NCBI RefSeq assembly: GCF_001278705.1
Contig: NZ_CP012600.1
Span: 2,170,190 to 2,234,189 of the forward strand
Reading direction: 5' to 3'
Origin: Bacillus gobiensis
GTDB taxonomy: Bacteria > Bacillota > Bacilli > Bacillales > Bacillaceae
Length of the DNA stretch: 64,000 bases
Positions 1 through 64,000 of the stretch are shown here, piece after piece. The notes beneath the pieces are model-generated. The model was not told the DNA's origin and searched no databases. It worked only from the letters and a program-made list of their open reading frames with translations. The translations under genes were made by a program, and so were the position numbers. Positions within the stretch are counted from its first letter, which is position 1. Every line of letters starts with the position of its first letter.

Positions 1-1
1 A

Positions 2-55
2 AACGACAACGAGAAAAAAGAAAAAGAGAAACCGAAAGATACCGGCTCAACTTGA
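2..55 (+). CDS. 3' end of an upstream gene (partial)
   Basis: Seventeen codons run in frame to a TGA at 53-55 and encode a charged tail rich in Asn, Glu and Lys ending DTGST. The stop lies inside the terminator hairpin that follows, as expected for the end of a real gene entering from the left. Low-complexity tails of this kind occur on class A penicillin-binding proteins, and a PBP sits beside acsA in some Bacillus genomes, but too little is visible to name it. Confidence 0.5.
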   Translation, partial: NDNEKKEKEKPKDTGST

Positions 56-68
56 TGAGCCGGTTTTT
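41..68 (+). terminator. Intrinsic terminator of the upstream gene
   Basis: The inverted repeat ACCGGCTCA/TGAGCCGGT with a short loop is followed by a run of six T. It lies between the left-hand plus-strand gene and the convergent acsA. Confidence 0.85.
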
Positions 69-91
69 TCTGTTCCTTATAACGCTGTCTG

Positions 92-1810
92 TCAATCCTC
101 CATCGATGAAAGATCGCCTGCAGGAAGATTTAATTCCCACGCCTTTAACACCCTTCTCATAATTTTTCCGCTTCTTGTTTTCGGCAGCTTATCTTTAAAT
201 TCTATTTCCCTTGGAGCGGCGTGTGCTGCCAGCCCCTGCTTCACAAACTGGCGGATTTGTTCCTTCAGCTCATCAGACGGCTCATAACCGTCTCTGAGTG
301 CTATAAACGCTTTAATGATTTCCCCTCGAACCGGATCAGGTTTTCCGATAACGCCTGCTTCCGCAACAGAAGGGTGCTCGACCAGCTTGCTCTCGACCTC
401 AAATGGCCCCACTCGTTCTCCGGAAGTCATGATTACATCGTCCACCCGACCTTGAAACCAAAAATACCCCTCTTCGTCCATATATGCCGAATCCCCCGAC
501 ACATACCAGCCACTGGGCATAAAATACGATTCATACTTTTCAGGGTTTCTCCAAATTGCATACATCATAGACGGCCACCCTTTTTTGACGGCGAGATTTC
601 CCATTCTGTAAGGCGGCAGCTCATTCCCTTGATGATCAATGATTGCCGCTTCTACTCCAGGGATCGGCTTGCCCATCGATCCCGGCTTTATTTCCATAGA
701 CGGGTAATTGCAAATGATATGGCTGCCTGTTTCGGTCATCCACCATGTGTCATGAATCCTTTTTTGAAATACTTCATAACCCCATTTGATTACTTCCGGA
801 TTCAATGGTTCACCAACACTCAATACATGGCGCAGCGAACGGAGATCATATTTTTTGACAAGATCATCACCTGCGCCCATCAGCATTCTAAAGGCGGTGG
901 GTGCACTGTACCAAACAGTAACTTCAAGATCTTCAATCGTTTGATACCAGTTTTCAGGACTAAATCGCCCGCCGACGATGACATTTGTCGCTCCGTTTAG
1001 CCACGGGCCGAAAATTCCGTATACAGTTCCTGTGACCCATCCGGGATCTGCTGTACACCAATACACATCGTCCTCTTTTAAATCAAGCACCCAATGAGCT
1101 GTCTGGTATTGCTGAATCATGGCTTCGTGAACGTGCAATACCCCTTTTGGTGTACCAGTCGATCCCGACGTATAATGCAGGAGCATACCGTCTTTTTTGT
1201 CTACCCATTCAATTTCCAGCTCTTTCCCAGCATTCTCTGCTTTTGATAAATAATCGATGACCTTTCCTTCCTCTTTCACATTCGTTCCAACTACAAGTAC
1301 ATGCTTTAAATGAGGAAGCTCATCAACCGGAATTCGTTCCAGCAGCTCAGGTGTCGTAACGATGACCTTCGCTTCGCTGTTTTCCAAACGGTCCTTTACT
1401 GCCCCTTTCATAAAGGCTTCAAAAAGCGGGCCTGCAATGGCACCCAGCTTAATTGCTCCAAGCAGAATAAAATACAATTCAGGCGTACGCGGCATAAAAA
1501 CAAACACGCGGTCACCCTTTTTTACATCCGCAAATTGCTTTAACACATTTCCCGCTCGGTTGGTTTCATTTTTCATTTCTCTAAACGTATATTTTTCTTC
1601 CCTAGCTGCATCTTTATAGTGTAATGCGATTTTGTTTTTTCTGTGTGATTCTGCATGGCGGTCAATTGCTTCAAAAGCCGCATTTATTTTCCCGGTATTA
1701 TTCCAAGAAAAATAGGTTTCCGCTTCCTTCCAATCAAAATTTCGATACGTTTCCTCGTAATTTGATAAATTATAATTCCCTTGTACAATTGGCAGCGCTT
1801 CCAACTTCAT
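92..1810 (-). CDS. acsA: Acetyl-CoA synthetase AcsA
   Basis: This is an AMP-forming acetyl-CoA synthetase of 572 residues that makes acetyl-CoA from acetate, ATP and CoA in the cytoplasm. The adenylate-forming signature YTSGSTGTPKG lies near residues 213-223. The C-terminal lysine of the SGK motif falls at residue 549, the position acetylated by AcuA in B. subtilis. A longer frame starts three codons upstream at 1819, but that ATG touches the AAAGGGG ribosome binding site with no spacing, while the ATG at 1810 is spaced nine bases and gives the family's usual length. The gene is divergent from acuA, and a cre-like site lies between them. Repression by CcpA and control of activity by acetylation are inferred from the family. 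Confidence 0.95.
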   Translation of the reverse strand: MKLEALPIVQGNYNLSNYEETYRNFDWKEAETYFSWNNTGKINAAFEAIDRHAESHRKNKIALHYKDAAREEKYTFREMKNETNRAGNVLKQFADVKKGDRVFVFMPRTPELYFILLGAIKLGAIAGPLFEAFMKGAVKDRLENSEAKVIVTTPELLERIPVDELPHLKHVLVVGTNVKEEGKVIDYLSKAENAGKELEIEWVDKKDGMLLHYTSGSTGTPKGVLHVHEAMIQQYQTAHWVLDLKEDDVYWCTADPGWVTGTVYGIFGPWLNGATNVIVGGRFSPENWYQTIEDLEVTVWYSAPTAFRMLMGAGDDLVKKYDLRSLRHVLSVGEPLNPEVIKWGYEVFQKRIHDTWWMTETGSHIICNYPSMEIKPGSMGKPIPGVEAAIIDHQGNELPPYRMGNLAVKKGWPSMMYAIWRNPEKYESYFMPSGWYVSGDSAYMDEEGYFWFQGRVDDVIMTSGERVGPFEVESKLVEHPSVAEAGVIGKPDPVRGEIIKAFIALRDGYEPSDELKEQIRQFVKQGLAAHAAPREIEFKDKLPKTRSGKIMRRVLKAWELNLPAGDLSSMED

Positions 1811-1879
1811 TTGATTCATCCCCTTTATTGAAAGTTGTCACCTAATGATAAGTATAGCAGTATTTTTTCACAATTTATA

Positions 1880-1893
1880 TGAAAACGTTTTAT
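1880..1893. promoter_or_regulatory. Putative cre site between acsA and acuA
   Basis: TGAAAACGTTTTAT fits the catabolite-responsive element consensus (TGAAARCGYTTNCN) except near the right end. It sits in the divergent acsA/acuA promoter region. CcpA control of both units is known in B. subtilis, and CcpA is encoded 2 kb away. The effect here is inferred. Confidence 0.65.
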
Positions 1894-1948
1894 TTTTTGC
1901 TATGGTAGAGTTAGGTTATTTACTTAAGGGAAGTTAGGCGGTGAGTAC

Positions 1949-2581
1949 ATGAACCATGTAAAAACCTATCATTCGATGGAATTAACCACAGAAGACGGCC
2001 CCCTGATCATAGAAGGCCATATACCATCTGCAAAGCTGGAAGACTATGAATTTCATAACGATCTTACAGCTTTCAGACCGCCAAAAGAGCAGCATAATGC
2101 GTTGATCGGCATTGCCAAGCTTACTGAAGGACGAGTCATTATTGCAAGATTTGAACATACCATTGTTGGCTACGTGACTTATCTTTACCCCGATCCACTC
2201 GAAAGATGGTCGGAGGGCCGACTGGATTTTTTAATTGAACTGGGCGCGATTGAGGTTGCACCTCAATTTCGCGGAAGCTCGGTGGGAAAAAGCCTTCTTC
2301 AGGTAAGTATGATGGATTCTTTTATGGAAAATTACGTGATTATTACGACAGAATATTATTGGCATTGGGATTTAAAGGGGACAAAAATGAGTGTATGGGA
2401 TTATCGAAAAATGATGGAAAAAATGATGAATGCCGGAGGGCTCGTGTATTTTGCAACTGATGAGCCGGAAATTTGCTCGCATCCGGCAAACTGCCTGATG
2501 GCTAGAATCGGAAGCCATGTGGATCAGCAAAAGATTGGAGCGTTCGACCGTCTTCGCTTTAAAAATAGATTCATGTATTAA
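1949..2581 (+). CDS. acuA: AcuA, GNAT acetyltransferase for AcsA
   Basis: A 210-residue GNAT-fold protein. The acetyl-CoA binding motif A is visible as RGSSVGKSLL near residues 111-120. In B. subtilis AcuA acetylates the active-site lysine of AcsA and switches it off. The start follows an AGGCGGTG ribosome binding site. It is the first gene of the acuA-acuC unit, divergent from its target acsA and downstream of the cre-like site. In B. subtilis acuB follows; here the next full gene is acuC. Confidence 0.93.
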   Translation: MNHVKTYHSMELTTEDGPLIIEGHIPSAKLEDYEFHNDLTAFRPPKEQHNALIGIAKLTEGRVIIARFEHTIVGYVTYLYPDPLERWSEGRLDFLIELGAIEVAPQFRGSSVGKSLLQVSMMDSFMENYVIITTEYYWHWDLKGTKMSVWDYRKMMEKMMNAGGLVYFATDEPEICSHPANCLMARIGSHVDQQKIGAFDRLRFKNRFMY

Positions 2582-2611
2582 GAAGTATACGGAGCAAAGG
2601 GGACAACGATC

Positions 2612-2680
2612 ATGAACAAAGGTCAAAAAAATAAGTTTGTGAGCCGTCTATTCTACAAAAGGGAAGAGAAGAATTTATGA
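2612..2680 (+). CDS. 22-codon ORF in the place of acuB
   Basis: A short frame beginning MNKGQKNKF has a convincing ribosome binding site (AAAGGGG, nine bases before the ATG). Its TGA overlaps the acuC ATG by four bases, so translation could be coupled. It occupies the interval where B. subtilis carries acuB (two CBS domains plus an ACT domain). I see no similarity to AcuB in the peptide. It may be a remnant of the deletion, a leader that couples acuC translation, or chance. Confidence 0.4.
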   Translation: MNKGQKNKFVSRLFYKREEKNL

Positions 2681-3834
2681 AAGACTGTGTCTTTATCTAC
2701 TCTCCTTCTTATCAGACGTATCATTTCCACCAAAACCACCCTTTTAATCAGCAAAGGGTGTCAGTCGCCTACGATCTGTTAAAGAGCCTTAACGCTTTTG
2801 AAGCAGACGAGGTTATTTCTCCCCGAACAGCTACAGAAGCTGACTTAAGGCTGGTTCATTCGGAGGATTATATACAAGCGGTTATGCTTGCGGGAGAAGG
2901 AAAGCTGCCGGTTGCAGAGGGAGAAAACTATGGATTAGGTACAGAGGACACACCTGTTTTTGCGGGAATGCATGAAGCTGCGTCTCTTCTAGTCGGGGGA
3001 ACGCTTATGGCCGCTGAGTATGTCATGTCAGGGAAAGCTAGACATGCTGTGAACCTTGGCGGAGGCTTGCACCATGGCTTAAGAGGAAAAGCATCCGGTT
3101 TTTGCGTTTACAATGATATTTCTGCGGCAGTAAAATATATTCAAAAAAAATACCAGGCAAAGGTCTTATATATTGATACAGATGCCCACCATGGGGACGG
3201 TGTTCAATTTGCATTTTACGATGACCCGGGCGTTTGCACTCTCTCTATTCATGAAACTGGCAAGTATCTTTTCCCTGGTACTGGCCAAATACACGAAAGG
3301 GGGAGCGGAAAAGGCTATGGGTATTGTTTTAATTTTCCGATAGAGCCGTTTACAGAGAATGATTCTTTCCTTCATGTGTACCGGACTGCTGTAGAAGAAA
3401 TTGCGGCTTTCTATCAGCCTGATGTCATAATCACTCAAAACGGCGCAGATGCCCATTGCTTTGATCCTCTTACCCATCTATCTAACACGATGACAATTTA
3501 TAAAGAAATACCAAAGCTCGCTCATGAAATCGCCCACAAGTACTGTGATGGCAGATGGATTGCTGTTGGAGGAGGAGGTTATGATGGGTGGAGAGTTGTT
3601 CCTAGAGCCTGGAGCCTAATTTGGCTTGAAATGAAAGGGATTCATCCTGGGGGAAAAATCCCAGAGGAATGGTACAATACTTGGAAACACCATTCCCCTC
3701 TTCCGCTTCCCCGCTTGTGGGAAGACAATAACGGGATCTATAATCAAATTCCAAGAAAACAAGAAATTACCGAAAAAAATCAGCAGATGGTACAAAAGAC
3801 TCTTTATCAATTGCGGGCCGAAAGAAAAAGCTAA
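2677..3834 (+). CDS. acuC: AcuC, class I HDAC-like protein deacetylase
   Basis: A 385-residue arginase/deacetylase-fold protein of the histone deacetylase superfamily. GGGLHHG (residues 128-134) carries the active-site histidine pair and DTDAHHGDG (167-175) the zinc ligands; GGGGYDG near the C-terminus is also conserved. In B. subtilis AcuC deacetylates and reactivates AcsA, opposing AcuA. The start ATG overlaps the end of the 22-codon frame, and a strong hairpin follows the stop. Length and N-terminus match B. subtilis AcuC closely. Confidence 0.93.
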   Translation: MKDCVFIYSPSYQTYHFHQNHPFNQQRVSVAYDLLKSLNAFEADEVISPRTATEADLRLVHSEDYIQAVMLAGEGKLPVAEGENYGLGTEDTPVFAGMHEAASLLVGGTLMAAEYVMSGKARHAVNLGGGLHHGLRGKASGFCVYNDISAAVKYIQKKYQAKVLYIDTDAHHGDGVQFAFYDDPGVCTLSIHETGKYLFPGTGQIHERGSGKGYGYCFNFPIEPFTENDSFLHVYRTAVEEIAAFYQPDVIITQNGADAHCFDPLTHLSNTMTIYKEIPKLAHEIAHKYCDGRWIAVGGGGYDGWRVVPRAWSLIWLEMKGIHPGGKIPEEWYNTWKHHSPLPLPRLWEDNNGIYNQIPRKQEITEKNQQMVQKTLYQLRAERKS

Positions 3835-3848
3835 TAAAGAATCAAATA

Positions 3849-3890
3849 ACTAGAAAACCCGCGGTGATATTCCTCCGCGGGTTTTCTAGT
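3849..3890. terminator. Bidirectional terminator between acuC and ccpA
   Basis: A near-perfect inverted repeat with arms at 3850-3864 and 3875-3890 (CTAGAAAACCCGCGG and its complement) is flanked by A and T tracts. It serves the convergent acuC and ccpA. In B. subtilis motP and motS lie in this interval. Confidence 0.9.
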
Positions 3891-3893
3891 TTA

Positions 3894-4895
3894 TCACTTT
3901 GTTGACTGTCTTAATTCGATGCGATGCGGAAGCTCAACGTGCTGGTTTTCAACCGATTCTTTGTTCATCAGCTTTGTTAACAGCCTCATGGCTACAGCTC
4001 CAATATCATATGTCGGCTGAACAACAGTGGAAAGCTGAGGCCGTACCATTAAGGAAAGCCTGGTATTATCAAATCCCATGATTTCTATATCTTCAGGAAT
4101 TGAAAGGCCGCTATCTTGCACTGCGTGAATGACACCTAGAGCCATTTCATCTGTTGAAGCTAAAATAGCAGTAGGCTTTTTCCCAAGCTCTTGGAAGGCT
4201 TCAAGAGCTTCTAGGCCCGAATCATACGTGTAGTCGCCTTCGACCACCAGATTTTCATCATAATCAATTTCAGCGTCTTTCAAAGCTCTCTTAAAGCCTT
4301 CTAATTTTTTGATTTTGTTAATAGGTTCAGTTAACGGTCCGCTGACAAAGCCGATTTCTTGATGGCCTTTCTCAATTAAGAGCGTGGTTACATCATACAT
4401 CGCCTGCTCATAGTTAATTGCTACTGATGGTGTTTCTTCTTGTTCTTCTACAGAAGCAGCTAGTACGATCGGCACAGGAGAACGTTTAAATTCTTCAATA
4501 TGCTCATTCGTCACATTGCCGCTCATGAAAAGAATTCCATCCACTTGTTTACCAAGCATTGTGTTGATTAAATGCAATTCTTTTTCGACATTTTGGTCAG
4601 AGTTACTGAGGATAATGTTGTACTTATACATCGTTGCAATATCTTCAATGCCTCGTGCCAGCTCTGAATAAAAAATGCTCGAAATATCAGGAATAATGAC
4701 ACCTACTGTCGTCGTTTTCTTGCTTGCCAGACCTCTTGCTACTGCGTTTGGCCGATATCCAAGACGGTCAATCGCTTCAAGTACTTTTTTCCTAGTGGTC
4801 GGCTTTACATTCGGATTTCCGTTGACAACCCTCGATACTGTTGCCATACTAACATTTGCTTCTCTTGCTACATCATAAATGGTTACATTACTCAA
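3894..4895 (-). CDS. ccpA: Catabolite control protein CcpA
   Basis: A LacI/GalR-family regulator of 333 residues. It has an N-terminal helix-turn-helix ([18 protein letters not shown]), the hinge-helix region and a periplasmic-binding-protein-like core nearly identical to B. subtilis CcpA. With HPr-Ser46-P it binds cre sites to repress or activate carbon genes. The start is taken as TTG at 4895, eight bases after AGGAG. The in-frame GTG at 4904 lies within the ribosome binding site itself. Candidate targets in the window are the cre-like sites at 1880 and 36400. The gene stands alone: motPS, downstream of ccpA in B. subtilis, are absent. Confidence 0.97.
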
Positions 4896-5078
4896 CGTCT
4901 TCACTCCTTTAACTCATTACGCTTTCCATTGCATAAACTACATTATGTAGAGAAATGTCGAAAACCGTTAACTCCTTTCATTATCTTACGATAAGTTGGA
5001 GAATCAATCAATTTTTTCTATTATTATATCCCATTTATGTTACGGCTATGGGGAAATTATACACATTTTTCATGGTTA

Positions 5079-5092
5079 TGAAAACGTATGCC
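5079..5092. promoter_or_regulatory. Weak cre-like sequence upstream of ccpA
   Basis: TGAAAACGTATGCC matches the left half of the cre consensus but departs on the right. It lies about 185 bases upstream of the ccpA start. CcpA autoregulation would be possible, but a chance match is equally likely. Confidence 0.25.
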
Positions 5093-5134
5093 GCTTTTTA
5101 TTAAATTATTTAACGATGTTCCGTAACAAAGCGT

Positions 5135-5167
5135 GAAAAAAAGAGCCGTCTTTATATACGGCTCTTA
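5135..5167 (-). terminator. Terminator of aroA
   Basis: AAGAGCCGT pairs with ACGGCTCTT across a short loop. Read on the minus strand it is followed by a T-rich tract (AAAAAAA on the plus strand at 5136-5142). Confidence 0.85.
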
Positions 5168-5191
5168 GATTGGCTCATATTACGCCAGTTA

Positions 5192-6268
5192 CTATGATTT
5201 CACTGCTGCCAATGGTTTAAGTGCATTGATCCACTGGTCAAATTCAGGAATGTTCATTTGTTGGGCAGAATCTGAAAGCGCCACTGCAGGATCTGGATGA
5301 ACCTCTGCCATTACGCCGTCTGCTCCAATCGCCAGTGCTGCTTTCGCTGTAGGCAATAGCAAATCTTTCCGGCCAGTAGAGTGAGTTACATCAACAAAAA
5401 CCGGCAAATGTGTTTCTTGCTTTAAAATCGGTACAGCTGAAATATCAAGAGTGTTACGAGTTGCTGTTTCATATGTGCGAATACCACGCTCACAAAGAAT
5501 AATATTGTCATTTCCTTGAGAAATAATATACTCTGCCGCATTAATAAATTCCTGGATGGTCGCCGCTAACCCGCGTTTTAATAATACAGGCTTGTTTACA
5601 GCTCCGGCTGCTTTTAACAGTTCAAAGTTCTGCATGTTGCGCGCACCAATTTGGATGATATCAACATAGTCGATAGCAGTCTCAATATCGGCTGGATTAA
5701 CGATTTCACTGATCACAGCCAAATCATATTCCTTAGCTACCTTGCTGAGTATTTTCAAGCCCTCTAAGCCAAGACCTTGGAAATCATAAGGGCTCGTACG
5801 CGGCTTAAATGCCCCGCCGCGGAGAATCTTTACGCCTTGGTTTTTCGCTGCTTGTGCTACAGCAGCCACCTGCTCATAGCTTTCTACGGCACATGGTCCT
5901 ACAATAAAGGATTGATCGCCGTCTCCAATTCTTTCACCGTTAACTTCCACCACTGTATTTTCCGGTTTTTTCTTTCTTGATACCAAAAGAGCTTTTCTAT
6001 GATCGTCTTCTTGTAATTCAAGGCTTGCTTTGAAAATCTCTTTGAAGATATGCTGAAGCGTTGATGTTTCAAAAGGACCATCATTATTTTTAATGATGTT
6101 ATCAAGCATCGTCCTTTCACGAACTGGATCGTAACGGTGCACACCTTGTGCATCCTTCGTTTTTCCAATTTCTTGGACAATTCGTCCTCTCTCATTAATA
6201 AGCTTTAAAATCTGAAGGTTAAGGTCATTCGCCTTGTTTCTTAATTGTTCCAATTCTCCGTTGCTCAT
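5192..6268 (-). CDS. aroA: Chorismate mutase/DAHP synthase fusion AroA
   Basis: A bifunctional 358-residue enzyme at the head of aromatic amino-acid synthesis. The N-terminal ~85 residues are an AroQ-type chorismate mutase, which serves as the allosteric domain. The rest is DAHP synthase of the KDO8P-synthase-like family, with [22 protein letters not shown] and the C-terminal DVTHSTGR visible. The ATG at 6268 follows GAGAGG by nine bases and gives exactly the 358 residues of the B. subtilis enzyme (there aroA, elsewhere aroG). The open frame continues 18 codons upstream but lacks a suitable ribosome binding site. A sigma-A promoter lies at 6338-6366. Confidence 0.96.
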
Positions 6269-6337
6269 TTCATTCATCCTCTCGTATTTTCTATCATGAA
6301 AAGATTGCTCTTTTAATTTCATCTGGAATTAAGTATT

Positions 6338-6366
6338 ATTATAAACAATGTGCGGTAAAATGTCAC
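6338..6366 (-). promoter_or_regulatory. Sigma-A promoter of aroA
   Basis: On the minus strand, GTGACA (5 of 6 bases to consensus), a 17-base spacer and a perfect TATAAT lie about 70 bases upstream of the start codon. Confidence 0.8.
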
Positions 6367-6459
6367 TAACTATTTCTTTATTACTAAAACGCTTTTAAGT
6401 GATAAAGTGAAAAAACCTAATATAACAGGCATTACACGATAAAATATTTTTTTAATAAC

Positions 6460-6490
6460 GTACCCCGGACATTTACTGTCCGGGGTATAC
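6460..6490 (-). terminator. Hairpin after ytxJ, probable terminator
   Basis: GTACCCCGGACA pairs with TGTCCGGGGTA(T)AC across five bases, directly after the ytxJ stop. The following tract on the minus strand is AT-rich rather than a clean T run. Confidence 0.6.
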
Positions 6491-6494
6491 TACG

Positions 6495-6818
6495 TTATAA
6501 GTTTTTCATTAAAGAATCTGCTGTAATTTTTGAATGGGAGGCATGCCACTTTACGCTTCCATTATCGAAGACAAGAGCCTGCGGGCTTTCATGCCTTATG
6601 CCGGTTTTTTCAGCAATATAATTGGACAGCTCACGATCCGTTTGAACATGTAAATAATAGCTCTGAACGTTCTCGTTCTGTTTGGTAAATGCTTCATATT
6701 CCACAAAGGCATTTTTGCTGATCGGGCATGTCAGACTGTGCTTAAAGAAAACAAATGGCTTATCTTGTTCAATTAACGCATCAAATTCTTCGATTGATTG
6801 GATATGCTGCTTCGTCAT
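6495..6818 (-). CDS. ytxJ: YtxJ, bacilliredoxin BrxC-type protein
   Basis: A 107-residue thioredoxin-fold protein of the bacillithiol-associated monothiol bacilliredoxin family (BrxC). The active-site cysteine is in TCPIS near residue 31. The family removes bacillithiol from S-bacillithiolated proteins. The second of two tandem ATGs (6818) is better spaced from AGGAGG than the first (6821). It is the last gene of ytxG-ytxH-ytxJ, behind the sigma-B promoter at 7775-7800, consistent with a general-stress role. Confidence 0.9.
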   Translation of the reverse strand: MTKQHIQSIEEFDALIEQDKPFVFFKHSLTCPISKNAFVEYEAFTKQNENVQSYYLHVQTDRELSNYIAEKTGIRHESPQALVFDNGSVKWHASHSKITADSLMKNL

Positions 6819-6862
6819 CATAACCTCCTGGAGATTTCTTTATAGAGTTACCGTGTTACCAG

Positions 6863-7285
6863 TTAAGCCTCTTTTTTCGCCTCGTTTGCTTCTTCTGCCA
6901 ATTTATTTTTTGCCTCTTCGACTGGCTGAACGGTTTCATTAGATTGAACATTGTTAATATCGTTTGTTTCATTTTGAGGCTGTTCTTTTGTGCGGTTTTT
7001 TAAATCCTTTACTTTGTCCATCAGTTGTGTTGATTGATCAGAAACCAATTGAGAAATTGTTGAAGTTTTGTCTTTTGCAATGCTTACATACTCAACGCCT
7101 TTTTCTCTTGCCTCGCTTGTAAGTTTGTCTGTTTTTTCCTTCACAACTGAAGCTTGGGCGCCAAAGTCATCTCTTAGCTCTCTCCCTGATTTAGGTGCAA
7201 GAAATAGAGCTGTCGTTGCTCCGACAATCCCCCCGATAATTGTTCCAAGTAAAAAATCTTTGCTGTTCATTCCTTCTTTGCTCAT
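6863..7285 (-). CDS. ytxH: YtxH-family general stress protein
   Basis: A 140-residue protein of the YtxH (gas-vesicle-protein-like) family. One hydrophobic, glycine-rich N-terminal segment (residues 10-28, LLGTIIGGIVGATTALFLA) is followed by the APKSGRELR motif. The long polar helical tail is rich in Lys, Glu, Asn and Gln and looks coiled-coil or disordered. It is presumably a small membrane-anchored protein of unknown biochemical role. It has its own ribosome binding site and lies second in the sigma-B-controlled ytxGHJ operon. Confidence 0.88.
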   Translation of the reverse strand: MSKEGMNSKDFLLGTIIGGIVGATTALFLAPKSGRELRDDFGAQASVVKEKTDKLTSEAREKGVEYVSIAKDKTSTISQLVSDQSTQLMDKVKDLKNRTKEQPQNETNDINNVQSNETVQPVEEAKNKLAEEANEAKKEA

Positions 7286-7315
7286 TATTTTTCCTCCTTT
7301 GAATTTGAAAATGCT

Positions 7316-7741
7316 TTATTGGATTTGTCGTGCTTTTTTGTTTTTTAGTTTTTCCCAAATTTGCACGATAGCTCCACTCCAGTTAACTACTTGGGAAATT
7401 TTATCTTGATTTTGTTCCATGGTGGCAGAAACAGAAGTAGACACCTTTTTAATTGAATTATTAAATTGATGAACTGAAGTACCTACATCTTGAATAGCAT
7501 GTACAACTGTATTGAGCTTTTCAGATTTCGCTTGAACATCTTCTGCAAGCTGATTCGTCTTATGTAAAAGTTCAGTAGTTTCAGACGTTATGCCTTTCAG
7601 TTGCCCCTCAATGCCTTCAACGGTTGATGCCACCTTTGTCAGAGTTGCCTGTAATGAGTTTAATGTTTTAGCTAAATAAATAACTAAAATAAAAAAGGCG
7701 ATTGCTATTAACGCTGCGCTAAAATATAGAATATTAATCAT
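7316..7741 (-). CDS. ytxG: YtxG, DUF948 general stress protein
   Basis: A 141-residue DUF948 protein with one N-terminal transmembrane helix (residues 5-24). The remainder is a heptad-like alpha-helical region likely to form a coiled coil. The start follows AGGAGG with ideal spacing. It is the first gene of ytxGHJ, about 30 bases downstream of a clear sigma-B promoter. The function in this family is not established beyond stress induction. Confidence 0.88.
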
Positions 7742-7774
7742 TTCTTACCTCCTCTACTACCGTTAGTGTGTCTA

Positions 7775-7800
7775 ATACCCTAAATAATTAAACATTAAAC
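7775..7800 (-). promoter_or_regulatory. Sigma-B promoter of ytxGHJ
   Basis: On the minus strand, GTTTAA, 14 bases, then GGGTAT match the sigma-B consensus at both boxes. A second GTTTAA overlaps the spacer. The site is 34 bases upstream of the ytxG ATG. B. subtilis ytxGHJ is a known sigma-B operon. Confidence 0.85.
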
Positions 7801-7873
7801 ATCTAAGTATGAAAGAGAGCTATACTAACCATTCTACTATAAATGTCTACCGGGAAAAAAGCAGTTTTCAGAA

Positions 7874-7911
7874 TAAAAAAATCTTGCCTCCTTCGGAAGA
7901 CAAGATTTTTA
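7874..7911 (-). terminator. Terminator of murC
   Basis: AAAAAATCTTG and CAAGATTTTT flank a 15-base loop between the murC stop and the ytxGHJ promoter. Confidence 0.85.
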
Positions 7912-7922
7912 ATTATACCTGA

Positions 7923-9227
7923 TTATGATAACGGAACAACGTTTTCATAGGCTCTAAGATATTTTTGTACATCACCAGCACCCATAAAAAGAATGACACT
8001 ATGATCATGGGCTTTCAGGGCTGAGGTATCCTCCTCATTAATCAGCTGGGCATTGTCAATTTTTTTCTGGAGATCTAATATAGACAGTTTTCCGTTATTT
8101 TCCCTGGCAGATCCAAAAATATCACATAAATATACGGAGTCCGCTTTTTGAAGGCTAATTGCGAATTCATTCAAAAATGACTGCGTTCTCGTAAATGTAT
8201 GCGGCTGGAACACAGCAACAACTTCCCGATCCGGATATTTTTGTCTAGCAGCTTCGATTGTTACGTTAATTTCTGTCGGGTGATGCGCGTAATCATCAAT
8301 TAATACTTGGTTCCCGACGATTTTTTCATTAAACCTTCTTTTCACTCCGCCAAACGTGCTGAGAGAGTCTTTAATAAGCTGAACATTGACAGATTCATAA
8401 TGGCAAAGGGCAATCACCGCTAATGCGTTCAAAACATTGTGAGTCCCGTATGCCGGGATGTAAAATGTATCATAATATGAGTTGCGTACAAAGACATCAA
8501 ATGTAGTGCCCAGTGTGTTTTTAATCACATTCCGTGCTTGAAAATCATTTTCTTCGCCGAGTCCGTAATAAACGACTGGAACATTAGCTTGTATTCTCGG
8601 AAGGTAATCGTCATCTCCGCAAGCTATAATCGCTTTGTTTACTTGTAGAGCCATGTTTTGAAATGCGTCGAAAACATCCTCTACGCTTGAGAAATAGTCG
8701 GGATGATCGAAATCAATATTCGTCATAATCGCATAGTCAGGCTGATAGCTCAAAAAGTGTCTCCGGTATTCACAAGCCTCAAACACAAAGTACTCACTAT
8801 CTTTACTTCCCTTTCCCGTACCATCCCCGATTAAGTAGGAAGCGGGCTTTGCTGTTTGTATCACATGAGCAAGCAGCCCTGTTGTTGAAGTTTTTCCATG
8901 AGCACCAGTAACCGCAACACTTGTAAAGCTCTTCATATAATCGCCTAAAAATTTATGATATCGAATGACCTGATTTCCATCCTTCTGCGCCTTTTCAATT
9001 TCAGGATGCGTGTCTGGAAATGCGTTTCCGGCAATGACAATCATTCCTGGTTCTATATTTTCAGGATCAAATGACAAAATGGGAATATTTCTTTCTTCTA
9101 ACGCTAGCTGTGTAAAAAGCCTTTTATCAATATCCGATCCTTGGACCCTCTTTCCGGTATCGTGAAGAATTTGGGCAAGTGCACTCATACCTGTCCCTTT
9201 AATTCCAACAAAATGATAAACAGTCAT
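7923..9227 (-). CDS. murC: UDP-N-acetylmuramate--L-alanine ligase MurC
   Basis: A 434-residue cytoplasmic ligase that adds L-Ala to UDP-MurNAc, the first peptide-stem step of peptidoglycan synthesis. An N-terminal Rossmann-like domain ([11 protein letters not shown], residues 8-18) is followed by the ATP-binding loop [10 protein letters not shown] (108-117). The central Mur-ligase segment DYAHHPTEI is present. The length agrees with the ~432 residues of B. subtilis MurC. The start follows TTGGAGGT, and a sigma-A-like promoter is just upstream. Confidence 0.96.
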
Positions 9228-9261
9228 AATTGTACCTCCAACAAACGTCTATCTGATTTTC

Positions 9262-9289
9262 AGTATATGACGTTTACTTCGATTTGCAA
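9262..9289 (-). promoter_or_regulatory. Probable sigma-A promoter of murC
   Basis: On the minus strand, TTGCAA and TATACT are separated by 16 bases, about 35 bases upstream of the murC start. Confidence 0.6.
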
Positions 9290-9436
9290 CCGGCACAGGT
9301 TAAATGCTGAGCACAGTTAAATGTTTTATCGTTTATATCACTCTTATTAAAAGAGAAGACATTTTCCCTTAAAGAGCATATTTTAAAATGCACTATCTAC
9401 TATCATAACACGTTTAGCAATAAGTTCACAGTCGTC

Positions 9437-11959
9437 CTATTGATTTTCCACCCACTGCGTGAAATCAGTTTTAGTAATTAACAGGTCTCTTGGCTTACTT
9501 CCATTGGCCGAAGAAATAAATCCTTCACGCTCCATCATATCAATCAGACGGGCAGCTCTGTTGTATCCAACGCGAAAGCGTCTTTGAAGGCTCGATGTAC
9601 TGGCATGTCCTTGCTCCAACGCGAAATGGCAGGCTTCTAAAAACAGTTCATCCTCTTCTTCCAAAGCACCTGTTTGGCTCATTAATTCTTCCTGTTCAAA
9701 AAGATATGATGGCTTCATTTGCTTTCTCACATGGCTGACTGCCCTTTCAATCTCGCCGTCTGATACAAAATTCCCTTGCAGCCGGACAGGCTTGCCAGAT
9801 CCGTTTTCAAGAAACAACATATCTCCTTTTCCAAGAAGTTTTTCTGCACCGGCCACATCGATGATCGTCCTAGAATCGACTTGGCTGGATACTGAAAAGG
9901 CGATCCTCGTAGAAATATTCGCTTTGATAAGACCTGTAATCACATCGACAGATGGCCTTTGGGTAGCGATTAGAAGATGAATACCACAGGCTCTTGCCTT
10001 TTGTGCGATTCTGCAGATGCTCTCCTCTACATCACCGGGCGCAACCATCATTAAATCGGCCAGCTCATCAATGACAACAACAAGGTAAGGAAGCTTTTCC
10101 CCCATTTGCTCAGTCTGGACTTTTTGATTGAATTTTGTCAGATCGCGAACGCCTGAATGGGCAAACAGCTGATAACGCCGCTCCATTTCCTCGACCACCC
10201 ATTTTAACGCGGCGGTCGCAGCTTTCGGGTCAGTGATGACCGGGCTGACAAGGTGCGGGATCTCATGATATGGAGCAAGCTCAACCATTTTTGGATCAAT
10301 TAACAGCAGTTTTACCTCACTCGGCTCTGATTTATACAGCAAACTAACCAAAATTGTGTTCAGACAGACACTTTTTCCTGAGCCTGTAGAGCCTGCAATA
10401 AGCCCGTGCGGCATTTTTTTTAAATCGAGTACTACAGGCGTTCCCGCAATATCCATTCCAAGAGCCGCTATTAAAGGGGAATCATTCGTTCTGAATTCCT
10501 TGCTCCTGATCATTTCCCTTATGTAGACCATTTTGCTTTCTTTATTCGGAACCTCTATTCCAATTGTGTTTTTGCCTGGAATAGGGGCTTCGATTCGAAT
10601 GTCTCTTGCAGACAAGCTAAGTTTAATGTCATCTGCCAGATTGGTAATTTTGTTTACTTTTACTCCCGGTTCCGGATGAACCTCATATCTCGTTACGGTC
10701 GGACCTTGAGTGACACGAACGACAGTTGCATTCACATGAAAGTTCTTCAACGTTCGATTTAAGAGTTCTTTTTGTTCATTCACCCAGTTATGATTATCTG
10801 CTCTTTGAGCGGCCGGAACGTCAAGTAATGACAATTCAGGAAATTTATAACCGCTTCCTCCTGCGCCTTTCCTTTTATCGGAAGCAAGCATAAGTACATT
10901 AAACGGATTGCTTGATTCCTCTTTCTTTTGACCTGATGCGGTGATAGGCGTTTGTTTCGACTGCACCACCGTCGGAGATTCCCGATCCGTATTCTTGACG
11001 ATTTTTGTATCGGGAGCTTTCGGCTCACCATCTATAGCAGATGCGGATTCTTCATTTATTAGAACCGGTTTCTCATCTTGGTCTTCTTTCTTTTCAGTGA
11101 CCTCAAAATGAGGGGCAGGCTCTTCCACCGATTGTTCTGCTTCGACAAACGGAAAGGCAGGCTCTTGTCTTTCTGCATTCTGTTGCAAAGATTCTTCCGT
11201 CTCTATATTGTCTTCTTGAGATGATTCTACTTCAAAAGAAAGGCCAAGGTCTCTTTTCTCTGAAGTCCGGTCTCTGTTTGAATCGTTAACTGCCACTGGT
11301 TCACCATCTAAAGCGGATTCAGATGCTTCCGTAATAAGAAGCGGTTTCTCGGTTTCGTCATCTTTCTTTTCAGTGACCTCAGTGCGGGGGCGAGACTCCT
11401 CTTCCGATTGTTCTGCTTCGACAAACGGAAAGGTGGGCTCTTCTTTTTCTGCATTCTGCTGTAAAGCTTCTTCCGTCTCTATAATGTCTTCATGAGATGA
11501 ATCTACTTCAAAGGAAAGCCCAAGGCCGCTTTTCTCTGAAGTCCGGTCTCTATTTGAGTTCTTTCCGGCCAACGGATCCCTCTCTTCTTCTTTAGACAAG
11601 CTTGTTCGGTAAAAATCCTTAATAGGTGTTTCTTGTCTTTGCTTAAATCCGTAAATCGGAGAAGGAATAACCGTTGGTTTAAATGCCTTTTTTTCATTGG
11701 CAGAGTGTTGGCTTATAGTTTCTTTCGATTGATTTTTAGGGTTGTATTGAGTCGGCTCTGCTTGTTCAGCCGGCTCTTCGTCATCTTTAATCAGAGGAAA
11801 ACGAAATTTCCCTTGATTAGGAAATCGATCGTGCAGACCGGTCTCTAATTTATCTTCGTATTCTTCCTTTCGATCATACGGCTCATGTTCAAAAGGTTGT
11901 TCTTCATAATTCTCGGTTTGGCCTGATCCGAGGCTGAATATTTTTGTTAACCAGCTCAC
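9437..11959 (-). CDS. sftA: SftA (YtpT), FtsK/SpoIIIE-family DNA translocase
   Basis: An 840-residue soluble FtsK-like motor. In B. subtilis it sits at the division septum and clears chromosomal DNA from the closing septum. Residues 1-350 are an acidic, low-complexity linker with no transmembrane helices. They are followed by the FtsK alpha domain, the beta ATPase with Walker A GSTGSGKS (523-530) and Walker B LVVVIDELADL, and a C-terminal gamma winged helix. Residues 135-221 and 227-313 are two copies of one 87-residue unit, a recent duplication. The start is GTG after AAGAGAGTGAT. At 840 residues it is shorter than the ~950 of B. subtilis SftA, with the difference in the linker. Confidence 0.94.
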   Translation of the reverse strand: MSWLTKIFSLGSGQTENYEEQPFEHEPYDRKEEYEDKLETGLHDRFPNQGKFRFPLIKDDEEPAEQAEPTQYNPKNQSKETISQHSANEKKAFKPTVIPSPIYGFKQRQETPIKDFYRTSLSKEEERDPLAGKNSNRDRTSEKSGLGLSFEVDSSHEDIIETEEALQQNAEKEEPTFPFVEAEQSEEESRPRTEVTEKKDDETEKPLLITEASESALDGEPVAVNDSNRDRTSEKRDLGLSFEVESSQEDNIETEESLQQNAERQEPAFPFVEAEQSVEEPAPHFEVTEKKEDQDEKPVLINEESASAIDGEPKAPDTKIVKNTDRESPTVVQSKQTPITASGQKKEESSNPFNVLMLASDKRKGAGGSGYKFPELSLLDVPAAQRADNHNWVNEQKELLNRTLKNFHVNATVVRVTQGPTVTRYEVHPEPGVKVNKITNLADDIKLSLSARDIRIEAPIPGKNTIGIEVPNKESKMVYIREMIRSKEFRTNDSPLIAALGMDIAGTPVVLDLKKMPHGLIAGSTGSGKSVCLNTILVSLLYKSEPSEVKLLLIDPKMVELAPYHEIPHLVSPVITDPKAATAALKWVVEEMERRYQLFAHSGVRDLTKFNQKVQTEQMGEKLPYLVVVIDELADLMMVAPGDVEESICRIAQKARACGIHLLIATQRPSVDVITGLIKANISTRIAFSVSSQVDSRTIIDVAGAEKLLGKGDMLFLENGSGKPVRLQGNFVSDGEIERAVSHVRKQMKPSYLFEQEELMSQTGALEEEDELFLEACHFALEQGHASTSSLQRRFRVGYNRAARLIDMMEREGFISSANGSKPRDLLITKTDFTQWVENQ
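11021..11557 (-). repeat. In-frame tandem duplication within sftA
   Basis: Two copies, 11297-11557 and 11021-11281, have a period of 276 bp (92 codons) and encode the same 87-residue acidic segment. Each begins SNRDRTSEK and ends DGEP. The copies align with no internal indels and remain clearly similar in DNA, so the duplication appears recent. It lengthens the disordered linker ahead of the motor. Confidence 0.9.
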
Positions 11960-12061
11960 TATCTATCACTCTCTTTGTTTCCCTTGATTTTTTTGGGCGA
12001 TATTTAGTATACCACTGAACTTGAAGTCTGTGAAAGCTTAAATAGTCTGTTCGATATACAG

Positions 12062-12095
12062 AAAAAAAGCCATTAAACATATGCTTAATGACTTT
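12062..12095 (-). terminator. Terminator of the ytpPQR operon
   Basis: On the minus strand, AAAGTCATTAAGC and a matching arm ending AATGGCTTT precede a run of seven T. It separates ytpR from sftA, so sftA is probably transcribed from its own promoter. Confidence 0.8.
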
Positions 12096-12120
12096 ATATT
12101 ATAAATGATTCGGTTTTATC

Positions 12121-12756
12121 TTAAATTTTTTGGGAGGTTCCGCTTGATTCGATCAGCATAAATTCATCTCCGGCCTCAAATTCGTCACTGAGCACCAGAA
12201 TTCCCTTTTCTTGCGGAGCATCAGGAAGCTGAAGTTCTTTGGCAGAGCAAATCATGCCGCTTGAAGGTATCCCTCTAAGCTCAGCATCTTTAATTACCAT
12301 ACCATTTGGCATAACTGCACCTGTCTTAGCAACGACTACCTTTTGACCTTGGCTGACATTTGGGGCACCGCAAACAATTTGCAGCGTTTCATCCCCTACG
12401 TCAACGTTACAGACGCTTAATTTATCCGCGTTCGGGTGCTTTTCCTTGGAAAGAATGTACCCTACGACAAATTTGGAAGAAAGATCCGGTTCAAGCTGGT
12501 CTTTCACATGATTCCTGCTGAAAATTTCATTGATATCCTGCACAAAGGTTTCAGAAAGAGGAACAGGTCCTCTATCAGTTATTTTCATATACGATGAAAC
12601 ATTAAAAATATTATATCCTACGATTTCCTTTGTAGATGGATCAATGATTTTGACAACATCGCCGTTTCTTTCGATTAGTCGATCAGGAGAATCAACATTT
12701 TGGATTGTTATTAGCAACGTGTCGCCAATACCCTCCAAATTATAAAATGCATTCAT
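12121..12756 (-). CDS. ytpR: YtpR, tRNA-binding OB-fold protein
   Basis: A 211-residue protein of the YtpR family. An N-terminal ~90-residue domain precedes an EMAPII/Arc1p-like OB-fold tRNA-binding domain. The conserved segments [21 protein letters not shown] and [11 protein letters not shown] are the same as in the N-terminus of PheT (phenylalanyl-tRNA synthetase beta). Its physiological role is not established. It has a good AAGGAG ribosome binding site and is last in the ytpP-ytpQ-ytpR operon. Confidence 0.9.
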
Positions 12757-12770
12757 AATACGTCTCCTTT

Positions 12771-13580
12771 TTACTTGTTTTGAGGTTTGCTTTTCGCCAT
12801 GATGAAAACAGGTTCCAGTTTACCATCTTGATATAAAAATGATAAGGCGGTAATCGGCACAGTGCCGCTAGCAAAAAAGCTCATAGACATTTGTCCGAGA
12901 ATGTCATATCCGGCTTCATTTTTAACATCAGCAAGGATAAGTACATCCTGATGAGGGACAGATAGAGCAAACTCACCTTCTATTTTCTTTTCATACTCAT
13001 TGATAATCGCTTCATTTAAAATCCTGCTCGCGTCATATCCGTCATTGGCTCTGAAAAAATAAAACGTATTTCCGGCAACCGTATCTTCCTTGACAACCGT
13101 TGGCAAGGAACGAAGGTTAAATGCTGCGGTTTCTCTGATCCTATTTTTTGTCCAGCCTTCCTTTGTCAGCATTTGTTCGTCGATCAGACGATAAGAGTTT
13201 CCAAGGTCCAGGGCAAAATAGACTCTTGTTTCCGCTGTATGCTCATCAAAAACGAGTGGAACGCCTTTGCTTGATTGGGTGGGAAATGAAGTGGAACGGA
13301 TAACCGGAAATACTTTGCTTTCCTTACCGGTTATTTCTTGGCCTTCCCCTTTCATCGCACTCAGGGCTTCTCTCACATAATACAAGACTTCTTCAATGGC
13401 CTGCTCCTTCTTTTGTTCCCATTTTGCAATTATAGGGGGCAGATCTAACGTAATGCCTTTGCCGGATAGTGTATCTTCCACACGAAGTGTATCTTTATCC
13501 CTGTCAAAATGAAAGGACAGGTTTTCACTTTGCAGCCGCTCTTTTAGTAATCTGCTGAGCTTTACTGAGGTCATTTTCAT
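12771..13580 (-). CDS. ytpQ: YtpQ, DUF1444 protein
   Basis: A 269-residue DUF1444 family protein without signal peptide or transmembrane segments. No catalytic motif is recognised and no function can be given. It lies between the thioredoxin-like ytpP (18 bases upstream) and ytpR (14 bases downstream), so the three form one operon, as in B. subtilis. The ribosome binding site AAGGGAG is a little far from the ATG at 13580. The ATG two codons in (MTSVKL) is an alternative but would be farther still. Confidence 0.88.
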
Positions 13581-13598
13581 AAGTAAAACAGCTCCCTT

Positions 13599-13922
13599 CT
13601 ATAGTTTGGCGAGGGACTCCGTTAAAAATTGCTCGATTTCCGCTTGCGTCTTTCTGTCTTTGCTGACAAAACGATTGACCTCTTTCCCCTCATTAAAGAC
13701 AAGAAAGCTTGGAATGCCAAAAACATTCCATTCAGCACACGTATCTATAAATTTGTCACGATCCACGTGGTACAGTGTAAATTCAGGAAAATCCGCTTCA
13801 ACAGCAGGCAAAATCGGTTCGATGATACGGCAGTCCGGACACCAATCCGCTGAAAACATCAACAGCGTGTTTTCCTCTTGGATGACTTGCTCCAGCTCTT
13901 CTTGTGTTTCGATATTTTTCAT
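13599..13922 (-). CDS. ytpP: YtpP, thioredoxin-like protein
   Basis: A 107-residue thioredoxin-fold protein with the dithiol active site WCPDC at residues 27-31 and the conserved cis-proline in GIPSF. It is probably a thiol-disulfide reductase in the cytoplasm; no signal peptide is present. First gene of ytpPQR, with a good ribosome binding site. The partner is unknown. Confidence 0.92.
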
Positions 13923-13976
13923 TTGATTCCCTCCGTTACTAATTGGGCACCTATCTTCCCATCTTCATATACACGG

Positions 13977-14006
13977 ATCATATCAAAGTATCCGTGGTAA
14001 GACCAA
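13977..14006 (-). promoter_or_regulatory. Possible promoter of ytpPQR
   Basis: On the minus strand, TTGGTC, an 18-base spacer and TATGAT lie about 55 bases upstream of ytpP. The -35 match is weak. Confidence 0.4.
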
Positions 14007-14014
14007 CAAAATGC

Positions 14015-14046
14015 AAAAAAGATCCTCGGGACAGGCGGATCTTTTA
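14015..14046 (-). terminator. Terminator of ytoP
   Basis: AAAAAGATCC and GGATCTTTTA flank an 11-base loop just beyond the ytoP stop. Confidence 0.8.
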
Positions 14047-14054
14047 TATACTCA

Positions 14055-15128
14055 TTATACGCTTTCTATAATGGTTTCAAACGTTGTTTTATCTGCGGCC
14101 CGCACAAGCTTTACGAGTAGTTCCTTCGCTGCTGCATAATCGTCAATGTGGATAATCGAAGAATTAGTATGGACGTATCTTGAGCAAATTCCGATAACGG
14201 CGGATGGAACTCCGGTGTTAGCGATATGGACTCGGCCGGCATCAGTGCCTCCGGGTGAAACAAAATATTGATACGGAATCTGGTTTGATTCTGCGGTATC
14301 TAAAACAAATTCCCGCATTCCTCGATGTGTCACCATCGTCCTATCAAAGATTCGAAGCAAGGTACCCTTTCCAAGCTGTCCGAATTCTTTTTTATCTCCG
14401 CCCATATCATTGGCTGGACTGGCATCTACCGCAAAAAACAAATCAGGCTGAATAAGGCTTGCGGCAGTCTGCGCTCCTCTTAAACCTACCTCTTCTTGTA
14501 CGGTGGCGCCGGAAAATATAGTATTGGGCAAATCTTCGCCTTGAAGCTCTTTTAACAGTTCAATGCTTAGTCCGCATCCGTACCGATTATCCCATGCCTT
14601 TGACATGATTTTTTTCGGATTTGCCATAACGGTAAAAGGACACACTGGAACTACCTGCTGGCCGGGTTTAATTCCAAGTTTTTCAGCATCTGCTTTATCG
14701 TCTGCACCGATATCAATTAGCATATTCTTTATTTGCATCGGACGGTTTCGCTGTTCTTCACTTAAAAGATGGGGAGGAATGCTTCCGATGACTCCGGGAA
14801 CCGGCCCGTTTTCCGTATATATAGTCACTCGTTGAGCTAGCAAGACCTGGCTCCACCAGCCGCCCAGCGTTTGAAAGCGAAGCATACCGTTTTCTGTAAT
14901 GGATGTTACCATAAACCCGACTTCATCCATGTGTCCGGCAACCATCACCTTAGGAGAGCCTTCAGGACCTTTTTTTACCCCAAAAATACTTCCCAGCCTG
15001 TCCTGGATCAACTCATCTGAATATTTTTCAAGCTCTGTTTTCATAAACGCCCGAACCTGATGCTCATTTCCAGAAGCTCCAGGCAATTGCGTCAGCGTTT
15101 GAAAGAGCTCAATCGTTTCCTGATTCAT
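14055..15128 (-). CDS. ytoP: YtoP, M42-family aminopeptidase
   Basis: A 357-residue peptidase of the M42 (glutamyl aminopeptidase/cellulase M-like) family, a cytoplasmic dinuclear metallo-aminopeptidase. AGHMDEVGF carries the first metal ligands, SKAWDNRYG the bridging aspartate, and [11 protein letters not shown] the catalytic glutamate pair. VDASPAND and the late H in IHIDDY are also conserved. The length matches the B. subtilis homologue. It is monocistronic between the ytpPQR promoter and the divergent ytzB. The natural substrate is not known. Confidence 0.92.
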
Positions 15129-15208
15129 TGTTTTCCCTCATTTCCCTTATGTATAACCCTTATTTTACAGAACGAAGCAAAAAGATTCTAGCCAAAAGAG
15201 GCCTTCTC

Positions 15209-15237
15209 TTAACATTGCCAATCTTGTCCGTTATAAT
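15209..15237 (+). promoter_or_regulatory. Sigma-A promoter of ytzB
   Basis: TTAACA, a 17-base spacer and a perfect TATAAT lie about 30 bases upstream of ytzB. Confidence 0.85.
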
Positions 15238-15268
15238 AAAAACAATATGAAATTGGAGGTGCAGCCTA

Positions 15269-15583
15269 ATGAAATTACGCCATATTCTTTTAGGTGCCGG
15301 CCTAAGCTTGGCTGCTGCTTTTATCGTTAAGCAGTACGCAGATAATTCTTATATTTCTTCTGAAAAAGCGCTTCACATTGTCAAATCAGCATTTAAACAA
15401 AGAGGACCGATTGATGGATCCTGGATATACTCAGTTCCCGAGCCGTACGTCATTAATGGCGAAACTGTTCCTGTTTATAAAACCGGGATCACTCGCTCTG
15501 CATTTGGGGAACTTGAGCAGTATGAGGTTATGATTCATGCGAAAACCGGCATGATCGTAGAAATTATTGATTCGGTCGCTTAA
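15269..15583 (+). CDS. ytzB: YtzB, PepSY-domain protein
   Basis: A 104-residue protein with an N-terminal hydrophobic segment (residues 5-21, signal anchor) and a single PepSY-like domain beginning at SSEKALHIVKSAF. PepSY domains are often extracytoplasmic and linked to peptidase control, so an outward-facing membrane-anchored protein is likely. The start follows TTGGAGGT. It has its own strong promoter and terminator. Function unknown. Confidence 0.88.
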   Translation: MKLRHILLGAGLSLAAAFIVKQYADNSYISSEKALHIVKSAFKQRGPIDGSWIYSVPEPYVINGETVPVYKTGITRSAFGELEQYEVMIHAKTGMIVEIIDSVA

Positions 15584-15599
15584 AAAGCACATGCAGAAT

Positions 15600-15638
15600 A
15601 ACTAGTGGGGAAGCAAGGATTCCCCACTAGTTTTATTC
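15600..15638. terminator. Bidirectional terminator between ytzB and ytnP
   Basis: ACTAGTGGGGAA pairs with TTCCCCACTAGT across seven bases and is followed by TTTTATT. It lies between convergent genes and slightly overlaps the ytnP stop. Confidence 0.9.
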
Positions 15639-16490
15639 CTTATGCTTTGTTTTTTCCCGAATGACGGAATCAGAAATTCCCTGGTTTCTGTCCCATTTAA
15701 CGGCACGGTAATACGCATCGTGGTAAAACGTCAGCCACGCTTCTTTCTCTTCAGAGAACTTCTGCCATCTTTGTTTTTCGGAAATCGAAGTCATCGGATA
15801 GTCATCATAAGCAAGGACCCATAAAGGATTTTTATGAGCAAGTGTTGGCATAAGATCCGCAAAATGCACTGCTGTTTCTCCGCCATCCTCCAGCACAATG
15901 ATGCTGTGCCCGTCACTGTGGCCGCCTGTATGCAGCATAGTAATGCCTTTGATGATTTCTTTCTTTTTGCTATAAGTTTTGACTTGATTTTCAACAGGCT
16001 CCCAATTCTCTTTCCAGTATGTATTTCGAGAACGGATATTCGGCTGTTTCATTTCCTCCCATTCCGTCTGAGATGTCCAAATTTCCGCCTTTGGAAACAT
16101 ACTAACGAGCTTGTCACCTTCATAACTGCTGAGACCGCATGCGTGATCAAAATGCATATGAGTCATTAATACGTATTGAATATCACAGGGCCTTAAACCT
16201 ATCTCTTTTAAGGATGCTTCGAGATTTGACTCCTCGGTCACTCCGTAGTTTCTTATCTGTTTTGCAGATAATCTCCCCTTGCCGATTCCCGAATCAATGA
16301 GCAGATTGATTTCGTTTTTCTGAACAAGTATCGGATCCGTTCGCAGTTCCACTTGATTCAGCTCATTAACCGGATACTTTTTTGACCAAAGAGGCTTTGG
16401 CACAACACCAAACATCGCTCCTCCATCCATATGGGTGACGCCTCCGTCAAGCCAGGTAAGTGTGATCGATCCAATTTTTAATTGTTCCAA
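15633..16490 (-). CDS. ytnP: YtnP, metallo-beta-lactamase-fold lactonase
   Basis: A 285-residue metallo-beta-lactamase-fold hydrolase. The HMHFDHA motif supplies the zinc ligands, and [10 protein letters not shown] and HFADL follow. B. subtilis YtnP is a lactonase that quenches N-acyl-homoserine lactones and interferes with signalling in Streptomyces. No signal peptide is seen. The start codon is TTG, preceded by GGCGGGGG. The gene lies between ytzB (convergent) and trmB. Confidence 0.9.
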
Positions 16491-16591
16491 AATAACCCCC
16501 GCCTTTCATTTCATTCAGGCTCTCCATAACATTACAGGCAGAAGCCGATCGGAGCTCCTGCCTGAAAAAAATTTTGTAACGTATGCTTTTA

Positions 16592-17233
16592 TTACGATCT
16601 CCATTCCACTTCTGCACGGTAAATCCGTTGCCCTTTCGAAGAAAATTTTTCTTCGTATTCTGTCATTATGTTTCCTTCTATTCCACTGTTATGCAAATCG
16701 AGACTGACGTCGGTCAGAAGTAATCCGTATTCAGAAAAGCTTTTCAAGGAGTATTCAAAAAGCCCTTGGTTATCCGTTTTAAAATGGATTGCTCCTTTTC
16801 CGCCAAGTATTTTTTCATATTGCTTTAAAAAGTAAGAATGGGTCAAACGGCGTTTCTCGTGACGTTTTTTCGGCCAAGGATCTGAAAAATTCAAGTAGAT
16901 TCGATCCACTTCGCCTTCTTCAAAAATATCAGTAAGTGAATCAGCGTTCATGTTGATCATTTTAACATTTTGCAGCCCCATATCCTGTATCTTTTTTGCT
17001 GCAGTTACGATCACACTTTTTGCCAACTCGATCCCAATATAATTGATATCTTGATTTTGTTTTGCCATTCCCGTAATAAATTGGCCTTTTCCGGTCCCCA
17101 CTTCGATGTGCAAAGGTTGATTTGCAGTAAAAACATTTTCCCATTGCCCATTGAGCGTTTCTGGATCAGAAATAACCACATCGGAATTTTCTCTTAAAAA
17201 ATCATCCGCCCATGGCTTATTGCGCATTCTCAT
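16592..17233 (-). CDS. trmB: tRNA (guanine-N7-)-methyltransferase TrmB
   Basis: A 213-residue SAM-dependent enzyme that makes m7G46 in the tRNA variable loop. The SAM-binding loop EVGTGKG lies near residues 43-49, and the family hallmark [12 protein letters not shown] near 117-128. The N-terminal RMRNKPWA is typical. It starts with ATG after AGGGGTG. A hairpin (16533-16562) follows but has no T run. Confidence 0.95.
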
Positions 17234-17385
17234 ATCAAAACACCCCTGAATGTAATTCTTCCTTAATGTGGTCAGTTTTACACAGAAACAAAATAAATAG
17301 GCTCCTTTTTTAGGAACCGAACTAATGAATAAATAACGCTTGAAAAGAACAGTTTAAGTTTATGAAAACGAAGGGAAGTGAAAGC

Positions 17386-17664
17386 ATGGGATTGAATTAT
17401 TTTGATCAAGTTCATTTGCTGAAAGACATATTAGCTGCCCATCTATCAGATTGCTGCGGTACAACAGCTGAATACGAACAGCTGGAACGAATTATTAAGT
17501 CTCTAATGGTTAACACCGAACTTGATACAAACATGAAAAGCATACTTGGAGACATCTACAGGTACAGCCAATCCGGAATATCTGCAGCTTCTATGGACGG
17601 CCATATTTCCGAGCATCAAGAAAACCTGACCCATTGGATTAAAGAAATAGATTCCTACTCCTGA
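17386..17664 (+). CDS. ytzH: YtzH-like protein
   Basis: A 92-residue soluble protein of the YtzH family with no known domain. It is alpha-helical in appearance and has two adjacent cysteines (SDCCGT). The start is set at the ATG following GGGAAGTGAAAGC; eight further upstream codons are open but lack a ribosome binding site. The 3' end overlaps the convergent ytmP by ten bases with no terminator between them. Function unknown. Confidence 0.85.
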   Translation: MGLNYFDQVHLLKDILAAHLSDCCGTTAEYEQLERIIKSLMVNTELDTNMKSILGDIYRYSQSGISAASMDGHISEHQENLTHWIKEIDSYS

Positions 17665-18470
17665 CTCTCGAGCTTTATTAGCAATGTTTCCACTTTTTTC
17701 AAGGTTTGATGCAATTCATTTTCATTCTCTTTAGATACAGCCCAGAATAAATTTGAAAGCGTATCTGCAAGAACATACCATAACATACGTAAACGCAGTA
17801 CGCTTGTTAATTCAACGCCGTATTGTAACAACCAGTTTCGCCACTCAGATTCCGCAATATAGTGATAAAGCAAAGGACCGAGATCGATGGCAGGATCAGC
17901 TATCACTGCTCCGTCCCAATCGATCAGATAAAGCTGATCATTATCTGCCAAAAGCCAATTATTATGGTTCAAATCTGAATGGCAAACTACCTTTTCGCTA
18001 TGCCGGATTTGTTCAATATGTCCCTCTAGATAACGGAGGGCACGCTCAAGAAGCGGATGGCTGTATCGCAAATATGTAAAGTTATACTTTAGCTGCTCAA
18101 CGACTGCATCTGGAGTCAGCGGATTTTTCCCGAGCCTTTTCAGCATATCCACCAGCTCTTTGGAACTATGAATTTTTTTAAGCAGCTCTGCAACCTGTTT
18201 TCCTTCCATATCTTTTGGCTTGAGTTCTCTTCCGCTCAGCCAATGTTGGGCTGTTATGACATCACCATTTTCCATTCGCTTTGTCCAAACCAGCTTAGGT
18301 ACAATTCCTTCAGCAGACAAAACAGCTAAAAATGGTGAGCTGTTGCGCTTTAAGAAAAGTTTTTGTCCGTTATGTTTTGCTAAAAAAGCATCTCCTGTAG
18401 CACCTCCAGCAGGGAAAAGCTCCCACTCGCTACCAAGTAATTGTCCCAACCAGTTCATATCAATTTTCAA
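17655..18470 (-). CDS. ytmP: YtmP, APH-family phosphotransferase
   Basis: A 271-residue aminoglycoside-phosphotransferase/choline-kinase-fold protein. The Brenner catalytic motif CHSDLNHNNWLL (aspartate and asparagine) is followed by the metal-binding LIDWDGAV. The early lysine is in KLFLKRN. The substrate is unknown; such proteins phosphorylate small hydroxyl compounds. The first codon is TTG at 18470; an ATG at 18458 is an alternative, and neither has a strong ribosome binding site. The stop overlaps the end of ytzH. Confidence 0.85.
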   Translation of the reverse strand: MKIDMNWLGQLLGSEWELFPAGGATGDAFLAKHNGQKLFLKRNSSPFLAVLSAEGIVPKLVWTKRMENGDVITAQHWLSGRELKPKDMEGKQVAELLKKIHSSKELVDMLKRLGKNPLTPDAVVEQLKYNFTYLRYSHPLLERALRYLEGHIEQIRHSEKVVCHSDLNHNNWLLADNDQLYLIDWDGAVIADPAIDLGPLLYHYIAESEWRNWLLQYGVELTSVLRLRMLWYVLADTLSNLFWAVSKENENELHQTLKKVETLLIKLESQE

Positions 18471-18540
18471 CCCATCATTTCTGAATTATTTTAGTGACCC
18501 AAGAAGCATGGACTCTTATTATACAAAATCTTTAATAAAA

Positions 18541-18588
18541 TAAAAAAGACAGCTATTGATGAGTCTTTGTGCTAAGCAATAGCCGTCA
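18541..18588 (-). terminator. Terminator of amyX
   Basis: On the minus strand, GACGGCTATTG and CAATAGCTGTC flank a loop and are followed by TTTTTTATTTTA. Confidence 0.85.
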
Positions 18589-18640
18589 TATAAATATTAT
18601 CTCTATCTACAGAGCTTCGTCAAGTAAAACAAGAAAATTC

Positions 18641-20761
18641 CTACGTATGATAAAGGACATAAGTACCAATTTCGCTAATTTCCAATGAATGGGTAACTGT
18701 AGTCTCTCCCAAATCGAATGAGTAAGGGTCACAGACGAGCGTATACCGCTTGTTTGAAGGCAAGGAGACTATTTCCCTTTCCCTTTGATTGTGGTGAATG
18801 ACAATGATCTCTTTCCACTCATCAATTGTTTCAAGAGAATGAAGCCTGTAAGCAATTAGACCTGGTGTATTTTCTCCAAAAAACTCAAGGTGATTGGACT
18901 CTAATGAAGAGTGAAACCTGAAGGCGGGATGCTGCTTCCTTAATGCTGCCATTTTCTTAAAGTAACTGATATCCTCATGGAATGCCGCCCTTTTGTCCCA
19001 ATCGATTTGATTGACACCATCACCAGCACAATAACTGTTTTCATGTCCGAATTTTGTACGGTAAAACTCCTGGCCGCTATGAATAAACGGAATGCCCGGT
19101 GATAATAAAACGATTGAGAGAGCTAACCGCTGTCTAAGCCTCTTCGTTTGATCGTTCTCTTCGGAACACGCTTTCGCCATTTTATCCCAAAATGTATGAT
19201 TATCATGCGATTCTACATAATTAACAGATTGTGTTGACGGGATGCCCTTCCCTGCAATCTCTTGCTTCAAAGGATCAATTTTTCTGCTATTGCCTAAGGC
19301 AAATCCCCGATCCTGCAAGGAAAATGTACTCCCTTTTACCGAGTCTCGAAATTTATCGTTGAAAAATCCGATCCCCTCAAGCTTATGTGAATTCGTAATA
19401 ATCGCTTTCTCATGATCTGCGAGCGGCGTTGCCAAATTCCAACCTTCTCCGAAAATTAACATGCCCGGTTTGACTTCATTCAATCTTTTTTTGATCTGCA
19501 TCATCGTTTCTATATCCAATATCCCCATAAGGTCAAACCTTAATCCGTCCACATCGTATTCCTTTACCCAATGTTCAATTGAGTCAATGATGTACCTTCT
19601 TGCCATCAGCCTTTCGGAAGCGATATCATTTCCTACTCCCGTTCCGTTTGAAGGCGTGCCGTTTTCGTCATACCTGAAATAATATCCAGGCACCGTAAGC
19701 TCAAAGGGAGATTTCAGATGATCGTAGACGTGATTGTAAACGACATCCATGATGACGCCTAATCCTTTTTTATGGAGAGCCTGTATAGCTTTTTTTAATT
19801 CAATGATTCTGTTGTAAGGATCTTCGGGATTCGTTGCATAGCTTCCTTCCGGCGCATTAAAATGAATTGGATTGTATCCCCAATTGTATGATTCAGATGG
19901 ATTGTTTTCATCCACGCCGCCAAAATCATTAAATGGAAGCAATTCAATATGGGTCACACCAATTTCTTTTACGTATGCGACACCGGTAGAATACCCTTCA
20001 TTGTTGGTCGTTTCGTACTCAGTAAAAGCTAAATATTTACCATTGTTCGATATCCCGCTATTAGGATGTATGGAAAAATCCCGAATATGAGTTTCATAAA
20101 TAATCGCATCAGTAGGGTGTTTCAGGATTACAGGATTGTGCCTTGTGACTGCCGTTTTTTGCGGATCGATCACAATTCCCTCTTTTCCGTTTGCGGTTAC
20201 TGCTTCAGCATAAGGATCCACAGTCAGGTTCCACTGAAGATTCACGCAAACCTCGTAAAGATATTCCCAGCCCTCGATGTTTCTGCTCACGACTGCCTCA
20301 AAAACACCACGATCCTTCCTGATCATTGGAAAAATAAATTCTTCTTCAGTTGCTGTGTTTTTCAATCTTACTTTTGAAGCGGTAGCAGTTGGAGCCCAAA
20401 GCCTGAAGATTGATTTTGATGCGTGGTAGATACAGCCAAGCTTTTCTTCATAATAATAAGCTTCGTCAAATTCTTTCGTTCGTATGACTGCTCCCGTTTG
20501 CAAATCGGTCCGCTGCTTTGATGAAGAAAACAGATAGTAAGTTGCTCCGAGTGTTAGCGGGGCACCGACTTTTACAATATATTTCACATGGGTTCCAATC
20601 GATTCCGAAGAAACGACAGAAAGCTCCTTTAATTGGCTATTCGGGTCTTTTCCAATATAAAACGGAGGAGTATACGTGTTTCTCTGCTTTTCGGGAACTA
20701 ATATCGTAATAACATCCAATTGATCCAAATAGGCTTCAAACTCTCTTTTCACACTTACCAT
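18641..20761 (-). CDS. amyX: Type I pullulanase AmyX
   Basis: A 706-residue GH13 debranching enzyme that hydrolyses alpha-1,6 linkages in pullulan and limit dextrins. It has an N-terminal accessory domain, a CBM48-like domain around IFRLWAPTA, the type I pullulanase marker YNWGYNP and the catalytic barrel. Catalytic regions are DVVYNHVY, DGLRFDLMG (nucleophile), FGEGWN (acid/base) and VESHDNHTFWD. No signal peptide is present, so it acts inside the cell, probably on imported maltodextrin or glycogen. The ATG at 20761 follows GGAGAGAG; the longer in-frame GTG lies inside that site. Confidence 0.94.
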   Translation of the reverse strand: MVSVKREFEAYLDQLDVITILVPEKQRNTYTPPFYIGKDPNSQLKELSVVSSESIGTHVKYIVKVGAPLTLGATYYLFSSSKQRTDLQTGAVIRTKEFDEAYYYEEKLGCIYHASKSIFRLWAPTATASKVRLKNTATEEEFIFPMIRKDRGVFEAVVSRNIEGWEYLYEVCVNLQWNLTVDPYAEAVTANGKEGIVIDPQKTAVTRHNPVILKHPTDAIIYETHIRDFSIHPNSGISNNGKYLAFTEYETTNNEGYSTGVAYVKEIGVTHIELLPFNDFGGVDENNPSESYNWGYNPIHFNAPEGSYATNPEDPYNRIIELKKAIQALHKKGLGVIMDVVYNHVYDHLKSPFELTVPGYYFRYDENGTPSNGTGVGNDIASERLMARRYIIDSIEHWVKEYDVDGLRFDLMGILDIETMMQIKKRLNEVKPGMLIFGEGWNLATPLADHEKAIITNSHKLEGIGFFNDKFRDSVKGSTFSLQDRGFALGNSRKIDPLKQEIAGKGIPSTQSVNYVESHDNHTFWDKMAKACSEENDQTKRLRQRLALSIVLLSPGIPFIHSGQEFYRTKFGHENSYCAGDGVNQIDWDKRAAFHEDISYFKKMAALRKQHPAFRFHSSLESNHLEFFGENTPGLIAYRLHSLETIDEWKEIIVIHHNQREREIVSLPSNKRYTLVCDPYSFDLGETTVTHSLEISEIGTYVLYHT

Positions 20762-20981
20762 TTGGTCTCTCTCCTTCACCCATCTGCAATTTTTTATGGT
20801 TAACGCAAGTCCTGTTCAAAAAAGAAACAGCTTCTAGAAAAATCATTACCCAAATCAGCAGGTGCGAAACGCAGAAAAAATAATATCGACTTCATTTTTT
20901 TACAAAAGGAAAGAAACAGCATCTCTTTCCACAGCCATTCCCATTAACAGCTTATGCTATTTTTCGATTCATGTTCAGGCT

Positions 20982-21908
20982 CTAAGAGTCCAACCATTCC
21001 TTCCTATCATGTGAACGGGATTCCCCGTGGTACAGAAGCTGTCTTGCCGCAGATATTTGTTTTGACTTAATCGGCGCCGTATTTTTCTGCTGCTTTGTCA
21101 GCCACTCCCGCCAATTTCTCTTATCTACTATACTCAGCCCAAATGGCAAATCCGGATAATCAATATAAGAAGTTCGGCTGATAATCAGTTTCTCAATCGG
21201 CAGGTCGATTGCTTTTTCATTTAAAATATTCGCGAGGACTTTTTCTGTCCGAAAAAGGCTGGCACAAGGATTTAAAACGTTACGTGTTCCGTTTTGAAAC
21301 CGTTCCTCCCAAAAACGATTTTTTGATCCTAAAAACACACTTTCTCTTTCATTTCGTCCTTCTAAAAATACGACGCAGTAAATTTTTAACGGGGCCAGCA
21401 GAACAACCGTTAATTCGACAGCCGCTTTTCTAACCTTTAATACTGGTTTATATAAAATGAAATAGGAATCAGGCAAGGACTGGGCGAGCATTTCCAGCTC
21501 CTTATCCAGATAGACTTCATGCTGTATGCTTGAAATCTGGCTTATCGTAGAGCTGGCCCATTTCAGCTGAAAACGATAAATATATTCTTTAAAAGCTTCA
21601 GCTCGTTTTCTGTCTGATGTAAGCAAGTCAACATTCAGGCCGGTTCCTTCAGAAAATTCTTTATAAAACCATTCATATTTCTTATCTGTCTCAGCTGCGG
21701 AACGTTTTTTTCCTCTTTTGAAAGAAAAGATATTGCCTTTCGTTGTTTTTTCAGATTCGTCCTTCTCTTCTGTAAAAAAGCCATTCTCACACGCTTTTTG
21801 CAAAGACTCCCATCTTTCTTTTTTTAAGCGGATAAATTGATTCGTATATTGATTGGTGTTCATTTCATATCTAGAGATATAATCATACAATTTCAGAATT
21901 TGCCCCAT
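20982..21908 (-). CDS. ytlQ: YtlQ-like protein of unknown function
   Basis: A 308-residue protein placed, as in B. subtilis, between amyX and the RNA phosphodiesterase gene. No transmembrane segment or catalytic motif is evident. The N-terminal ~110 residues are charged and helical; the rest looks like a compact alpha/beta domain. The start lies two bases after the ytlP stop without a strong ribosome binding site, so translation is probably coupled to ytlP. In B. subtilis a diacylglycerol-kinase-like gene (ytlR) separates it from amyX; here only about 220 bases do, and they hold no gene. Confidence 0.75.
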   Translation of the reverse strand: MGQILKLYDYISRYEMNTNQYTNQFIRLKKERWESLQKACENGFFTEEKDESEKTTKGNIFSFKRGKKRSAAETDKKYEWFYKEFSEGTGLNVDLLTSDRKRAEAFKEYIYRFQLKWASSTISQISSIQHEVYLDKELEMLAQSLPDSYFILYKPVLKVRKAAVELTVVLLAPLKIYCVVFLEGRNERESVFLGSKNRFWEERFQNGTRNVLNPCASLFRTEKVLANILNEKAIDLPIEKLIISRTSYIDYPDLPFGLSIVDKRNWREWLTKQQKNTAPIKSKQISAARQLLYHGESRSHDRKEWLDS

Positions 21909-21910
21909 TG

Positions 21911-22483
21911 TTAAAAAGACGATCCTTTCAATTCAGAAGTATAAATTGATTCATACATCGGTGACTTGTTTAGATGAGTTTTAAAAATCGTAATTCGATC
22001 AAATAAATCTTTCATATCAAGGTCAAACAGCTGATCAGCTTCCGCGTTTCCCGGATATGACCCTTCTTGCTTCCACTTTTTCGCAATTGTTACATGAGGT
22101 TTAAATGGGCGCTTTTCGATATAGAATCCGGCTTCTTCCGCCACTTGCTTCACTTCCTCCCTCAAGTCCATAAGTGCATCCGAGTGCTCTGGCCTGATAA
22201 AGAAAATACGCGGACGCCTGGCATCGCCAAACACGTTTGTATGCATAAAATGAAGAGGAATCCTTTCTGTTTTACCAGCTATTTCTTTAATATTTTTGGC
22301 TACTATATGTAACTGAGCATCATCAGATTTTCCTAAAAAAACTAAGGTTAAGTGATAGTCGGCAGGATGCACATATTTTCCAAACGAAAAGGCAGGTGAT
22401 TGCACCAGTTTTTCGTGGATTTGTTCAGCCATCGGCATAGGAAAAGGGATGCCGATAAAGTAATGATAGGTATTGTTATCCAT
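21911..22483 (-). CDS. thpR: RNA 2',3'-cyclic phosphodiesterase (ThpR/LigT, YtlP)
   Basis: A 190-residue 2H-phosphoesterase. The two catalytic HxT motifs are visible as HLTLVFLG (near residue 44) and HVTIAKK (near 129). Members open 2',3'-cyclic phosphates on RNA and also ligate tRNA halves in vitro. It starts with ATG after AGAAGGAGA and forms an operon with ytlQ. Confidence 0.9.
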   Translation of the reverse strand: MDNNTYHYFIGIPFPMPMAEQIHEKLVQSPAFSFGKYVHPADYHLTLVFLGKSDDAQLHIVAKNIKEIAGKTERIPLHFMHTNVFGDARRPRIFFIRPEHSDALMDLREEVKQVAEEAGFYIEKRPFKPHVTIAKKWKQEGSYPGNAEADQLFDLDMKDLFDRITIFKTHLNKSPMYESIYTSELKGSSF

Positions 22484-22602
22484 ATCAAGTCTCCTTCTAA
22501 GTCTATTTTAGCAAATATTATAAGCAGTTCCTCAGTATCTTCTCCATTTTATTGGTATTATAATAGGAAAATACAAGAGATTAGTGAAGGGATGGAGCGT
22601 GA

Positions 22603-23532
22603 GTGGCCATTTATGATAATATTGCAGACCTTATCGGCAATACGCCTTTGATCCGCTTAAATAAACTACAGCCTGAAAATGCAGCGGAGGTCTACATCAA
22701 GCTCGAAGCATTTAATCCGAGTAAAAGCGTAAAGGACAGGGCTGCCTACAATATGATCATTGAAGCAGAAAAAAACGGAGACTTGAAGCCCGGTGCCACA
22801 ATCATTGAACCGACAAGCGGCAACACCGGCATAGGACTGGCTATGAATGCAGCGGCAAGGGGATACAAAGCGATTTTAGTCATGCCGGATACAATGACCA
22901 AAGAACGCATAAACCTTCTGAAAGCCTATGGCGCTGAAGTCGTATTGACTCCCGGAGATGAACGGATGCCGGGAAGCATAAAAAAAGCAAAAGAGATCGC
23001 CGCGAAAATTCCGAACAGCTATATTCCGATGCAATTCGAAAATCCAGCAAATCCTGATGCACACCGGACTACCACCGCACTTGAAATTATTCAGGCACAG
23101 CAGCAAATCGGAAAGCCGTTAGCCGCATTCATTGCTACTGCCGGGACGGGTGGAACAATTACCGGTACTGGGGAAACGCTAAAGAATCATTTTCCCAAAC
23201 TTGCAATTCATGTCGTTGAGCCAGCCGGATCTCCAGTATTATCAGGCGGAGAGCCAGGAAAACATAAGCTTGTCGGTACGAGTCCTGGATTTATACCAGA
23301 CATCTTGAACCAGAACGTTTATGATGAAATCGTCAAAATCAAGGACGAGGATGCTTATCGAATCACAAGATTGCTCGCGAAACAAGAAGGCATACTTGTC
23401 GGACCATCCTCAGGAGCTGCATGCTTTGCAGCGATTGAAGCAGCCCAAAAATTCTCACCCGATCAAATTGTGATTGCAATGATGGCAGATACAGGTGAGC
23501 GTTATTTGTCCGGAGATTTATTCACACAATAA
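22603..23532 (+). CDS. ytkP: Cysteine synthase family protein (YtkP)
   Basis: A 309-residue PLP enzyme of the O-acetylserine sulfhydrylase family. The PLP lysine lies in NPSKSVKDRA near residue 41, and the substrate/phosphate loops are TSGNTG and the glycine-rich GTGGTITGTG. It probably makes cysteine from O-acetylserine and sulfide. B. subtilis YtkP is a paralogue of CysK, and which one is the main enzyme cannot be told here. The start is GTG after GGAG. No T-box or S-box is seen upstream. Confidence 0.9.
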   Translation: MAIYDNIADLIGNTPLIRLNKLQPENAAEVYIKLEAFNPSKSVKDRAAYNMIIEAEKNGDLKPGATIIEPTSGNTGIGLAMNAAARGYKAILVMPDTMTKERINLLKAYGAEVVLTPGDERMPGSIKKAKEIAAKIPNSYIPMQFENPANPDAHRTTTALEIIQAQQQIGKPLAAFIATAGTGGTITGTGETLKNHFPKLAIHVVEPAGSPVLSGGEPGKHKLVGTSPGFIPDILNQNVYDEIVKIKDEDAYRITRLLAKQEGILVGPSSGAACFAAIEAAQKFSPDQIVIAMMADTGERYLSGDLFTQ

Positions 23533-23538
23533 AATCAG

Positions 23539-23566
23539 GAGCCACCCTTCTAAGAAAGGGTGGCTG
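23539..23566. terminator. Terminator between ytkP and the MFS gene
   Basis: AGCCACCCTT pairs with AAGGGTGGCT around a short loop. Both flanks are only moderately T-rich. The last codons and stop of the convergent MFS gene lie within the hairpin. Confidence 0.65.
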
Positions 23567-24749
23567 AATAGTCTCTGCCCTTATTTTTCCCTACCATTTT
23601 CACAGCAATCATGATAGATAAAGAAAGCGTGGACAAAATGCCAAAGAATAAATATACATACAGGGAAGAATATTTCTCTAATATTATCCCTCCTACGAAT
23701 GTACAAAACCAGTTGCCTAGTCCGTTTCCGAAGGCGGAATATATACTTATTGCTGTCGCCCCTAATTCAACAGGAGCAATTTGCTTTACATATTGAAGCG
23801 CTGCCGGAATAAATAAGCCAACAGAAAAACCCTGAGTGACAGCCGTTGCATAAACAAGCCAGACCGGGGGATCAAAAAAATAAAAAAACCATCGAATGCT
23901 TGCCACAATAATGGAGAGGATTAACACATTTTCTATGCCTATACGCTGAATCCATCCCCCGGCCACTTTCATAAACGGTGCTTCGCTTCCAGCTGCCAAC
24001 AAAAAGGCAATTCCCACTCCCGCAAGAGTGCCGCCGATTTCATCGATAAAAATTCCGAAAAAGATATTATGCGCTAAAATCGGACCCATCATCAGAAATG
24101 CGGATACTAAAAAAAACACATACCGCGGAATTTTTGATAATTTCTTTATTCCTTCTTTCAGATTCACCTTCATCTGTACCGTCTCTTTTGGCAGCCTGAT
24201 GACAAGTAAAGCTGAAATAAATAAAAACAATGTGTAGAGATAAAAAATAATAGAAAGAGTAAAGATTTCCGCAAGCCTTCCAGCAATAAATACTGCAAGA
24301 GCAAATCCTATTGCTCCCCATAGCCTGATTGAGCCATATGAGATATTCACTTTTTGGGCATAGCTGATCGATATGCTGTCGGAAAGGGGGATGATCGCAC
24401 TTTGAAAGAATGCCAGGAAAAATGATATAACAATAAACCACTCAAATGAATCACTAAAGGAAAAAACCATTGTAAAAGCGCCTGTGCCGATCAAAGCGGT
24501 GGTCAGCAAAGCGGTCGGTTTCTTTGTGATATCGCTGAAAATCCCCCACATTGGCTGAATAAAAATCATGACGACCGGAAAAAGCGACAGTATGAGTCCG
24601 ATTTGACTTCCCGTAAGGCCAGATGACTCTTTTAAATACACTGATAATAACGGGTAAAAGGAGCCATAGCCCAAAAAGAATAAAAAATAGTAGCTGTAAA
24701 ACATTTTTGTAGAATTCGCTTCTGCCACAGAAACAGAATTGTTTTTCAT
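23550..24749 (-). CDS. MFS transporter, YwbF-like
   Basis: A 399-residue integral membrane protein with about twelve hydrophobic segments, of the major facilitator superfamily. It resembles the LacY/nucleoside-symporter-like branch that includes B. subtilis YwbF. The substrate cannot be told from sequence. The ATG at 24749 is eight bases from AGAAGG; the TTG one codon upstream is less suitable. The stop codon falls inside the ytkP terminator hairpin. It is a single gene, not part of the conserved neighbourhood I recall from B. subtilis. Confidence 0.82.
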   Translation of the reverse strand: MKNNSVSVAEANSTKMFYSYYFLFFLGYGSFYPLLSVYLKESSGLTGSQIGLILSLFPVVMIFIQPMWGIFSDITKKPTALLTTALIGTGAFTMVFSFSDSFEWFIVISFFLAFFQSAIIPLSDSISISYAQKVNISYGSIRLWGAIGFALAVFIAGRLAEIFTLSIIFYLYTLFLFISALLVIRLPKETVQMKVNLKEGIKKLSKIPRYVFFLVSAFLMMGPILAHNIFFGIFIDEIGGTLAGVGIAFLLAAGSEAPFMKVAGGWIQRIGIENVLILSIIVASIRWFFYFFDPPVWLVYATAVTQGFSVGLFIPAALQYVKQIAPVELGATAISIYSAFGNGLGNWFCTFVGGIILEKYSSLYVYLFFGILSTLSLSIMIAVKMVGKNKGRDYSATLS

Positions 24750-24876
24750 CAAAAAGCCTTCTTTCCTTAAAATGAAACTTTTATTGTCGGGGAGTGCTAT
24801 GGCGCTCCTCCGCTAATTGTAAGCCCGCATCAGAATTTTACGGTTCCTGATATTTCGGGAGCATTTTAGAAACGAA

Positions 24877-24902
24877 AACCGCTCTCTGTATGAGAACGGT
24901 TA
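24877..24902 (-). terminator. Terminator of pepV
   Basis: On the minus strand, AACCGTTCTC and GAGAGCGGTT (one G-U pair) flank a five-base loop and are followed by TTCGTTT. Confidence 0.7.
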
Positions 24903-24942
24903 ATCCTATATTATATTACCATAATCTCAGGATCTTCTCAGC

Positions 24943-26337
24943 TTATCTTGCAAGTTCATAAATCGCCTGTGCGTAAAGAGAAGCCGCTTTCAACAGGTCA
25001 TCAATTTCGATATATTCGTCCGATTGATGTGCTGTATCTGGTTTACCTGGAAATAAAGGACCAAAAGCTACACCGGATTCAAGTGATCGTGCATAGGTCG
25101 CCCCGCCAATTGAAATTAAATCCGCTGTCTTGCCTGTCTGCTCTTCATACACTTTTTTTAGGACAGTAATCAGCTGATGGTCTTCCGCCACGTGATGAGG
25201 CTTGCTGTAGTGAAAGTTCTCTAAACGGAACTGGTCAAGATCTTCAAACGCTTTTTTAATCCGATCACTCGTCTCAGAAACTGGATAGCGGATGTTTACT
25301 CCTGCCTTGCCCCCTTGTTCGAGGTTGTATTCGAGAATTCCTACATTCAGCGTCAGCTCCCCGCTTATGCTGTCCTTGCAGTCAATTCCAAGCTTTCTCC
25401 CTCTCGTATCATTAAAAAATAACGAAAGAATTTGTTCAAAAAACGCTTTGCTGTTTTCATCCAAATCGAACCGAACCAAAAAATCCGCGAGCACAAGGCC
25501 GGCATTCACTCCATTGTCAGGCTCTGCCGCATGGGCAGACTTTCCCTTTAACTGAATGTAGAGTAAATCTTCTTTTTCTTCGATCTTGCCGGAAAGCTTT
25601 CCGTTTTCTAAAAAACCATTGAATTCCCGCTTGATCTGTTCCTTATTTTTTGTTTGAAGTCGAGCCTCGGCTATTCCCGGAACCATATTTAACCGAAGGC
25701 CAGATGAAAAGGAGTGCAGCACAGTCGAACCATTCTTATATGTATCTCCATCATTGTCTTTTTTTAAGTAAAAATCAATAAGCCCTTTTTCGGAATTTAT
25801 TATGGGAAAATCGGCATCAGGGGCAAATCCGAGGACAGGCATTTCCTCGTGCTTAAAATAGTGCTTTACACAATTCCAATCACTTTCTTCATCGGTGCCG
25901 ATAATGAGGCGAACGCGTTTTTTCAAGGAAAGATTCAGTTCCTTTACAATTTTAAGCGCATAATAGGCCGCCATTGTCGGTCCCTTATCGTCGATCGCTC
26001 CTCTTGCAAAAATCTTGCCGTCTCGTATTTCAGCCGAAAAAGGATCGCTTGTCCAATTATCACCTGGGGGTACCACATCAATATGGCACAGCACTCCGAC
26101 AATTTCTTCGCCTTCGCCCCATTCAATGTGAGCAGCGTAACCGTCTAAATTTTTTACGGTAAACCCGTCAGACTCTGCTTTTTGGAGAAGGAATTGTAAG
26201 CAGCGGGCAATTCCGGCCCCAAATGGCTTTTTTTGCGCGGCTGTTGCTTTATCAAGCACACTCTCTATCTGCAGCAGCATTTGCGTATCCTTTACAAGCT
26301 CCTCTTTTCTTTTGAACACTTCGTTTACCCAATTCAT
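24943..26337 (-). CDS. pepV: Dipeptidase PepV (YtjP)
   Basis: A 464-residue M20A-family dinuclear zinc dipeptidase. The metal and catalytic segments are GVLCHIDVVPPGD, GAIDDKGP (bridging Asp), GTDEESDW (Glu pair) and the late HQSDEYIEI. A lid domain sits in the middle of the chain, as in PepV. It is cytoplasmic and broad for unbranched dipeptides by family. Two ATGs follow AAAGGAG; the second (26337, MNW) matches the family N-terminus and spacing. Confidence 0.93.
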   Translation of the reverse strand: MNWVNEVFKRKEELVKDTQMLLQIESVLDKATAAQKKPFGAGIARCLQFLLQKAESDGFTVKNLDGYAAHIEWGEGEEIVGVLCHIDVVPPGDNWTSDPFSAEIRDGKIFARGAIDDKGPTMAAYYALKIVKELNLSLKKRVRLIIGTDEESDWNCVKHYFKHEEMPVLGFAPDADFPIINSEKGLIDFYLKKDNDGDTYKNGSTVLHSFSSGLRLNMVPGIAEARLQTKNKEQIKREFNGFLENGKLSGKIEEKEDLLYIQLKGKSAHAAEPDNGVNAGLVLADFLVRFDLDENSKAFFEQILSLFFNDTRGRKLGIDCKDSISGELTLNVGILEYNLEQGGKAGVNIRYPVSETSDRIKKAFEDLDQFRLENFHYSKPHHVAEDHQLITVLKKVYEEQTGKTADLISIGGATYARSLESGVAFGPLFPGKPDTAHQSDEYIEIDDLLKAASLYAQAIYELAR

Positions 26338-26404
26338 CATGGATCTCCTTTCAGGCAATTAATAGCTTTACCCATTGTACCTTTATCTTCCAACGGAATA
26401 CAAG

Positions 26405-27529
26405 CTACAGGAATGCCGTGGCAAATAGAATGATCAGGCACCACGCAAGAGCCGGGTAATAAACAATCGCTACACTTTTTGCTTTTGCCTCGATAAAGGG
26501 ATCGCTCATTCGATCAACGATACTTAAAAAAGATGTATTCATCACTTTGTCATAAATGATTGATAAAAAATAACGAAACAATATAGCAAATAAAAATGCG
26601 GCTAATATTTTCATCCACTGAGGACCAATAATAATTAAAGCAGTAAAAAGGCTAATCGTTTGCATTAAATTCCATTTATACTCATTATTCCGAATCAAAA
26701 CCTTAAAAAATAGTTCTTTACACCCGTATTCAATTGTCCTTTTTTGATAGATTCGCTTGGAATTTTTAAATAGAATCGGTTTTCTTTTTATTTTTTTTGA
26801 AGGTTTACCTAGATTCACATCCCGGCTTAATGAAAAGAAGAAGTGAGTAAAGAACAATTTTTTCTGCTCTTGCCGGAAAACGTCGTCAAAGAAATCTTCC
26901 GCTCCAGTTGTTATTTTTAAACGATAATAAATGATTCCATATATAAAAACGAGCAGCAGGGCCAGTAGTATATAACTATTCAAATAGGTCATTAAAGCGT
27001 ATACAGCTGCAAAAACGACAAGCTGGCATAGCGTAACGTACAACGGAGAGATATGGCGTTTCAGATTTGCTGTCAGCACATTGACAGCGAAAAAAACCCC
27101 CATGATCAGAGCTGTATAGTAAAACGAATAATGAAAATACTTTAGTAAAAATGGCGCATACACAAGAAGGATCAATATCCATTTAAAAAATAGTACAGCA
27201 ACGGAGTACCAATACGCAAAGATCTTCAATTCTTTGACCGTCTTCTTCATCTGCAGCAGATAAAGTTGATCAGCCTCCAATAAAAAGGTATGCATTGAAC
27301 CGAATAAACCAAGCAATGCGAGCGAAGCATAGAACCAAGGCCACCCTGTATTTTCAAGCCAGACAATTTCTACGCTGCCATTGTAGATACCGATGTAATG
27401 GTAAATGAACACACCAAGAGCCGGGAGCACAAGGTAAAGAGCAACTGTCCAATCGATAACTAAACGAATGACCTTCAATTGATAAACGCTGTGGGCTTTC
27501 AGCCTGCTCAAGAATAGATTTCTCCCCAT
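26405..27529 (-). CDS. ythQ: EcsB-like ABC transporter permease YthQ
   Basis: A 374-residue protein with eight or more hydrophobic segments, resembling the EcsB permease family. It pairs with the ATPase YthP encoded directly upstream; the ythP TGA and this ATG overlap by one base. An alternative TTG start at 27511 is spaced ten bases after GGGGAG and is quite possible. Ecs systems affect protein secretion and proteolysis, but the role and cargo of this pair are unknown. Confidence 0.85.
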   Translation of the reverse strand: MGRNLFLSRLKAHSVYQLKVIRLVIDWTVALYLVLPALGVFIYHYIGIYNGSVEIVWLENTGWPWFYASLALLGLFGSMHTFLLEADQLYLLQMKKTVKELKIFAYWYSVAVLFFKWILILLVYAPFLLKYFHYSFYYTALIMGVFFAVNVLTANLKRHISPLYVTLCQLVVFAAVYALMTYLNSYILLALLLVFIYGIIYYRLKITTGAEDFFDDVFRQEQKKLFFTHFFFSLSRDVNLGKPSKKIKRKPILFKNSKRIYQKRTIEYGCKELFFKVLIRNNEYKWNLMQTISLFTALIIIGPQWMKILAAFLFAILFRYFLSIIYDKVMNTSFLSIVDRMSDPFIEAKAKSVAIVYYPALAWCLIILFATAFL

Positions 27530-28245
27530 CAGTTGGTATTACCTTTCACTGTGTGATAAAAACAGTCCATAAGCGACGCATCCTTCAGCCTCGCTTTTTC
27601 GTTCAGCTCAGCCAGTGTTCCCTCAACGATCATCGTTCCTTTCGAAAGAAAAAGAAAACGGTCGCATACTTTTTCAGCCGTATCTAACACATGTGTACAC
27701 ATCAGTATTCCCGCGCCTCTTTTCTGTTCTTCTCTCAGCTTTTCCAAAAGCATACGATAGGAAATGGGATCTAGCCCGATAAACGGCTCGTCAATGATGT
27801 ATAAGTCGGGTTCTATGAGAAAAGCCTGGATGAGCATCAGCTTTTGCTGCATACCTTTTGAGAATTCTTTGGGAAAGCCATGGACCGCTTCCTCAAGCGA
27901 AAACATATGTATAAGGTCCATCGCCTTCTTTTCAAACTCATCATCCTTTATTCCGAACAACGCAGCTATAATATCAAGATGTTCCCACAGAGTCAGCTCA
28001 TCATAGAAACTCGGCTGCTCGGGGACATAGGCATATCTTGCATTTTGCTTAAACGCGATTGAGCTTTCGTGAAATTTATTAATTCCTAAAATGGTTTTTA
28101 TGGTCGTGCTTTTACCGGCTCCATTCGGTCCGATTAATCCTACAAACTCTCCTTCTGCAACAGTAAAATGAATATTGTTAATCACCGATAAGTTGTTTCT
28201 CTCATAGCCAACAGCATCAATATGAACTTGAAGAATGTCATTCAT
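27529..28245 (-). CDS. ythP: ABC transporter ATP-binding protein YthP
   Basis: A 238-residue ABC ATPase of the EcsA type. Walker A is GPNGAGKST, the signature region is FSKGMQQKL and Walker B is LYIIDEPFIGLDP. The ATG at 28245 follows AAGAGGTGAT; a GTG three codons earlier lies in that site. It forms a two-gene operon with ythQ. Confidence 0.92.
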   Translation of the reverse strand: MNDILQVHIDAVGYERNNLSVINNIHFTVAEGEFVGLIGPNGAGKSTTIKTILGINKFHESSIAFKQNARYAYVPEQPSFYDELTLWEHLDIIAALFGIKDDEFEKKAMDLIHMFSLEEAVHGFPKEFSKGMQQKLMLIQAFLIEPDLYIIDEPFIGLDPISYRMLLEKLREEQKRGAGILMCTHVLDTAEKVCDRFLFLSKGTMIVEGTLAELNEKARLKDASLMDCFYHTVKGNTN

Positions 28246-28587
28246 CTCTATCACCTCTTTTAGGGAAATACGAATCTAACTTGAAAAAAGTTTCATATAA
28301 TAAAGTAAACACGGGGTTTATTTACATCCCTGATGATAAAAATTCATCATCTTATATGGTAGAAAAAATAAATGAACTTTCTTTTATATAAGGTTAATAA
28401 TATTAAAATTCTGTTAATTCAACTTTTTACCTATATATTTTTATAGAAAATCGTGTATAATATATGTATAAATTTTTATATAGTAGTTACAGCTTATTTA
28501 TGTTGTCTTGTCCGCCTTTAGATTATGGTGTTGTATGTTTCCCGGTTGAATCAAGTCCATTCGATCATAATGATAGGGAGTGGTTTT
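28246..28587. other. AT-rich divergent intergenic region (ythP/ytzE)
   Basis: About 340 bases without a gene. A TATAAT at 28456-28461 could be the -10 of ytzE, but no convincing -35 lies at the right distance. AT-rich sequence around 28290-28310 may hold the ythP promoter. I see no hairpin, repeat or riboswitch. Confidence 0.4.
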
Positions 28588-28809
28588 TTGAAACCTTCAA
28601 CAAACCGTATGCTAACCAGGATCAAATCAGTTTACATGTTCATCCAGGAAAAAGGTACGGTGACTACCCAAGAGCTCGTTGACGAATTTGGCATTACACC
28701 TAGAACGATACAGCGTGATTTAAATGTGCTGGCTTATAACGAATTAGTTCATAGTCCCAGCAGGGGCAAATGGGAGACAACAAGGAAAAAAGTAAGATTG
28801 CAAGCATAG
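28588..28809 (+). CDS. ytzE: YtzE, DeoR-type helix-turn-helix protein
   Basis: A 73-residue protein consisting only of a DeoR-type N-terminal winged helix (QEKGTVTTQELVDEFGITPR and following). It is much shorter than full DeoR regulators because the sugar-phosphate-sensing domain is absent, as in B. subtilis YtzE (about 74 residues). It is therefore a natural small protein rather than a truncation. The start is TTG after AGGGAGTGG. Probably a DNA-binding protein; its targets are unknown. Confidence 0.85.
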   Translation: MKPSTNRMLTRIKSVYMFIQEKGTVTTQELVDEFGITPRTIQRDLNVLAYNELVHSPSRGKWETTRKKVRLQA

Positions 28810-28818
28810 AAATTACAT

Positions 28819-28846
28819 AAGACACTCCTATTTTGGAGTGTCTTTT
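28819..28846. terminator. Bidirectional terminator ytzE / pseudouridine synthase
   Basis: AAGACACTCC pairs with GGAGTGTCTT across six bases and is followed by TTATG on the plus strand. It lies between convergent genes. Confidence 0.85.
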
Positions 28847-28853
28847 ATGAATT

Positions 28854-29567
28854 CTATGAGCCTTGCAGCAGCTCCAGCTCTTTTTGTGTAAGCTCCCGAT
28901 AATCTCCTTTGCCAAGCATCGGGTCCAGCTTTACATTTCCCATTGATAATCTCTTTAAGAAAATCACTTCATTTTGAACCGCTTTTGCCATTCGCTTAAT
29001 TTGATGAAATTTTCCTTCCGTTATGGTTAAATGAATTTCGGTGAGCGAGTTTTCATTATGAAGCTTTTCAACCTTCGCCGGCTTGGTTTTATATTCCTCA
29101 TCAATCCATACCCCGGATTCCAATTGATCGATATCCACTTCTTCCAAAGGTTTCTTTAAACGTACCAGATACGTCTTTGCTACGTGTTTTTTCGGTGAAA
29201 GAAGTTGATGGGCGAGTACTCCATCGTTTGTGAGCAGCAACAAACCTTCTGTATCCTTATCCAATCGTCCAACCGGAAACAAATCAAAATGCCCGCAGCC
29301 CTCATCCAGCAAATCGACGACTGTTTTTTGCCTGGCATCCTCAGTAGCTGAAAGGACTCCAGGAGGCTTATTCATCATTAAATAGATAAACTCACGGTAA
29401 ACCACCCGTTCTCCATGAACCGTCACCGTCTCCATTTCCAAATCAATCTGAGAATCCGAATTCTTGACCGCTTGTTCATTGATACGTACTGCCCCAGATT
29501 TGATGAGTTTTTTCACGTCCTTTCTCGAGCCAAAACCGGTATGGGACAGGAGCTTGTCCAGTCTCAT
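28854..29567 (-). CDS. RsuA-family pseudouridine synthase (YtzG)
   Basis: A 237-residue pseudouridine synthase of the RsuA/RluB/E/F family. It has an N-terminal S4 RNA-binding domain (RLDKLLSHTGFGSRKDVKKL) and the catalytic motif GRLDKDTEGLLLLTNDG with the essential aspartate. It is likely to modify rRNA; in B. subtilis this position is occupied by ytzG. The ATG directly follows the ytgP TAA, so the two are co-transcribed. Confidence 0.9.
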   Translation of the reverse strand: MRLDKLLSHTGFGSRKDVKKLIKSGAVRINEQAVKNSDSQIDLEMETVTVHGERVVYREFIYLMMNKPPGVLSATEDARQKTVVDLLDEGCGHFDLFPVGRLDKDTEGLLLLTNDGVLAHQLLSPKKHVAKTYLVRLKKPLEEVDIDQLESGVWIDEEYKTKPAKVEKLHNENSLTEIHLTITEGKFHQIKRMAKAVQNEVIFLKRLSMGNVKLDPMLGKGDYRELTQKELELLQGS

Positions 29568-31202
29568 TTACTCCTTCCCCCTTCTGTGCTTGATTAATGA
29601 GGAAACGTTTGCCCCCAAAATTCTTTCGATTAAATGAAGGCGGTAAGCGAGAACCAAATATACCGCTCCACCCACAATCGCACTGATAAGCAGGATAATC
29701 CCCGCTTGTGCAAGGCTCTCTTGGTACGAAAGGAAAAATGATAGGCCCCACTGTGTGAGCAAGACAAAAATCCCCATGACCCCTGTCAGTATTAACATCA
29801 AGCAAGATCGTTTCACTACTTTTTTATACGAGTAGCCAGCATGGCGCTTGATCATAATAAATCCGTAAAGCAGTGAAGCTCCGTAGCCGAGGGTTGTCGC
29901 CAAAATAGAACCATAGCCTTGAAAAAGACCAATTAACGGAACATTCAGCACAATTTTTATCAATATTCCGATCAAAAGACTGACGACGGCAAATTTTTGC
30001 TTGTTAATCCCCTGCAATATTGCCGCATTTACTGTAAACAAAGCAAAAAGCAAGGCAACAGGCGAATACCAAAAAAGAATCGGCTGTCCCATCTCAGGAT
30101 GTAAATTATCTGATCCGTAAAATAAATAATAAGCTGGTCCTGATAATAGCGATAAACCAGCTACTGCAGGAAATAGCAAAAAGAGGATCAACTGCATCGT
30201 TTGGTCAATCTGCTTATTTAACAGCCTGAAATTTCGCTCTGTGAATGATTCTGTTATTGTCGGAATAAGAGTTAATCCAAATGCTGTCGCAAGTGAGACC
30301 GGAATCATAATCAGCTTCGGTACATAAAGGGTTACAATCGCAACCATCGTCTGGCTGATGTCCGCAAAACCTGCAGCGATCATTGCTTTATTAAACGTAT
30401 TCGTATCAATATACGTATAAAGAGGAATCGCAAGACCGACGAATACGAATGGAAGTGCATAGCTGTATAGTTCAGTAAACATTCGGACATAGGACAAATT
30501 TGCCGATGGGATTGTATTTTGTTTCATCGCAAGCAGCGAGGTGCTTCTTTTCTTCCAATAATAAATAAGTACAATTAAGCTTCCAAAGGCTCCGATTAGC
30601 GCAGCAAATGTTGCATATCCAACAGCGAGGACAAGCCCGCCGTTAATCACGTTTAAAATGATAAATGTCGCCGACAGCAAAAAGACGATCCTTACGATTT
30701 GCTCTACGACTTGTGAAACAGCCGTTGGTCCCATCATTTGATGTCCCTGAAAAAAACCTCTGACCAAGCTCATAATCGGAACGACAAGTAAAGCCAGGCT
30801 AACCATGCGAATGACGTAAATCGTATCATCAAGGGTAACTCCATTATTCTCCTTGCCGCCAAGAGCGGCTTCAGCTAAGTTAGGAGCCAGCATGTAAAGC
30901 AGCAAAAACGCGATCATGCCAGTAACGAGCATGACAGACATGCCCGCATGAAACATTTTTCTGCTCGTCTCATAATCGCCGATCGAATTATATTTTGAAA
31001 CAAACTTTGATACAGCAGCAGGGAAACCCATTGTGGCAATACTTAAAAAGATTGTATATTGATTATATCCATATTGAAACAATGCTCCTCCGGTTACGCC
31101 CACCATTGCCCCAAACGGCACGATATAAAGCATTCCTAAAATTCTTGATATATATGTACCTAATGTTAAGATAAACGTTCCTCTCAACAATTTATTCGAC
31201 AT
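29568..31202 (-). CDS. ytgP: YtgP, MurJ-like lipid flippase
   Basis: A 544-residue integral membrane protein with about fourteen hydrophobic segments, of the MviN/MATE/polysaccharide-transport family. The length equals that of B. subtilis YtgP, a MurJ-type candidate lipid II flippase that acts alongside Amj. The N-terminus LLRGTFILTLGTYISRILGM is typical. The ribosome binding site (GGTGAT) is weak. It is followed without a gap by the pseudouridine synthase. Confidence 0.93.
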   Translation of the reverse strand: MSNKLLRGTFILTLGTYISRILGMLYIVPFGAMVGVTGGALFQYGYNQYTIFLSIATMGFPAAVSKFVSKYNSIGDYETSRKMFHAGMSVMLVTGMIAFLLLYMLAPNLAEAALGGKENNGVTLDDTIYVIRMVSLALLVVPIMSLVRGFFQGHQMMGPTAVSQVVEQIVRIVFLLSATFIILNVINGGLVLAVGYATFAALIGAFGSLIVLIYYWKKRSTSLLAMKQNTIPSANLSYVRMFTELYSYALPFVFVGLAIPLYTYIDTNTFNKAMIAAGFADISQTMVAIVTLYVPKLIMIPVSLATAFGLTLIPTITESFTERNFRLLNKQIDQTMQLILFLLFPAVAGLSLLSGPAYYLFYGSDNLHPEMGQPILFWYSPVALLFALFTVNAAILQGINKQKFAVVSLLIGILIKIVLNVPLIGLFQGYGSILATTLGYGASLLYGFIMIKRHAGYSYKKVVKRSCLMLILTGVMGIFVLLTQWGLSFFLSYQESLAQAGIILLISAIVGGAVYLVLAYRLHLIERILGANVSSLIKHRRGKE

Positions 31203-31377
31203 ATGCCAATCACCATTTTTCTCGTCTAAGATTCAACTTTTCTATTTTACCATAAGTACGCGGCCAACTGGTAAGAATGTCTATTTAGAAAATAAAGGTG
31301 ACATACATGAACTTTTAGAAACCGTCATTTTTCGTTATACTATAATTTCAAATATACAAAGAAAGACGGGATCCTGA

Positions 31378-32643
31378 TTGTCTGCATATGACGTAATCGT
31401 AATAGGAGGAGGTCCTTCCGGGTTGATGGCGGCGATTGCTGCCGGCGAAAAAAAAGCCCGAGTGCTCCTTATTGATAAAGGTAACAAATTGGGAAGAAAG
31501 CTTGCAATTTCAGGCGGAGGCCGCTGCAATGTAACGAATCGGATGCCAATCGATGAGCTGATTCAGCATATTCCTGGAAACGGCCGTTTTTTATACAGCG
31601 CTTTCTCAGAATTTAATAATGAAGATATTATCAGGTTCTTTGAACATCTCGGAATCAAGCTGAAAGAGGAAGATCACGGGCGGATGTTCCCTGTATCCGA
31701 TAAGGCACAAACAGTCGTGGATGTTTTGCTCAATCAGCTTAAGAAATATCGCGTACATATTCGAACAACTGAAAAAGTGAAATCAGTGATGTATGAAAAT
31801 GGGCGTGCGAAAGGAATTATTACTGCGAATGATGAGGTAATAAAAGCGGGCGCTGTTGTCGTTGCTGTAGGCGGTAAAAGCGTTCCGCACACTGGAAGCA
31901 CAGGGGATGGATACGTGTGGGCGGAAGCCGCAGGGCACCGGATTACTGAGCTTTTCCCCACCGAGGTTCCTATTACATCGAATGAGCCCTTTATTAAACA
32001 AAAAACGCTGCAAGGTTTATCGCTCAGAGATGCTGGTGTCAGCGTATTGAATAAAAAAGGCAAACCCGTCGTGACGCATGTGATGGATATGATTTTCACC
32101 CATTTCGGCCTGTCTGGTCCCGCTATTCTTCGATGCAGCCAGTTTGTCGTTAAGGAATTGAAAAAACAGGACCAAGTGAAGCTGAAAATTGATATTTTTC
32201 CAGCCATTCATAAAGAAGAGCTTTTACAAAAGATGACCAGTGATTTAAAAGCAGCGCCAAAAAAAGCCATCAAAAATGTGCTGAAACCATGGATGCAAGA
32301 GCGCTATTTATTATTTCTTTTTGAAAGAAACAAGATTCAGCCCGAGGACACCTATTCTACCTTGTCTAAAGAGAAATTCCGAGGCTTCATTCAAGATTGC
32401 AAGGAACTCATTGTCCGTGCGGATGGCACACTTTCGCTTGAAAAAGCGTTTGTGACCGGAGGGGGAGTCTCGGTAAAAGAAATTGATCCGAAGAAAATGG
32501 CATCGAAAAAGCAAGAAGGGCTTTATTTCTGCGGTGAAATTTTAGATATTCACGGATACACAGGCGGATATAATATTACTTCTGCACTCGTTACAGGCCG
32601 GCTAGCCGGCCTTAATTCCGCTGAATATGCTTTAAGCAAATAG
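31378..32643 (+). CDS. ytfP: YtfP, HI0933-family flavoprotein
   Basis: A 421-residue FAD-dependent protein of the HI0933/YhiN family. The N-terminal dinucleotide-binding motif is [12 protein letters not shown], followed by the GRCNVTN signature. The C-terminal [17 protein letters not shown] is typical and contributes to the FAD site. Function is not established. The start is TTG with a weak ribosome binding site (GGGAT). It has its own terminator, which overlaps the stop. Confidence 0.9.
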
Positions 32644-32680
32644 GCTTTGGAGAAGAAATTCTCCAAAGCCTATTCTATTT
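32639..32680 (+). terminator. Terminator of ytfP
   Basis: AATAGGCTTTGGAGAA pairs with its complement across four bases and is followed by TCTATTT. The ytfP stop lies in the left arm, and the end of the convergent cse60 overlaps the right flank. Confidence 0.88.
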
Positions 32681-32857
32681 ACGGTAAATGATCATAGCTG
32701 AAAAACAATAGAGCTGCTCGCCTGTTGGATCACAAACAGCCGAAACCGTATATTTTATATCAATAAATTGATTATCGGATAACTCTTTTAAAAATTGATT
32801 GACTTCATTTTGAAGATCTTTTTCATGCTCTTCATCAAAAATGGCAACCTTCAACAT
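32675..32857 (-). CDS. cse60: Cse60-like sporulation protein
   Basis: A 60-residue acidic protein resembling Cse60 (YteV), a sigma-E-dependent sporulation protein of unknown function that sits downstream of ytfP in B. subtilis. The core segment FDEEHEKDL and the C-terminal YCFSAMI(I/M)YR are distinctive. A good ribosome binding site (AAGGGGAGG) precedes the ATG. Presence suggests a spore former. Confidence 0.8.
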   Translation of the reverse strand: MLKVAIFDEEHEKDLQNEVNQFLKELSDNQFIDIKYTVSAVCDPTGEQLYCFSAMIIYRK

Positions 32858-32878
32858 CTTGTCCCTCCCCTTTCTCTA

Positions 32879-32906
32879 CTATTATGACTATTTTTGTCCA
32901 AGTCAA
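32879..32906 (-). promoter_or_regulatory. Possible promoter of cse60
   Basis: On the minus strand, TTGACT, 16 bases and TAATAG resemble a sigma-A promoter. The B. subtilis gene is read by sigma-E; I could not align a convincing sigma-E promoter here. Confidence 0.4.
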
Positions 32907-32970
32907 AATATGAGAGAAAGTTAAGGAAAGATTGATATGTGACCCAAGGTGAATTAAACTGTTTCTGGGG

Positions 32971-33095
32971 AATTTGCACCGTTTCCGGCTTTATTTGCAC
33001 CGGTCTCGGCTTTATTTGCACCGGTCCGGCGTTTATTGCACCGGTCCGGCGTTATTTGCACCATTCCCGGCTTTATTTGCACCGTTTCCGAGAGA
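32971..33095. repeat. Short tandem repeat array, six ~21-bp units
   Basis: Six imperfect direct repeats with starts at 32971, 32993, 33014, 33035, 33054 and 33075 share the core ATTTGCACCG and usually CCGGC. Unit length varies from 19 to 22 bases, so there is no constant reading frame. A degenerate copy may precede it at 32951-32970. The array fills the gap between cse60 and the ytwF stop and is more GC-rich than the other gaps. Confidence 0.9.
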
Positions 33096-33112
33096 TTTAT
33101 ACAACCCCGACC

Positions 33113-33424
33113 TTACAGCTTAGGTTTAGTTTCGCCGGACCATTCGAGCATTCCGCCAACCATATTCGTTGAATTGATGCCATGCTCCTGCAAATAGAGA
33201 CAAACGTTTTCGCTTCTTCGCCCGGAACGGCAAACAAATATATAGTCCTCGTTTTCAGCAAAAAAGTCCAGCTTTTCAGGAATGTCTCCCATACGGATAT
33301 GAACGGCTTCAGGGATCATTCCCTCTGCCACTTCTTCATCCTCCCGTACATCAACGATATTTATCGTTTCTCCCCTTTCAAGCAGATCCTTTAGTTCATC
33401 AGGTGTTATTTCTTTTACGCTCAT
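33113..33424 (-). CDS. ytwF: YtwF, rhodanese-domain protein
   Basis: A single-domain rhodanese of 103 residues. The active-site loop CRSGRRS carries the catalytic cysteine, and INIVDVREDEE is the typical first strand. It probably transfers sulfane sulfur to an unknown acceptor in the cytoplasm. The start follows AAAGGAGC. It lies near leuS in both this genome and B. subtilis, but here a three-gene sugar operon separates them. Confidence 0.9.
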   Translation of the reverse strand: MSVKEITPDELKDLLERGETINIVDVREDEEVAEGMIPEAVHIRMGDIPEKLDFFAENEDYIFVCRSGRRSENVCLYLQEHGINSTNMVGGMLEWSGETKPKL

Positions 33425-33477
33425 TTTCGCTCAGCTCCTTTTCATCATGTATTATAACAAACGAAAGGCTGCTCTTG

Positions 33478-33560
33478 CTATTTATGCCGCATTATCGGGC
33501 TGTAAAAAGAGTGTAAACGAAGAATCCTAGCACCTCCACTTATTGAAGTTTCCCTTTATG
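33478..33560 (-). repeat. Short copy of the metK-downstream element
   Basis: Read on the minus strand from the stop codon of the isomerase gene, this 83-bp sequence shares three ordered blocks with the longer element at 52606-52768. The blocks are CATAAAGnGAAACTTCAAT with its AGTGGnGG continuation, TAGGATTnnTCGTTTACA, and a block ending in nCGGnATAAATAG. It lacks the middle of the longer copy. No coding capacity is seen. Confidence 0.75.
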
Positions 33561-34524
33561 TCCACCACATTTGGGAAGGGCTTTCTGTTAATAACACTGA
33601 TTTCAGATTCGTAACCGCGCGCTTAAACCCTTCTTCAATAGACATAAGAGGGTCTTCATGCTCAATGCTTACGGTTCCGTCGTACCCATAAATCCGCAGA
33701 GCACTCATGATATTCGACCACTCCTCAAGGCTGTGTCCGCAGCCGACTGACCGGAAGTTCCACGAACGGGTTTGAATCTCGCTATAAGGCTGCATATCCG
33801 TTAAGCCATAACGATTGATGTTGTCCTGATCCAAATAGGTATCCTTTGCATGAAAATGGTGAATCGCGTTTTCTTTGCCCAGTATTTTGATCGCTCCGAC
33901 CGGATCAATGCCCTGCCACCAAAAATGGCTCGGATCGACATTGGCGCCAATGGCAGGAGATGTCGCTTCCCTCAGCTTAAGAATCGTATGCGGAGTATGG
34001 ACTAAGAAGCCTCCGTGAAGCTCTATGCCGATTTTTACATTTGCTTTTTCAGCGATTTCGCCAATTTCCTTCCAATACGGGATTAATTTATTTTCCCACT
34101 GCCACGCAAGAATTTCGCCATATTCATTCGGCCACGGAGCTACCGGCCAATTCGGATGTTTCGCCTCTTCATCAGCACCAGGCGTACCGGAAAAACAATT
34201 GACGACCGGTACATTTGTCAGTTTTGCCAATTCAATCGTTTTTACCAGCGTTTGATGGGAGACCTCTCTAAATTCCGCATCTGGTGAAACAGGGTTTCCA
34301 TGACAGCTGAAAGCACTGACAGTCAAGCCTCTTTTTTCAATTTCCTGCATATATGCTTCTCTTTTCTCACTGTTTTCCAACAGTTCATCAAGCGGACAAT
34401 GTGCGTCTCCCGGATACCCGCCAGTACCGATTTCAACAGCATCAAGCCCTGATTCCTTCACGTAATCTAGCATTTCAGTAAACGTTTTCTCAGCAAACAA
34501 TACAGTAAATACACCTAGTTTCAT
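33556..34524 (-). CDS. Sugar phosphate isomerase/epimerase, TIM-barrel
   Basis: A 322-residue xylose-isomerase-like (AP endonuclease 2 fold) TIM-barrel protein. Metal-ligand-type segments VEIGTGG, IELHGGFL, NVDPSHFWWQG and SIEHEDP are visible. Such proteins act on inositol or sugar derivatives, but the substrate here is unknown. It resembles the B. subtilis YfiH type by impression only. The ATG overlaps the upstream isomerase gene's TGA by four bases. The stop codon is the first part of the repeat element that follows. Confidence 0.85.
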   Translation of the reverse strand: MKLGVFTVLFAEKTFTEMLDYVKESGLDAVEIGTGGYPGDAHCPLDELLENSEKREAYMQEIEKRGLTVSAFSCHGNPVSPDAEFREVSHQTLVKTIELAKLTNVPVVNCFSGTPGADEEAKHPNWPVAPWPNEYGEILAWQWENKLIPYWKEIGEIAEKANVKIGIELHGGFLVHTPHTILKLREATSPAIGANVDPSHFWWQGIDPVGAIKILGKENAIHHFHAKDTYLDQDNINRYGLTDMQPYSEIQTRSWNFRSVGCGHSLEEWSNIMSALRIYGYDGTVSIEHEDPLMSIEEGFKRAVTNLKSVLLTESPSQMWWT

Positions 34525-35291
34525 TGTGCAGACCTCATTTCTTTCAGAATAGAGTGTAAACGAAGGTAATTTTCCTCTGTTTCCACTAAAGGATCTTTCT
34601 CAAAATGCTCCTGCTCAACAATCAGCCACTCTACTTCTAATTTTGCAGCATAGGATGCAAATTTCAGCCAATCAATTTCACCGTTGCCGATCACAGTACT
34701 TACTGTTTTCCCCTCTTTTTTTGCTATATCCTTAACATGAAGAGATTTCAATCTGCTGCCAAGCTTCAGCATAATCGAAATAGGATCAAAGCCAGCATAT
34801 TTTGCCCAGTAAACATCAAGCTCAAAGGAAACATAATCTGGTACTGTTTCCTTAGTTAACAGATCTAAGGGCAGCTTCCCTTCCACTTTGGAAAATTCAA
34901 AATCATGGTTGTGATAAGCAAGCGAGAAGCCTTCTCTCTGAACCTGTTCTCCTGCGATATTCAGCTTCTCCGCCAGCCGTTTGTAGTCATCTTTTGTTTT
35001 TCGTTCGTTTTCTTCTACATAAGGGACAATCAACAGACGGTTTCCAATCGTATGATGGTACTCCATCGTTTCTTGTATTTTCTCTTTTGAAAGCAGCTCC
35101 AGATCGACGTGGCTGCCTGCAGGATGTAAGGAATACATCTTGAGCAGGCGGAGAATTTCCTCAGAGGATTGATCATAAAAACCTGCAAACTGCACGCCTT
35201 CATATCCAAATGACGACACTCTTTCCATTACCTGCTCCACATTCTTAGCCAATAAGTCGCGAATGGTGTAAAGCTGCAAGCCAACTTTCAC
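34521..35291 (-). CDS. Sugar phosphate isomerase/epimerase, second TIM-barrel
   Basis: A 256-residue xylose-isomerase-like TIM-barrel protein. SYHNHDFEF-like (LAYHNHDFEF) and SFELDVYWAKYAG motifs place it with the IolE/inosose-isomerase-like group. Substrate unknown. The start is GTG after GAGGGGG. Second gene of a three-gene operon, thirteen bases after the dehydrogenase and overlapping the next isomerase by four. Confidence 0.85.
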   Translation of the reverse strand: MKVGLQLYTIRDLLAKNVEQVMERVSSFGYEGVQFAGFYDQSSEEILRLLKMYSLHPAGSHVDLELLSKEKIQETMEYHHTIGNRLLIVPYVEENERKTKDDYKRLAEKLNIAGEQVQREGFSLAYHNHDFEFSKVEGKLPLDLLTKETVPDYVSFELDVYWAKYAGFDPISIMLKLGSRLKSLHVKDIAKKEGKTVSTVIGNGEIDWLKFASYAAKLEVEWLIVEQEHFEKDPLVETEENYLRLHSILKEMRSAQ

Positions 35292-35303
35292 GAAAATTCC
35301 CCC

Positions 35304-36350
35304 TCATGTTATGTGGTTTTTATTTCTGTGCAACGGAATGAAGGATTTGCTTTCACTTGACTCTAAAGCAGCGAGAACGACTTCAATAGATTTTTTCGCA
35401 TCCTCTCCATGAGATTCAGGTTGCTCATCGTTTTGAATACACCATACAAAATGGTCAATGACCTGCGAGCCAAATTGGCCTCCTGTATCATTCGTCTGGA
35501 TGCCTCCAATATCATAAAAAATCTGTTCTCCGTTTTGATAATGAATTGTTAAAGAATAGTCCGGATGATCTTCAAGCCTTAACACAGCTTTTTCACCGTA
35601 AATCACAGTTGAATTGTCTTCCTTTTGATAAGACCAGCTGGCAGCAAGTGTTCCGATCGCTCCGGATTCCATTCGCAGAATACAGACAGCATTATCATCA
35701 ACATCAGCAGCTTTTTTTGACAAGGTGTCAACGAAGCCTGCTACTTCATTCACTTCATCGCCTAGAATAAAACGAATTAAATCTGCCTTATGTACGCCTA
35801 AATCACCCATTGCCCCGATATATGCTTCATGTTTTCTGAAAAACCAGCTGTTTTGTCCATCTACACTCCAATTCTCAGGTCCCGGATGTCCAAAGGATGT
35901 TCGAAAGCTGACAACCTTGCCGATTTCCCCTTTGGCAATCAGCTCCTTCGCTTTTTGGTGAGATTTTACAAATCTTTGGTTGTGGGCGATCATTAATTTT
36001 TTCCCGTTTCGCTTCGCTGCTTCAATCATCATCTGGGCATCCTCTGCGCTTGTGGCCATCGGCTTTTCACAAAGCACATTACACCCTGCTTCCAGTCCGG
36101 CAATTGATATTTGTGCATGAAGGTAGTTAGGGGTGCAAACGCTAACAATATCGAGATCCTCATTGGCAAAAAGTTCTTGATAATCTGTATAAGCCTTTGT
36201 TTGATACAGGTCACCTGTTTGCTGTGCCCTTTCCTGATTCACATCACAAACAGCAGCAAGCTCGGTGTAGGGATTTGCAGCATACTCTGGCAGGTGACGA
36301 ATCGTTGCAATTGATCCGCAGCCAATAACTCCAACTTTTAATTTTCCCAA
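35304..36350 (-). CDS. Gfo/Idh/MocA-family NAD(P)-dependent dehydrogenase
   Basis: A 348-residue oxidoreductase with an N-terminal Rossmann fold (VGVIGCGSIATIRHLPEY) and the family signature CEKPMATSAEDA. The substrate is probably a cyclic polyol or sugar. The start is TTG at 36350 after AAAGGGGAG; the open frame runs 25 codons farther without a ribosome binding site. It is the first gene of the operon, with a cre-like site about 50 bases upstream. The pairing with two isomerases suggests a short oxidation/isomerisation pathway for a carbon source. Confidence 0.88.
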   Translation of the reverse strand: MGKLKVGVIGCGSIATIRHLPEYAANPYTELAAVCDVNQERAQQTGDLYQTKAYTDYQELFANEDLDIVSVCTPNYLHAQISIAGLEAGCNVLCEKPMATSAEDAQMMIEAAKRNGKKLMIAHNQRFVKSHQKAKELIAKGEIGKVVSFRTSFGHPGPENWSVDGQNSWFFRKHEAYIGAMGDLGVHKADLIRFILGDEVNEVAGFVDTLSKKAADVDDNAVCILRMESGAIGTLAASWSYQKEDNSTVIYGEKAVLRLEDHPDYSLTIHYQNGEQIFYDIGGIQTNDTGGQFGSQVIDHFVWCIQNDEQPESHGEDAKKSIEVVLAALESSESKSFIPLHRNKNHIT

Positions 36351-36399
36351 AACTTTCTCCCCTTTCAAATGTAGCTCCTTTATAAAATAAAGTGTATCA

Positions 36400-36413
36400 T
36401 GGAAGCGTTTTAT
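36400..36413. promoter_or_regulatory. Putative cre at the sugar operon promoter
   Basis: TGGAAGCGTTTTAT matches the cre core. It overlaps a possible minus-strand promoter (TTGCTG, 18 bases, CATGAT), so CcpA would block transcription when preferred sugars are present. Confidence 0.55.
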
Positions 36414-36461
36414 TTTATACAGCAATATTTATTTTTGTAGGAAAAGATTCGCTTAGAGTTT

Positions 36462-36560
36462 TCAGCGAAATTTCAAATATATCGGCGATTTTTAAAATAT
36501 ATCAGCGAAAATAGAGTACTTATCGACGAAATATTAAATATATCGATTATTCGACAAAAA
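36462..36560. repeat. AT-rich tandem repeat array, ~20-bp units
   Basis: Units start at 36462, 36482, 36502, 36523 and 36543, each with TCRRCGA- followed by an A/T run, most ending ATATA. The last unit is degenerate. The array lies between the sugar operon and the leuS terminator. It is unrelated in sequence to the arrays at 32971 and 61459. Confidence 0.85.
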
Positions 36561-36567
36561 TCGCGCA

Positions 36568-36602
36568 AAACAGAACCCCTTAAGCATGTTGCTTAAGGGG
36601 TT
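36568..36602 (-). terminator. Terminator of leuS
   Basis: AACCCCTTAAGCA pairs with TGCTTAAGGGGTT across three bases; on the minus strand CTGTTTTG follows. Confidence 0.8.
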
Positions 36603-36608
36603 ACTTGA

Positions 36609-39020
36609 TTAATTTGCGACAATATTAACGAGCTTGCCTGGTACAGCAATAACTTTTCGGATCGTTTTACCTTCGATTTGGTCTTTGATTGCCTGATCGC
36701 TTAACGAGAGGTCTTCAAGCTCTTTCTTCGATGCATCAGCCGGGACATTCAGTTTGGCCTTCAGCTTTCCGTTGACTTGTATAACAATTTCTATAACGTC
36801 TTCCACAAGCTTGCTCTCATCGTAAGCAGGCCAAGCTTCGTAGCTGATTGTTTCTGTATAGCCCAACTTGCTCCAAAGCTCTTCAGCAAGGTGAGGAGCG
36901 ACTGGAGAAAGAAGCTTAACAAAGCCTTCTGCGTACTCTTTTGGCAGCTTATCAGCTTTATTAGCCTCATTAACAAATACCATTAGCTGGGATATCGCCG
37001 TATTGAAGCGAAGGTCTTCATAATTTTCAGTGACCTTTTTAACGGTTTCGTGGTAGACACGCTCCAGCTGCTGTTCGGACGATTCGCTAATTTTGCTGCT
37101 AAGGCTGTCATCTCCCTCTATAAACAAACGCCATACACGGTCAAGGAAGCGGCGGGCTCCGTCCAGCCCTGTAGTAGACCAGGCAATTGATGCGTCAAGA
37201 GGACCCATGAACATTTCATACAACCGGAGAGTATCTGCTCCGTGAGATTTAATAATATCATCTGGGTTGACGACATTTCCTTTAGATTTGCTCATTTTTT
37301 CATTATTTTCTCCAAGAATCATTCCTTGGTTAAATAGCTTCATGAAAGGTTCCTTAGTAGGCACGACTCCAATATCATAAAGGAATTTATGCCAAAATCT
37401 CGCGTATAACAAATGCAGCACCGCATGCTCGGCTCCGCCAATATATATATCGACTGGCAGCCATTTTTTTAATTTTTCCGGGGAGGCAAGCTCACTTGGG
37501 TTATGCGGATCAATGTACCGCAAGAAGTACCAGCAGCTCCCTGCCCATTGCGGCATTGTATTGGTTTCTCTGCGTCCTTTTTTTCCGGTTTCCGGATCAG
37601 TTACTTCGACCCATTCCTTAATATTAGCGAGCGGTGATTCTCCCGTACCGCTTGGCTTAATTTCATTTGTTTTCGGAAGCAGCAATGGAAGCTCTTCTTC
37701 AGGTACCGCTGTCGAAGTTCCATCCTCCCAATGAATAATCGGAATAGGCTCGCCCCAATAACGTTGGCGGCTGAACAGCCAGTCGCGCAATCTGTAGGTG
37801 GTTTTTTTCTCGCCTGCTTTATTTTCTTCAAGCCATTCAATCATTTTTTCTATTGCTTCCTGTTTGCCAAGTCCGTTTAAAAAGCCGGAGTTCACGTGTT
37901 TTCCGTCACCTGTATAGGCTTCTTTTTCAACATTTCCTCCGCTTACAACTTCTATGATCGGAAGCTCAAATGCTTTTGCGAATTCATAATCGCGTTCGTC
38001 GTGCGCAGGTACCGCCATGATGGCTCCTGTACCGTATGAATAAAGGACATAATCTGCGATCCAAATTGGCATTTTCTCGCCGCTAACAGGATTGATTGCG
38101 TAAGCGCCTGTAAATACACCTGTTTTGGATTTAGCAAGATCTGTTCTTTCAAGATCGCTTTTTGCTTGTACCTCTTTCACATATGACGCTACAGCAGATT
38201 GCTGCTCAGCTGTTGTAATCTTTTCTATAAAAGGATGCTCTGGTGCAAGTACACAATAGGTAGCACCAAACAGTGTGTCAGGTCTCGTTGTAAAGGCGGT
38301 AAAGCTTTCATTATGTCCATCAATTTGGAAATGAACATGGGCTCCTTCAGAGCGGCCGATCCAGTTACGCTGCATGTCTTTCAAGCTTTCTGGCCAATCA
38401 AGCTCTTCTAAATCCTCTAATAAGCGATCTGCGTAAGCGGTAATTTTAAGAATCCATTGCCTCATCGGACGCCGTTCAACCGGATGGCCGCCCCGCTCAC
38501 TTTTCCCGTCAATTACTTCTTCATTTGCCAAGACGGTTCCAAGAGCCGGACACCAGTTCACAGGCACTTCGTCTACGTAGGCCAAGCCTTTTTCATAAAG
38601 CTTAAGGAAGATCCACTGCGTCCACTTGTAATACTCAGGATCGGTTGTATTTACTTCACGGTCCCAATCATAAGAGAAGCCAAGCGCTTTAATTTGGCGG
38701 CGGAATGTATCGATGTTTTTCTTCGTAAAGACCGCTGGATCATTTCCCGTATCAATTGCATATTGCTCTGCAGGAAGACCGAACGCATCCCAGCCAATTG
38801 GGTGAAGGACATCGAAGCCCTGCATTCTTTTCATTCTTGATACGATATCTGTTGCTGTGTATCCTTCCGGATGGCCAACGTGAAGCCCCGCTCCTGAAGG
38901 GTACGGAAACATGTCTAGTGCATAAAATTTTTTATGATTATTTTCTTTTGTAGCAAAAGTTTTTTCTTCTTCCCATTTCTTTTGCCATTTTTTCTCGATT
39001 TGTTGATGAGAAAAACTCAT
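36609..39020 (-). CDS. leuS: Leucyl-tRNA synthetase LeuS
   Basis: An 803-residue class Ia synthetase that charges tRNA-Leu. The HIGH-like motif is HVGH (in [11 protein letters not shown]). The CP1 editing domain includes [12 protein letters not shown] and the [10 protein letters not shown] aspartate region, and KMSKS is intact in [10 protein letters not shown]. The ATG at 39020 is eight bases from AAGGAGG; an in-frame TTG two codons upstream is too close. Expression is controlled by the leucine T-box in its leader. Confidence 0.97.
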
Positions 39021-39087
39021 AATCAAGACCTCCTTCTTCCATATTGCTTATATTACAAGATGGGAGATTTCCGCAAAAAATATTCAG

Positions 39088-39347
39088 ATTATTACAAAAA
39101 AACAAATAACCCCTCATCCCTGAAAAGGGACGAGAGGGTTTCCCGCGGTACCACCCTTGTTAGCATACAAAAAACGCATACTCACTTGATATCAATAACG
39201 TTGATGGACGGCAATGCTTTATGAAACATTGCAACTCCGAGGCGAGTTCAGAATAAGCTTAATATTGACTTGCACCAACCGCCAATTCTCTAGAAAAAGC
39301 CAGTTTCTTACTATTCCTCTTCAATGTTCTTACTATAAGCTAATCTT
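39088..39347 (-). ncRNA. T-box riboswitch of leuS (leucine)
   Basis: The leader holds the T-box sequence AGGGTGGTACCGCGG (around 39141-39156 on the complement). Stem I carries an AGTA motif and GGTTGGTGCAAG, and GAACTCGCC contains a CTC leucine specifier. It ends in a terminator hairpin (AACCCTCTCGTCCC with its partner, then a T-rich run around 39092-39110). Uncharged tRNA-Leu is expected to bind and favour readthrough into leuS. Confidence 0.93.
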
Positions 39348-39353
39348 ACTAGT

Positions 39354-39382
39354 ATTTTATAGAATTGTGTTCATAAGTGCAA
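39354..39382 (-). promoter_or_regulatory. Sigma-A promoter of the leuS leader
   Basis: On the minus strand, TTGCAC, 17 bases and TAAAAT lie just ahead of the T-box. Confidence 0.65.
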
Positions 39383-39435
39383 GCAGATTTGTATAGAATG
39401 GAAATGTAGTGAAAAGTGAGAGTGTGAGGCGAGTC

Positions 39436-39759
39436 TTAGTGTGGAGTTTCGTCTTTCTTTTTGGGTTCATTTGTGTTTTGGTTCTGTTGTTCCCTTACAA
39501 AATCAAAGCTTCTGAGAACAGCTTCGCCGCTGTATCCGGCAACTATCGATAAAATGACAAGCTGAACACCTGACTCGGGATTAGCTGATAAGACGAGAAG
39601 GGCAGAGGCGATCATCCCGACAATTATGTCTTCAATAAACCCTAGATAAATAAATCTTTTGGTCATCCTCGGTTTTTCAATTCTTCCTTTCTTCTTTATG
39701 TGCCCAAGGATTCCCATCATCCCCCCGATCATACACGCAATAAGTACATGTTGCAGCAT
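39436..39759 (-). CDS. ytvB: YtvB, DUF4257 membrane protein
   Basis: A 107-residue protein with about three hydrophobic stretches (residues 3-19, 37-58 and 66-80) and a polar C-terminal tail of Gln, Asn and Lys. It resembles the DUF4257 family, with B. subtilis YtvB in the same place beside leuS. Function unknown. No strong ribosome binding site; AAGGTG is eleven bases upstream. The 285 bases beyond it to ytrF hold only the ytrF terminator. Confidence 0.75.
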   Translation of the reverse strand: MLQHVLIACMIGGMMGILGHIKKKGRIEKPRMTKRFIYLGFIEDIIVGMIASALLVLSANPESGVQLVILSIVAGYSGEAVLRSFDFVREQQNQNTNEPKKKDETPH

Positions 39760-39997
39760 TCTATCATCATCACCTTCCTATAGCCTCTATAGACGCGGAA
39801 AGCCCACTACTCGTAAACGATGATTTGTTGTTAGCGGCAAATAATTATTTCATGTATTAATATTATAAACAAAAAAAGCTTGTTTCTTCCATTATATGTG
39901 TAAGATAGGGCTTCAATCTTGATTCAAATGAATTATTTTTCTAACAGTCATAATTACCTATTTTTTCAATATTTAGGACAAGCTTTCTTTTACTGCG

Positions 39998-40036
39998 AAA
40001 AAATCTTACCCCCTGCTTCTAATGAGCAGAGGGTAA
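39998..40036 (-). terminator. Terminator of the ytr operon
   Basis: On the minus strand, TTACCCTCTGCT and AGCAGGGGGTAA flank a seven-base loop and are followed by GATTTTTT. Confidence 0.85.
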
Positions 40037-40044
40037 AAAGGGTC

Positions 40045-41379
40045 TTACAATTCTCTTCTAAGCGCTGTAAGGACATTCGTTCTTGTAGCTTTTATCGCCG
40101 GGTTTAACCCTGATAGCGTCGCAATTCCTACGCTAATCACTGTCGCAATGATTACAAGTGTAATCGGGATATAAGAAAAGGTCATTTGAAAATCTTCACC
40201 AACTCCGCCTTCTACAGTGCTATTCAAGATTAACGGCAAGATGAAATTAACAGCTACGCTGACCACATAGGAAATAATGATACCAATAACGGAGCCAATC
40301 AAGCCGATAAACGTACTTTCCATCAAAAATATTTTTCTGATGATTCCTGGATCAGCCCCAACGGCTTTCATAATGCCGATTTCCTGCGTTCTTTCTGTCA
40401 CAGCCATCGTCATCGTGTTAAATATGCCGATGGAAGAGATAATGATTGCAATTAATCCGACAAAGATAAGACCGACTTTAAAAATCGTGAAAAATACATT
40501 CATTTGATCCAACTGCTCAGTAACGGAGAATACAAGAAATCCATCGTCCTTAAGTGCATTCGTTACTTCAGTGACATTTTCAAGCTGATCCGCATATACA
40601 TTTAATGTTTTAGCCATATTCCCATTTTCTTCACTTAAACCTAGGAAATTACCGATATCCCCTTGAAAGTCATTGCTAAGGTAAACCGATGAATCTTGTT
40701 GCCAATCGCGTGCTTTCTGTTCTGTAACCCCGACAACTTTAAAATCATAGGTTTTTTCTTGATCCGCTTGTCCCGTTTCAGGATTCGTTTTTGAAACCTT
40801 TAACTTGATGTTTTTCCCAACTATATCTTCCGGATATCCTTGAGGCTTGTCTATTTCCCCTTGTTGGGTCTCAGATATTTGTTCCGTTTGTTTATTGTAA
40901 TCTTCTTGTTCCTGCTTCGTCCACAACTGACTTGCGAAATCATAGCCGACGACGATTTCATTGGCCGACTCAGGAATCTTTCCTTTTTCCAAAGCCATGT
41001 TTGACTTTAATTCTTCCTCCATGTCTGTAAAAACAATTTGTGCCTGATTATTCGTGCGATTATCTAAATTTGCTTCAACCGGCTCATAAACTTCTGTTCT
41101 TTCTACAATCGCTGCGACGTGCTCACGATTCTGATAGGAAGCCAAATCTTCTTTGGACGCTGCTTCCGCTTGTTCGCCTTTTCCTTCCACACTAATTTGA
41201 GTAACGGTCTGATTGCTAAGGATCTCATCCATCGCCATTTTCTGAATTCCAAATCCGACAGAGGCCAGAACAATGAGAAAAGCACAAGACATCGTCGTCG
41301 CTAAAATGGTCATAAAAACTCGCAATTTGTTTTTTTTCATATTTCTTCGGATAAACCGAATTTGATCACTAAACTTCAA
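40045..41379 (-). CDS. ytrF: YtrF, MacB-type ABC transporter permease
   Basis: A 444-residue permease with an N-terminal transmembrane helix after KKNKLRVFMT, a large extracytoplasmic domain (about residues 55-290) and three C-terminal helices, the FtsX/MacB topology. The conserved TERTQEIGIMKAVGA is present. B. subtilis YtrF works with ATPase YtrE in a cell-envelope-antibiotic-responsive transporter. The start is TTG at 41379 after AAAGGAGGGG, inside the end of ytrE (11-base overlap). Confidence 0.92.
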   Translation of the reverse strand: MKFSDQIRFIRRNMKKNKLRVFMTILATTMSCAFLIVLASVGFGIQKMAMDEILSNQTVTQISVEGKGEQAEAASKEDLASYQNREHVAAIVERTEVYEPVEANLDNRTNNQAQIVFTDMEEELKSNMALEKGKIPESANEIVVGYDFASQLWTKQEQEDYNKQTEQISETQQGEIDKPQGYPEDIVGKNIKLKVSKTNPETGQADQEKTYDFKVVGVTEQKARDWQQDSSVYLSNDFQGDIGNFLGLSEENGNMAKTLNVYADQLENVTEVTNALKDDGFLVFSVTEQLDQMNVFFTIFKVGLIFVGLIAIIISSIGIFNTMTMAVTERTQEIGIMKAVGADPGIIRKIFLMESTFIGLIGSVIGIIISYVVSVAVNFILPLILNSTVEGGVGEDFQMTFSYIPITLVIIATVISVGIATLSGLNPAIKATRTNVLTALRREL

Positions 41380-42067
41380 CAGATTCCCCTCCTTTTGTAA
41401 ATGCACCATCGTGAAGGTGGTATTTTGTATCTGCAATCGAAGCCACTTCGTCATCGTGGGTAATGATGATAAAGGTGATGCCTCTTTCTCTGTTCAGCTG
41501 TTTGATGAAGCTCAAAACTTCTTCCTCTGTTTCCGAATCCAAGCTTCCTGTTGGTTCATCTGCCAATATAATCGAAGGATTTAAAATAAGTGCTCTTGCA
41601 ATACTGACACGTTGCTGCTGCCCGCCTGACAGCTCGTTTGGATAATGGCCGCTGTGGTTTTCCAGTCCGACCCGTTTCAGCATGTCTTCGACTCTCGTTT
41701 TCCTTTCAGCTTTGCCGACACCTTTTAAGCTAAGCGGCAGTTCAATATTTTCATATGTCGTTAAGCCCGGAATTAACTGAAAGCTTTGAAAAATAAAACC
41801 GAAATGTTCCAGACGGAATCTGGCCCATTCTTTTTCATTAAAAGAAGTCACATCCGTCCCTTCGATTACGATTTGCCCTTTGGTCGGGCTTATGTAGCCT
41901 GAAATTAGATTAAGCAACGTAGACTTACCAGAGCCGCTTCGACCGACAACGCAGGCGATTTCCCCTTTTTTTACGGAAAGAGAAATGTTTTTCAATACAG
42001 GAATCTCATTTTCCCTTCCTTTTTTGCCAATTTTAAACGAATGAAAGACGTTTTTTACTTCAATCAT
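41369..42067 (-). CDS. ytrE: YtrE, ABC transporter ATP-binding protein
   Basis: A 232-residue LolD/MacB-type ATPase. Walker A is GRSGSGKST, the signature is LSGGQQQRVSIARAL and Walker B is IILADEPTGSLD. The ATG at 42067 follows GAGAGGAG; six upstream open codons include that site. It pairs with YtrF. Confidence 0.93.
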   Translation of the reverse strand: MIEVKNVFHSFKIGKKGRENEIPVLKNISLSVKKGEIACVVGRSGSGKSTLLNLISGYISPTKGQIVIEGTDVTSFNEKEWARFRLEHFGFIFQSFQLIPGLTTYENIELPLSLKGVGKAERKTRVEDMLKRVGLENHSGHYPNELSGGQQQRVSIARALILNPSIILADEPTGSLDSETEEEVLSFIKQLNRERGITFIIITHDDEVASIADTKYHLHDGAFTKGGESVEV

Positions 42068-42100
42068 AGGTTTATCTCCTCTCATTTTTTATTTCTGAAA

Positions 42101-43066
42101 TCATATTTTTGATTTTTTAAAGATCAAAAAGTAACTCAAAAGAAAACCGATAACGCCGCCTATTACCACTCCCAGCAGATAACCGAAAACGGATTGGCTG
42201 GAGGAATAACCGAATATTCCAAAGCCTAATATCCCAAAGCTTATTACGAGGACCTGAACTGGTTTATTCAACTTCTCCGCTAAGAAAAAGTAACCCTCTC
42301 TCTCATTCGGAAGCTTATCGAAACAAACCAGCCCTATCCAGTAAAACAAGGCAGTGAGGATAATTGGCATAACAAACACCGGCTTATCATTGAATTCCGT
42401 ACTTAAATAGGCCAGTGGGGTGAGATAGACTAATATGGTATTTAACGCATCCATTGTCATCATCCCTAACCACCGGTTTCCAATCACCAAATCAACGTGT
42501 GCAATAAGCAGGCCGATAACCATTAAAGGTAGAATCGAAGCCGTGAAACCAACCATTACTTGCGCTACGACGCTTCCGGTCATAGCTCCTGCAGCCATAA
42601 CCAGCATATAAAGCATAAAACAGGTTAACGTGCTCCACAGATATCCCGTATAAAAATTTTCTATGTCCGGCCTCAGGATTCCGATTAGACAAAGCGAAAA
42701 AATAAAAGACAGCAATTGAGATCCCCAAATGATTAGTGTGCCGATAAAAGCTTTAGACCGGAAAATCGTCTTTCGATGAAACGGAAGGCTCAACGTAAAA
42801 TCCATCGTTCCTTTATTGCGCTCAACCCCAATTTGGATAATTGCAAGAATAATTCCAGCTAAAATAAACATTTGCAGTGAACTTCCGTCTAAGAAAAAAT
42901 GACATGAAATTCCATTCTCAATATCATATTCTTTCATACACCCGCGATATCCCGCATATTCGGACAATATATAAATCGGATAGGCAAACACTGTGGTGAT
43001 ACAAATCACGAGCAGCATGGCCTGATGCTGCTTCCATTCTTTAAAAAGCAAGCCCCGGTCTACCAT
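42101..43066 (-). CDS. YtrC/YtrD-like ABC transporter permease
   Basis: A 321-residue protein with about eight hydrophobic segments, resembling the paralogous permeases YtrC and YtrD of B. subtilis. Only one copy is present here, so a homodimer with YtrB is likely. The polar segment after the first helix contains two cysteines. The ATG overlaps the ytrB stop by seven bases, so translation is probably coupled. Confidence 0.85.
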   Translation of the reverse strand: MVDRGLLFKEWKQHQAMLLVICITTVFAYPIYILSEYAGYRGCMKEYDIENGISCHFFLDGSSLQMFILAGIILAIIQIGVERNKGTMDFTLSLPFHRKTIFRSKAFIGTLIIWGSQLLSFIFSLCLIGILRPDIENFYTGYLWSTLTCFMLYMLVMAAGAMTGSVVAQVMVGFTASILPLMVIGLLIAHVDLVIGNRWLGMMTMDALNTILVYLTPLAYLSTEFNDKPVFVMPIILTALFYWIGLVCFDKLPNEREGYFFLAEKLNKPVQVLVISFGILGFGIFGYSSSQSVFGYLLGVVIGGVIGFLLSYFLIFKKSKI

Positions 43067-43938
43067 CTCCGCTTCCCTCCAAACTTCGCAATAAAGACTT
43101 CTTCCAGACTAACCGGGATTTCATTCCAAACCTTTGGATTGAGGGACTTTAAAAATCGCTTGTTTTCTTCTTCATCTTTTCTCAAAAGCAAGGTGTAGAA
43201 AACTCCTGCCTTATCTAAAATTGAAATCCCCTGTTCTCTGATTTTCAAATTGACGTCATCCTCAAATACGACCTGAAGCTTTGTATAATCGGCTTTGAGC
43301 TCATCTAAATCCATCACCTGGCTAAGCTCGTTATCGTCCATAAATCCGATCCGGTTGCACATTCGCTCGATATCCTCCAGCCGATGGGACGTGATCAGAA
43401 TCGTTGTGTTTCGTTCCGCTACTTCATCAATCAGCAATTGCAGAACATCATGCCTCGTAACCGCATCAATGCCATCAGTAGGCTCATCTAATAATATAAC
43501 GGCAGGCTTGATCGCAAGTGTGAGAACAAGAGACAGCTGTTTCTTCAGCCCGGTAGACAGTTCACGAAACTTTGTCGTTTCCGATATATCATACCGATTA
43601 ATCAATTCGTTAGCGTAGGTTACATCAAAATCGGGATAAATCGTTCTCAGCAACTCAACCAGCTGCTTGTAGTTATATTTGTCATAAAAGGGCTGTTGCA
43701 CCGGCATGAAGGCGATATTTCTTTTTACTTTCGGATGATCCTTTATACGGATCCCCTTGAAGAATACCTCTCCGCTGTCTGGAGCAATGATTTGCTGAAT
43801 CACACGAAGGAGAGTCGTTTTTCCGGAACCGTTTCTTCCAAGCAAGCCGAAAATCTCTCCTTCCTCCAATTGGAATGAAATATCTTTCAGTACCTGTGTG
43901 CTGCCCATTTTTTTCGAAATATTTTTAAGCTCAATCAT
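43060..43938 (-). CDS. ytrB: YtrB, ABC transporter ATP-binding protein
   Basis: A 292-residue ABC ATPase, the same length as B. subtilis YtrB. Walker A is GRNGSGKTT, the signature region LSTGLKKQL and Walker B ILLDEPTDGID. A ~75-residue C-terminal extension follows the ATPase core. The ATG at 43938 follows AAGGGTG; eleven upstream in-frame codons belong to the end of ytrA. Confidence 0.93.
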   Translation of the reverse strand: MIELKNISKKMGSTQVLKDISFQLEEGEIFGLLGRNGSGKTTLLRVIQQIIAPDSGEVFFKGIRIKDHPKVKRNIAFMPVQQPFYDKYNYKQLVELLRTIYPDFDVTYANELINRYDISETTKFRELSTGLKKQLSLVLTLAIKPAVILLDEPTDGIDAVTRHDVLQLLIDEVAERNTTILITSHRLEDIERMCNRIGFMDDNELSQVMDLDELKADYTKLQVVFEDDVNLKIREQGISILDKAGVFYTLLLRKDEEENKRFLKSLNPKVWNEIPVSLEEVFIAKFGGKRRW

Positions 43939-44320
43939 TCGTTTCACCCTTAACCTCATCTGTAATCTCAATTATCCAATCGTGAAGCATCGTCATGTCA
44001 ACACCTGCGTAATGCGCCTCGATGATAATCTGCTTTAATTGCTCTTTTATCATTGTGACCTTACCTTCATCAAGCGACATTTTCGCCGTTTCAGAAATAA
44101 AAGTACCCCTACCACGCAGTGTTTCAATAACGCCTTCTCTTTCCAGCTCTTTATAGGCTTTGCTGACGGTGTTGGGATTCGCAATGATCATGCTTGCCAT
44201 TTCGCGTACCGATGGGAGCTTGTCACCGGGTTTCATGATACCTCTTAAACAAAGCTCTTTAATTTTCTGGATGATTTGCTCGTAAATGGGTGTAGAGCTT
44301 CGCGGATCGATTTCTATCAT
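43931..44320 (-). CDS. ytrA: YtrA, GntR-family repressor
   Basis: A 129-residue regulator of the YtrA subfamily of GntR proteins: an N-terminal winged helix (SVREMASMIIANPNTVSKAYKELE) and a short helical dimerisation tail with no ligand-binding domain. In B. subtilis it represses the ytr operon and is relieved by certain cell-wall antibiotics. The ATG at 44320 follows GAAGGGAT; 14 upstream codons lack a ribosome binding site. The stop overlaps ytrB by eight bases. Confidence 0.93.
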   Translation of the reverse strand: MIEIDPRSSTPIYEQIIQKIKELCLRGIMKPGDKLPSVREMASMIIANPNTVSKAYKELEREGVIETLRGRGTFISETAKMSLDEGKVTMIKEQLKQIIIEAHYAGVDMTMLHDWIIEITDEVKGETND

Positions 44321-44412
44321 GAATATCCCTTCTTTCTGTATGAATTTCACTCCCGTTTTCAAAAATGCCAGCTGCGTTTATTATTGAAAAGTCTGTTTCA
44401 TTCATTCTTTTT

Positions 44413-44628
44413 CTATCGCGGCTCAGATCCGACAATTGAAATGGTTGTGAGAGATTCTTTGCCTTGCCATTTCGGAATGAGATTTTTTTGTATTCCAATG
44501 GCCGCGGCTGCAAACGAAAAAAGCAATAAACAGGCGATTGCATGGGCTGAAAGAATTAGGAAAAGCTTTTTTCTTTTCTGTTTCTTTGCGATGGAAGATA
44601 CCCGATGATCATCCTTTAACATTTTCAT
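44413..44628 (-). CDS. Small single-pass membrane protein heading the ytr operon
   Basis: A 71-residue protein with a basic N-terminus (KKQKRKK, near residues 16-22) and one clear transmembrane helix (about residues 23-45). The extracytoplasmic tail is short. A strong ribosome binding site (AAAGGAG, eight bases before ATG) and its place just downstream of the ytr promoter and operator support it as a real gene. B. subtilis has a small gene, ytrG, here. I cannot show homology, so no symbol is given. Confidence 0.65.
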   Translation of the reverse strand: MKMLKDDHRVSSIAKKQKRKKLFLILSAHAIACLLLFSFAAAAIGIQKNLIPKWQGKESLTTISIVGSEPR

Positions 44629-44679
44629 GTTTTTTGCTCCTTTATTTATTAATTATTGCTCTTTGTAACAATACCATTA

Positions 44680-44704
44680 TGTGTACTAGTTCATCTAATA
44701 CACA
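44680..44704. promoter_or_regulatory. Candidate YtrA operator
   Basis: An inverted repeat TGTGTACTAG-N5-CTAATACACA (one mismatch) lies immediately downstream of the -10 box of the ytr promoter, where a repressor would block initiation. GntR proteins of the YtrA class bind such palindromes. Assignment to YtrA is inferred from position. Confidence 0.7.
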
Positions 44705-44708
44705 CATA

Positions 44709-44737
44709 ACAATACATACATCTCTTTTATGTGTCAA
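44709..44737 (-). promoter_or_regulatory. Promoter of the ytr operon
   Basis: On the minus strand, a perfect TTGACA, 17 bases and TATTGT precede the candidate operator and the small membrane-protein gene. Confidence 0.75.
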
Positions 44738-44749
44738 CTTTTTTTAAAA

Positions 44750-44780
44750 TAAAAAAATGAACCCTATTTAAGGATTCATC
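44750..44780 (-). terminator. Terminator of ytzC
   Basis: On the minus strand, ATGAATCCT and AGGGTTCAT flank a short loop and are followed by a run of T. Confidence 0.75.
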
Positions 44781-45053
44781 TTATTTTTGATATGACTTTT
44801 TCAAAATCATTTGATTTTGCAGGGATTGAAGCTGCAAACGAGTTCGGTAGAGCAGCTCCTTTTGCTGGTCGTTTGCGCTTAATGTCAATTTATTCAGCTC
44901 ATTCACGAGATCTTCAAGCTTTACTTGTGCTTCAATGTACTCCGGATCGTTAAAATGCTCCTGTTTTAAATACGTTTCGTACTGCTCTGAAGCACTGTCA
45001 TACACTTCACTGCTTTTTGCTAAGAAGTCTTCAACTGATTGTCTCGTTGCCAT
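44781..45053 (-). CDS. ytzC: YtzC, small helical protein
   Basis: A 90-residue protein, almost entirely helical in appearance and rich in Gln, Glu and Leu, of the YtzC family with unknown function. The ATG at 45053 (MATRQSVEDF) is better spaced from GAGGAGGG than the ATG two codons upstream. It is followed by a terminator and lies between the ytr operon and the divergent ytqA. Confidence 0.85.
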   Translation of the reverse strand: MATRQSVEDFLAKSSEVYDSASEQYETYLKQEHFNDPEYIEAQVKLEDLVNELNKLTLSANDQQKELLYRTRLQLQSLQNQMILKKSYQK

Positions 45054-45200
45054 GGTCATACCCTCCTCATCATATCCTCTTTAGTTTGACCAGAACAAAA
45101 AAGTCCATGATAGAAAAAAATGGAGGCATGGGTTTGTCGGACCTTGCACAGGCGTGCTAATATATAGGGATGCGATACATACTATAAGGAGGTTTTCTGA

Positions 45201-46760
<1,560 letters not shown>

Positions 46761-46762
46761 AA

Positions 46763-47839
46763 TTAGATTTTCGTACGGAATTTCTGAAATTTTCTATAGG
46801 CTCTCCCGTTGATGTAAAAGAAAAAAGAAGTACTTCCGCCAGCTTTTATTAGCTTTTTTGCCAGCTTCGCCATGTCTTTTTGTCCAATGACTTTATCGTC
46901 TGATAAATAAACCCCTAAAAGCCCTCTATTTATGAATCGGTGAAAGTTTTCGTGCGGAATGCCTTTTAAATGCTCATCCGCTTTTTCGATAAAATGCATA
47001 AGCCTTTTCGTCATTTCCGGGCGTGAATGATAGTAAGTGCAAAAATTCAAATCGCCCTCTGCCAGGTCTTCTTCTTGATCGATCAAATAATCCAATAGAA
47101 TATGAAGCCCTTGAATGTAGGGAAAATAGCTCTCGTAAATCTTTTGGGCAAGTGCCTGGTCAAATTCATCTTGAAACGAATAAGCAACCAAACAAAAAAT
47201 ACCTAACGTCGAACCGGCGCAGGCTGAGAATTCATACCATTCCATATGAGGCAGATGCTGCTTATACGTCTCAAACCACCTTTTTAGCCGGGGAACCCTT
47301 TCATTGATAACCACATGCTTATGTACTTGCAGATCACAATAATATCCTGCCAATTCAAGCAAATACGGCTTGATGATCTCATAATGCTCTATCTTACTGA
47401 GCACCTTTTGACAGGTTGAAACAAGTGTATGTAAATATCCATTATCGTCCTGATCGTCCCTATACTTATAATAATTTTTTAAAGGAGCACCAACGGTAAG
47501 CGCATCCTTCATCGATTGATGCAGCATCTCAAAATCGTTCGGGTCAAGAGATGTGCTACGGTCACATAAATTATCCAAATAATCGCTAATCGTTTGATAA
47601 GCGGTAATAAACTCTATGCATAACTCGCGGCCATTCCCAGAAAGTAATGCGAAGATCCCCCCGCCCTCACAGTGAAAGGCTTTATCCTTTAAACTTGCCA
47701 GCGCCTGTGATTTTAGTTCCGGATTTGATATTCGTACTGCCCGTTTGCGCCAATCATCCAAATTTTGATGGACACTGGGAAATATCCCCCTGTATACCTT
47801 AGCCATAAGGGAAAGAGGATGTTCAGGAATGGAAGACAT
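46763..47839 (-). CDS. ytpB: YtpB, class IB terpene synthase
   Basis: A 358-residue all-helical DUF2600 protein. B. subtilis YtpB is tetraprenyl-beta-curcumene synthase, which cyclises a C35 prenyl diphosphate to a sesquarterpene precursor. Two acidic metal-binding motifs are visible: DYLDNLCD (near residues 86-93) and DYLIDQEED. The ATG at 47839 follows AGAGAGGTGAA; the GTG three codons earlier is inside that site. It is downstream of ytpA by five bases. Confidence 0.92.
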   Translation of the reverse strand: MSSIPEHPLSLMAKVYRGIFPSVHQNLDDWRKRAVRISNPELKSQALASLKDKAFHCEGGGIFALLSGNGRELCIEFITAYQTISDYLDNLCDRSTSLDPNDFEMLHQSMKDALTVGAPLKNYYKYRDDQDDNGYLHTLVSTCQKVLSKIEHYEIIKPYLLELAGYYCDLQVHKHVVINERVPRLKRWFETYKQHLPHMEWYEFSACAGSTLGIFCLVAYSFQDEFDQALAQKIYESYFPYIQGLHILLDYLIDQEEDLAEGDLNFCTYYHSRPEMTKRLMHFIEKADEHLKGIPHENFHRFINRGLLGVYLSDDKVIGQKDMAKLAKKLIKAGGSTSFFFYINGRAYRKFQKFRTKI

Positions 47840-47844
47840 TTGCT

Positions 47845-48651
47845 TCACCTCTCTATTTGCTGTTTTTCTGTGTCTATTAATTGATCTGTAAAATTGCGCG
47901 CTGCCTGAAACACGTCTTCCCGTTCAGGTTCGTTAAATATTTCATGATACAAACCCTCCCACTCCCGGTATGATTTGTTGTGGGATTTTAACTGGTTAAA
48001 CCAATTGATAACCATTGATTTATCAACCACTTTATCGTCTCCTGCCTGCATAAGAAGCAAAGGAATATTCAAATAAGCTTCCGTGGGTTTGGCTGTTTCT
48101 TCGATTGCTTTCAAAAGCTCGCGATACCATCTGACCGAAACCTTTGTAATATAAAGGGAATCATTTTCGTCTGCCTGGATAACCTCTTGATTTCTTGTGG
48201 CCATTTCGATCGTAAGCCCAGAATCAACACGAAAGGTAGGGAGAACTTTATTCAACCCTTTTGAAGCAATATCGAGAAACTTGTTTACTTTAACTTGCAC
48301 GCCAAGACAAGGCGAGGATAAAATGATACCCTTAACAGGAGAGCTGTGATTCTCCTTATACCATGTGATCGCGATGAGTCCGCCCATGCTGTGTCCAAGA
48401 AGAAACAACGGCAATTCCATTTTTTTCGCTTCTTCCACCCACAGGGTAACCTCATCGATGTATTCCCTGAAAGAATTGATATGACCTCTCGCCCGTGTCG
48501 ATGTTCCTTGTCCAGGCAAATCGCCCATGATGACATTGTAGCCCGAGGTTCTCCACATTTCAATTAACCATTTATATCTGCCGTGATACTCACAAGCACC
48601 ATGAATAATCACAATTGTTGCAACAGGCTGTTCAGCAAACCATTTCCACAT
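47845..48651 (-). CDS. ytpA: YtpA, alpha/beta-hydrolase (lysophospholipase)
   Basis: A 268-residue serine hydrolase of the monoacylglycerol lipase type. The oxyanion region is IIHGACEYHGRY, the nucleophile elbow GHSMGG, and the late histidine GLYHEIFNEPE. B. subtilis YtpA makes the phospholipid antibiotic bacilysocin. The start follows GAGGTGA. It forms an operon with ytpB, which also acts on membrane-lipid substrates. Confidence 0.92.
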   Translation of the reverse strand: MWKWFAEQPVATIVIIHGACEYHGRYKWLIEMWRTSGYNVIMGDLPGQGTSTRARGHINSFREYIDEVTLWVEEAKKMELPLFLLGHSMGGLIAITWYKENHSSPVKGIILSSPCLGVQVKVNKFLDIASKGLNKVLPTFRVDSGLTIEMATRNQEVIQADENDSLYITKVSVRWYRELLKAIEETAKPTEAYLNIPLLLMQAGDDKVVDKSMVINWFNQLKSHNKSYREWEGLYHEIFNEPEREDVFQAARNFTDQLIDTEKQQIER

Positions 48652-48690
48652 GATCTCACCTCAAATTTATTTAGAAAGGAAGTTGTCTAG

Positions 48691-49218
48691 ATGATATATT
48701 CATTTAAGCAGATCACACCCGACATTCACGAAACTGTTTTCACCGCTGATCATACCATTATAACAGGTGATGTAAAAATCGAAGAATATTCAAGCATCTG
48801 GTTTTCAACCGTTATCAGAGGAGACGTTGCTCCAACGAGAATAGGCAAGCGGGTTAACATTCAGGATCTATGCTGTCTTCATCAAAGCCCAAATCGCCCG
48901 CTGATCATTGAAGATGACGTAACAGTAGGACATCAAGTGACATTACACAGTTCGATTTTGCGGAAAAAATCACTCATCGGAATGGGCTCTCTTATTTTAG
49001 ACGGTGCCGAAATCGGAGAAGAAGCCTTCATAGGAGCCGGCAGCCTCGTCCCACCAGGAAAAAGGATCCCCGCAAGGCATCTTGCATTTGGCAGACCTGC
49101 AAAAGTCATACGCCCTTTAAATGAAAAAGATATAAAAGACATGGAGAGAATTCGCAGAGAATATGTTGCAAAAGGACAGGAATATAAATCGGCGGCGAGA
49201 TTCCCATCTTCGCCATAA
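48691..49218 (+). CDS. ytoA: YtoA, gamma-carbonic anhydrase-like protein
   Basis: A 175-residue left-handed beta-helix protein built of hexapeptide repeats, with the gamma-class carbonic anhydrase features RGDVAPTRIG, NIQD and VTVGHQVTLH (zinc-ligand histidines). The family is often called CaiE/PaaY-like. Enzymatic activity is uncertain. Its start follows AAAGGAAG. It diverges from ytpA. Confidence 0.9.
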   Translation: MIYSFKQITPDIHETVFTADHTIITGDVKIEEYSSIWFSTVIRGDVAPTRIGKRVNIQDLCCLHQSPNRPLIIEDDVTVGHQVTLHSSILRKKSLIGMGSLILDGAEIGEEAFIGAGSLVPPGKRIPARHLAFGRPAKVIRPLNEKDIKDMERIRREYVAKGQEYKSAARFPSSP

Positions 49219-49391
49219 TTACCTTACCATTTTTCTCACGTTAAGCAAAAGCTTTACCACCTCTTTGTATAGAAGAACATCGTCAGCTTTTACATTCCTC
49301 TTACGAAAATTCACATAAAGTTATTATTTCCATCACAATTTCCTAATACCATAGAAGTAAAGATATATTTCATCAAATGGAGGGGTCAGCG

Positions 49392-50534
49392 ATGAAAATT
49401 GCGATATTTACGGATACATTTGTTCCTGACGTCAATGGCGTTGCCAAAACGTTGAAAAGGTATACGGAATATTTGGAGAAAAACGGCCACAGCTATATCG
49501 TATTTGCACCCGAAAGTACAGTTGAAACGAAATTCTCAAACCATATCCACAGGTTCTCCAGCCTGCCCTTCTTTCTCTATCCGGAATGCCGTTTAGCACT
49601 GCCTAAGTTTCATCAAATTAAAGCCGAGATTCATCAGTTCAAACCTGATCTGATTCATATTGCGACTCCATTTAATATGGGGCTTTGCGGGCTTCATTAC
49701 GCAAAAAAATGGAATATCCCGCTTGTCGGATCCTATCACACAAATTTTGACCAGTATTTATCCTACTATGATTTACAATTGCTCTCACGTTTTTTCTGGA
49801 AATATATGCATTGGTTCCACAAGTCCTTCCAGAAAATCTTCGCTCCTTCTGAAGAGACGTTGAACGAATTAAAAAGTAAAAAATTCCAAAATCTCTCTCT
49901 TTGGAAACGAGGAGTGGATTGTTTGAATTTCAGTCCCTCGCATTCTACCCCTGATGTGAAAAAAAACTATTCAATAAATGACGATACCTACCTATTATCT
50001 TATGTTGGACGGCTGGCGCCCGAAAAGGACTTGAAATCCCTATTAAAAGCTGCAGAACACCCGCTGCTAGCTGAAAAAAACATTCATTGGCTGATTGTTG
50101 GTGACGGTCCGATGAAGCACCACCTCGAAAGCCAAGCACCCCCAAATATGACGATTGCCGGCTATAAAAAAGGTAAAGAGCTATCTGAGATTTATGCGAG
50201 CTCGGACCTGTTTGTTTTTCCGTCCCCTACTGAAACATTCGGAAATGCAGCACTTGAAGCTTTAGCATCTGGCACGCCTGTCATCGGCGCAAATTCAGGC
50301 GGTGTAAAAAATGTGATCTCTCATGGGCATACCGGGTTTTTAGCTCAGCCTAACAATCCGGAAGAACTCGCCGAACACATTGCGTTTTTGCTTGAGAATA
50401 CAAAATTACGGAAAATATTTGAGAAAAACGCCAGAGAATATGCCCAATCCCAAAGCTGGGACACGATTTTTAATGATTTATTGCTGGAATGTGAAGAAAT
50501 TGCCTTTCCTAAAGAGACGAAAAGATACGCATAA
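49392..50534 (+). CDS. GT4-family glycosyltransferase
   Basis: A 380-residue glycosyltransferase with the GT-B fold. The N-terminus IAIFTDTFVPDVNGVAKTL and the C-terminal donor-binding EX7E region (PSPTETFGNAALEAL) are typical of GT4 enzymes of the mannosyltransferase/glycolipid synthase kind. It is probably cytoplasmic or membrane-associated. The acceptor is unknown; glycolipid or cell-wall polymer synthesis is most likely. The ATG at 49392 follows GGAGGGG; five open codons precede it. It is flanked by a strong bidirectional terminator. I do not recall this gene at this place in B. subtilis. Confidence 0.85.
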   Translation: MKIAIFTDTFVPDVNGVAKTLKRYTEYLEKNGHSYIVFAPESTVETKFSNHIHRFSSLPFFLYPECRLALPKFHQIKAEIHQFKPDLIHIATPFNMGLCGLHYAKKWNIPLVGSYHTNFDQYLSYYDLQLLSRFFWKYMHWFHKSFQKIFAPSEETLNELKSKKFQNLSLWKRGVDCLNFSPSHSTPDVKKNYSINDDTYLLSYVGRLAPEKDLKSLLKAAEHPLLAEKNIHWLIVGDGPMKHHLESQAPPNMTIAGYKKGKELSEIYASSDLFVFPSPTETFGNAALEALASGTPVIGANSGGVKNVISHGHTGFLAQPNNPEELAEHIAFLLENTKLRKIFEKNAREYAQSQSWDTIFNDLLLECEEIAFPKETKRYA

Positions 50535-50568
50535 GAAAAACTCACCATGTCTGGTGAGTTTTTCTTTA
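50534..50568. terminator. Bidirectional terminator between the GT4 gene and asnB
   Basis: AAGAAAAACTCACCA pairs with TGGTGAGTTTTTCTT across three bases; the ends overlap both stop codons. Confidence 0.92.
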
Positions 50569-52464
50569 ACCAAAAATGACTTCTTTAGGCTGATGATTCA
50601 TTGCTTCAGGAAGCATTTCTTTTTCTACAAATATTTTGTGCCAAATCATGAAGATAAGCACGGTCCATATTTTTCTGCTGTAATCCGCTTTATTGGCGCA
50701 ATGATCTTCTAAAAGCCTTAGCACATAGCTTTTATCGATATAGGCATCCGTTTCACTCTCTTTAATGATTGTGATCGCCCAATCATGCATTTCATTTTTC
50801 AGCCAATGGCGGATAGGGACAGGGAAACCTAATTTTTTTCGATTTAACACGTGGTCTGGAACAATTCCCTCGGCAGCTTTTCTAAGAATATACTTGGTTG
50901 TGCCGTCCTTTGTTTTTAAATGATCCGGTATTTTAGATGCTATCTCAAACACATTTTTGTCCAAGAACGGAACCCGCAGCTCTAAGGAGTGGGCCATCGT
51001 CATTTTATCAGCTTTTAATAAAATGTCTCCCCTCAGCCAGGTATGAATATCAACGTACTGCATTTTATTCACGTCACTGTAATCCTTGCTTTCCGCAAAG
51101 AAAGGATGGGTGACATCACGATAGCTCACGCTTGGATCGTACTGCTTAATAACCTGTTGCTTCGCTTCTTCTTCGAATATTTTCGCATTTCCGATATAAC
51201 GGTTTTCAAGCGGAGTACAGCCTCTAACTATAAAGCTTTTCCCTTTCATTCCTTCCGGCATAACGGATGCCAGCCTAAGCAGCATTTTTTTCAAGATAGA
51301 TGGAATACGCTCAAAAGGTTTTAAGGAAAGGGGCTCGCGATAAATGTTATAACCGCCGAATAGCTCGTCAGCGCCTTCTCCGGACAGAACAACCGTTACT
51401 TGCTTTTTCGCCTCTTTCGCAACAAAATACAATGGAATAGCAGCAGGATCAGCAAGCGGATCATCCAAATTCCAGATGATTTTCGGCAGCTCATTCATAT
51501 ATTCTTCTGCAGAAATAATCGCGTGGTAGTTCTCTACCCCAAGTTTTTCAGCTGTTTCCTTGGCAACATCCACTTCACTGAAGCCTTCCTGTTCAAATCC
51601 GACAGAAAATGTTTTCAGTTCAGGGTGGAATTCCTTCGCAACAGATACGATAAATGAAGAATCAATACCGCCTGACAGGAATGACCCCACCGGCACATCG
51701 CTTCTCATATGGACATTTACAGAATCGTAAATGATATCTCTTACTTCTTTGATCAGCTTGCCTTCTTCCGTTGCAGATGGCTGGAAGCTTACCTTCCAAT
51801 ACGTATTAAATTGGAGCTCGCCTCCCGGGCGCAAAGTAAACTGCTGGCCGGGACCTACTTTTTTTACTTTTTCGTCCAATGTATCGGGCTCTGGCACAAA
51901 TTGAAAAGACATGTATTGCTGTAGAGCTTTTTTATCTAATGAAAAATCGTTGGACACAGAGGATAAGCTTTTTCTTTCGGAAGCAAAATAGACCTGTCCA
52001 TCGGTTTTCTTATAGTATAAAGGTTTGATTCCAAACGGATCTCTTGCACCATATAACAGTTTTTCTTGTTTATCCCATATTAAAAAAGAAAACATTCCCC
52101 TTAAACGGGAAGCAGCATCTTCTTTGTATCTGCAGTATGTAGCGAGAAGAACCTCCGTGTCAGAGTCTGTCTCAAATGTATACCCTTCTTGTGTTAATTC
52201 TTCTTTTAATTCAATATAGTTATATATTTCACCATTAAAAATGATCCAATAGTTTTCGTCTTCATATGATAAAGGCTGTTTGCCGTTTTCAACGTCGATA
52301 ATGCTCAGTCTTCTAAAACCGAATCCTACATGAGCATCGTGATAATATCCTTCATCATCTGGTCCGCGATGAACAATCGACCGATTCATTTGGGCAATAA
52401 TCTCTTTTTGATTATCTACCTGTGATAATGGCCGATGGTTTAGAACTCCTACAAACCCACACAT
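50566..52464 (-). CDS. asnB: Asparagine synthase (glutamine-hydrolysing) AsnB
   Basis: A 632-residue enzyme that makes asparagine from aspartate with glutamine and ATP. The N-terminal Ntn amidotransferase domain has Cys2 as nucleophile (MCGFVG). The synthetase domain carries the PP-loop SGGIDSSFI. The length equals B. subtilis AsnB, which like this gene lies beside metK. The start follows GGAGGAAA, and a likely sigma-A promoter is upstream. Confidence 0.96.
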   Translation of the reverse strand: MCGFVGVLNHRPLSQVDNQKEIIAQMNRSIVHRGPDDEGYYHDAHVGFGFRRLSIIDVENGKQPLSYEDENYWIIFNGEIYNYIELKEELTQEGYTFETDSDTEVLLATYCRYKEDAASRLRGMFSFLIWDKQEKLLYGARDPFGIKPLYYKKTDGQVYFASERKSLSSVSNDFSLDKKALQQYMSFQFVPEPDTLDEKVKKVGPGQQFTLRPGGELQFNTYWKVSFQPSATEEGKLIKEVRDIIYDSVNVHMRSDVPVGSFLSGGIDSSFIVSVAKEFHPELKTFSVGFEQEGFSEVDVAKETAEKLGVENYHAIISAEEYMNELPKIIWNLDDPLADPAAIPLYFVAKEAKKQVTVVLSGEGADELFGGYNIYREPLSLKPFERIPSILKKMLLRLASVMPEGMKGKSFIVRGCTPLENRYIGNAKIFEEEAKQQVIKQYDPSVSYRDVTHPFFAESKDYSDVNKMQYVDIHTWLRGDILLKADKMTMAHSLELRVPFLDKNVFEIASKIPDHLKTKDGTTKYILRKAAEGIVPDHVLNRKKLGFPVPIRHWLKNEMHDWAITIIKESETDAYIDKSYVLRLLEDHCANKADYSRKIWTVLIFMIWHKIFVEKEMLPEAMNHQPKEVIFG

Positions 52465-52509
52465 GGCTTTTCCTCCATTAATTATTAGTTTAATAACCAG
52501 ATATCTTAT

Positions 52510-52538
52510 ACTTTACAGGAATAGAATTTATTCGTCAA
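52510..52538 (-). promoter_or_regulatory. Probable promoter of asnB
   Basis: On the minus strand, TTGACG, 17 bases and TAAAGT lie about 45 bases upstream of asnB. Confidence 0.55.
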
Positions 52539-52565
52539 AAACATTCATCGTTCAAAATCAAATGA

Positions 52566-52590
52566 AAAGCCGCTAACCAGCGGCTTTTTT
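52566..52590. terminator. Terminator downstream of metK
   Basis: AAGCCGCT and AGCGGCTT flank a four-base loop with T runs on both strands (TTTTTT on plus; TTTTCATTT on minus). Read on the minus strand it would end metK transcripts that have passed through the element at 52606-52768. Confidence 0.85.
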
Positions 52591-52605
52591 CGTTTCTTCT
52601 TAATA

Positions 52606-52768
52606 CTATTTATCCCGTATTAACGGGCAGTAAGACCCCCACCTTAAGGTTTTGAATGTAAACGAGTAATCCTAGGTGAGGGATAACTGCCCGTAAAAAC
52701 TAGGGTTCGTTCAACTAACAATCAGTGGGGGAAGAAAAGCCCCCCACTGATTGAAGTTTCACTTTATG
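52606..52768 (-). repeat. Structured noncoding element after metK (long copy)
   Basis: A 160-bp element begins on the minus strand at the metK stop codon (CATAAAG). It contains two stem-loops. The first pairs AATCAGTGGGGG-type arms at 52719-52731 and 52740-52753. The second has outer arms CGGGCAGT/ACTGCCCG at 52624-52631 and 52686-52693 and an inner CCCCCACCT/AGGTGAGGG. A shortened copy lies at 33478-33560. It holds no open reading frame. A mobile-element-derived repeat or a structured RNA are both possible. Confidence 0.75.
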
Positions 52769-53963
52769 AAAGTGCTTCAGCCTTCAAAATTTCGGCTTTA
52801 TCTGTTCGTTCCCAAGGCAGATCAAGGTCATGGCGGCCAAAATGTCCGTAAGCTGCAGTTTGTTTATAGATTGGACGTCTCAAGTCGAGCATTTTAATGA
52901 TTCCTGCCGGCCTTAAATCAAAGTGCTTTGAAACGACCTCTGTCAATTTTTCCTCAGAAGCTTTTCCAGTTCCGAATGTATTGATTGAAATGGATACCGG
53001 ACGGGCAACACCAATGGCGTATGCAAGCTGTACTTCACAAGACTCCGCAAGTCCAGCAGCTACGATATTTTTTGCAACGTAGCGGGCTGCATAAGCTGCA
53101 GAACGATCCACTTTAGTCGCATCTTTACCGGAAAACGCTCCACCGCCGTGTCGCGCATAGCCGCCATAAGTGTCAACGATAATTTTCCTTCCGGTAAGAC
53201 CCGCATCTCCCTGCGGTCCGCCTATCACAAATCTGCCGGTAGGGTTAATGAAATATTTTGTCTGTTCATCAATTAGCTCTTTCGGCACTACTGGCGTAAT
53301 CACGTACTCCTTAATATTGCGCTGGATCTGCTCCAGTGATATTTCCGGATGGTGCTGAGTTGAGATGACAATGGTGTCAATCCGGATCGGCTTGTCGTTT
53401 TCATCATATTCAACTGTCACCTGTGTTTTTCCATCAGGTCGAAGATACGGAAGGATGTCTTCCTTTCTCACTTCCGTTAAACGTCTTGAAAGTTTATGTG
53501 CAAGTGAAATCGGCAGAGGCATGAGCTCTTTTGTTTCATTGCAGGCAAATCCAAACATCAGCCCTTGGTCTCCTGCTCCGATTGCTTCGATCTCAGCATC
53601 TGACATCGTTCCTTCACGGGCTTCCAATGCTTTGTCTACACCCTGCGCAATATCGGCAGACTGCTCATCTATTGAAGTAAGTACAGCACACGTCTCAGCA
53701 TCGAAGCCATACTTCGCGCGAGTATAGCCAATCTCTTTTATCGTTTCACGGACCGTTTTTGGGATATCTACGTATGTTGTTGTTGTGATTTCACCGCTTA
53801 CAAGAACGAGACCCGTTGTGACAGAAGTTTCACAAGCAACTCTTGCATTTGGATCCTTTTTCAAAATCTCATCTAAAATACTATCAGAAATTTGGTCACA
53901 TATTTTATCCGGATGTCCCTCTGTAACCGATTCTGATGTGAAAAGACGACGTTGTTTGGTCAT
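52764..53963 (-). CDS. metK: S-adenosylmethionine synthetase MetK
   Basis: A 399-residue enzyme that forms SAM from methionine and ATP. The family motifs [18 protein letters not shown](L)MFG and the phosphate loop GGGAFSGKD are intact. Nearly identical to B. subtilis MetK except for the last residues, which end EALS, where the stop codon is shared with the repeat element. The start follows AGGAGG. The leader carries a SAM-I riboswitch. Confidence 0.97.
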
Positions 53964-54099
53964 TATTCAATTTCCTCCTGAAAATACGATTAACACCTAT
54001 ACAAGGTATTAATCTGCTATATGATACGGAACTCGTTCCCTCTCGGTCTATTTTACGGTAAGCTCTGCCTGCCAAATGAACCTGGAGTTGTTTTTTACA

Positions 54100-54285
54100 G
54101 CTCAAAAAACCTTATCCTTACTAGAGGAAAGGTTCTACATTTGCAAGCCTTTCACTCTTATCGATCAAGGTATGAATAGAACCTTGCGACAGGTTAGCAC
54201 CTTGGTTTTCATTGAATAAGAAAACCGGTTGCTGGGCTTCATTGGGCCTGTCCCTCCGCCAGCTCGGGATAAGAGAATCCGTTCA
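54100..54285 (-). ncRNA. SAM-I (S-box) riboswitch of metK
   Basis: On the minus strand P1 is CTCTTATC/GATAAGAG (54268-54275 with 54155-54162). Within it lie the S-box core pieces GAGGGACAGGCCC, GAAGCCCAGCAACCGG and AAGGTGCTAACC. A terminator hairpin (AACCTT with AAGGTT, then TTTTTT, 54101-54134) follows. SAM binding should end transcription before metK. Confidence 0.95.
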
Positions 54286-54292
54286 ATGACTA

Positions 54293-54322
54293 ATCATAGC
54301 GCAATCCTTCTTGTTGTGTCAA
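54293..54322 (-). promoter_or_regulatory. Sigma-A promoter of the metK leader
   Basis: On the minus strand, a perfect TTGACA, 18 bases and TATGAT lie just before the S-box. Confidence 0.75.
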
Positions 54323-54390
54323 TATGGCAAACCTCTTCTGTTGAAAAGGTTCAAAAGAACTACATAATTAGTATAGATTATTAAAATTAA

Positions 54391-54401
54391 TGTGTTATAC
54401 T
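54391..54401 (+). promoter_or_regulatory. pckA extended -10 with CcpN-type operator
   Basis: TGTGTTATACT contains an extended -10 (TGT-TATACT) and matches the CcpN operator consensus as I remember it (TRTGHYATAYW) at every position. In B. subtilis CcpN represses pckA and gapB on glycolytic carbon sources. No clear -35 is seen. Confidence 0.6.
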
Positions 54402-54444
54402 ATTTTTAAATTTGCTATAAAATAATGTGTAAAGGAAGGTAAAT

Positions 54445-56028
54445 ATGACTCCATTGGAAATGAAAAGTGAGCTGCAATCATTGTTAACCGGCGAAAACAC
54501 GAAATTCAATTTATCCGTTCCCAAGCTTGTTGAAAAAATTCTTTTTCGAAATGAAGGGATCTTAACTTCCACTGGAGCGATTAGAGCGACGACTGGCGCA
54601 TATACCGGCAGGTCGCCTAAAGACAAATTTATCGTTGAAGAAGCTTCCTCAACGGAAAACATTGATTGGGGAGCAGTAAATCAGCCGTTCTCAGAAACGG
54701 CATTTGATAAGCTTTACACAAAAGTGACCGATTATTTAAAACAGCGCGAGGAATTATTTGTGTTTGAAGGATTTGCAGGAGCTAATGAAAAATATCGCAT
54801 ACCGATTACAGTTATTAATGAATTAGCGTGGCATAATTTATTTGCGAGACAATTATTTATCCGGCCGGGTACATCTGACTACAAGACCGTCGAAACCTCA
54901 TTTACAATTATCTCTGCACCTAATTTCAAGGCGGATCCGGCAATCGATGGGACTCATTCAGAGACGTTTATCATCATATCTTTTAAAAGGAGAGTCATCT
55001 TGATCGGGGGAACAGAATATGCAGGAGAAATGAAAAAATCCGTTTTCTCCGTCATGAATTATCTTTTGCCAGAACGCGGCATTTTACCGATGCATTGTTC
55101 GGCAAATGTAGGACCCGAAGGAAATGTTGCGCTTTTCTTCGGACTGTCAGGGACAGGAAAAACGACTCTTTCTGCTGATCCAAACCGAAAGCTGGTTGGT
55201 GATGACGAGCACGGATGGTCAAATACAGATGTCTTTAACATTGAAGGCGGCTGCTATGCGAAATGTGTTAATCTGTCCGAAGAGAATGAACCACAAATCT
55301 TTAATGCCATCCGCTTCGGCTCAGTGCTTGAAAATGTGATGATCGATGAAATCTCACATGCCGCGGACTACAATGATACATTTTACACAGAAAACACTCG
55401 TGCTGCCTATCCTATCGATGCAATTAACAATAGTTTAAAGCCAAGCATTGCCGGGCACCCGGAGGCAATTGTATTTTTAACCGCAGACGCGTTCGGCGTT
55501 CTTCCTCCGATTAGCAAATTAACAAAGGAACAGGCAATGTACCACTTTTTAAGCGGATATACGAGTAAGCTTGCGGGAACGGAAAGAGGGGTTACATCTC
55601 CGGAAACAACGTTCTCAACATGCTTCGGTTCGCCATTTCTTCCACTTCCTCCTCATGTCTATGCTAAAATGCTGGGCGATAAAATTGAACAGCATGACGT
55701 AAAAGTCTTTCTGGTTAACACTGGGTGGACTGGCGGTGGATACGGAGTCGGAAAGAGAATGAGCCTGAAATATACAAGGACTATGGTGAGGGCAGCTCTT
55801 GATGGAGAATTGAATCATACTGAAATGATTAAAGATGATGTATTCGGTCTTCATATCCCGATTCATGTTCCAGGTGTTCCCGATGATGTGCTCTTTCCGG
55901 AAAAAACCTGGTTTTCCCAAGAAGAATATCAGGAAAAAGCCCGATTTTTAGCCAATGAATTTAAGCTGAATTTTAAAAAGTTCTCCAATATACCTTCCGC
56001 TATTAAAGAAAAAGGCGGGCCAAACTAA
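54445..56028 (+). CDS. pckA: Phosphoenolpyruvate carboxykinase (ATP) PckA
   Basis: A 527-residue enzyme that converts oxaloacetate to phosphoenolpyruvate, the entry to gluconeogenesis. The kinase P-loop GLSGTGKT is at residues 233-240, with RSPKDKF near 56-62 and the metal site region DDEHGW. The length equals the B. subtilis enzyme. The start follows AAAGGAAGG. The gene diverges from metK and fits with acsA, which feeds acetate carbon into the same route. Confidence 0.97.
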
Positions 56029-56030
56029 GA

Positions 56031-56063
56031 CAAAAGCTGGCGAATCATATCGCCAGCTTTAAT
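56031..56063. terminator. Terminator of pckA
   Basis: AAAGCTGGCG and CGCCAGCTTT flank an eight-base loop; it reaches the stop of the convergent ytmB. Confidence 0.88.
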
Positions 56064-56304
56064 TGGTTGAATGAAGTGAAACTAATTTATAAGTCAAACG
56101 TGTTTTTTTCTGTTCAAGCTCAAGCTTTTCAATATAGGCTGTTCCGATTTTTTCGCCTTCAATTGTTTTTCTGACTTCCAACGGAATGTCAAGCGGATAA
56201 AGGCGATAGCCTTCTTTCACAAGTACAAAGAGATTTTCATCATTTAGGCGCTTTTCATTTCCTTTCGTTACAATCACCGTATTCAACTCAACCGGCATGC
56301 CCAT
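56059..56304 (-). CDS. ytmB: YtmB, DUF2584 protein
   Basis: An 81-residue soluble protein of the YtmB/DUF2584 family, rich in beta strands by appearance; function unknown. The ATG at 56304 (MGMPVE) is eight bases from AGGAGG; the ATG two codons upstream is too close. It probably forms an operon with ytmA, 37 bases away, as in B. subtilis next to pckA. Confidence 0.88.
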   Translation of the reverse strand: MGMPVELNTVIVTKGNEKRLNDENLFVLVKEGYRLYPLDIPLEVRKTIEGEKIGTAYIEKLELEQKKTRLTYKLVSLHSTN

Positions 56305-56341
56305 GTTCATTTCCTCCTCTTTCCCTCTATTGTAACTTAGA

Positions 56342-57136
56342 TTAACGTATTACGCCGGCGTTTTCCTGAGCTTTCATCCATGCAGTGAGTTGCCGAACGA
56401 TTTTCCGATTTTCTTGCGGGGGAAAATAATGTGTATAATCAGGCTTGTACCAAGCAGTGACCGGAATTCCATGTTCAGCGAGCGCACGTTCAAGACGATA
56501 GGAATGCTCAATCGATACATTTTTATCGAGAAGACCGTGAATGAGCAATACAGGAGCTCTCATGTGATGAAGCTTTTGAAAAGGGGAGCGAAAATCATAC
56601 TCATCCGGCACTTTGCTTGGATTTCCCCCTATCACTCTTTTCATCATTCGCCTTAAGTCCTTTCGCTCTTTATAGGTACAAGCGATATCACTTACTCCTC
56701 CCCAAGAAACAAAGGAAGAAACCTCGTGTTTCATTTCGATGGCCGTCCATATTCCCATGATACCGCCCCGCGAGAAGCCAAAAATATGTATTCGATCCGT
56801 ATGTACACTAGGATGCTGCTGAAGCATACGAAAAGCCGAAAAAGCGTCTTCCCGATCCTCTCCGGCAAAATCCTCATTCCCTTCCCCGCCTTGGTTCCCT
56901 CTGTAAAAAGGAGCAAGTACGACAAAACCCTGTGAAGCAAATTGAATAATTCGACCGGGACGAACCATACCCACACTTTTTATACCGCCGCGCAGATATA
57001 AAAAGCCATCGTGCTTTCCTTCTTTGCAAGGTTCAGCCAGTAATCCCTTCACCTTTAATCCTTGCGATAAATATGTAACGACAAACAAGCGGACATGTTG
57101 GTTTGAAGAAGGAAACCTAGTTTTGTTGATCCACAT
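56342..57136 (-). CDS. ytmA: YtmA, alpha/beta-hydrolase of the prolyl oligopeptidase type
   Basis: A 264-residue serine hydrolase resembling S9-family peptidases without the propeller domain. The nucleophile elbow is GFSRGG, the aspartate region HGLLDKNV, and the late histidine YTHYFPP. It is cytoplasmic by the absence of a signal peptide; the substrate is unknown. The start follows AGGAGTG. Confidence 0.88.
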   Translation of the reverse strand: MWINKTRFPSSNQHVRLFVVTYLSQGLKVKGLLAEPCKEGKHDGFLYLRGGIKSVGMVRPGRIIQFASQGFVVLAPFYRGNQGGEGNEDFAGEDREDAFSAFRMLQQHPSVHTDRIHIFGFSRGGIMGIWTAIEMKHEVSSFVSWGGVSDIACTYKERKDLRRMMKRVIGGNPSKVPDEYDFRSPFQKLHHMRAPVLLIHGLLDKNVSIEHSYRLERALAEHGIPVTAWYKPDYTHYFPPQENRKIVRQLTAWMKAQENAGVIR

Positions 57137-57149
57137 ACCCTACACTCCT

Positions 57150-57181
57150 AAAAAATTAAAAAACCCGGTTTGTCCCGAGTC
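57150..57181 (-). terminator. Terminator of ytkD
   Basis: On the minus strand, ACTCGG and CCGGGT flank a short loop and are followed by TTTTTAATTTTTTA. Confidence 0.75.
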
Positions 57182-57186
57182 AAATG

Positions 57187-57666
57187 CTATTCAGTAATCC
57201 ATCCATTTTGCACCAGCCGTTTCATACTGTGCGTAAGAACACCGTCTTTCATGACAAAGCTGTATCGTTGGTTTTTTTTAATGTTTTCTGGAAGCTCTTT
57301 AAGCAAAACCGGTCCTTTTGTTTCATAGTATGTCGATTGTTTTTCTATTTTATCGATACGGGCAAAGTATATATTTTTAATAATCATTTTTTCTTTACCC
57401 AAAACCTTGTATTGACCTATGTAAGACAGCTCTTCCACAATAGCTCCCGTTTCTTCTTTTACCTCGCGCACTGCTGCTTGCTCTGCCTTCTCCATCGGCT
57501 CAATTTTGCCTCCGGGAAATTCATACCCTCTGTCGCCGTGATCCGTTAAAAGCCAGCTCCCGCGGTAGCGGCATATGACCCATACATGGCCGGGAGCTTT
57601 AGAAAAAGGCTCCTCTTCAAAGGAAAGATGAACCGTATTTCGATAATAATCCTTAAATGTAAACAT
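57187..57666 (-). CDS. ytkD: YtkD, Nudix hydrolase
   Basis: A 159-residue Nudix protein with an intact Nudix box: GGKIEPMEKAEQAAVREV then KEETGA, around residues 52-74. B. subtilis YtkD cleans 8-oxo-dGTP and related nucleotides and is linked to oxidative stress. The start follows AGAGGG. Its terminator is directly downstream. Confidence 0.92.
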   Translation of the reverse strand: MFTFKDYYRNTVHLSFEEEPFSKAPGHVWVICRYRGSWLLTDHGDRGYEFPGGKIEPMEKAEQAAVREVKEETGAIVEELSYIGQYKVLGKEKMIIKNIYFARIDKIEKQSTYYETKGPVLLKELPENIKKNQRYSFVMKDGVLTHSMKRLVQNGWITE

Positions 57667-57750
57667 AAAAATTCCCTCTAATTCCTTTCCTTCTTCCTTT
57701 CTATATCATACCATATCACCGCCTCCGTGAAGAGCCAAAACCGATGTTCT

Positions 57751-58080
57751 TTATTCCTTCTTCGCTGACCTGAGCACCTCGTCATTGATAAACTCCCGCG
57801 TATTTTCATCACCTAAATCATAGAGAAGACGGTAAATTTGATTTGCCGTATGGTCGGTGTCATCATTTGGCTGATCATTATGGTATTCCAAGAAAGGAAT
57901 ATGAGATCGCAAGTAACCTTTGACGTCGGATGAATACAATTGGTCAAAAAGCGCTCTCAGCTGGCGAATCTCATCAGGTGTGGCCAAAATTTTGAAGTCC
58001 CAGGATGAAGCATCCGGTGATTGGGATATCATTTGGCCGACAAGGGACACATAATACGTGTTTTTCTCCAACGACTTCAT
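57751..58080 (-). CDS. Conserved-looking hypothetical protein
   Basis: A 109-residue acidic, soluble protein with no recognised motif, signal peptide or membrane segment; mostly helical in appearance. The ribosome binding site is poor (GATAGGA touching the ATG), and no terminator is obvious. It sits between ytkD and dps, where B. subtilis has a different gene (ytkC). Codon use and the lack of an overlapping alternative support a real gene, but the function is unknown. Confidence 0.65.
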   Translation of the reverse strand: MKSLEKNTYYVSLVGQMISQSPDASSWDFKILATPDEIRQLRALFDQLYSSDVKGYLRSHIPFLEYHNDQPNDDTDHTANQIYRLLYDLGDENTREFINDEVLRSAKKE

Positions 58081-58153
58081 TCCTATCGTTTGTTTTTCCT
58101 TTAGTATGTCGAATTAGCATGAAATCTTGCGTTATTTTTCGGAATTCAGCCAT

Positions 58154-58182
58154 AAATAAAAGACCGGTTAAGACCGATCTTC
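58154..58182 (-). terminator. Terminator of dps
   Basis: On the minus strand, AAGATCGGT and ACCGGTCTT flank a four-base loop and are followed by TTATTT. Confidence 0.8.
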
Positions 58183-58190
58183 TATCTAGA

Positions 58191-58631
58191 CTAGTTCCCA
58201 AGATACGCTTTTAGCATCCAGTTATGTTTTTCAATTGTGCGGTGTATCGAAAGCAGCAAGTCACCAGTCGTTTCATCATCCACTTCTTCTGCCAGCCCGA
58301 TTCCGCTTTTCAACTCTTCGCCGATAATGGAAAAGTCATCATAGATACTCTGAACCATTTGCTCAGAGTTTTCATTTCCATTCGCTTCTTTGACAGAGGC
58401 AAGCTCCAAGCTTTCCTTCATCGTAGCGACTGGAGCGCCGTCTAGAGCAAGCAGCCTTTCTGCCAAATCATCGATATATGTAGCTGCCTCGGTATAAAGC
58501 TCTTCAAATTTTTCATGCAGGGTGAAAAAGTCCTTCCCTTTTACATACCAATGATAGTTATGTAGCTTTACATACATAACGGTCCAGTTTGCAACTTGCT
58601 TATTGACTGCTTCATTTAATCTCTCAGACAT
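58191..58631 (-). CDS. dps: Dps-family DNA-protecting ferritin
   Basis: A 146-residue four-helix-bundle protein of the Dps/MrgA family, which forms dodecamers, oxidises and stores iron and shields DNA. Ferroxidase-centre residues are visible in [21 protein letters not shown] and [12 protein letters not shown]. The start follows AAGGAGGAA. A textbook sigma-B promoter lies 34 bases upstream, as for B. subtilis dps (ytkB). Confidence 0.95.
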
Positions 58632-58664
58632 GCTCTCTTCCTCCTTGTTTATTCTGGTTTACTT

Positions 58665-58690
58665 ATACCCGTTTTATCATGCACAAAAAC
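58665..58690 (-). promoter_or_regulatory. Sigma-B promoter of dps
   Basis: On the minus strand, GTTTTT, 14 bases, then GGGTAT match the sigma-B consensus. Confidence 0.85.
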
Positions 58691-58753
58691 CACCGTTTTA
58701 TATTCCGATTAAAAAAATCGAAAGGCATAAACAATAAGCAAGGTGTTTTTATG

Positions 58754-58789
58754 AAAAAAAGCCTTTTTCTCATGTAAAGAAAAAGGCTC
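58754..58789 (-). terminator. Terminator of luxS
   Basis: On the minus strand, GAGCCTTTTTCT pairs with AGAAAAAGGCTT and is followed by TTTTTT. Confidence 0.9.
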
Positions 58790-58798
58790 CTTTCGTCA

Positions 58799-59272
58799 TT
58801 ATCCGAACACCTTTAAAAGGTCTTCTTTGCTTTGGCTCAGCCAAAATCTTATGAATCGTTTCGCTCCATCTAAATCATGAAGCTTCGCCTGCCCGCATTG
58901 TTTTTCGTTGGCGGCAGGTATTTCCTCGATCTCGACGGCTTCCTTCATCGTTGCATCCAAAAGGTCAATAATTTCTTCAACGGAAGGTTCCCCGCTCACA
59001 ACTAGATAGTATCCCGTCTGGCATCCCATCGGCGAAATATCGATAATATCAAAATGGCTGTAGTTCTCCGCATGCGTGCGAATCGTAAATGCCAATAAGT
59101 GCTCAAGAGTATGAATTGTATCTGGCTTCATCGCCTGTTTGTTCGGCTGGCAAAAACGGATATCGAATTTGTTGACTACGCCGTCTGTTCCAACTTTATG
59201 CACTCCGCAATGCCTGACATATGGCGCTTTCACTGCTATATGATCAAGCTCAAAGCTTTCAACTGAAGGCAT
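58799..59272 (-). CDS. luxS: S-ribosylhomocysteine lyase LuxS
   Basis: A 157-residue metalloenzyme that cleaves S-ribosylhomocysteine to homocysteine and the autoinducer-2 precursor. It recycles the product of SAM-dependent methylation. The metal ligands H54, H58 (HTLEH) and C126 and the catalytic E57 and C84 are all present. The start follows GGAGTGAAG. It connects to metK as part of the methyl cycle. Confidence 0.97.
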
Positions 59273-59392
59273 ATTGCTTCACTCCTATCTGTCATTCTTA
59301 TTATCAAGTTTAACATATTAATGTTTGAATTCATTGGTGATGCATTTATTTTTCGTTTTTCGTATAATGAGGCTTAAAAGGACGTGTTCGTA

Positions 59393-59614
59393 TTGGGAAA
59401 ACTATTCGTGATGCTCATACAGCTGTATCAAAAAACAATTTCACCGCTTACTCCCCCAAGCTGCCGATTTTACCCGACATGCTCCAATTACGGTATTGAA
59501 GCGATTCGTACACACGGCGTGATCAAAGGAGGATGGCTGACGATTAAACGAATTCTAAAGTGCCATCCCTTTCATCCAGGCGGGGTCGATCCTGTGCCGG
59601 AAAAAAAGAAGTAA
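59393..59614 (+). CDS. yidD: Membrane protein insertion efficiency factor YidD
   Basis: A 73-residue protein of the YidD (DUF37, B. subtilis YtjA) family. The N-terminal amphipathic stretch precedes [10 protein letters not shown] and [12 protein letters not shown], which hold three conserved cysteines. It assists membrane protein insertion near YidC/Sec in other bacteria. The start is TTG at 59393, about ten bases after AAGGA; a GTG three codons earlier is less suitable. Its TAA abuts the stop of the convergent carbonic anhydrase gene with no gap. Confidence 0.9.
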
Positions 59615-60178
59615 TTATTTTTTGTTCCCGTCTACGACCAGATCAAGCTTTCCTGTGGACGGATCAATAACGAGCCCGTGAACAGGTACATCCCGCGGCA
59701 TCAGCGGATGGTTCTTAATCATATCTACGCTGTCCCGTACACTGTCTTCGCAGGTATGAAAGCTTTTCAGCCATGTATCGAGATCGACTCCCGCATACTT
59801 AAGCATTTGAATACGTTCTTCTGGAATCCCTCTTTCAACGGCTTTTTCCAAAAAAGCGCCGCTGTCGATCTTGCTCATTCCGCAATCATGGTGCCCGACT
59901 ACACATATTTCGTCAGCCTTAAGTTCGTATATTGCAACAAGCAAACTCCTCATTATGCTTCCAAACGGATGGGAAACGAGAGCCCCTGCACTTTTAACCA
60001 GCTTAATATCTCCGTTCTTCACATTCATCGCATGAGGAAGAAGCTCAACCAGCCTTGTGTCCATACAGGTTAAAACAGCCATTTTTTTATTAGGAAATTT
60101 TGTGGTTTCGAATTTTTCATATTCCTTTTTTTCAACAAATTGTTCGTTAAATTCCAAAATATCTTCTAATAAGCTCAT
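59615..60178 (-). CDS. ytiB: Beta-class carbonic anhydrase YtiB
   Basis: A 187-residue beta-carbonic anhydrase. Zinc ligands are in CMDTR and GHHDCG (Cys, His and Cys), as in the B. subtilis enzyme of the same length. It interconverts CO2 and bicarbonate. The ATG at 60178 follows AAGGGAGAG; eight open codons precede it. No terminator separates it from yidD. Confidence 0.92.
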   Translation of the reverse strand: MSLLEDILEFNEQFVEKKEYEKFETTKFPNKKMAVLTCMDTRLVELLPHAMNVKNGDIKLVKSAGALVSHPFGSIMRSLLVAIYELKADEICVVGHHDCGMSKIDSGAFLEKAVERGIPEERIQMLKYAGVDLDTWLKSFHTCEDSVRDSVDMIKNHPLMPRDVPVHGLVIDPSTGKLDLVVDGNKK

Positions 60179-60310
60179 TTTGATTTCTCTCCCTTTATAC
60201 ACAGATCATCAACTTTTATTTTATATCATAGCACATAACTTGTTTTTTAGTCATTTTACAATTAGAATTATCCCGCTCTATTATTCATAAATTTTAAAAA
60301 ACCTCTTTTC

Positions 60311-60331
60311 AAATCGTAACCATTACGATAG
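60311..60331. promoter_or_regulatory. Zur box upstream of znuA
   Basis: AAATCGTAACCATTACGATAG matches the zinc-uptake regulator operator (AAATCGTAATNATTACGATTT) with few differences. It lies 60-75 bases ahead of znuA. Confidence 0.85.
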
Positions 60332-60350
60332 AATATCTACAGACAATGAC

Positions 60351-60371
60351 AAATCGGAATCATACTGATTT
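60351..60371. promoter_or_regulatory. Second, degenerate Zur box upstream of znuA
   Basis: AAATCGGAATCATACTGATTT has the same dyad form with three or four mismatches and sits 20 bases downstream of the first box. Confidence 0.55.
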
Positions 60372-60387
60372 TGAGAGGAGATAAATA

Positions 60388-61389
60388 ATGAAGAAACGAT
60401 TCGGGTTCGCAGCTGCCCTTATACTTGCTGCTGCACTTGCCGGCTGCAGTAATGATTCAGGAAACAGCTCAAAAACCAATGACGATAAGCTGAAAGTATA
60501 TACAACCATTTATCCGCTGGAGGATTTCACGAAGAAAATTGGCGGTGATTATGTCGATGTAACAAGCATTTATCCTCCGAATGCAGATGCTCACACGTAT
60601 GAACCGAGCTCCAAAACGCTCGTTGAAATGGCAGAAGGAGATGCATTTATCTATTCAGGTGTAGGGGAAGAAGGATTTGCCGATAAAGCTGCTGAATCTT
60701 TAAAAAGCAATGATGTCAACATCGTAAAAGCTGGTGAAGGCATTGAACTTTTATCAGAAGACGAAGAACATGCTCATGAGGGTGAAGAAGCACATGATCA
60801 TGGAGATGAAGCAGAGCATAATCATGAAAGTGAAGCAGGACACGAAGAAGAAGGACATCACCATGATAAAGATCCCCACGTATGGCTTGATCCTGTCTTA
60901 TCAATCCAAATAGCGGAAAACATTAAGAATTCATTGACAAAAATGGATCCAGATCATGAAAAAACGTATACAGAAAACTTCAATTCGTTGAAAAAAGAGC
61001 TTGAACAGCTCGATACCGAATTTAAAGAAACTGTGAAAAAAGCTGATAAAAAAGAAATTTTAGTTTCTCATGCTGCTTACGGATATTGGCATGAGCGATA
61101 TGGCATAGAGCAAATCAGTGTATTAGGCCTTTCACCAACCCAGGAGCCTTCACAGAAGGAGCTTCAAACACTTGTTGAAACAGCAAAGGAACACGATATT
61201 AAATATGTCATTTTCGAAAGCAATGTCACAAGCAAAATTTCGACTATCGTCAAAAATGAAATTGGGGCTGACAGTCTTACGCTTCATAATCTAGAATCCA
61301 TATCAGAAGAAGATGAGAAAAACGGCGAAGATTATTTCAGCCTGATGCAAAAAAACCTTGATACGCTGAAAAAAGCACTTTCGAACTAA
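60388..61389 (+). CDS. znuA: Zinc ABC transporter substrate-binding lipoprotein
   Basis: A 333-residue cluster A-I metal-binding lipoprotein of the ZnuA/AdcA type. A signal peptide ends at the lipobox LAGC with Cys20. A histidine/glutamate-rich loop covers about residues 128-159, typical of zinc rather than manganese binders. Conserved ligand regions are ANADAHTYEP-like (PNADAHTYEP), DPHVWLDP and SHAAYGYW. It is solitary: permease and ATPase genes are not adjacent. Two Zur boxes lie upstream. The start follows GAGAGGAG. Confidence 0.92.
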   Translation: MKKRFGFAAALILAAALAGCSNDSGNSSKTNDDKLKVYTTIYPLEDFTKKIGGDYVDVTSIYPPNADAHTYEPSSKTLVEMAEGDAFIYSGVGEEGFADKAAESLKSNDVNIVKAGEGIELLSEDEEHAHEGEEAHDHGDEAEHNHESEAGHEEEGHHHDKDPHVWLDPVLSIQIAENIKNSLTKMDPDHEKTYTENFNSLKKELEQLDTEFKETVKKADKKEILVSHAAYGYWHERYGIEQISVLGLSPTQEPSQKELQTLVETAKEHDIKYVIFESNVTSKISTIVKNEIGADSLTLHNLESISEEDEKNGEDYFSLMQKNLDTLKKALSN

Positions 61390-61395
61390 GTAGAA

Positions 61396-61428
61396 ATGAG
61401 TCAGTCTATGGACTGGCTCATTTTTTTA
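61396..61428 (+). terminator. Terminator of znuA
   Basis: GAGTCAGTC and GACTGGCTC flank a four-base loop and are followed by TTTTTTT. Confidence 0.88.
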
Positions 61429-61458
61429 TAGGCAACCATGTTGAGCATTGAAAAAGCC

Positions 61459-61718
61459 TTCAGAATTCTTATGAAGGTTTTTCTCTGGCTCTTTTCCCTC
61501 TTTTTGTCCTTCAGAACCCCGATGATGGACTTTTCTCTGGGTCTTTCCCTCCTTTTTGTCCTTCAGAACCCCGTTGATGGACTTTTTCTCTGGATCTTTT
61601 CCCTCTTTTTGTCCTTCAGAACCCTGATGATGGACTTTTCTCTGGATCTTACCCTTCTTTTTGTCCTTCAGAACCCCGTTGATGGACTTTTCTCTGGCTC
61701 TTTTCCTTCTTTTAATCT
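61459..61718. repeat. Tandem repeat array, five ~52-bp units
   Basis: Units starting at 61459, 61510, 61562, 61615 and 61667 are 51, 52, 53, 52 and about 52 bases long. Each has TTCAGAACCCnGnTGATGGAC, TTTTCTCTGG and CTTTTTGTCC-type segments; the first unit is the most diverged. Because the period is not a multiple of three, reading frames change between units. It fills the gap between znuA and rpmE2. Confidence 0.92.
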
Positions 61719-61832
61719 TAGAGAACACATATGGGGCTTTGAATCATGCCCTTCTCCCAATAATTAAACGAACTTTCTCAAACGAACAAATATCACAGTT
61801 CCAGATTTCATAATTTCCTTGTAACAAAAACA

Positions 61833-61864
61833 AAACCAAGCCTTCATAAGGGCTTGGTTTTTTA
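61833..61864. terminator. Terminator of rpmE2
   Basis: AAACCAAGCC pairs with GGCTTGGTTT across eight bases with A and T tracts outside; it touches the rpmE2 stop. Confidence 0.88.
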
Positions 61865-62104
61865 CATGTTATAACGTTTCTTAAATTGCTCGACCCTTCC
61901 GCCTTTTTCATTGAATTTTTGGCGGCCGGTATAAAATGGGTGAGTATCTGAGCTAACCTCTACTTTTATCACAGGATATAATTTCCCATCTTCCCATTCC
62001 ATCGTTTCACTTGAAGTTTTCGTTGAATGGGTCAAAAATTTATATCCGCTGTTTACATCATAGAATATGACTTCATGATTTTGCGGATGGATGTTTTGTT
62101 TCAA
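61862..62104 (-). CDS. rpmE2: Ribosomal protein L31 type B (zinc-independent)
   Basis: An 80-residue L31 paralogue lacking the CxxC zinc-binding cysteines. It replaces the zinc-containing L31 on ribosomes during zinc shortage, releasing zinc. The family core [10 protein letters not shown] and [12 protein letters not shown] is clear. A Zur box lies upstream, and the B. subtilis equivalent (ytiA) is repressed by Zur. Confidence 0.95.
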
Positions 62105-62123
62105 AATAAAGCACCCTTTCTAA

Positions 62124-62144
62124 ATCGTAATCATTACGTTATAT
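62124..62144. promoter_or_regulatory. Zur box upstream of rpmE2
   Basis: AAATCGTAATCATTACGTTAT matches the Zur operator consensus closely and is 20 bases upstream of the rpmE2 start. Confidence 0.88.
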
Positions 62145-62238
62145 ATTTTATTACTTTTAGCTTTTTTTGTCAAATGAATGGAATATTCCGCTATTTGCTG
62201 CAAACACTAACAATATTAAAAGGTGGGGTGGGAACGAT

Positions 62239-63570
62239 GTGGATGATTTAATTTTGGCAAGAAGCTTATTCGGAACAACTATGGGCTTTCATATAATATT
62301 TGCTTCTCTTGGAGTCGGGCTCCCTTTAATGATTTTAACAGCCGAGCTTCTATATCAAAAAACAAAGGATCAGCATTATGCGATTATGGCAAAACGATGG
62401 ACGAAAGGCCAGGCCGTTTTGCTGGGAGTAGCGATTCCGACCGGGACGATTGCCGGTACACAGCTTGCTTTGCTTTGGCCTGGATTTATGGAGGTCATAG
62501 GTAAGGTTATGTCTCTTCCTTTTCAAATTGAAATTTATGCATTTTTTGTTGAAGCCTTGTTTATGTCGATCTATGTGTATGCGGCTGACAGGCTGACGCC
62601 GTTTATGAGAATCATCGCCGTTACGTTTGTTTTGATTGGGGCCGCCGCATCAGCCGTACTAATTACGAATGTCCATGCCTTCCAAGGGACACCTACGGGA
62701 TTCCGGCTGGATAACGGGGAAGTCGTGGACGTGAATCCATGGGCTGCTTTTTTTAATCCCAGCTTTTTTACCACCGCGGGACACGTTGTTGTTTCAGCTT
62801 TTATGACTGGCGCTTTCGTAATTGCTTCAATATCTGCCTTTAAAATGCTGAAGAGCAAATATAATGAGAGCGTGTATCGATTTCATAGAAAGGCTTTGCT
62901 TATGAGCTTAATCGTAGGTGGCATTTTTTCGATTTTAACTGCCTTAAACGGCCATGAATCTGCCCAGCTCCTTCACGAATATCAGCCGGAGAAGCTAGCA
63001 GGAGCAGAAGGATTATTTGAGACCACGTCACATGCACCGCTTGCGATTGGCGGATTTACAGATGAAGAAACAGAAGAAGTCAAATGGGCGATCGAAATTC
63101 CTTGGGCATTGAGTTTTTTGGCAGCCGACAGCTTTGACACAGTAGTAAAAGGCTTAAACGATTTTCCGAGAGATGAATGGCCTCCTTTGTTCATCCATAC
63201 GCTTTTTAACAGTATGGTCGGAATCGGAATGCTGCTTATTCTTTATTCCATTATCGGCTTTACATGGAGAAAAATATTAAAAAAAGACCGGTTTCCAACA
63301 TGGCTGTTACTCGTCTTCGTGACCGCCGGACCGCTTAGCATGCTTGGAATCGAATTTGGCTGGATTTTCGCCTGTACAGGAAGGCAGCCTTGGGTAATCT
63401 ATCACATCCAAAAAACAGCGGATGTTGTCACGACGTCAGGTTCCATAGCCGCTTTATTTACGTTGTTCCTCATCGTCTATCTGATATTGGGAGCGGCAGT
63501 TATTTTTGTGCTTACCTATTACTTTAAGCGGCACCCTGTTGAAAAGGAATTGCCATCAGAACAATCATAA
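62239..63570 (+). CDS. ythA: Cytochrome bd-type quinol oxidase subunit I (YthA)
   Basis: A 443-residue CydA-type integral membrane protein with nine or so hydrophobic segments. The N-terminal haem histidine lies in TTMGFHIIFA and the quinol-site signature GRQPWVIYHIQKT is present. The Q-loop is short, as in the cyanide-insensitive (CIO) branch and B. subtilis YthA. The start is taken as GTG at 62239, after AGGTGGGG. A longer reading back to 62167 lacks a ribosome binding site. The operon continues with ythB. Confidence 0.93.
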   Translation: MDDLILARSLFGTTMGFHIIFASLGVGLPLMILTAELLYQKTKDQHYAIMAKRWTKGQAVLLGVAIPTGTIAGTQLALLWPGFMEVIGKVMSLPFQIEIYAFFVEALFMSIYVYAADRLTPFMRIIAVTFVLIGAAASAVLITNVHAFQGTPTGFRLDNGEVVDVNPWAAFFNPSFFTTAGHVVVSAFMTGAFVIASISAFKMLKSKYNESVYRFHRKALLMSLIVGGIFSILTALNGHESAQLLHEYQPEKLAGAEGLFETTSHAPLAIGGFTDEETEEVKWAIEIPWALSFLAADSFDTVVKGLNDFPRDEWPPLFIHTLFNSMVGIGMLLILYSIIGFTWRKILKKDRFPTWLLLVFVTAGPLSMLGIEFGWIFACTGRQPWVIYHIQKTADVVTTSGSIAALFTLFLIVYLILGAAVIFVLTYYFKRHPVEKELPSEQS

Positions 63571-63600
63571 TCGATTAGAAAGAAGGTGCTTGATGTCGTG

Positions 63601-64000
63601 ATGAATGGAGTCACAGATGTAATCCTGGCAATCACGGTTTTATGGGGGTTTGTTTTTATTTACGCTGTTATGGCGAGTATGGATTTTGGTGCAGGGTTCT
63701 GGTCAATGGTCTATATCAATAACGAAAAAACGAAAGCGACAAATATTGCAAACCGGTACTTATCGCCAACGTGGGAGGTTACAAACGTTTTTATCGTAGC
63801 CATTGTCGTTGCGTTGTTTAGTTTTTTTCCTGGAGCTACCTTTGTTTTAGGAACTGTGCTGCTTATTCCCGGAAGCATTATTTTGCTCCTTTTGGCACTA
63901 AGAAGCGGATTTTTGGTTTTTTCCCATGTAGCGAAGGATTACGAGAAGGCCCTTACTTATATATCAGGCATCACCGGATTTCTCATCCCCTCTTTCTTAA
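63601..64000 (+). CDS. ythB: Cytochrome bd-type oxidase subunit II (YthB), partial
   Basis: The first 133 codons of a CydB-type membrane protein, cut by the window edge and still open at 64000. The signature MASMDFGAGFW near the N-terminus is typical, and hydrophobic segments follow. The start is ATG at 63601; a GTG lies one codon earlier, and AGAAGGTG is the ribosome binding site. It is the second subunit of the oxidase with ythA. Confidence 0.9.
   Translation, partial: MNGVTDVILAITVLWGFVFIYAVMASMDFGAGFWSMVYINNEKTKATNIANRYLSPTWEVTNVFIVAIVVALFSFFPGATFVLGTVLLIPGSIILLLLALRSGFLVFSHVAKDYEKALTYISGITGFLIPSFL

What the first reader, a model, noticed from the sequence alone, without database searches (positions are those of the whole stretch)
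52606..52768. A structured, noncoding repeat inserted between the metK stop codon and its terminator
Read on the minus strand, about 160 bp starting exactly at the metK stop codon hold two strong stem-loops and no ORF, followed by the real terminator at 52566-52590. A related, shorter copy occurs 19 kb away. A repeat with conserved structure placed in 3' UTRs could be a mobile miniature element, a right-end/guide-RNA-like remnant of an IS200/IS605-type element, or a small regulatory RNA made by processing metK transcripts. The identity is not known to me.
Basis: partly seen in the sequence, partly recalled or inferred. Interest (0 to 1): 0.72.

Follow-up and report, generated by a model that had tools for sequence, protein, structure and literature searches.

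The report
Mobile bcr1-like repeat after metK
The hairpin-rich stretch behind the metK gene is one of about fifty copies of a tiny jumping DNA element, of the kind called bcr1 in Bacillus cereus, which turns out to be spread through many spore-forming bacteria and, in three of the four genomes examined, to sit as if inserted into the single-stranded side of the replication fork.

Summary
In detail: window 52609-52767 (minus strand) is a 159-bp repeat from ATAAA to ATAAA, the first of which contains the metK stop codon. It folds strongly (z -7.4) and sits between metK and its terminator. It is not metK's ancestral 3' UTR: 29 of 29 inspected same-genus relatives lack it there. The genome holds 40 left-end and 38 right-end matches (reversed patterns 0). 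A covariance model finds it in 77 of 249 genomes of the order (own included), 47 of 105 genera. An exact empty site, a split DUF4269 gene and tandem copies sharing one ATAAA show insertion at TTTAT/ATAAA. Base pairing is under selection. In three high-copy chromosomes of three families the TTTAT-first strand lies mostly on the lagging-strand template (64/82, 60/69, 62/70); the window's own genome shows no bias (27/55). It is a non-autonomous mobile repeat of the bcr1 kind (about 155 bp, TTTAT ends), far wider than the "B. cereus group-specific" bcr1, probably moved as single-stranded DNA. No mobilising enzyme was found; the Y1 transposases examined do not fit.

The parts
52609..52767 (-). complete 159-bp bcr1-like element, ATAAA ... 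ATAAA
   Evidence: 168 bits, E 4e-35; this sequence is one of the 12 that built the model
52763..52767 (-). left ATAAA (TTTAT on the plus strand), containing the metK stop codon TAA (52766-52764)
   Evidence: sequence; position relative to the ORF
52609..52613 (-). right ATAAA (second copy of the target motif)
   Evidence: sequence; for another copy of the family a single ATAAA stands at the empty site
52713..52758 (-). stem P1 (around AATCAGTGGGGG ... CCCCCACTGATT), where longer copies carry a Bacillaceae-1-like insert; approximate bounds
52623..52694 (-). stem P2 (ACGGGCAGTTATCCC ... GGGTCTTACTGCCCGT); approximate bounds
52565..52588 (-). terminator-like hairpin beyond the element
   Evidence: a similar hairpin follows the metK stop closely in the 29 inspected same-genus relatives
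33481..33559 (-). shorter (79 bp) internally deleted copy with both ends

Best explanation
The element is a non-autonomous, structured mobile repeat of the bcr1 kind. It inserts at the pentanucleotide TTTAT (ATAAA on the other strand), so that the motif stands at both ends and one copy remains at an empty site. At metK the target was the ATAAA that spans the stop codon, so metK stays intact and its mRNA gains about 160 nt of hairpins before the terminator. Shown: repeat family, ends, target motif, exact empty site (one pair of genomes), gene interruption (one case read through), selected base pairing, wide patchy distribution. Inferred: the element moves in trans as folded single-stranded DNA taken up by the lagging-strand template, by an enzyme not yet identified, in a way resembling IS200/IS605 and integron-cassette single-strand recombination. 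Any effect on metK mRNA is incidental or unknown.
For: About 55 places read in this genome. Model matches in 77 of 249 genomes (own included) and 47 of 105 genera of the order, against 0 of 36 same-genus relatives in a DNA search. Exact empty site: G281 has one ATAAA where G115 has ATAAA-element-ATAAA. An element splits a DUF4269 ORF, and joining its flanks at one TTTAT gives one frame matching PF14091 at 3e-56. 12 same-strand tandem pairs share one ATAAA. 10 of 43 places with a left end start at the stop codon of an ORF of 220 codons or more. Covariation: 140 double-change cells against 31.4 shuffled and 9-26 in slid controls. Orientation tied to replication: G115 64 of 82 against 48% expected from intergenic TTTAT (p 4e-8) and 30 of 37 between convergent or divergent genes; G276 60 of 69, or 55-60 depending on where the arms are cut; G204 62 of 70.
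Against: The window's own genome shows no replication-strand bias (27 of 55; many copies there are decayed). No autonomous partner was found in about 3.5 Mb of held loci, overlaps included. G000 has no Y1 transposase match at E<=1e-5. Three minimal copies of 40-54 bp fold weakly as single-stranded DNA (z -2.9, -0.5, -1.3), so a full fold is not needed for those copies to exist. P1 shows more G-U than A-C pairs on the ATAAA-first strand (44 against 16 after leaving out the G-U-dominated pair), which could mean selection on RNA of that strand rather than on the TTTAT-first DNA strand.
Confidence: 0.75

Rival explanations
1. A MITE of a classical IS200/IS605 or REP-type (RAYT) Y1 transposase.
For: Fixed TTTAT target, hairpins near the ends, lagging-strand orientation. 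13 of 14 genomes searched have some Y1 match.
Against: G000 has none. The Y1 proteins differ in length between genomes: 154 aa in G115, about 180-290 aa in several others. None of 30 fetched Y1 loci (of 53 matches) is bounded by the element's ends. In two of them an element copy lies within 1 kb of the gene, which I take for chance, and four more show only a 14-base left-end motif with 2 mismatches. REP elements typically carry a GT[AG]G foot (PMC6006769, passages), not TTTAT.
Confidence: 0.25
2. A tyrosine recombinase acting on folded single-stranded sites (integron-cassette-like): TTTAT as core, head-to-tail arrays sharing one core.
For: Same-strand tandem copies sharing ATAAA (only same-strand pairs were looked for), folded structure, lagging-strand bias. 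PMC6542083 (passages) calls BCR mobility site-specific-recombination-like.
Against: No integrase was tied to the element; no gene search was made for one.
Confidence: 0.2
3. A host-beneficial cis-RNA element (mRNA stabiliser or small RNA) that is kept in 3' UTRs, mobility being secondary.
For: Strong fold and covariation; placement at stop codons. PMC3446304 (passages) reports that 40-51% of bcr repeats in two B. cereus strains are part of an mRNA and that only bcr3 correlated with mRNA decay.
Against: Sites are not conserved: absent at metK in 29 inspected relatives. Copies also lie between convergent and divergent genes (37 of 82 in G115) and in a gene. Between same-direction genes in G115, 24 run against the genes and 21 along them.
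Confidence: 0.1
4. The ordinary conserved 3' UTR of metK.
For: Lies between stop codon and terminator.
Against: 29 of 29 inspected same-genus loci go from stop codon to terminator without it; about 50 copies elsewhere.
Confidence: 0.01

Closest known systems
bcr1 (Bacillus cereus repeat, group A: bcr1-bcr3)
   Same: About 155 bp, intergenic, tens of copies, folded structure, TTTAT motif (TTTAT and copy numbers: passages of PMC6542083; length, gene interruption and TTTAT at both ends recalled from Okstad 2004, not held). Elements with the same 26-base left end occur in 27 IMG/VR contigs; 24 of them share one flank, and in the one read (L150) a heterocycloanthracin/sonorensin-family gene lies beside it. 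I take these for B. cereus-group prophages.
   Different: The 2004 paper's title (seen in reference lists) calls bcr1 specific to the B. cereus group; this family spans the order. Longer nested forms, 40-55 bp forms, an exact empty site and replication-strand bias are added here. I had no published bcr1 sequence to align.
IS200/IS605 elements and their MITEs
   Same: Sequence-specific short target, hairpins near the ends, lagging-strand-template preference (abstract of PMC6006769 for IS608 and ISDra2).
   Different: No transposase with these ends found; no Y1 match in G000.
REP/REPIN with TnpAREP (RAYT)
   Same: Intergenic hairpin repeats thought to be moved in trans.
   Different: 158-bp two-stem unit with TTTAT at both ends instead of a short palindrome with GT[AG]G foot; no linked RAYT seen.
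Bacillaceae-1 RNA (RF01690)
   Same: Long copies carry a Bacillaceae-1-like module inside stem P1 (22.9-30.1 bits in this genome, below the cut-off 35; above cut-off in other species).
   Different: The metK copy lacks it. Bacillaceae-1 is a separate dispersed module: 14 of 17 top loci in the order have no element ends around it.

Membership tests
bcr1 kind | unit of about 155 bp | tested here: met
   159 bp at metK; 73 of 204 end pairs in held loci (some loci overlap) are 155-160 bp, the commonest class
bcr1 kind | TTTAT motif at both ends | tested here: met
   G115: 62 of 77 paired copies have exact ATAAA at both ends; G000: 15 of 28
bcr1 kind | mobile: interrupts genes, absent from otherwise conserved flanks | tested here: met
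   (one empty site, one gene)
bcr1 kind | sequence similarity to the published bcr1 consensus | not testable with these tools
   the 2004 and 2011 papers are not held; supplements not available
bcr1 kind | restricted to the B. cereus group (reported) | tested here: not met
   77 of 249 genomes, 47 of 105 genera of the order; a distribution claim, not a structural feature
IS200/IS605 MITE | short fixed target sequence, single at the empty site | tested here: met
   single ATAAA at the empty site
IS200/IS605 MITE | insertion into lagging-strand template | tested here: met
   64/82, 60/69, 62/70 in three genomes; not in G000, 27/55
IS200/IS605 MITE | shares ends with an autonomous Y1 element | tested here: not met
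   30 fetched Y1 loci of 53 matches in 13 genomes, none bounded by these ends; the other 23 were not read
IS200/IS605 MITE | guide sequences pairing with the target | not tested
   no clear candidate by eye; no computation made
TnpB/IS605 guide RNA (right-end remnant) | homology to a tnpB 3' end or right end | not tested
   no tnpB search was made
REP/RAYT | GT[AG]G foot and linked RAYT gene | tested here: not met
   the bases at the foot are TTTAT by sequence; G000 has no Y1 match
Bacillaceae-1 RNA | RF01690 score at or above 35 | tested here: not met
   no match in window; best in long copies of this genome 30.1 (7 loci)
Rfam family of any kind | gathering score | tested here: not met
   only T-box and SAM in the window

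The most novel reading that the evidence does not exclude
bcr1-type repeats are the visible half of a widespread Bacillales system that moves folded single-stranded DNA at replication forks with an enzyme that is neither a recognised Y1 transposase nor encoded by the element: a host- or trans-encoded single-strand recombinase whose only known substrate is this TTTAT-ended, two-stem element, which also picks up other hairpin modules such as Bacillaceae-1 RNA.
Probability: 0.35. Interest if true: 0.78.

Novelty: new variant of a known kind. Interest (0 to 1): 0.6.

Why it matters
How bcr1 repeats move has no identified enzyme in the passages I could read. The replication-strand bias, seen in genomes of three families, narrows it to mechanisms acting on single-stranded DNA at the fork and makes it testable. 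The wide range shows that elements of the bcr1 kind are not a B. cereus-group peculiarity. It also places an orphan RNA family (Bacillaceae-1) among dispersed repeats that nest in mobile elements. For annotation, hairpins found after a stop codon in Bacillaceae should be checked for ATAAA ends before being called regulatory RNAs.

Tried and rejected
Search for an autonomous parent: pairing of the two ends up to 4.5 kb apart over about 3.5 Mb of held loci (overlaps included) gave only chance pairs or neighbouring copies. The 863-bp copy at G000 194693-195555 holds other DNA, not identified. Y1 transposase (PF01797): see rivals. First idea that Bacillaceae-1 is simply the core of the element: rejected, since 14 of 17 top RF01690 loci lack element ends, although the 10 G115 places listed (of 32 matches there) lie in elements (7 with both ends matched, 3 with one). 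Replication bias as an effect of gene orientation: rejected for G115, since it holds between convergent or divergent genes and against the TTTAT background; not tested so in G276 and G204. Discrete 53-56 bp copies (17 in G115 tiles) might be transposing mini-units, but deletion between the two GTGGGGG repeats gives the same product, so I draw nothing from them. Plasmid and phage collections gave one plasmid (Pseudalkalibacillus) and no phage. G-U against A-C counts favour the ATAAA-first strand only modestly.

Full report
What is there. On the minus strand metK (52764-53963) ends in TAA, and that stop codon lies inside an ATAAA that opens a 159-bp element, 52767-52609, which closes with a second ATAAA. 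The element has two long stems (P1, P2), no ORF of 60 aa or more, and folds with z -7.4 as RNA and z -6.8 as DNA of the other strand. metK's terminator-like hairpin follows at 52565-52588. Rfam at its cut-offs knows only the SAM riboswitch and a T-box in the window.

It is a dispersed repeat. BLAST of the element against its own genome (one 4.6-Mb contig) gave 43 pieces at E<=0.01 (40 of 52 candidates scored). The left end matched 40 times and the right end 38 times with at most 3 mismatches, the reversed patterns never. Reading 55 places showed copies of 40, 53-55, 79, 95, 133-161 and 188-227 bp that keep both ends and differ in the middle, besides solo ends and one 863-bp case. Of 28 copies paired by script, 23 have exact ATAAA on the left, 20 on the right and 15 on both. 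The second copy in the window is 33481-33559, 79 bp; a weak third candidate is 24767-24864 (25.4 bits, E 0.005).

It is inserted, not inherited, at metK. All 37 same-genus genomes searched (own included) have metK. In the 29 relatives whose locus I read, a hairpin terminator follows the stop codon closely and there is no element; seven more were not read. A DNA search found the element in 0 of 36 same-genus relatives at E<=1e-5. Yet a covariance model built from 12 copies (R1) found it in 77 of 249 genomes of the order (own included), 47 of 105 genera, at E<=1e-6 (at most 12 candidates scored per genome, so copy numbers there are floors). The 80 rows shown carry 23 first words of names, such as Cytobacillus, Niallia, Peribacillus, Lysinibacillus, Natronobacillus, Oceanobacillus and Sporosarcina; one short Modestobacter contig is probably contamination.

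Insertion is exact and target-specific. In G115 a 159-bp copy lies at 2004916-2005074; in its congener G281 the two flanks meet at a single ATAAA, with 116 of 126 positions identical across the joined site. In the window's genome a copy at 4106264-4106419 splits an ORF whose two halves, joined at one TTTAT, form one frame matching DUF4269 at 3e-56. Twelve tandem pairs on the same strand share one ATAAA (opposite-strand pairs were not looked for).

The fold is selected. Over 81 diverse copies aligned to the model, 93.7% of cells pair. 19 of 27 pairs show changes on both sides, and 140 cells show such changes against 31.4 in shuffles and 9-26 when partners are slid. The alignment was fitted to the model, so it leans towards the structure, and four rows lack most or all of the 3' part. 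G-U exceeds A-C on the ATAAA-first strand mainly in P1. Minimal copies fold weakly as single-stranded DNA (three folded, z -2.9, -0.5 and -1.3).

Orientation follows replication in three genomes. G115 has 130 left ends and 121 right ends. In about 1.6 Mb of its 3.65 Mb, 64 of 82 left ends put the TTTAT-first strand on the lagging-strand template, against 48% expected from 2223 intergenic TTTAT/ATAAA sites (p 4e-8). Between convergent or divergent genes it is 30 of 37 (p 2e-4), so gene direction does not explain it (arms from GC skew). In G276 it is 60 of 69 with arms cut at 1.1 and 2.72 Mb, and 55-60 for other cuts that the GC skew allows. In G204, from coarse 3-kb skew samples of which one is out of line, it is 62 of 70. 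These genomes belong to three different families of the order. G281 and G102 were in the same pattern search (49 and 12 matches) but were not analysed, since few places were listed. The window's own genome shows no bias: 27 of 55 (arms); many of its copies are decayed. Lagging-template preference is the mark of IS608 and ISDra2 (abstract of PMC6006769), of single-strand integron recombination and of some retrohoming (the last two recalled).

The mover is unknown. Y1 transposase matches occur in 13 of 14 genomes searched but not in G000. They are of different lengths, and none of the 30 fetched loci (of 53 matches) is bounded by the element's ends. No longer relative with a gene between these ends was found in about 3.5 Mb. 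I therefore commit to single-strand, replication-coupled movement in trans (probably HUH- or tyrosine-recombinase-like chemistry) with the enzyme open.

Nested modules. Long copies carry inside P1 a module resembling Bacillaceae-1 RNA (22.9-30.1 bits here, cut-off 35). In 18 loci of other species chosen for long copies, RF01690 reached its cut-off 16 times. Twelve of these lie between both element ends, two beside a left end only and two beside neither. Of the 14 with an end, 11 run opposite to the element and 3 with it. The 10 G115 places listed, of 32 matches there, lie in elements. RF01690 itself is a dispersed repeat (59 of 120 genomes; up to 38 matches among the 38 candidates scored per genome), and 14 of 17 top loci lie outside elements. 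So Bacillaceae-1 is a separate repeat that this element can host.

What it is called. PMC6542083 (passages) describes bcr1-bcr18 of the B. cereus group, with movement tied to TTTAT motifs. PMC2267715 (passages) lists Bcr1 of B. anthracis as a stem-loop family of 167 bp (147 in the literature). The 2004 paper that defined bcr1 (about 155 bp, TTTAT at each end, interrupts genes: recalled) is not held. Copies with the same left end occur in 27 IMG/VR contigs; 24 share one flank. In the one read, L150, a TIGR03601 bacteriocin-family gene lies beside it, and a neighbouring stretch resembles plasmids of B. arachidis and B. paramobilis, the latter a B. cereus-group species. I take these for bcr1, but could not align to a published sequence, and the B. 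cereus-type copy found no B. cereus-group plasmid match. The listings showed no paper on bcr1-type repeats outside the group, on bcr1 with lagging strand, or on Bacillaceae-1 as a repeat; most subscription papers are not in that library, and I read only the passages named.

Noticed in passing
window 54155-54275 and 39123-39333 (-): SAM riboswitch upstream of metK and a T-box leader, both above Rfam cut-offs; ordinary.
   Followed up: no
window 24767-24864 (+): Weak model hit (25.4 bits, E 0.005), possibly a decayed third copy of the element.
   Followed up: partly
G-genomes of the order; loci L450-L466: Bacillaceae-1 RNA (RF01690) is itself a dispersed repeat, with tens of matches in several genomes (59 of 120 genomes matched); 14 of 17 top loci lie outside the TTTAT element.
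   Followed up: partly
L204, L223, L255, L264, L267: Long element copies hold two to five tandem repeats of an inner hairpin of roughly 54 nt (CGCGCAGAGCCCGATTGATTTTTCTAAGGGCTGAAGCCC...), as if hairpins were added one by one (counted by eye).
   Followed up: no
G115, 17 copies in tiles; other genomes too: A discrete 53-56 bp form joins the two GTGGGGG repeats of P1 and P2; either a hairpin-driven deletion hot spot or a mini-unit that still moves.
   Followed up: partly
L148-L174 (IMG/VR): 24 of 27 viral contigs carry the element with one and the same flank, in several internal-deletion states; in L150 a heterocycloanthracin/sonorensin-family gene lies beside it.
   Followed up: partly
G000:C1:194693-195555: A copy whose two ends are 863 bp apart with other DNA between them, behind a 529-codon ORF.
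   Followed up: no
L264 3963-4028 (+): RAGATH-18 RNA (RF03064) match at 54 bits about 0.8 kb from an element copy.
   Followed up: no
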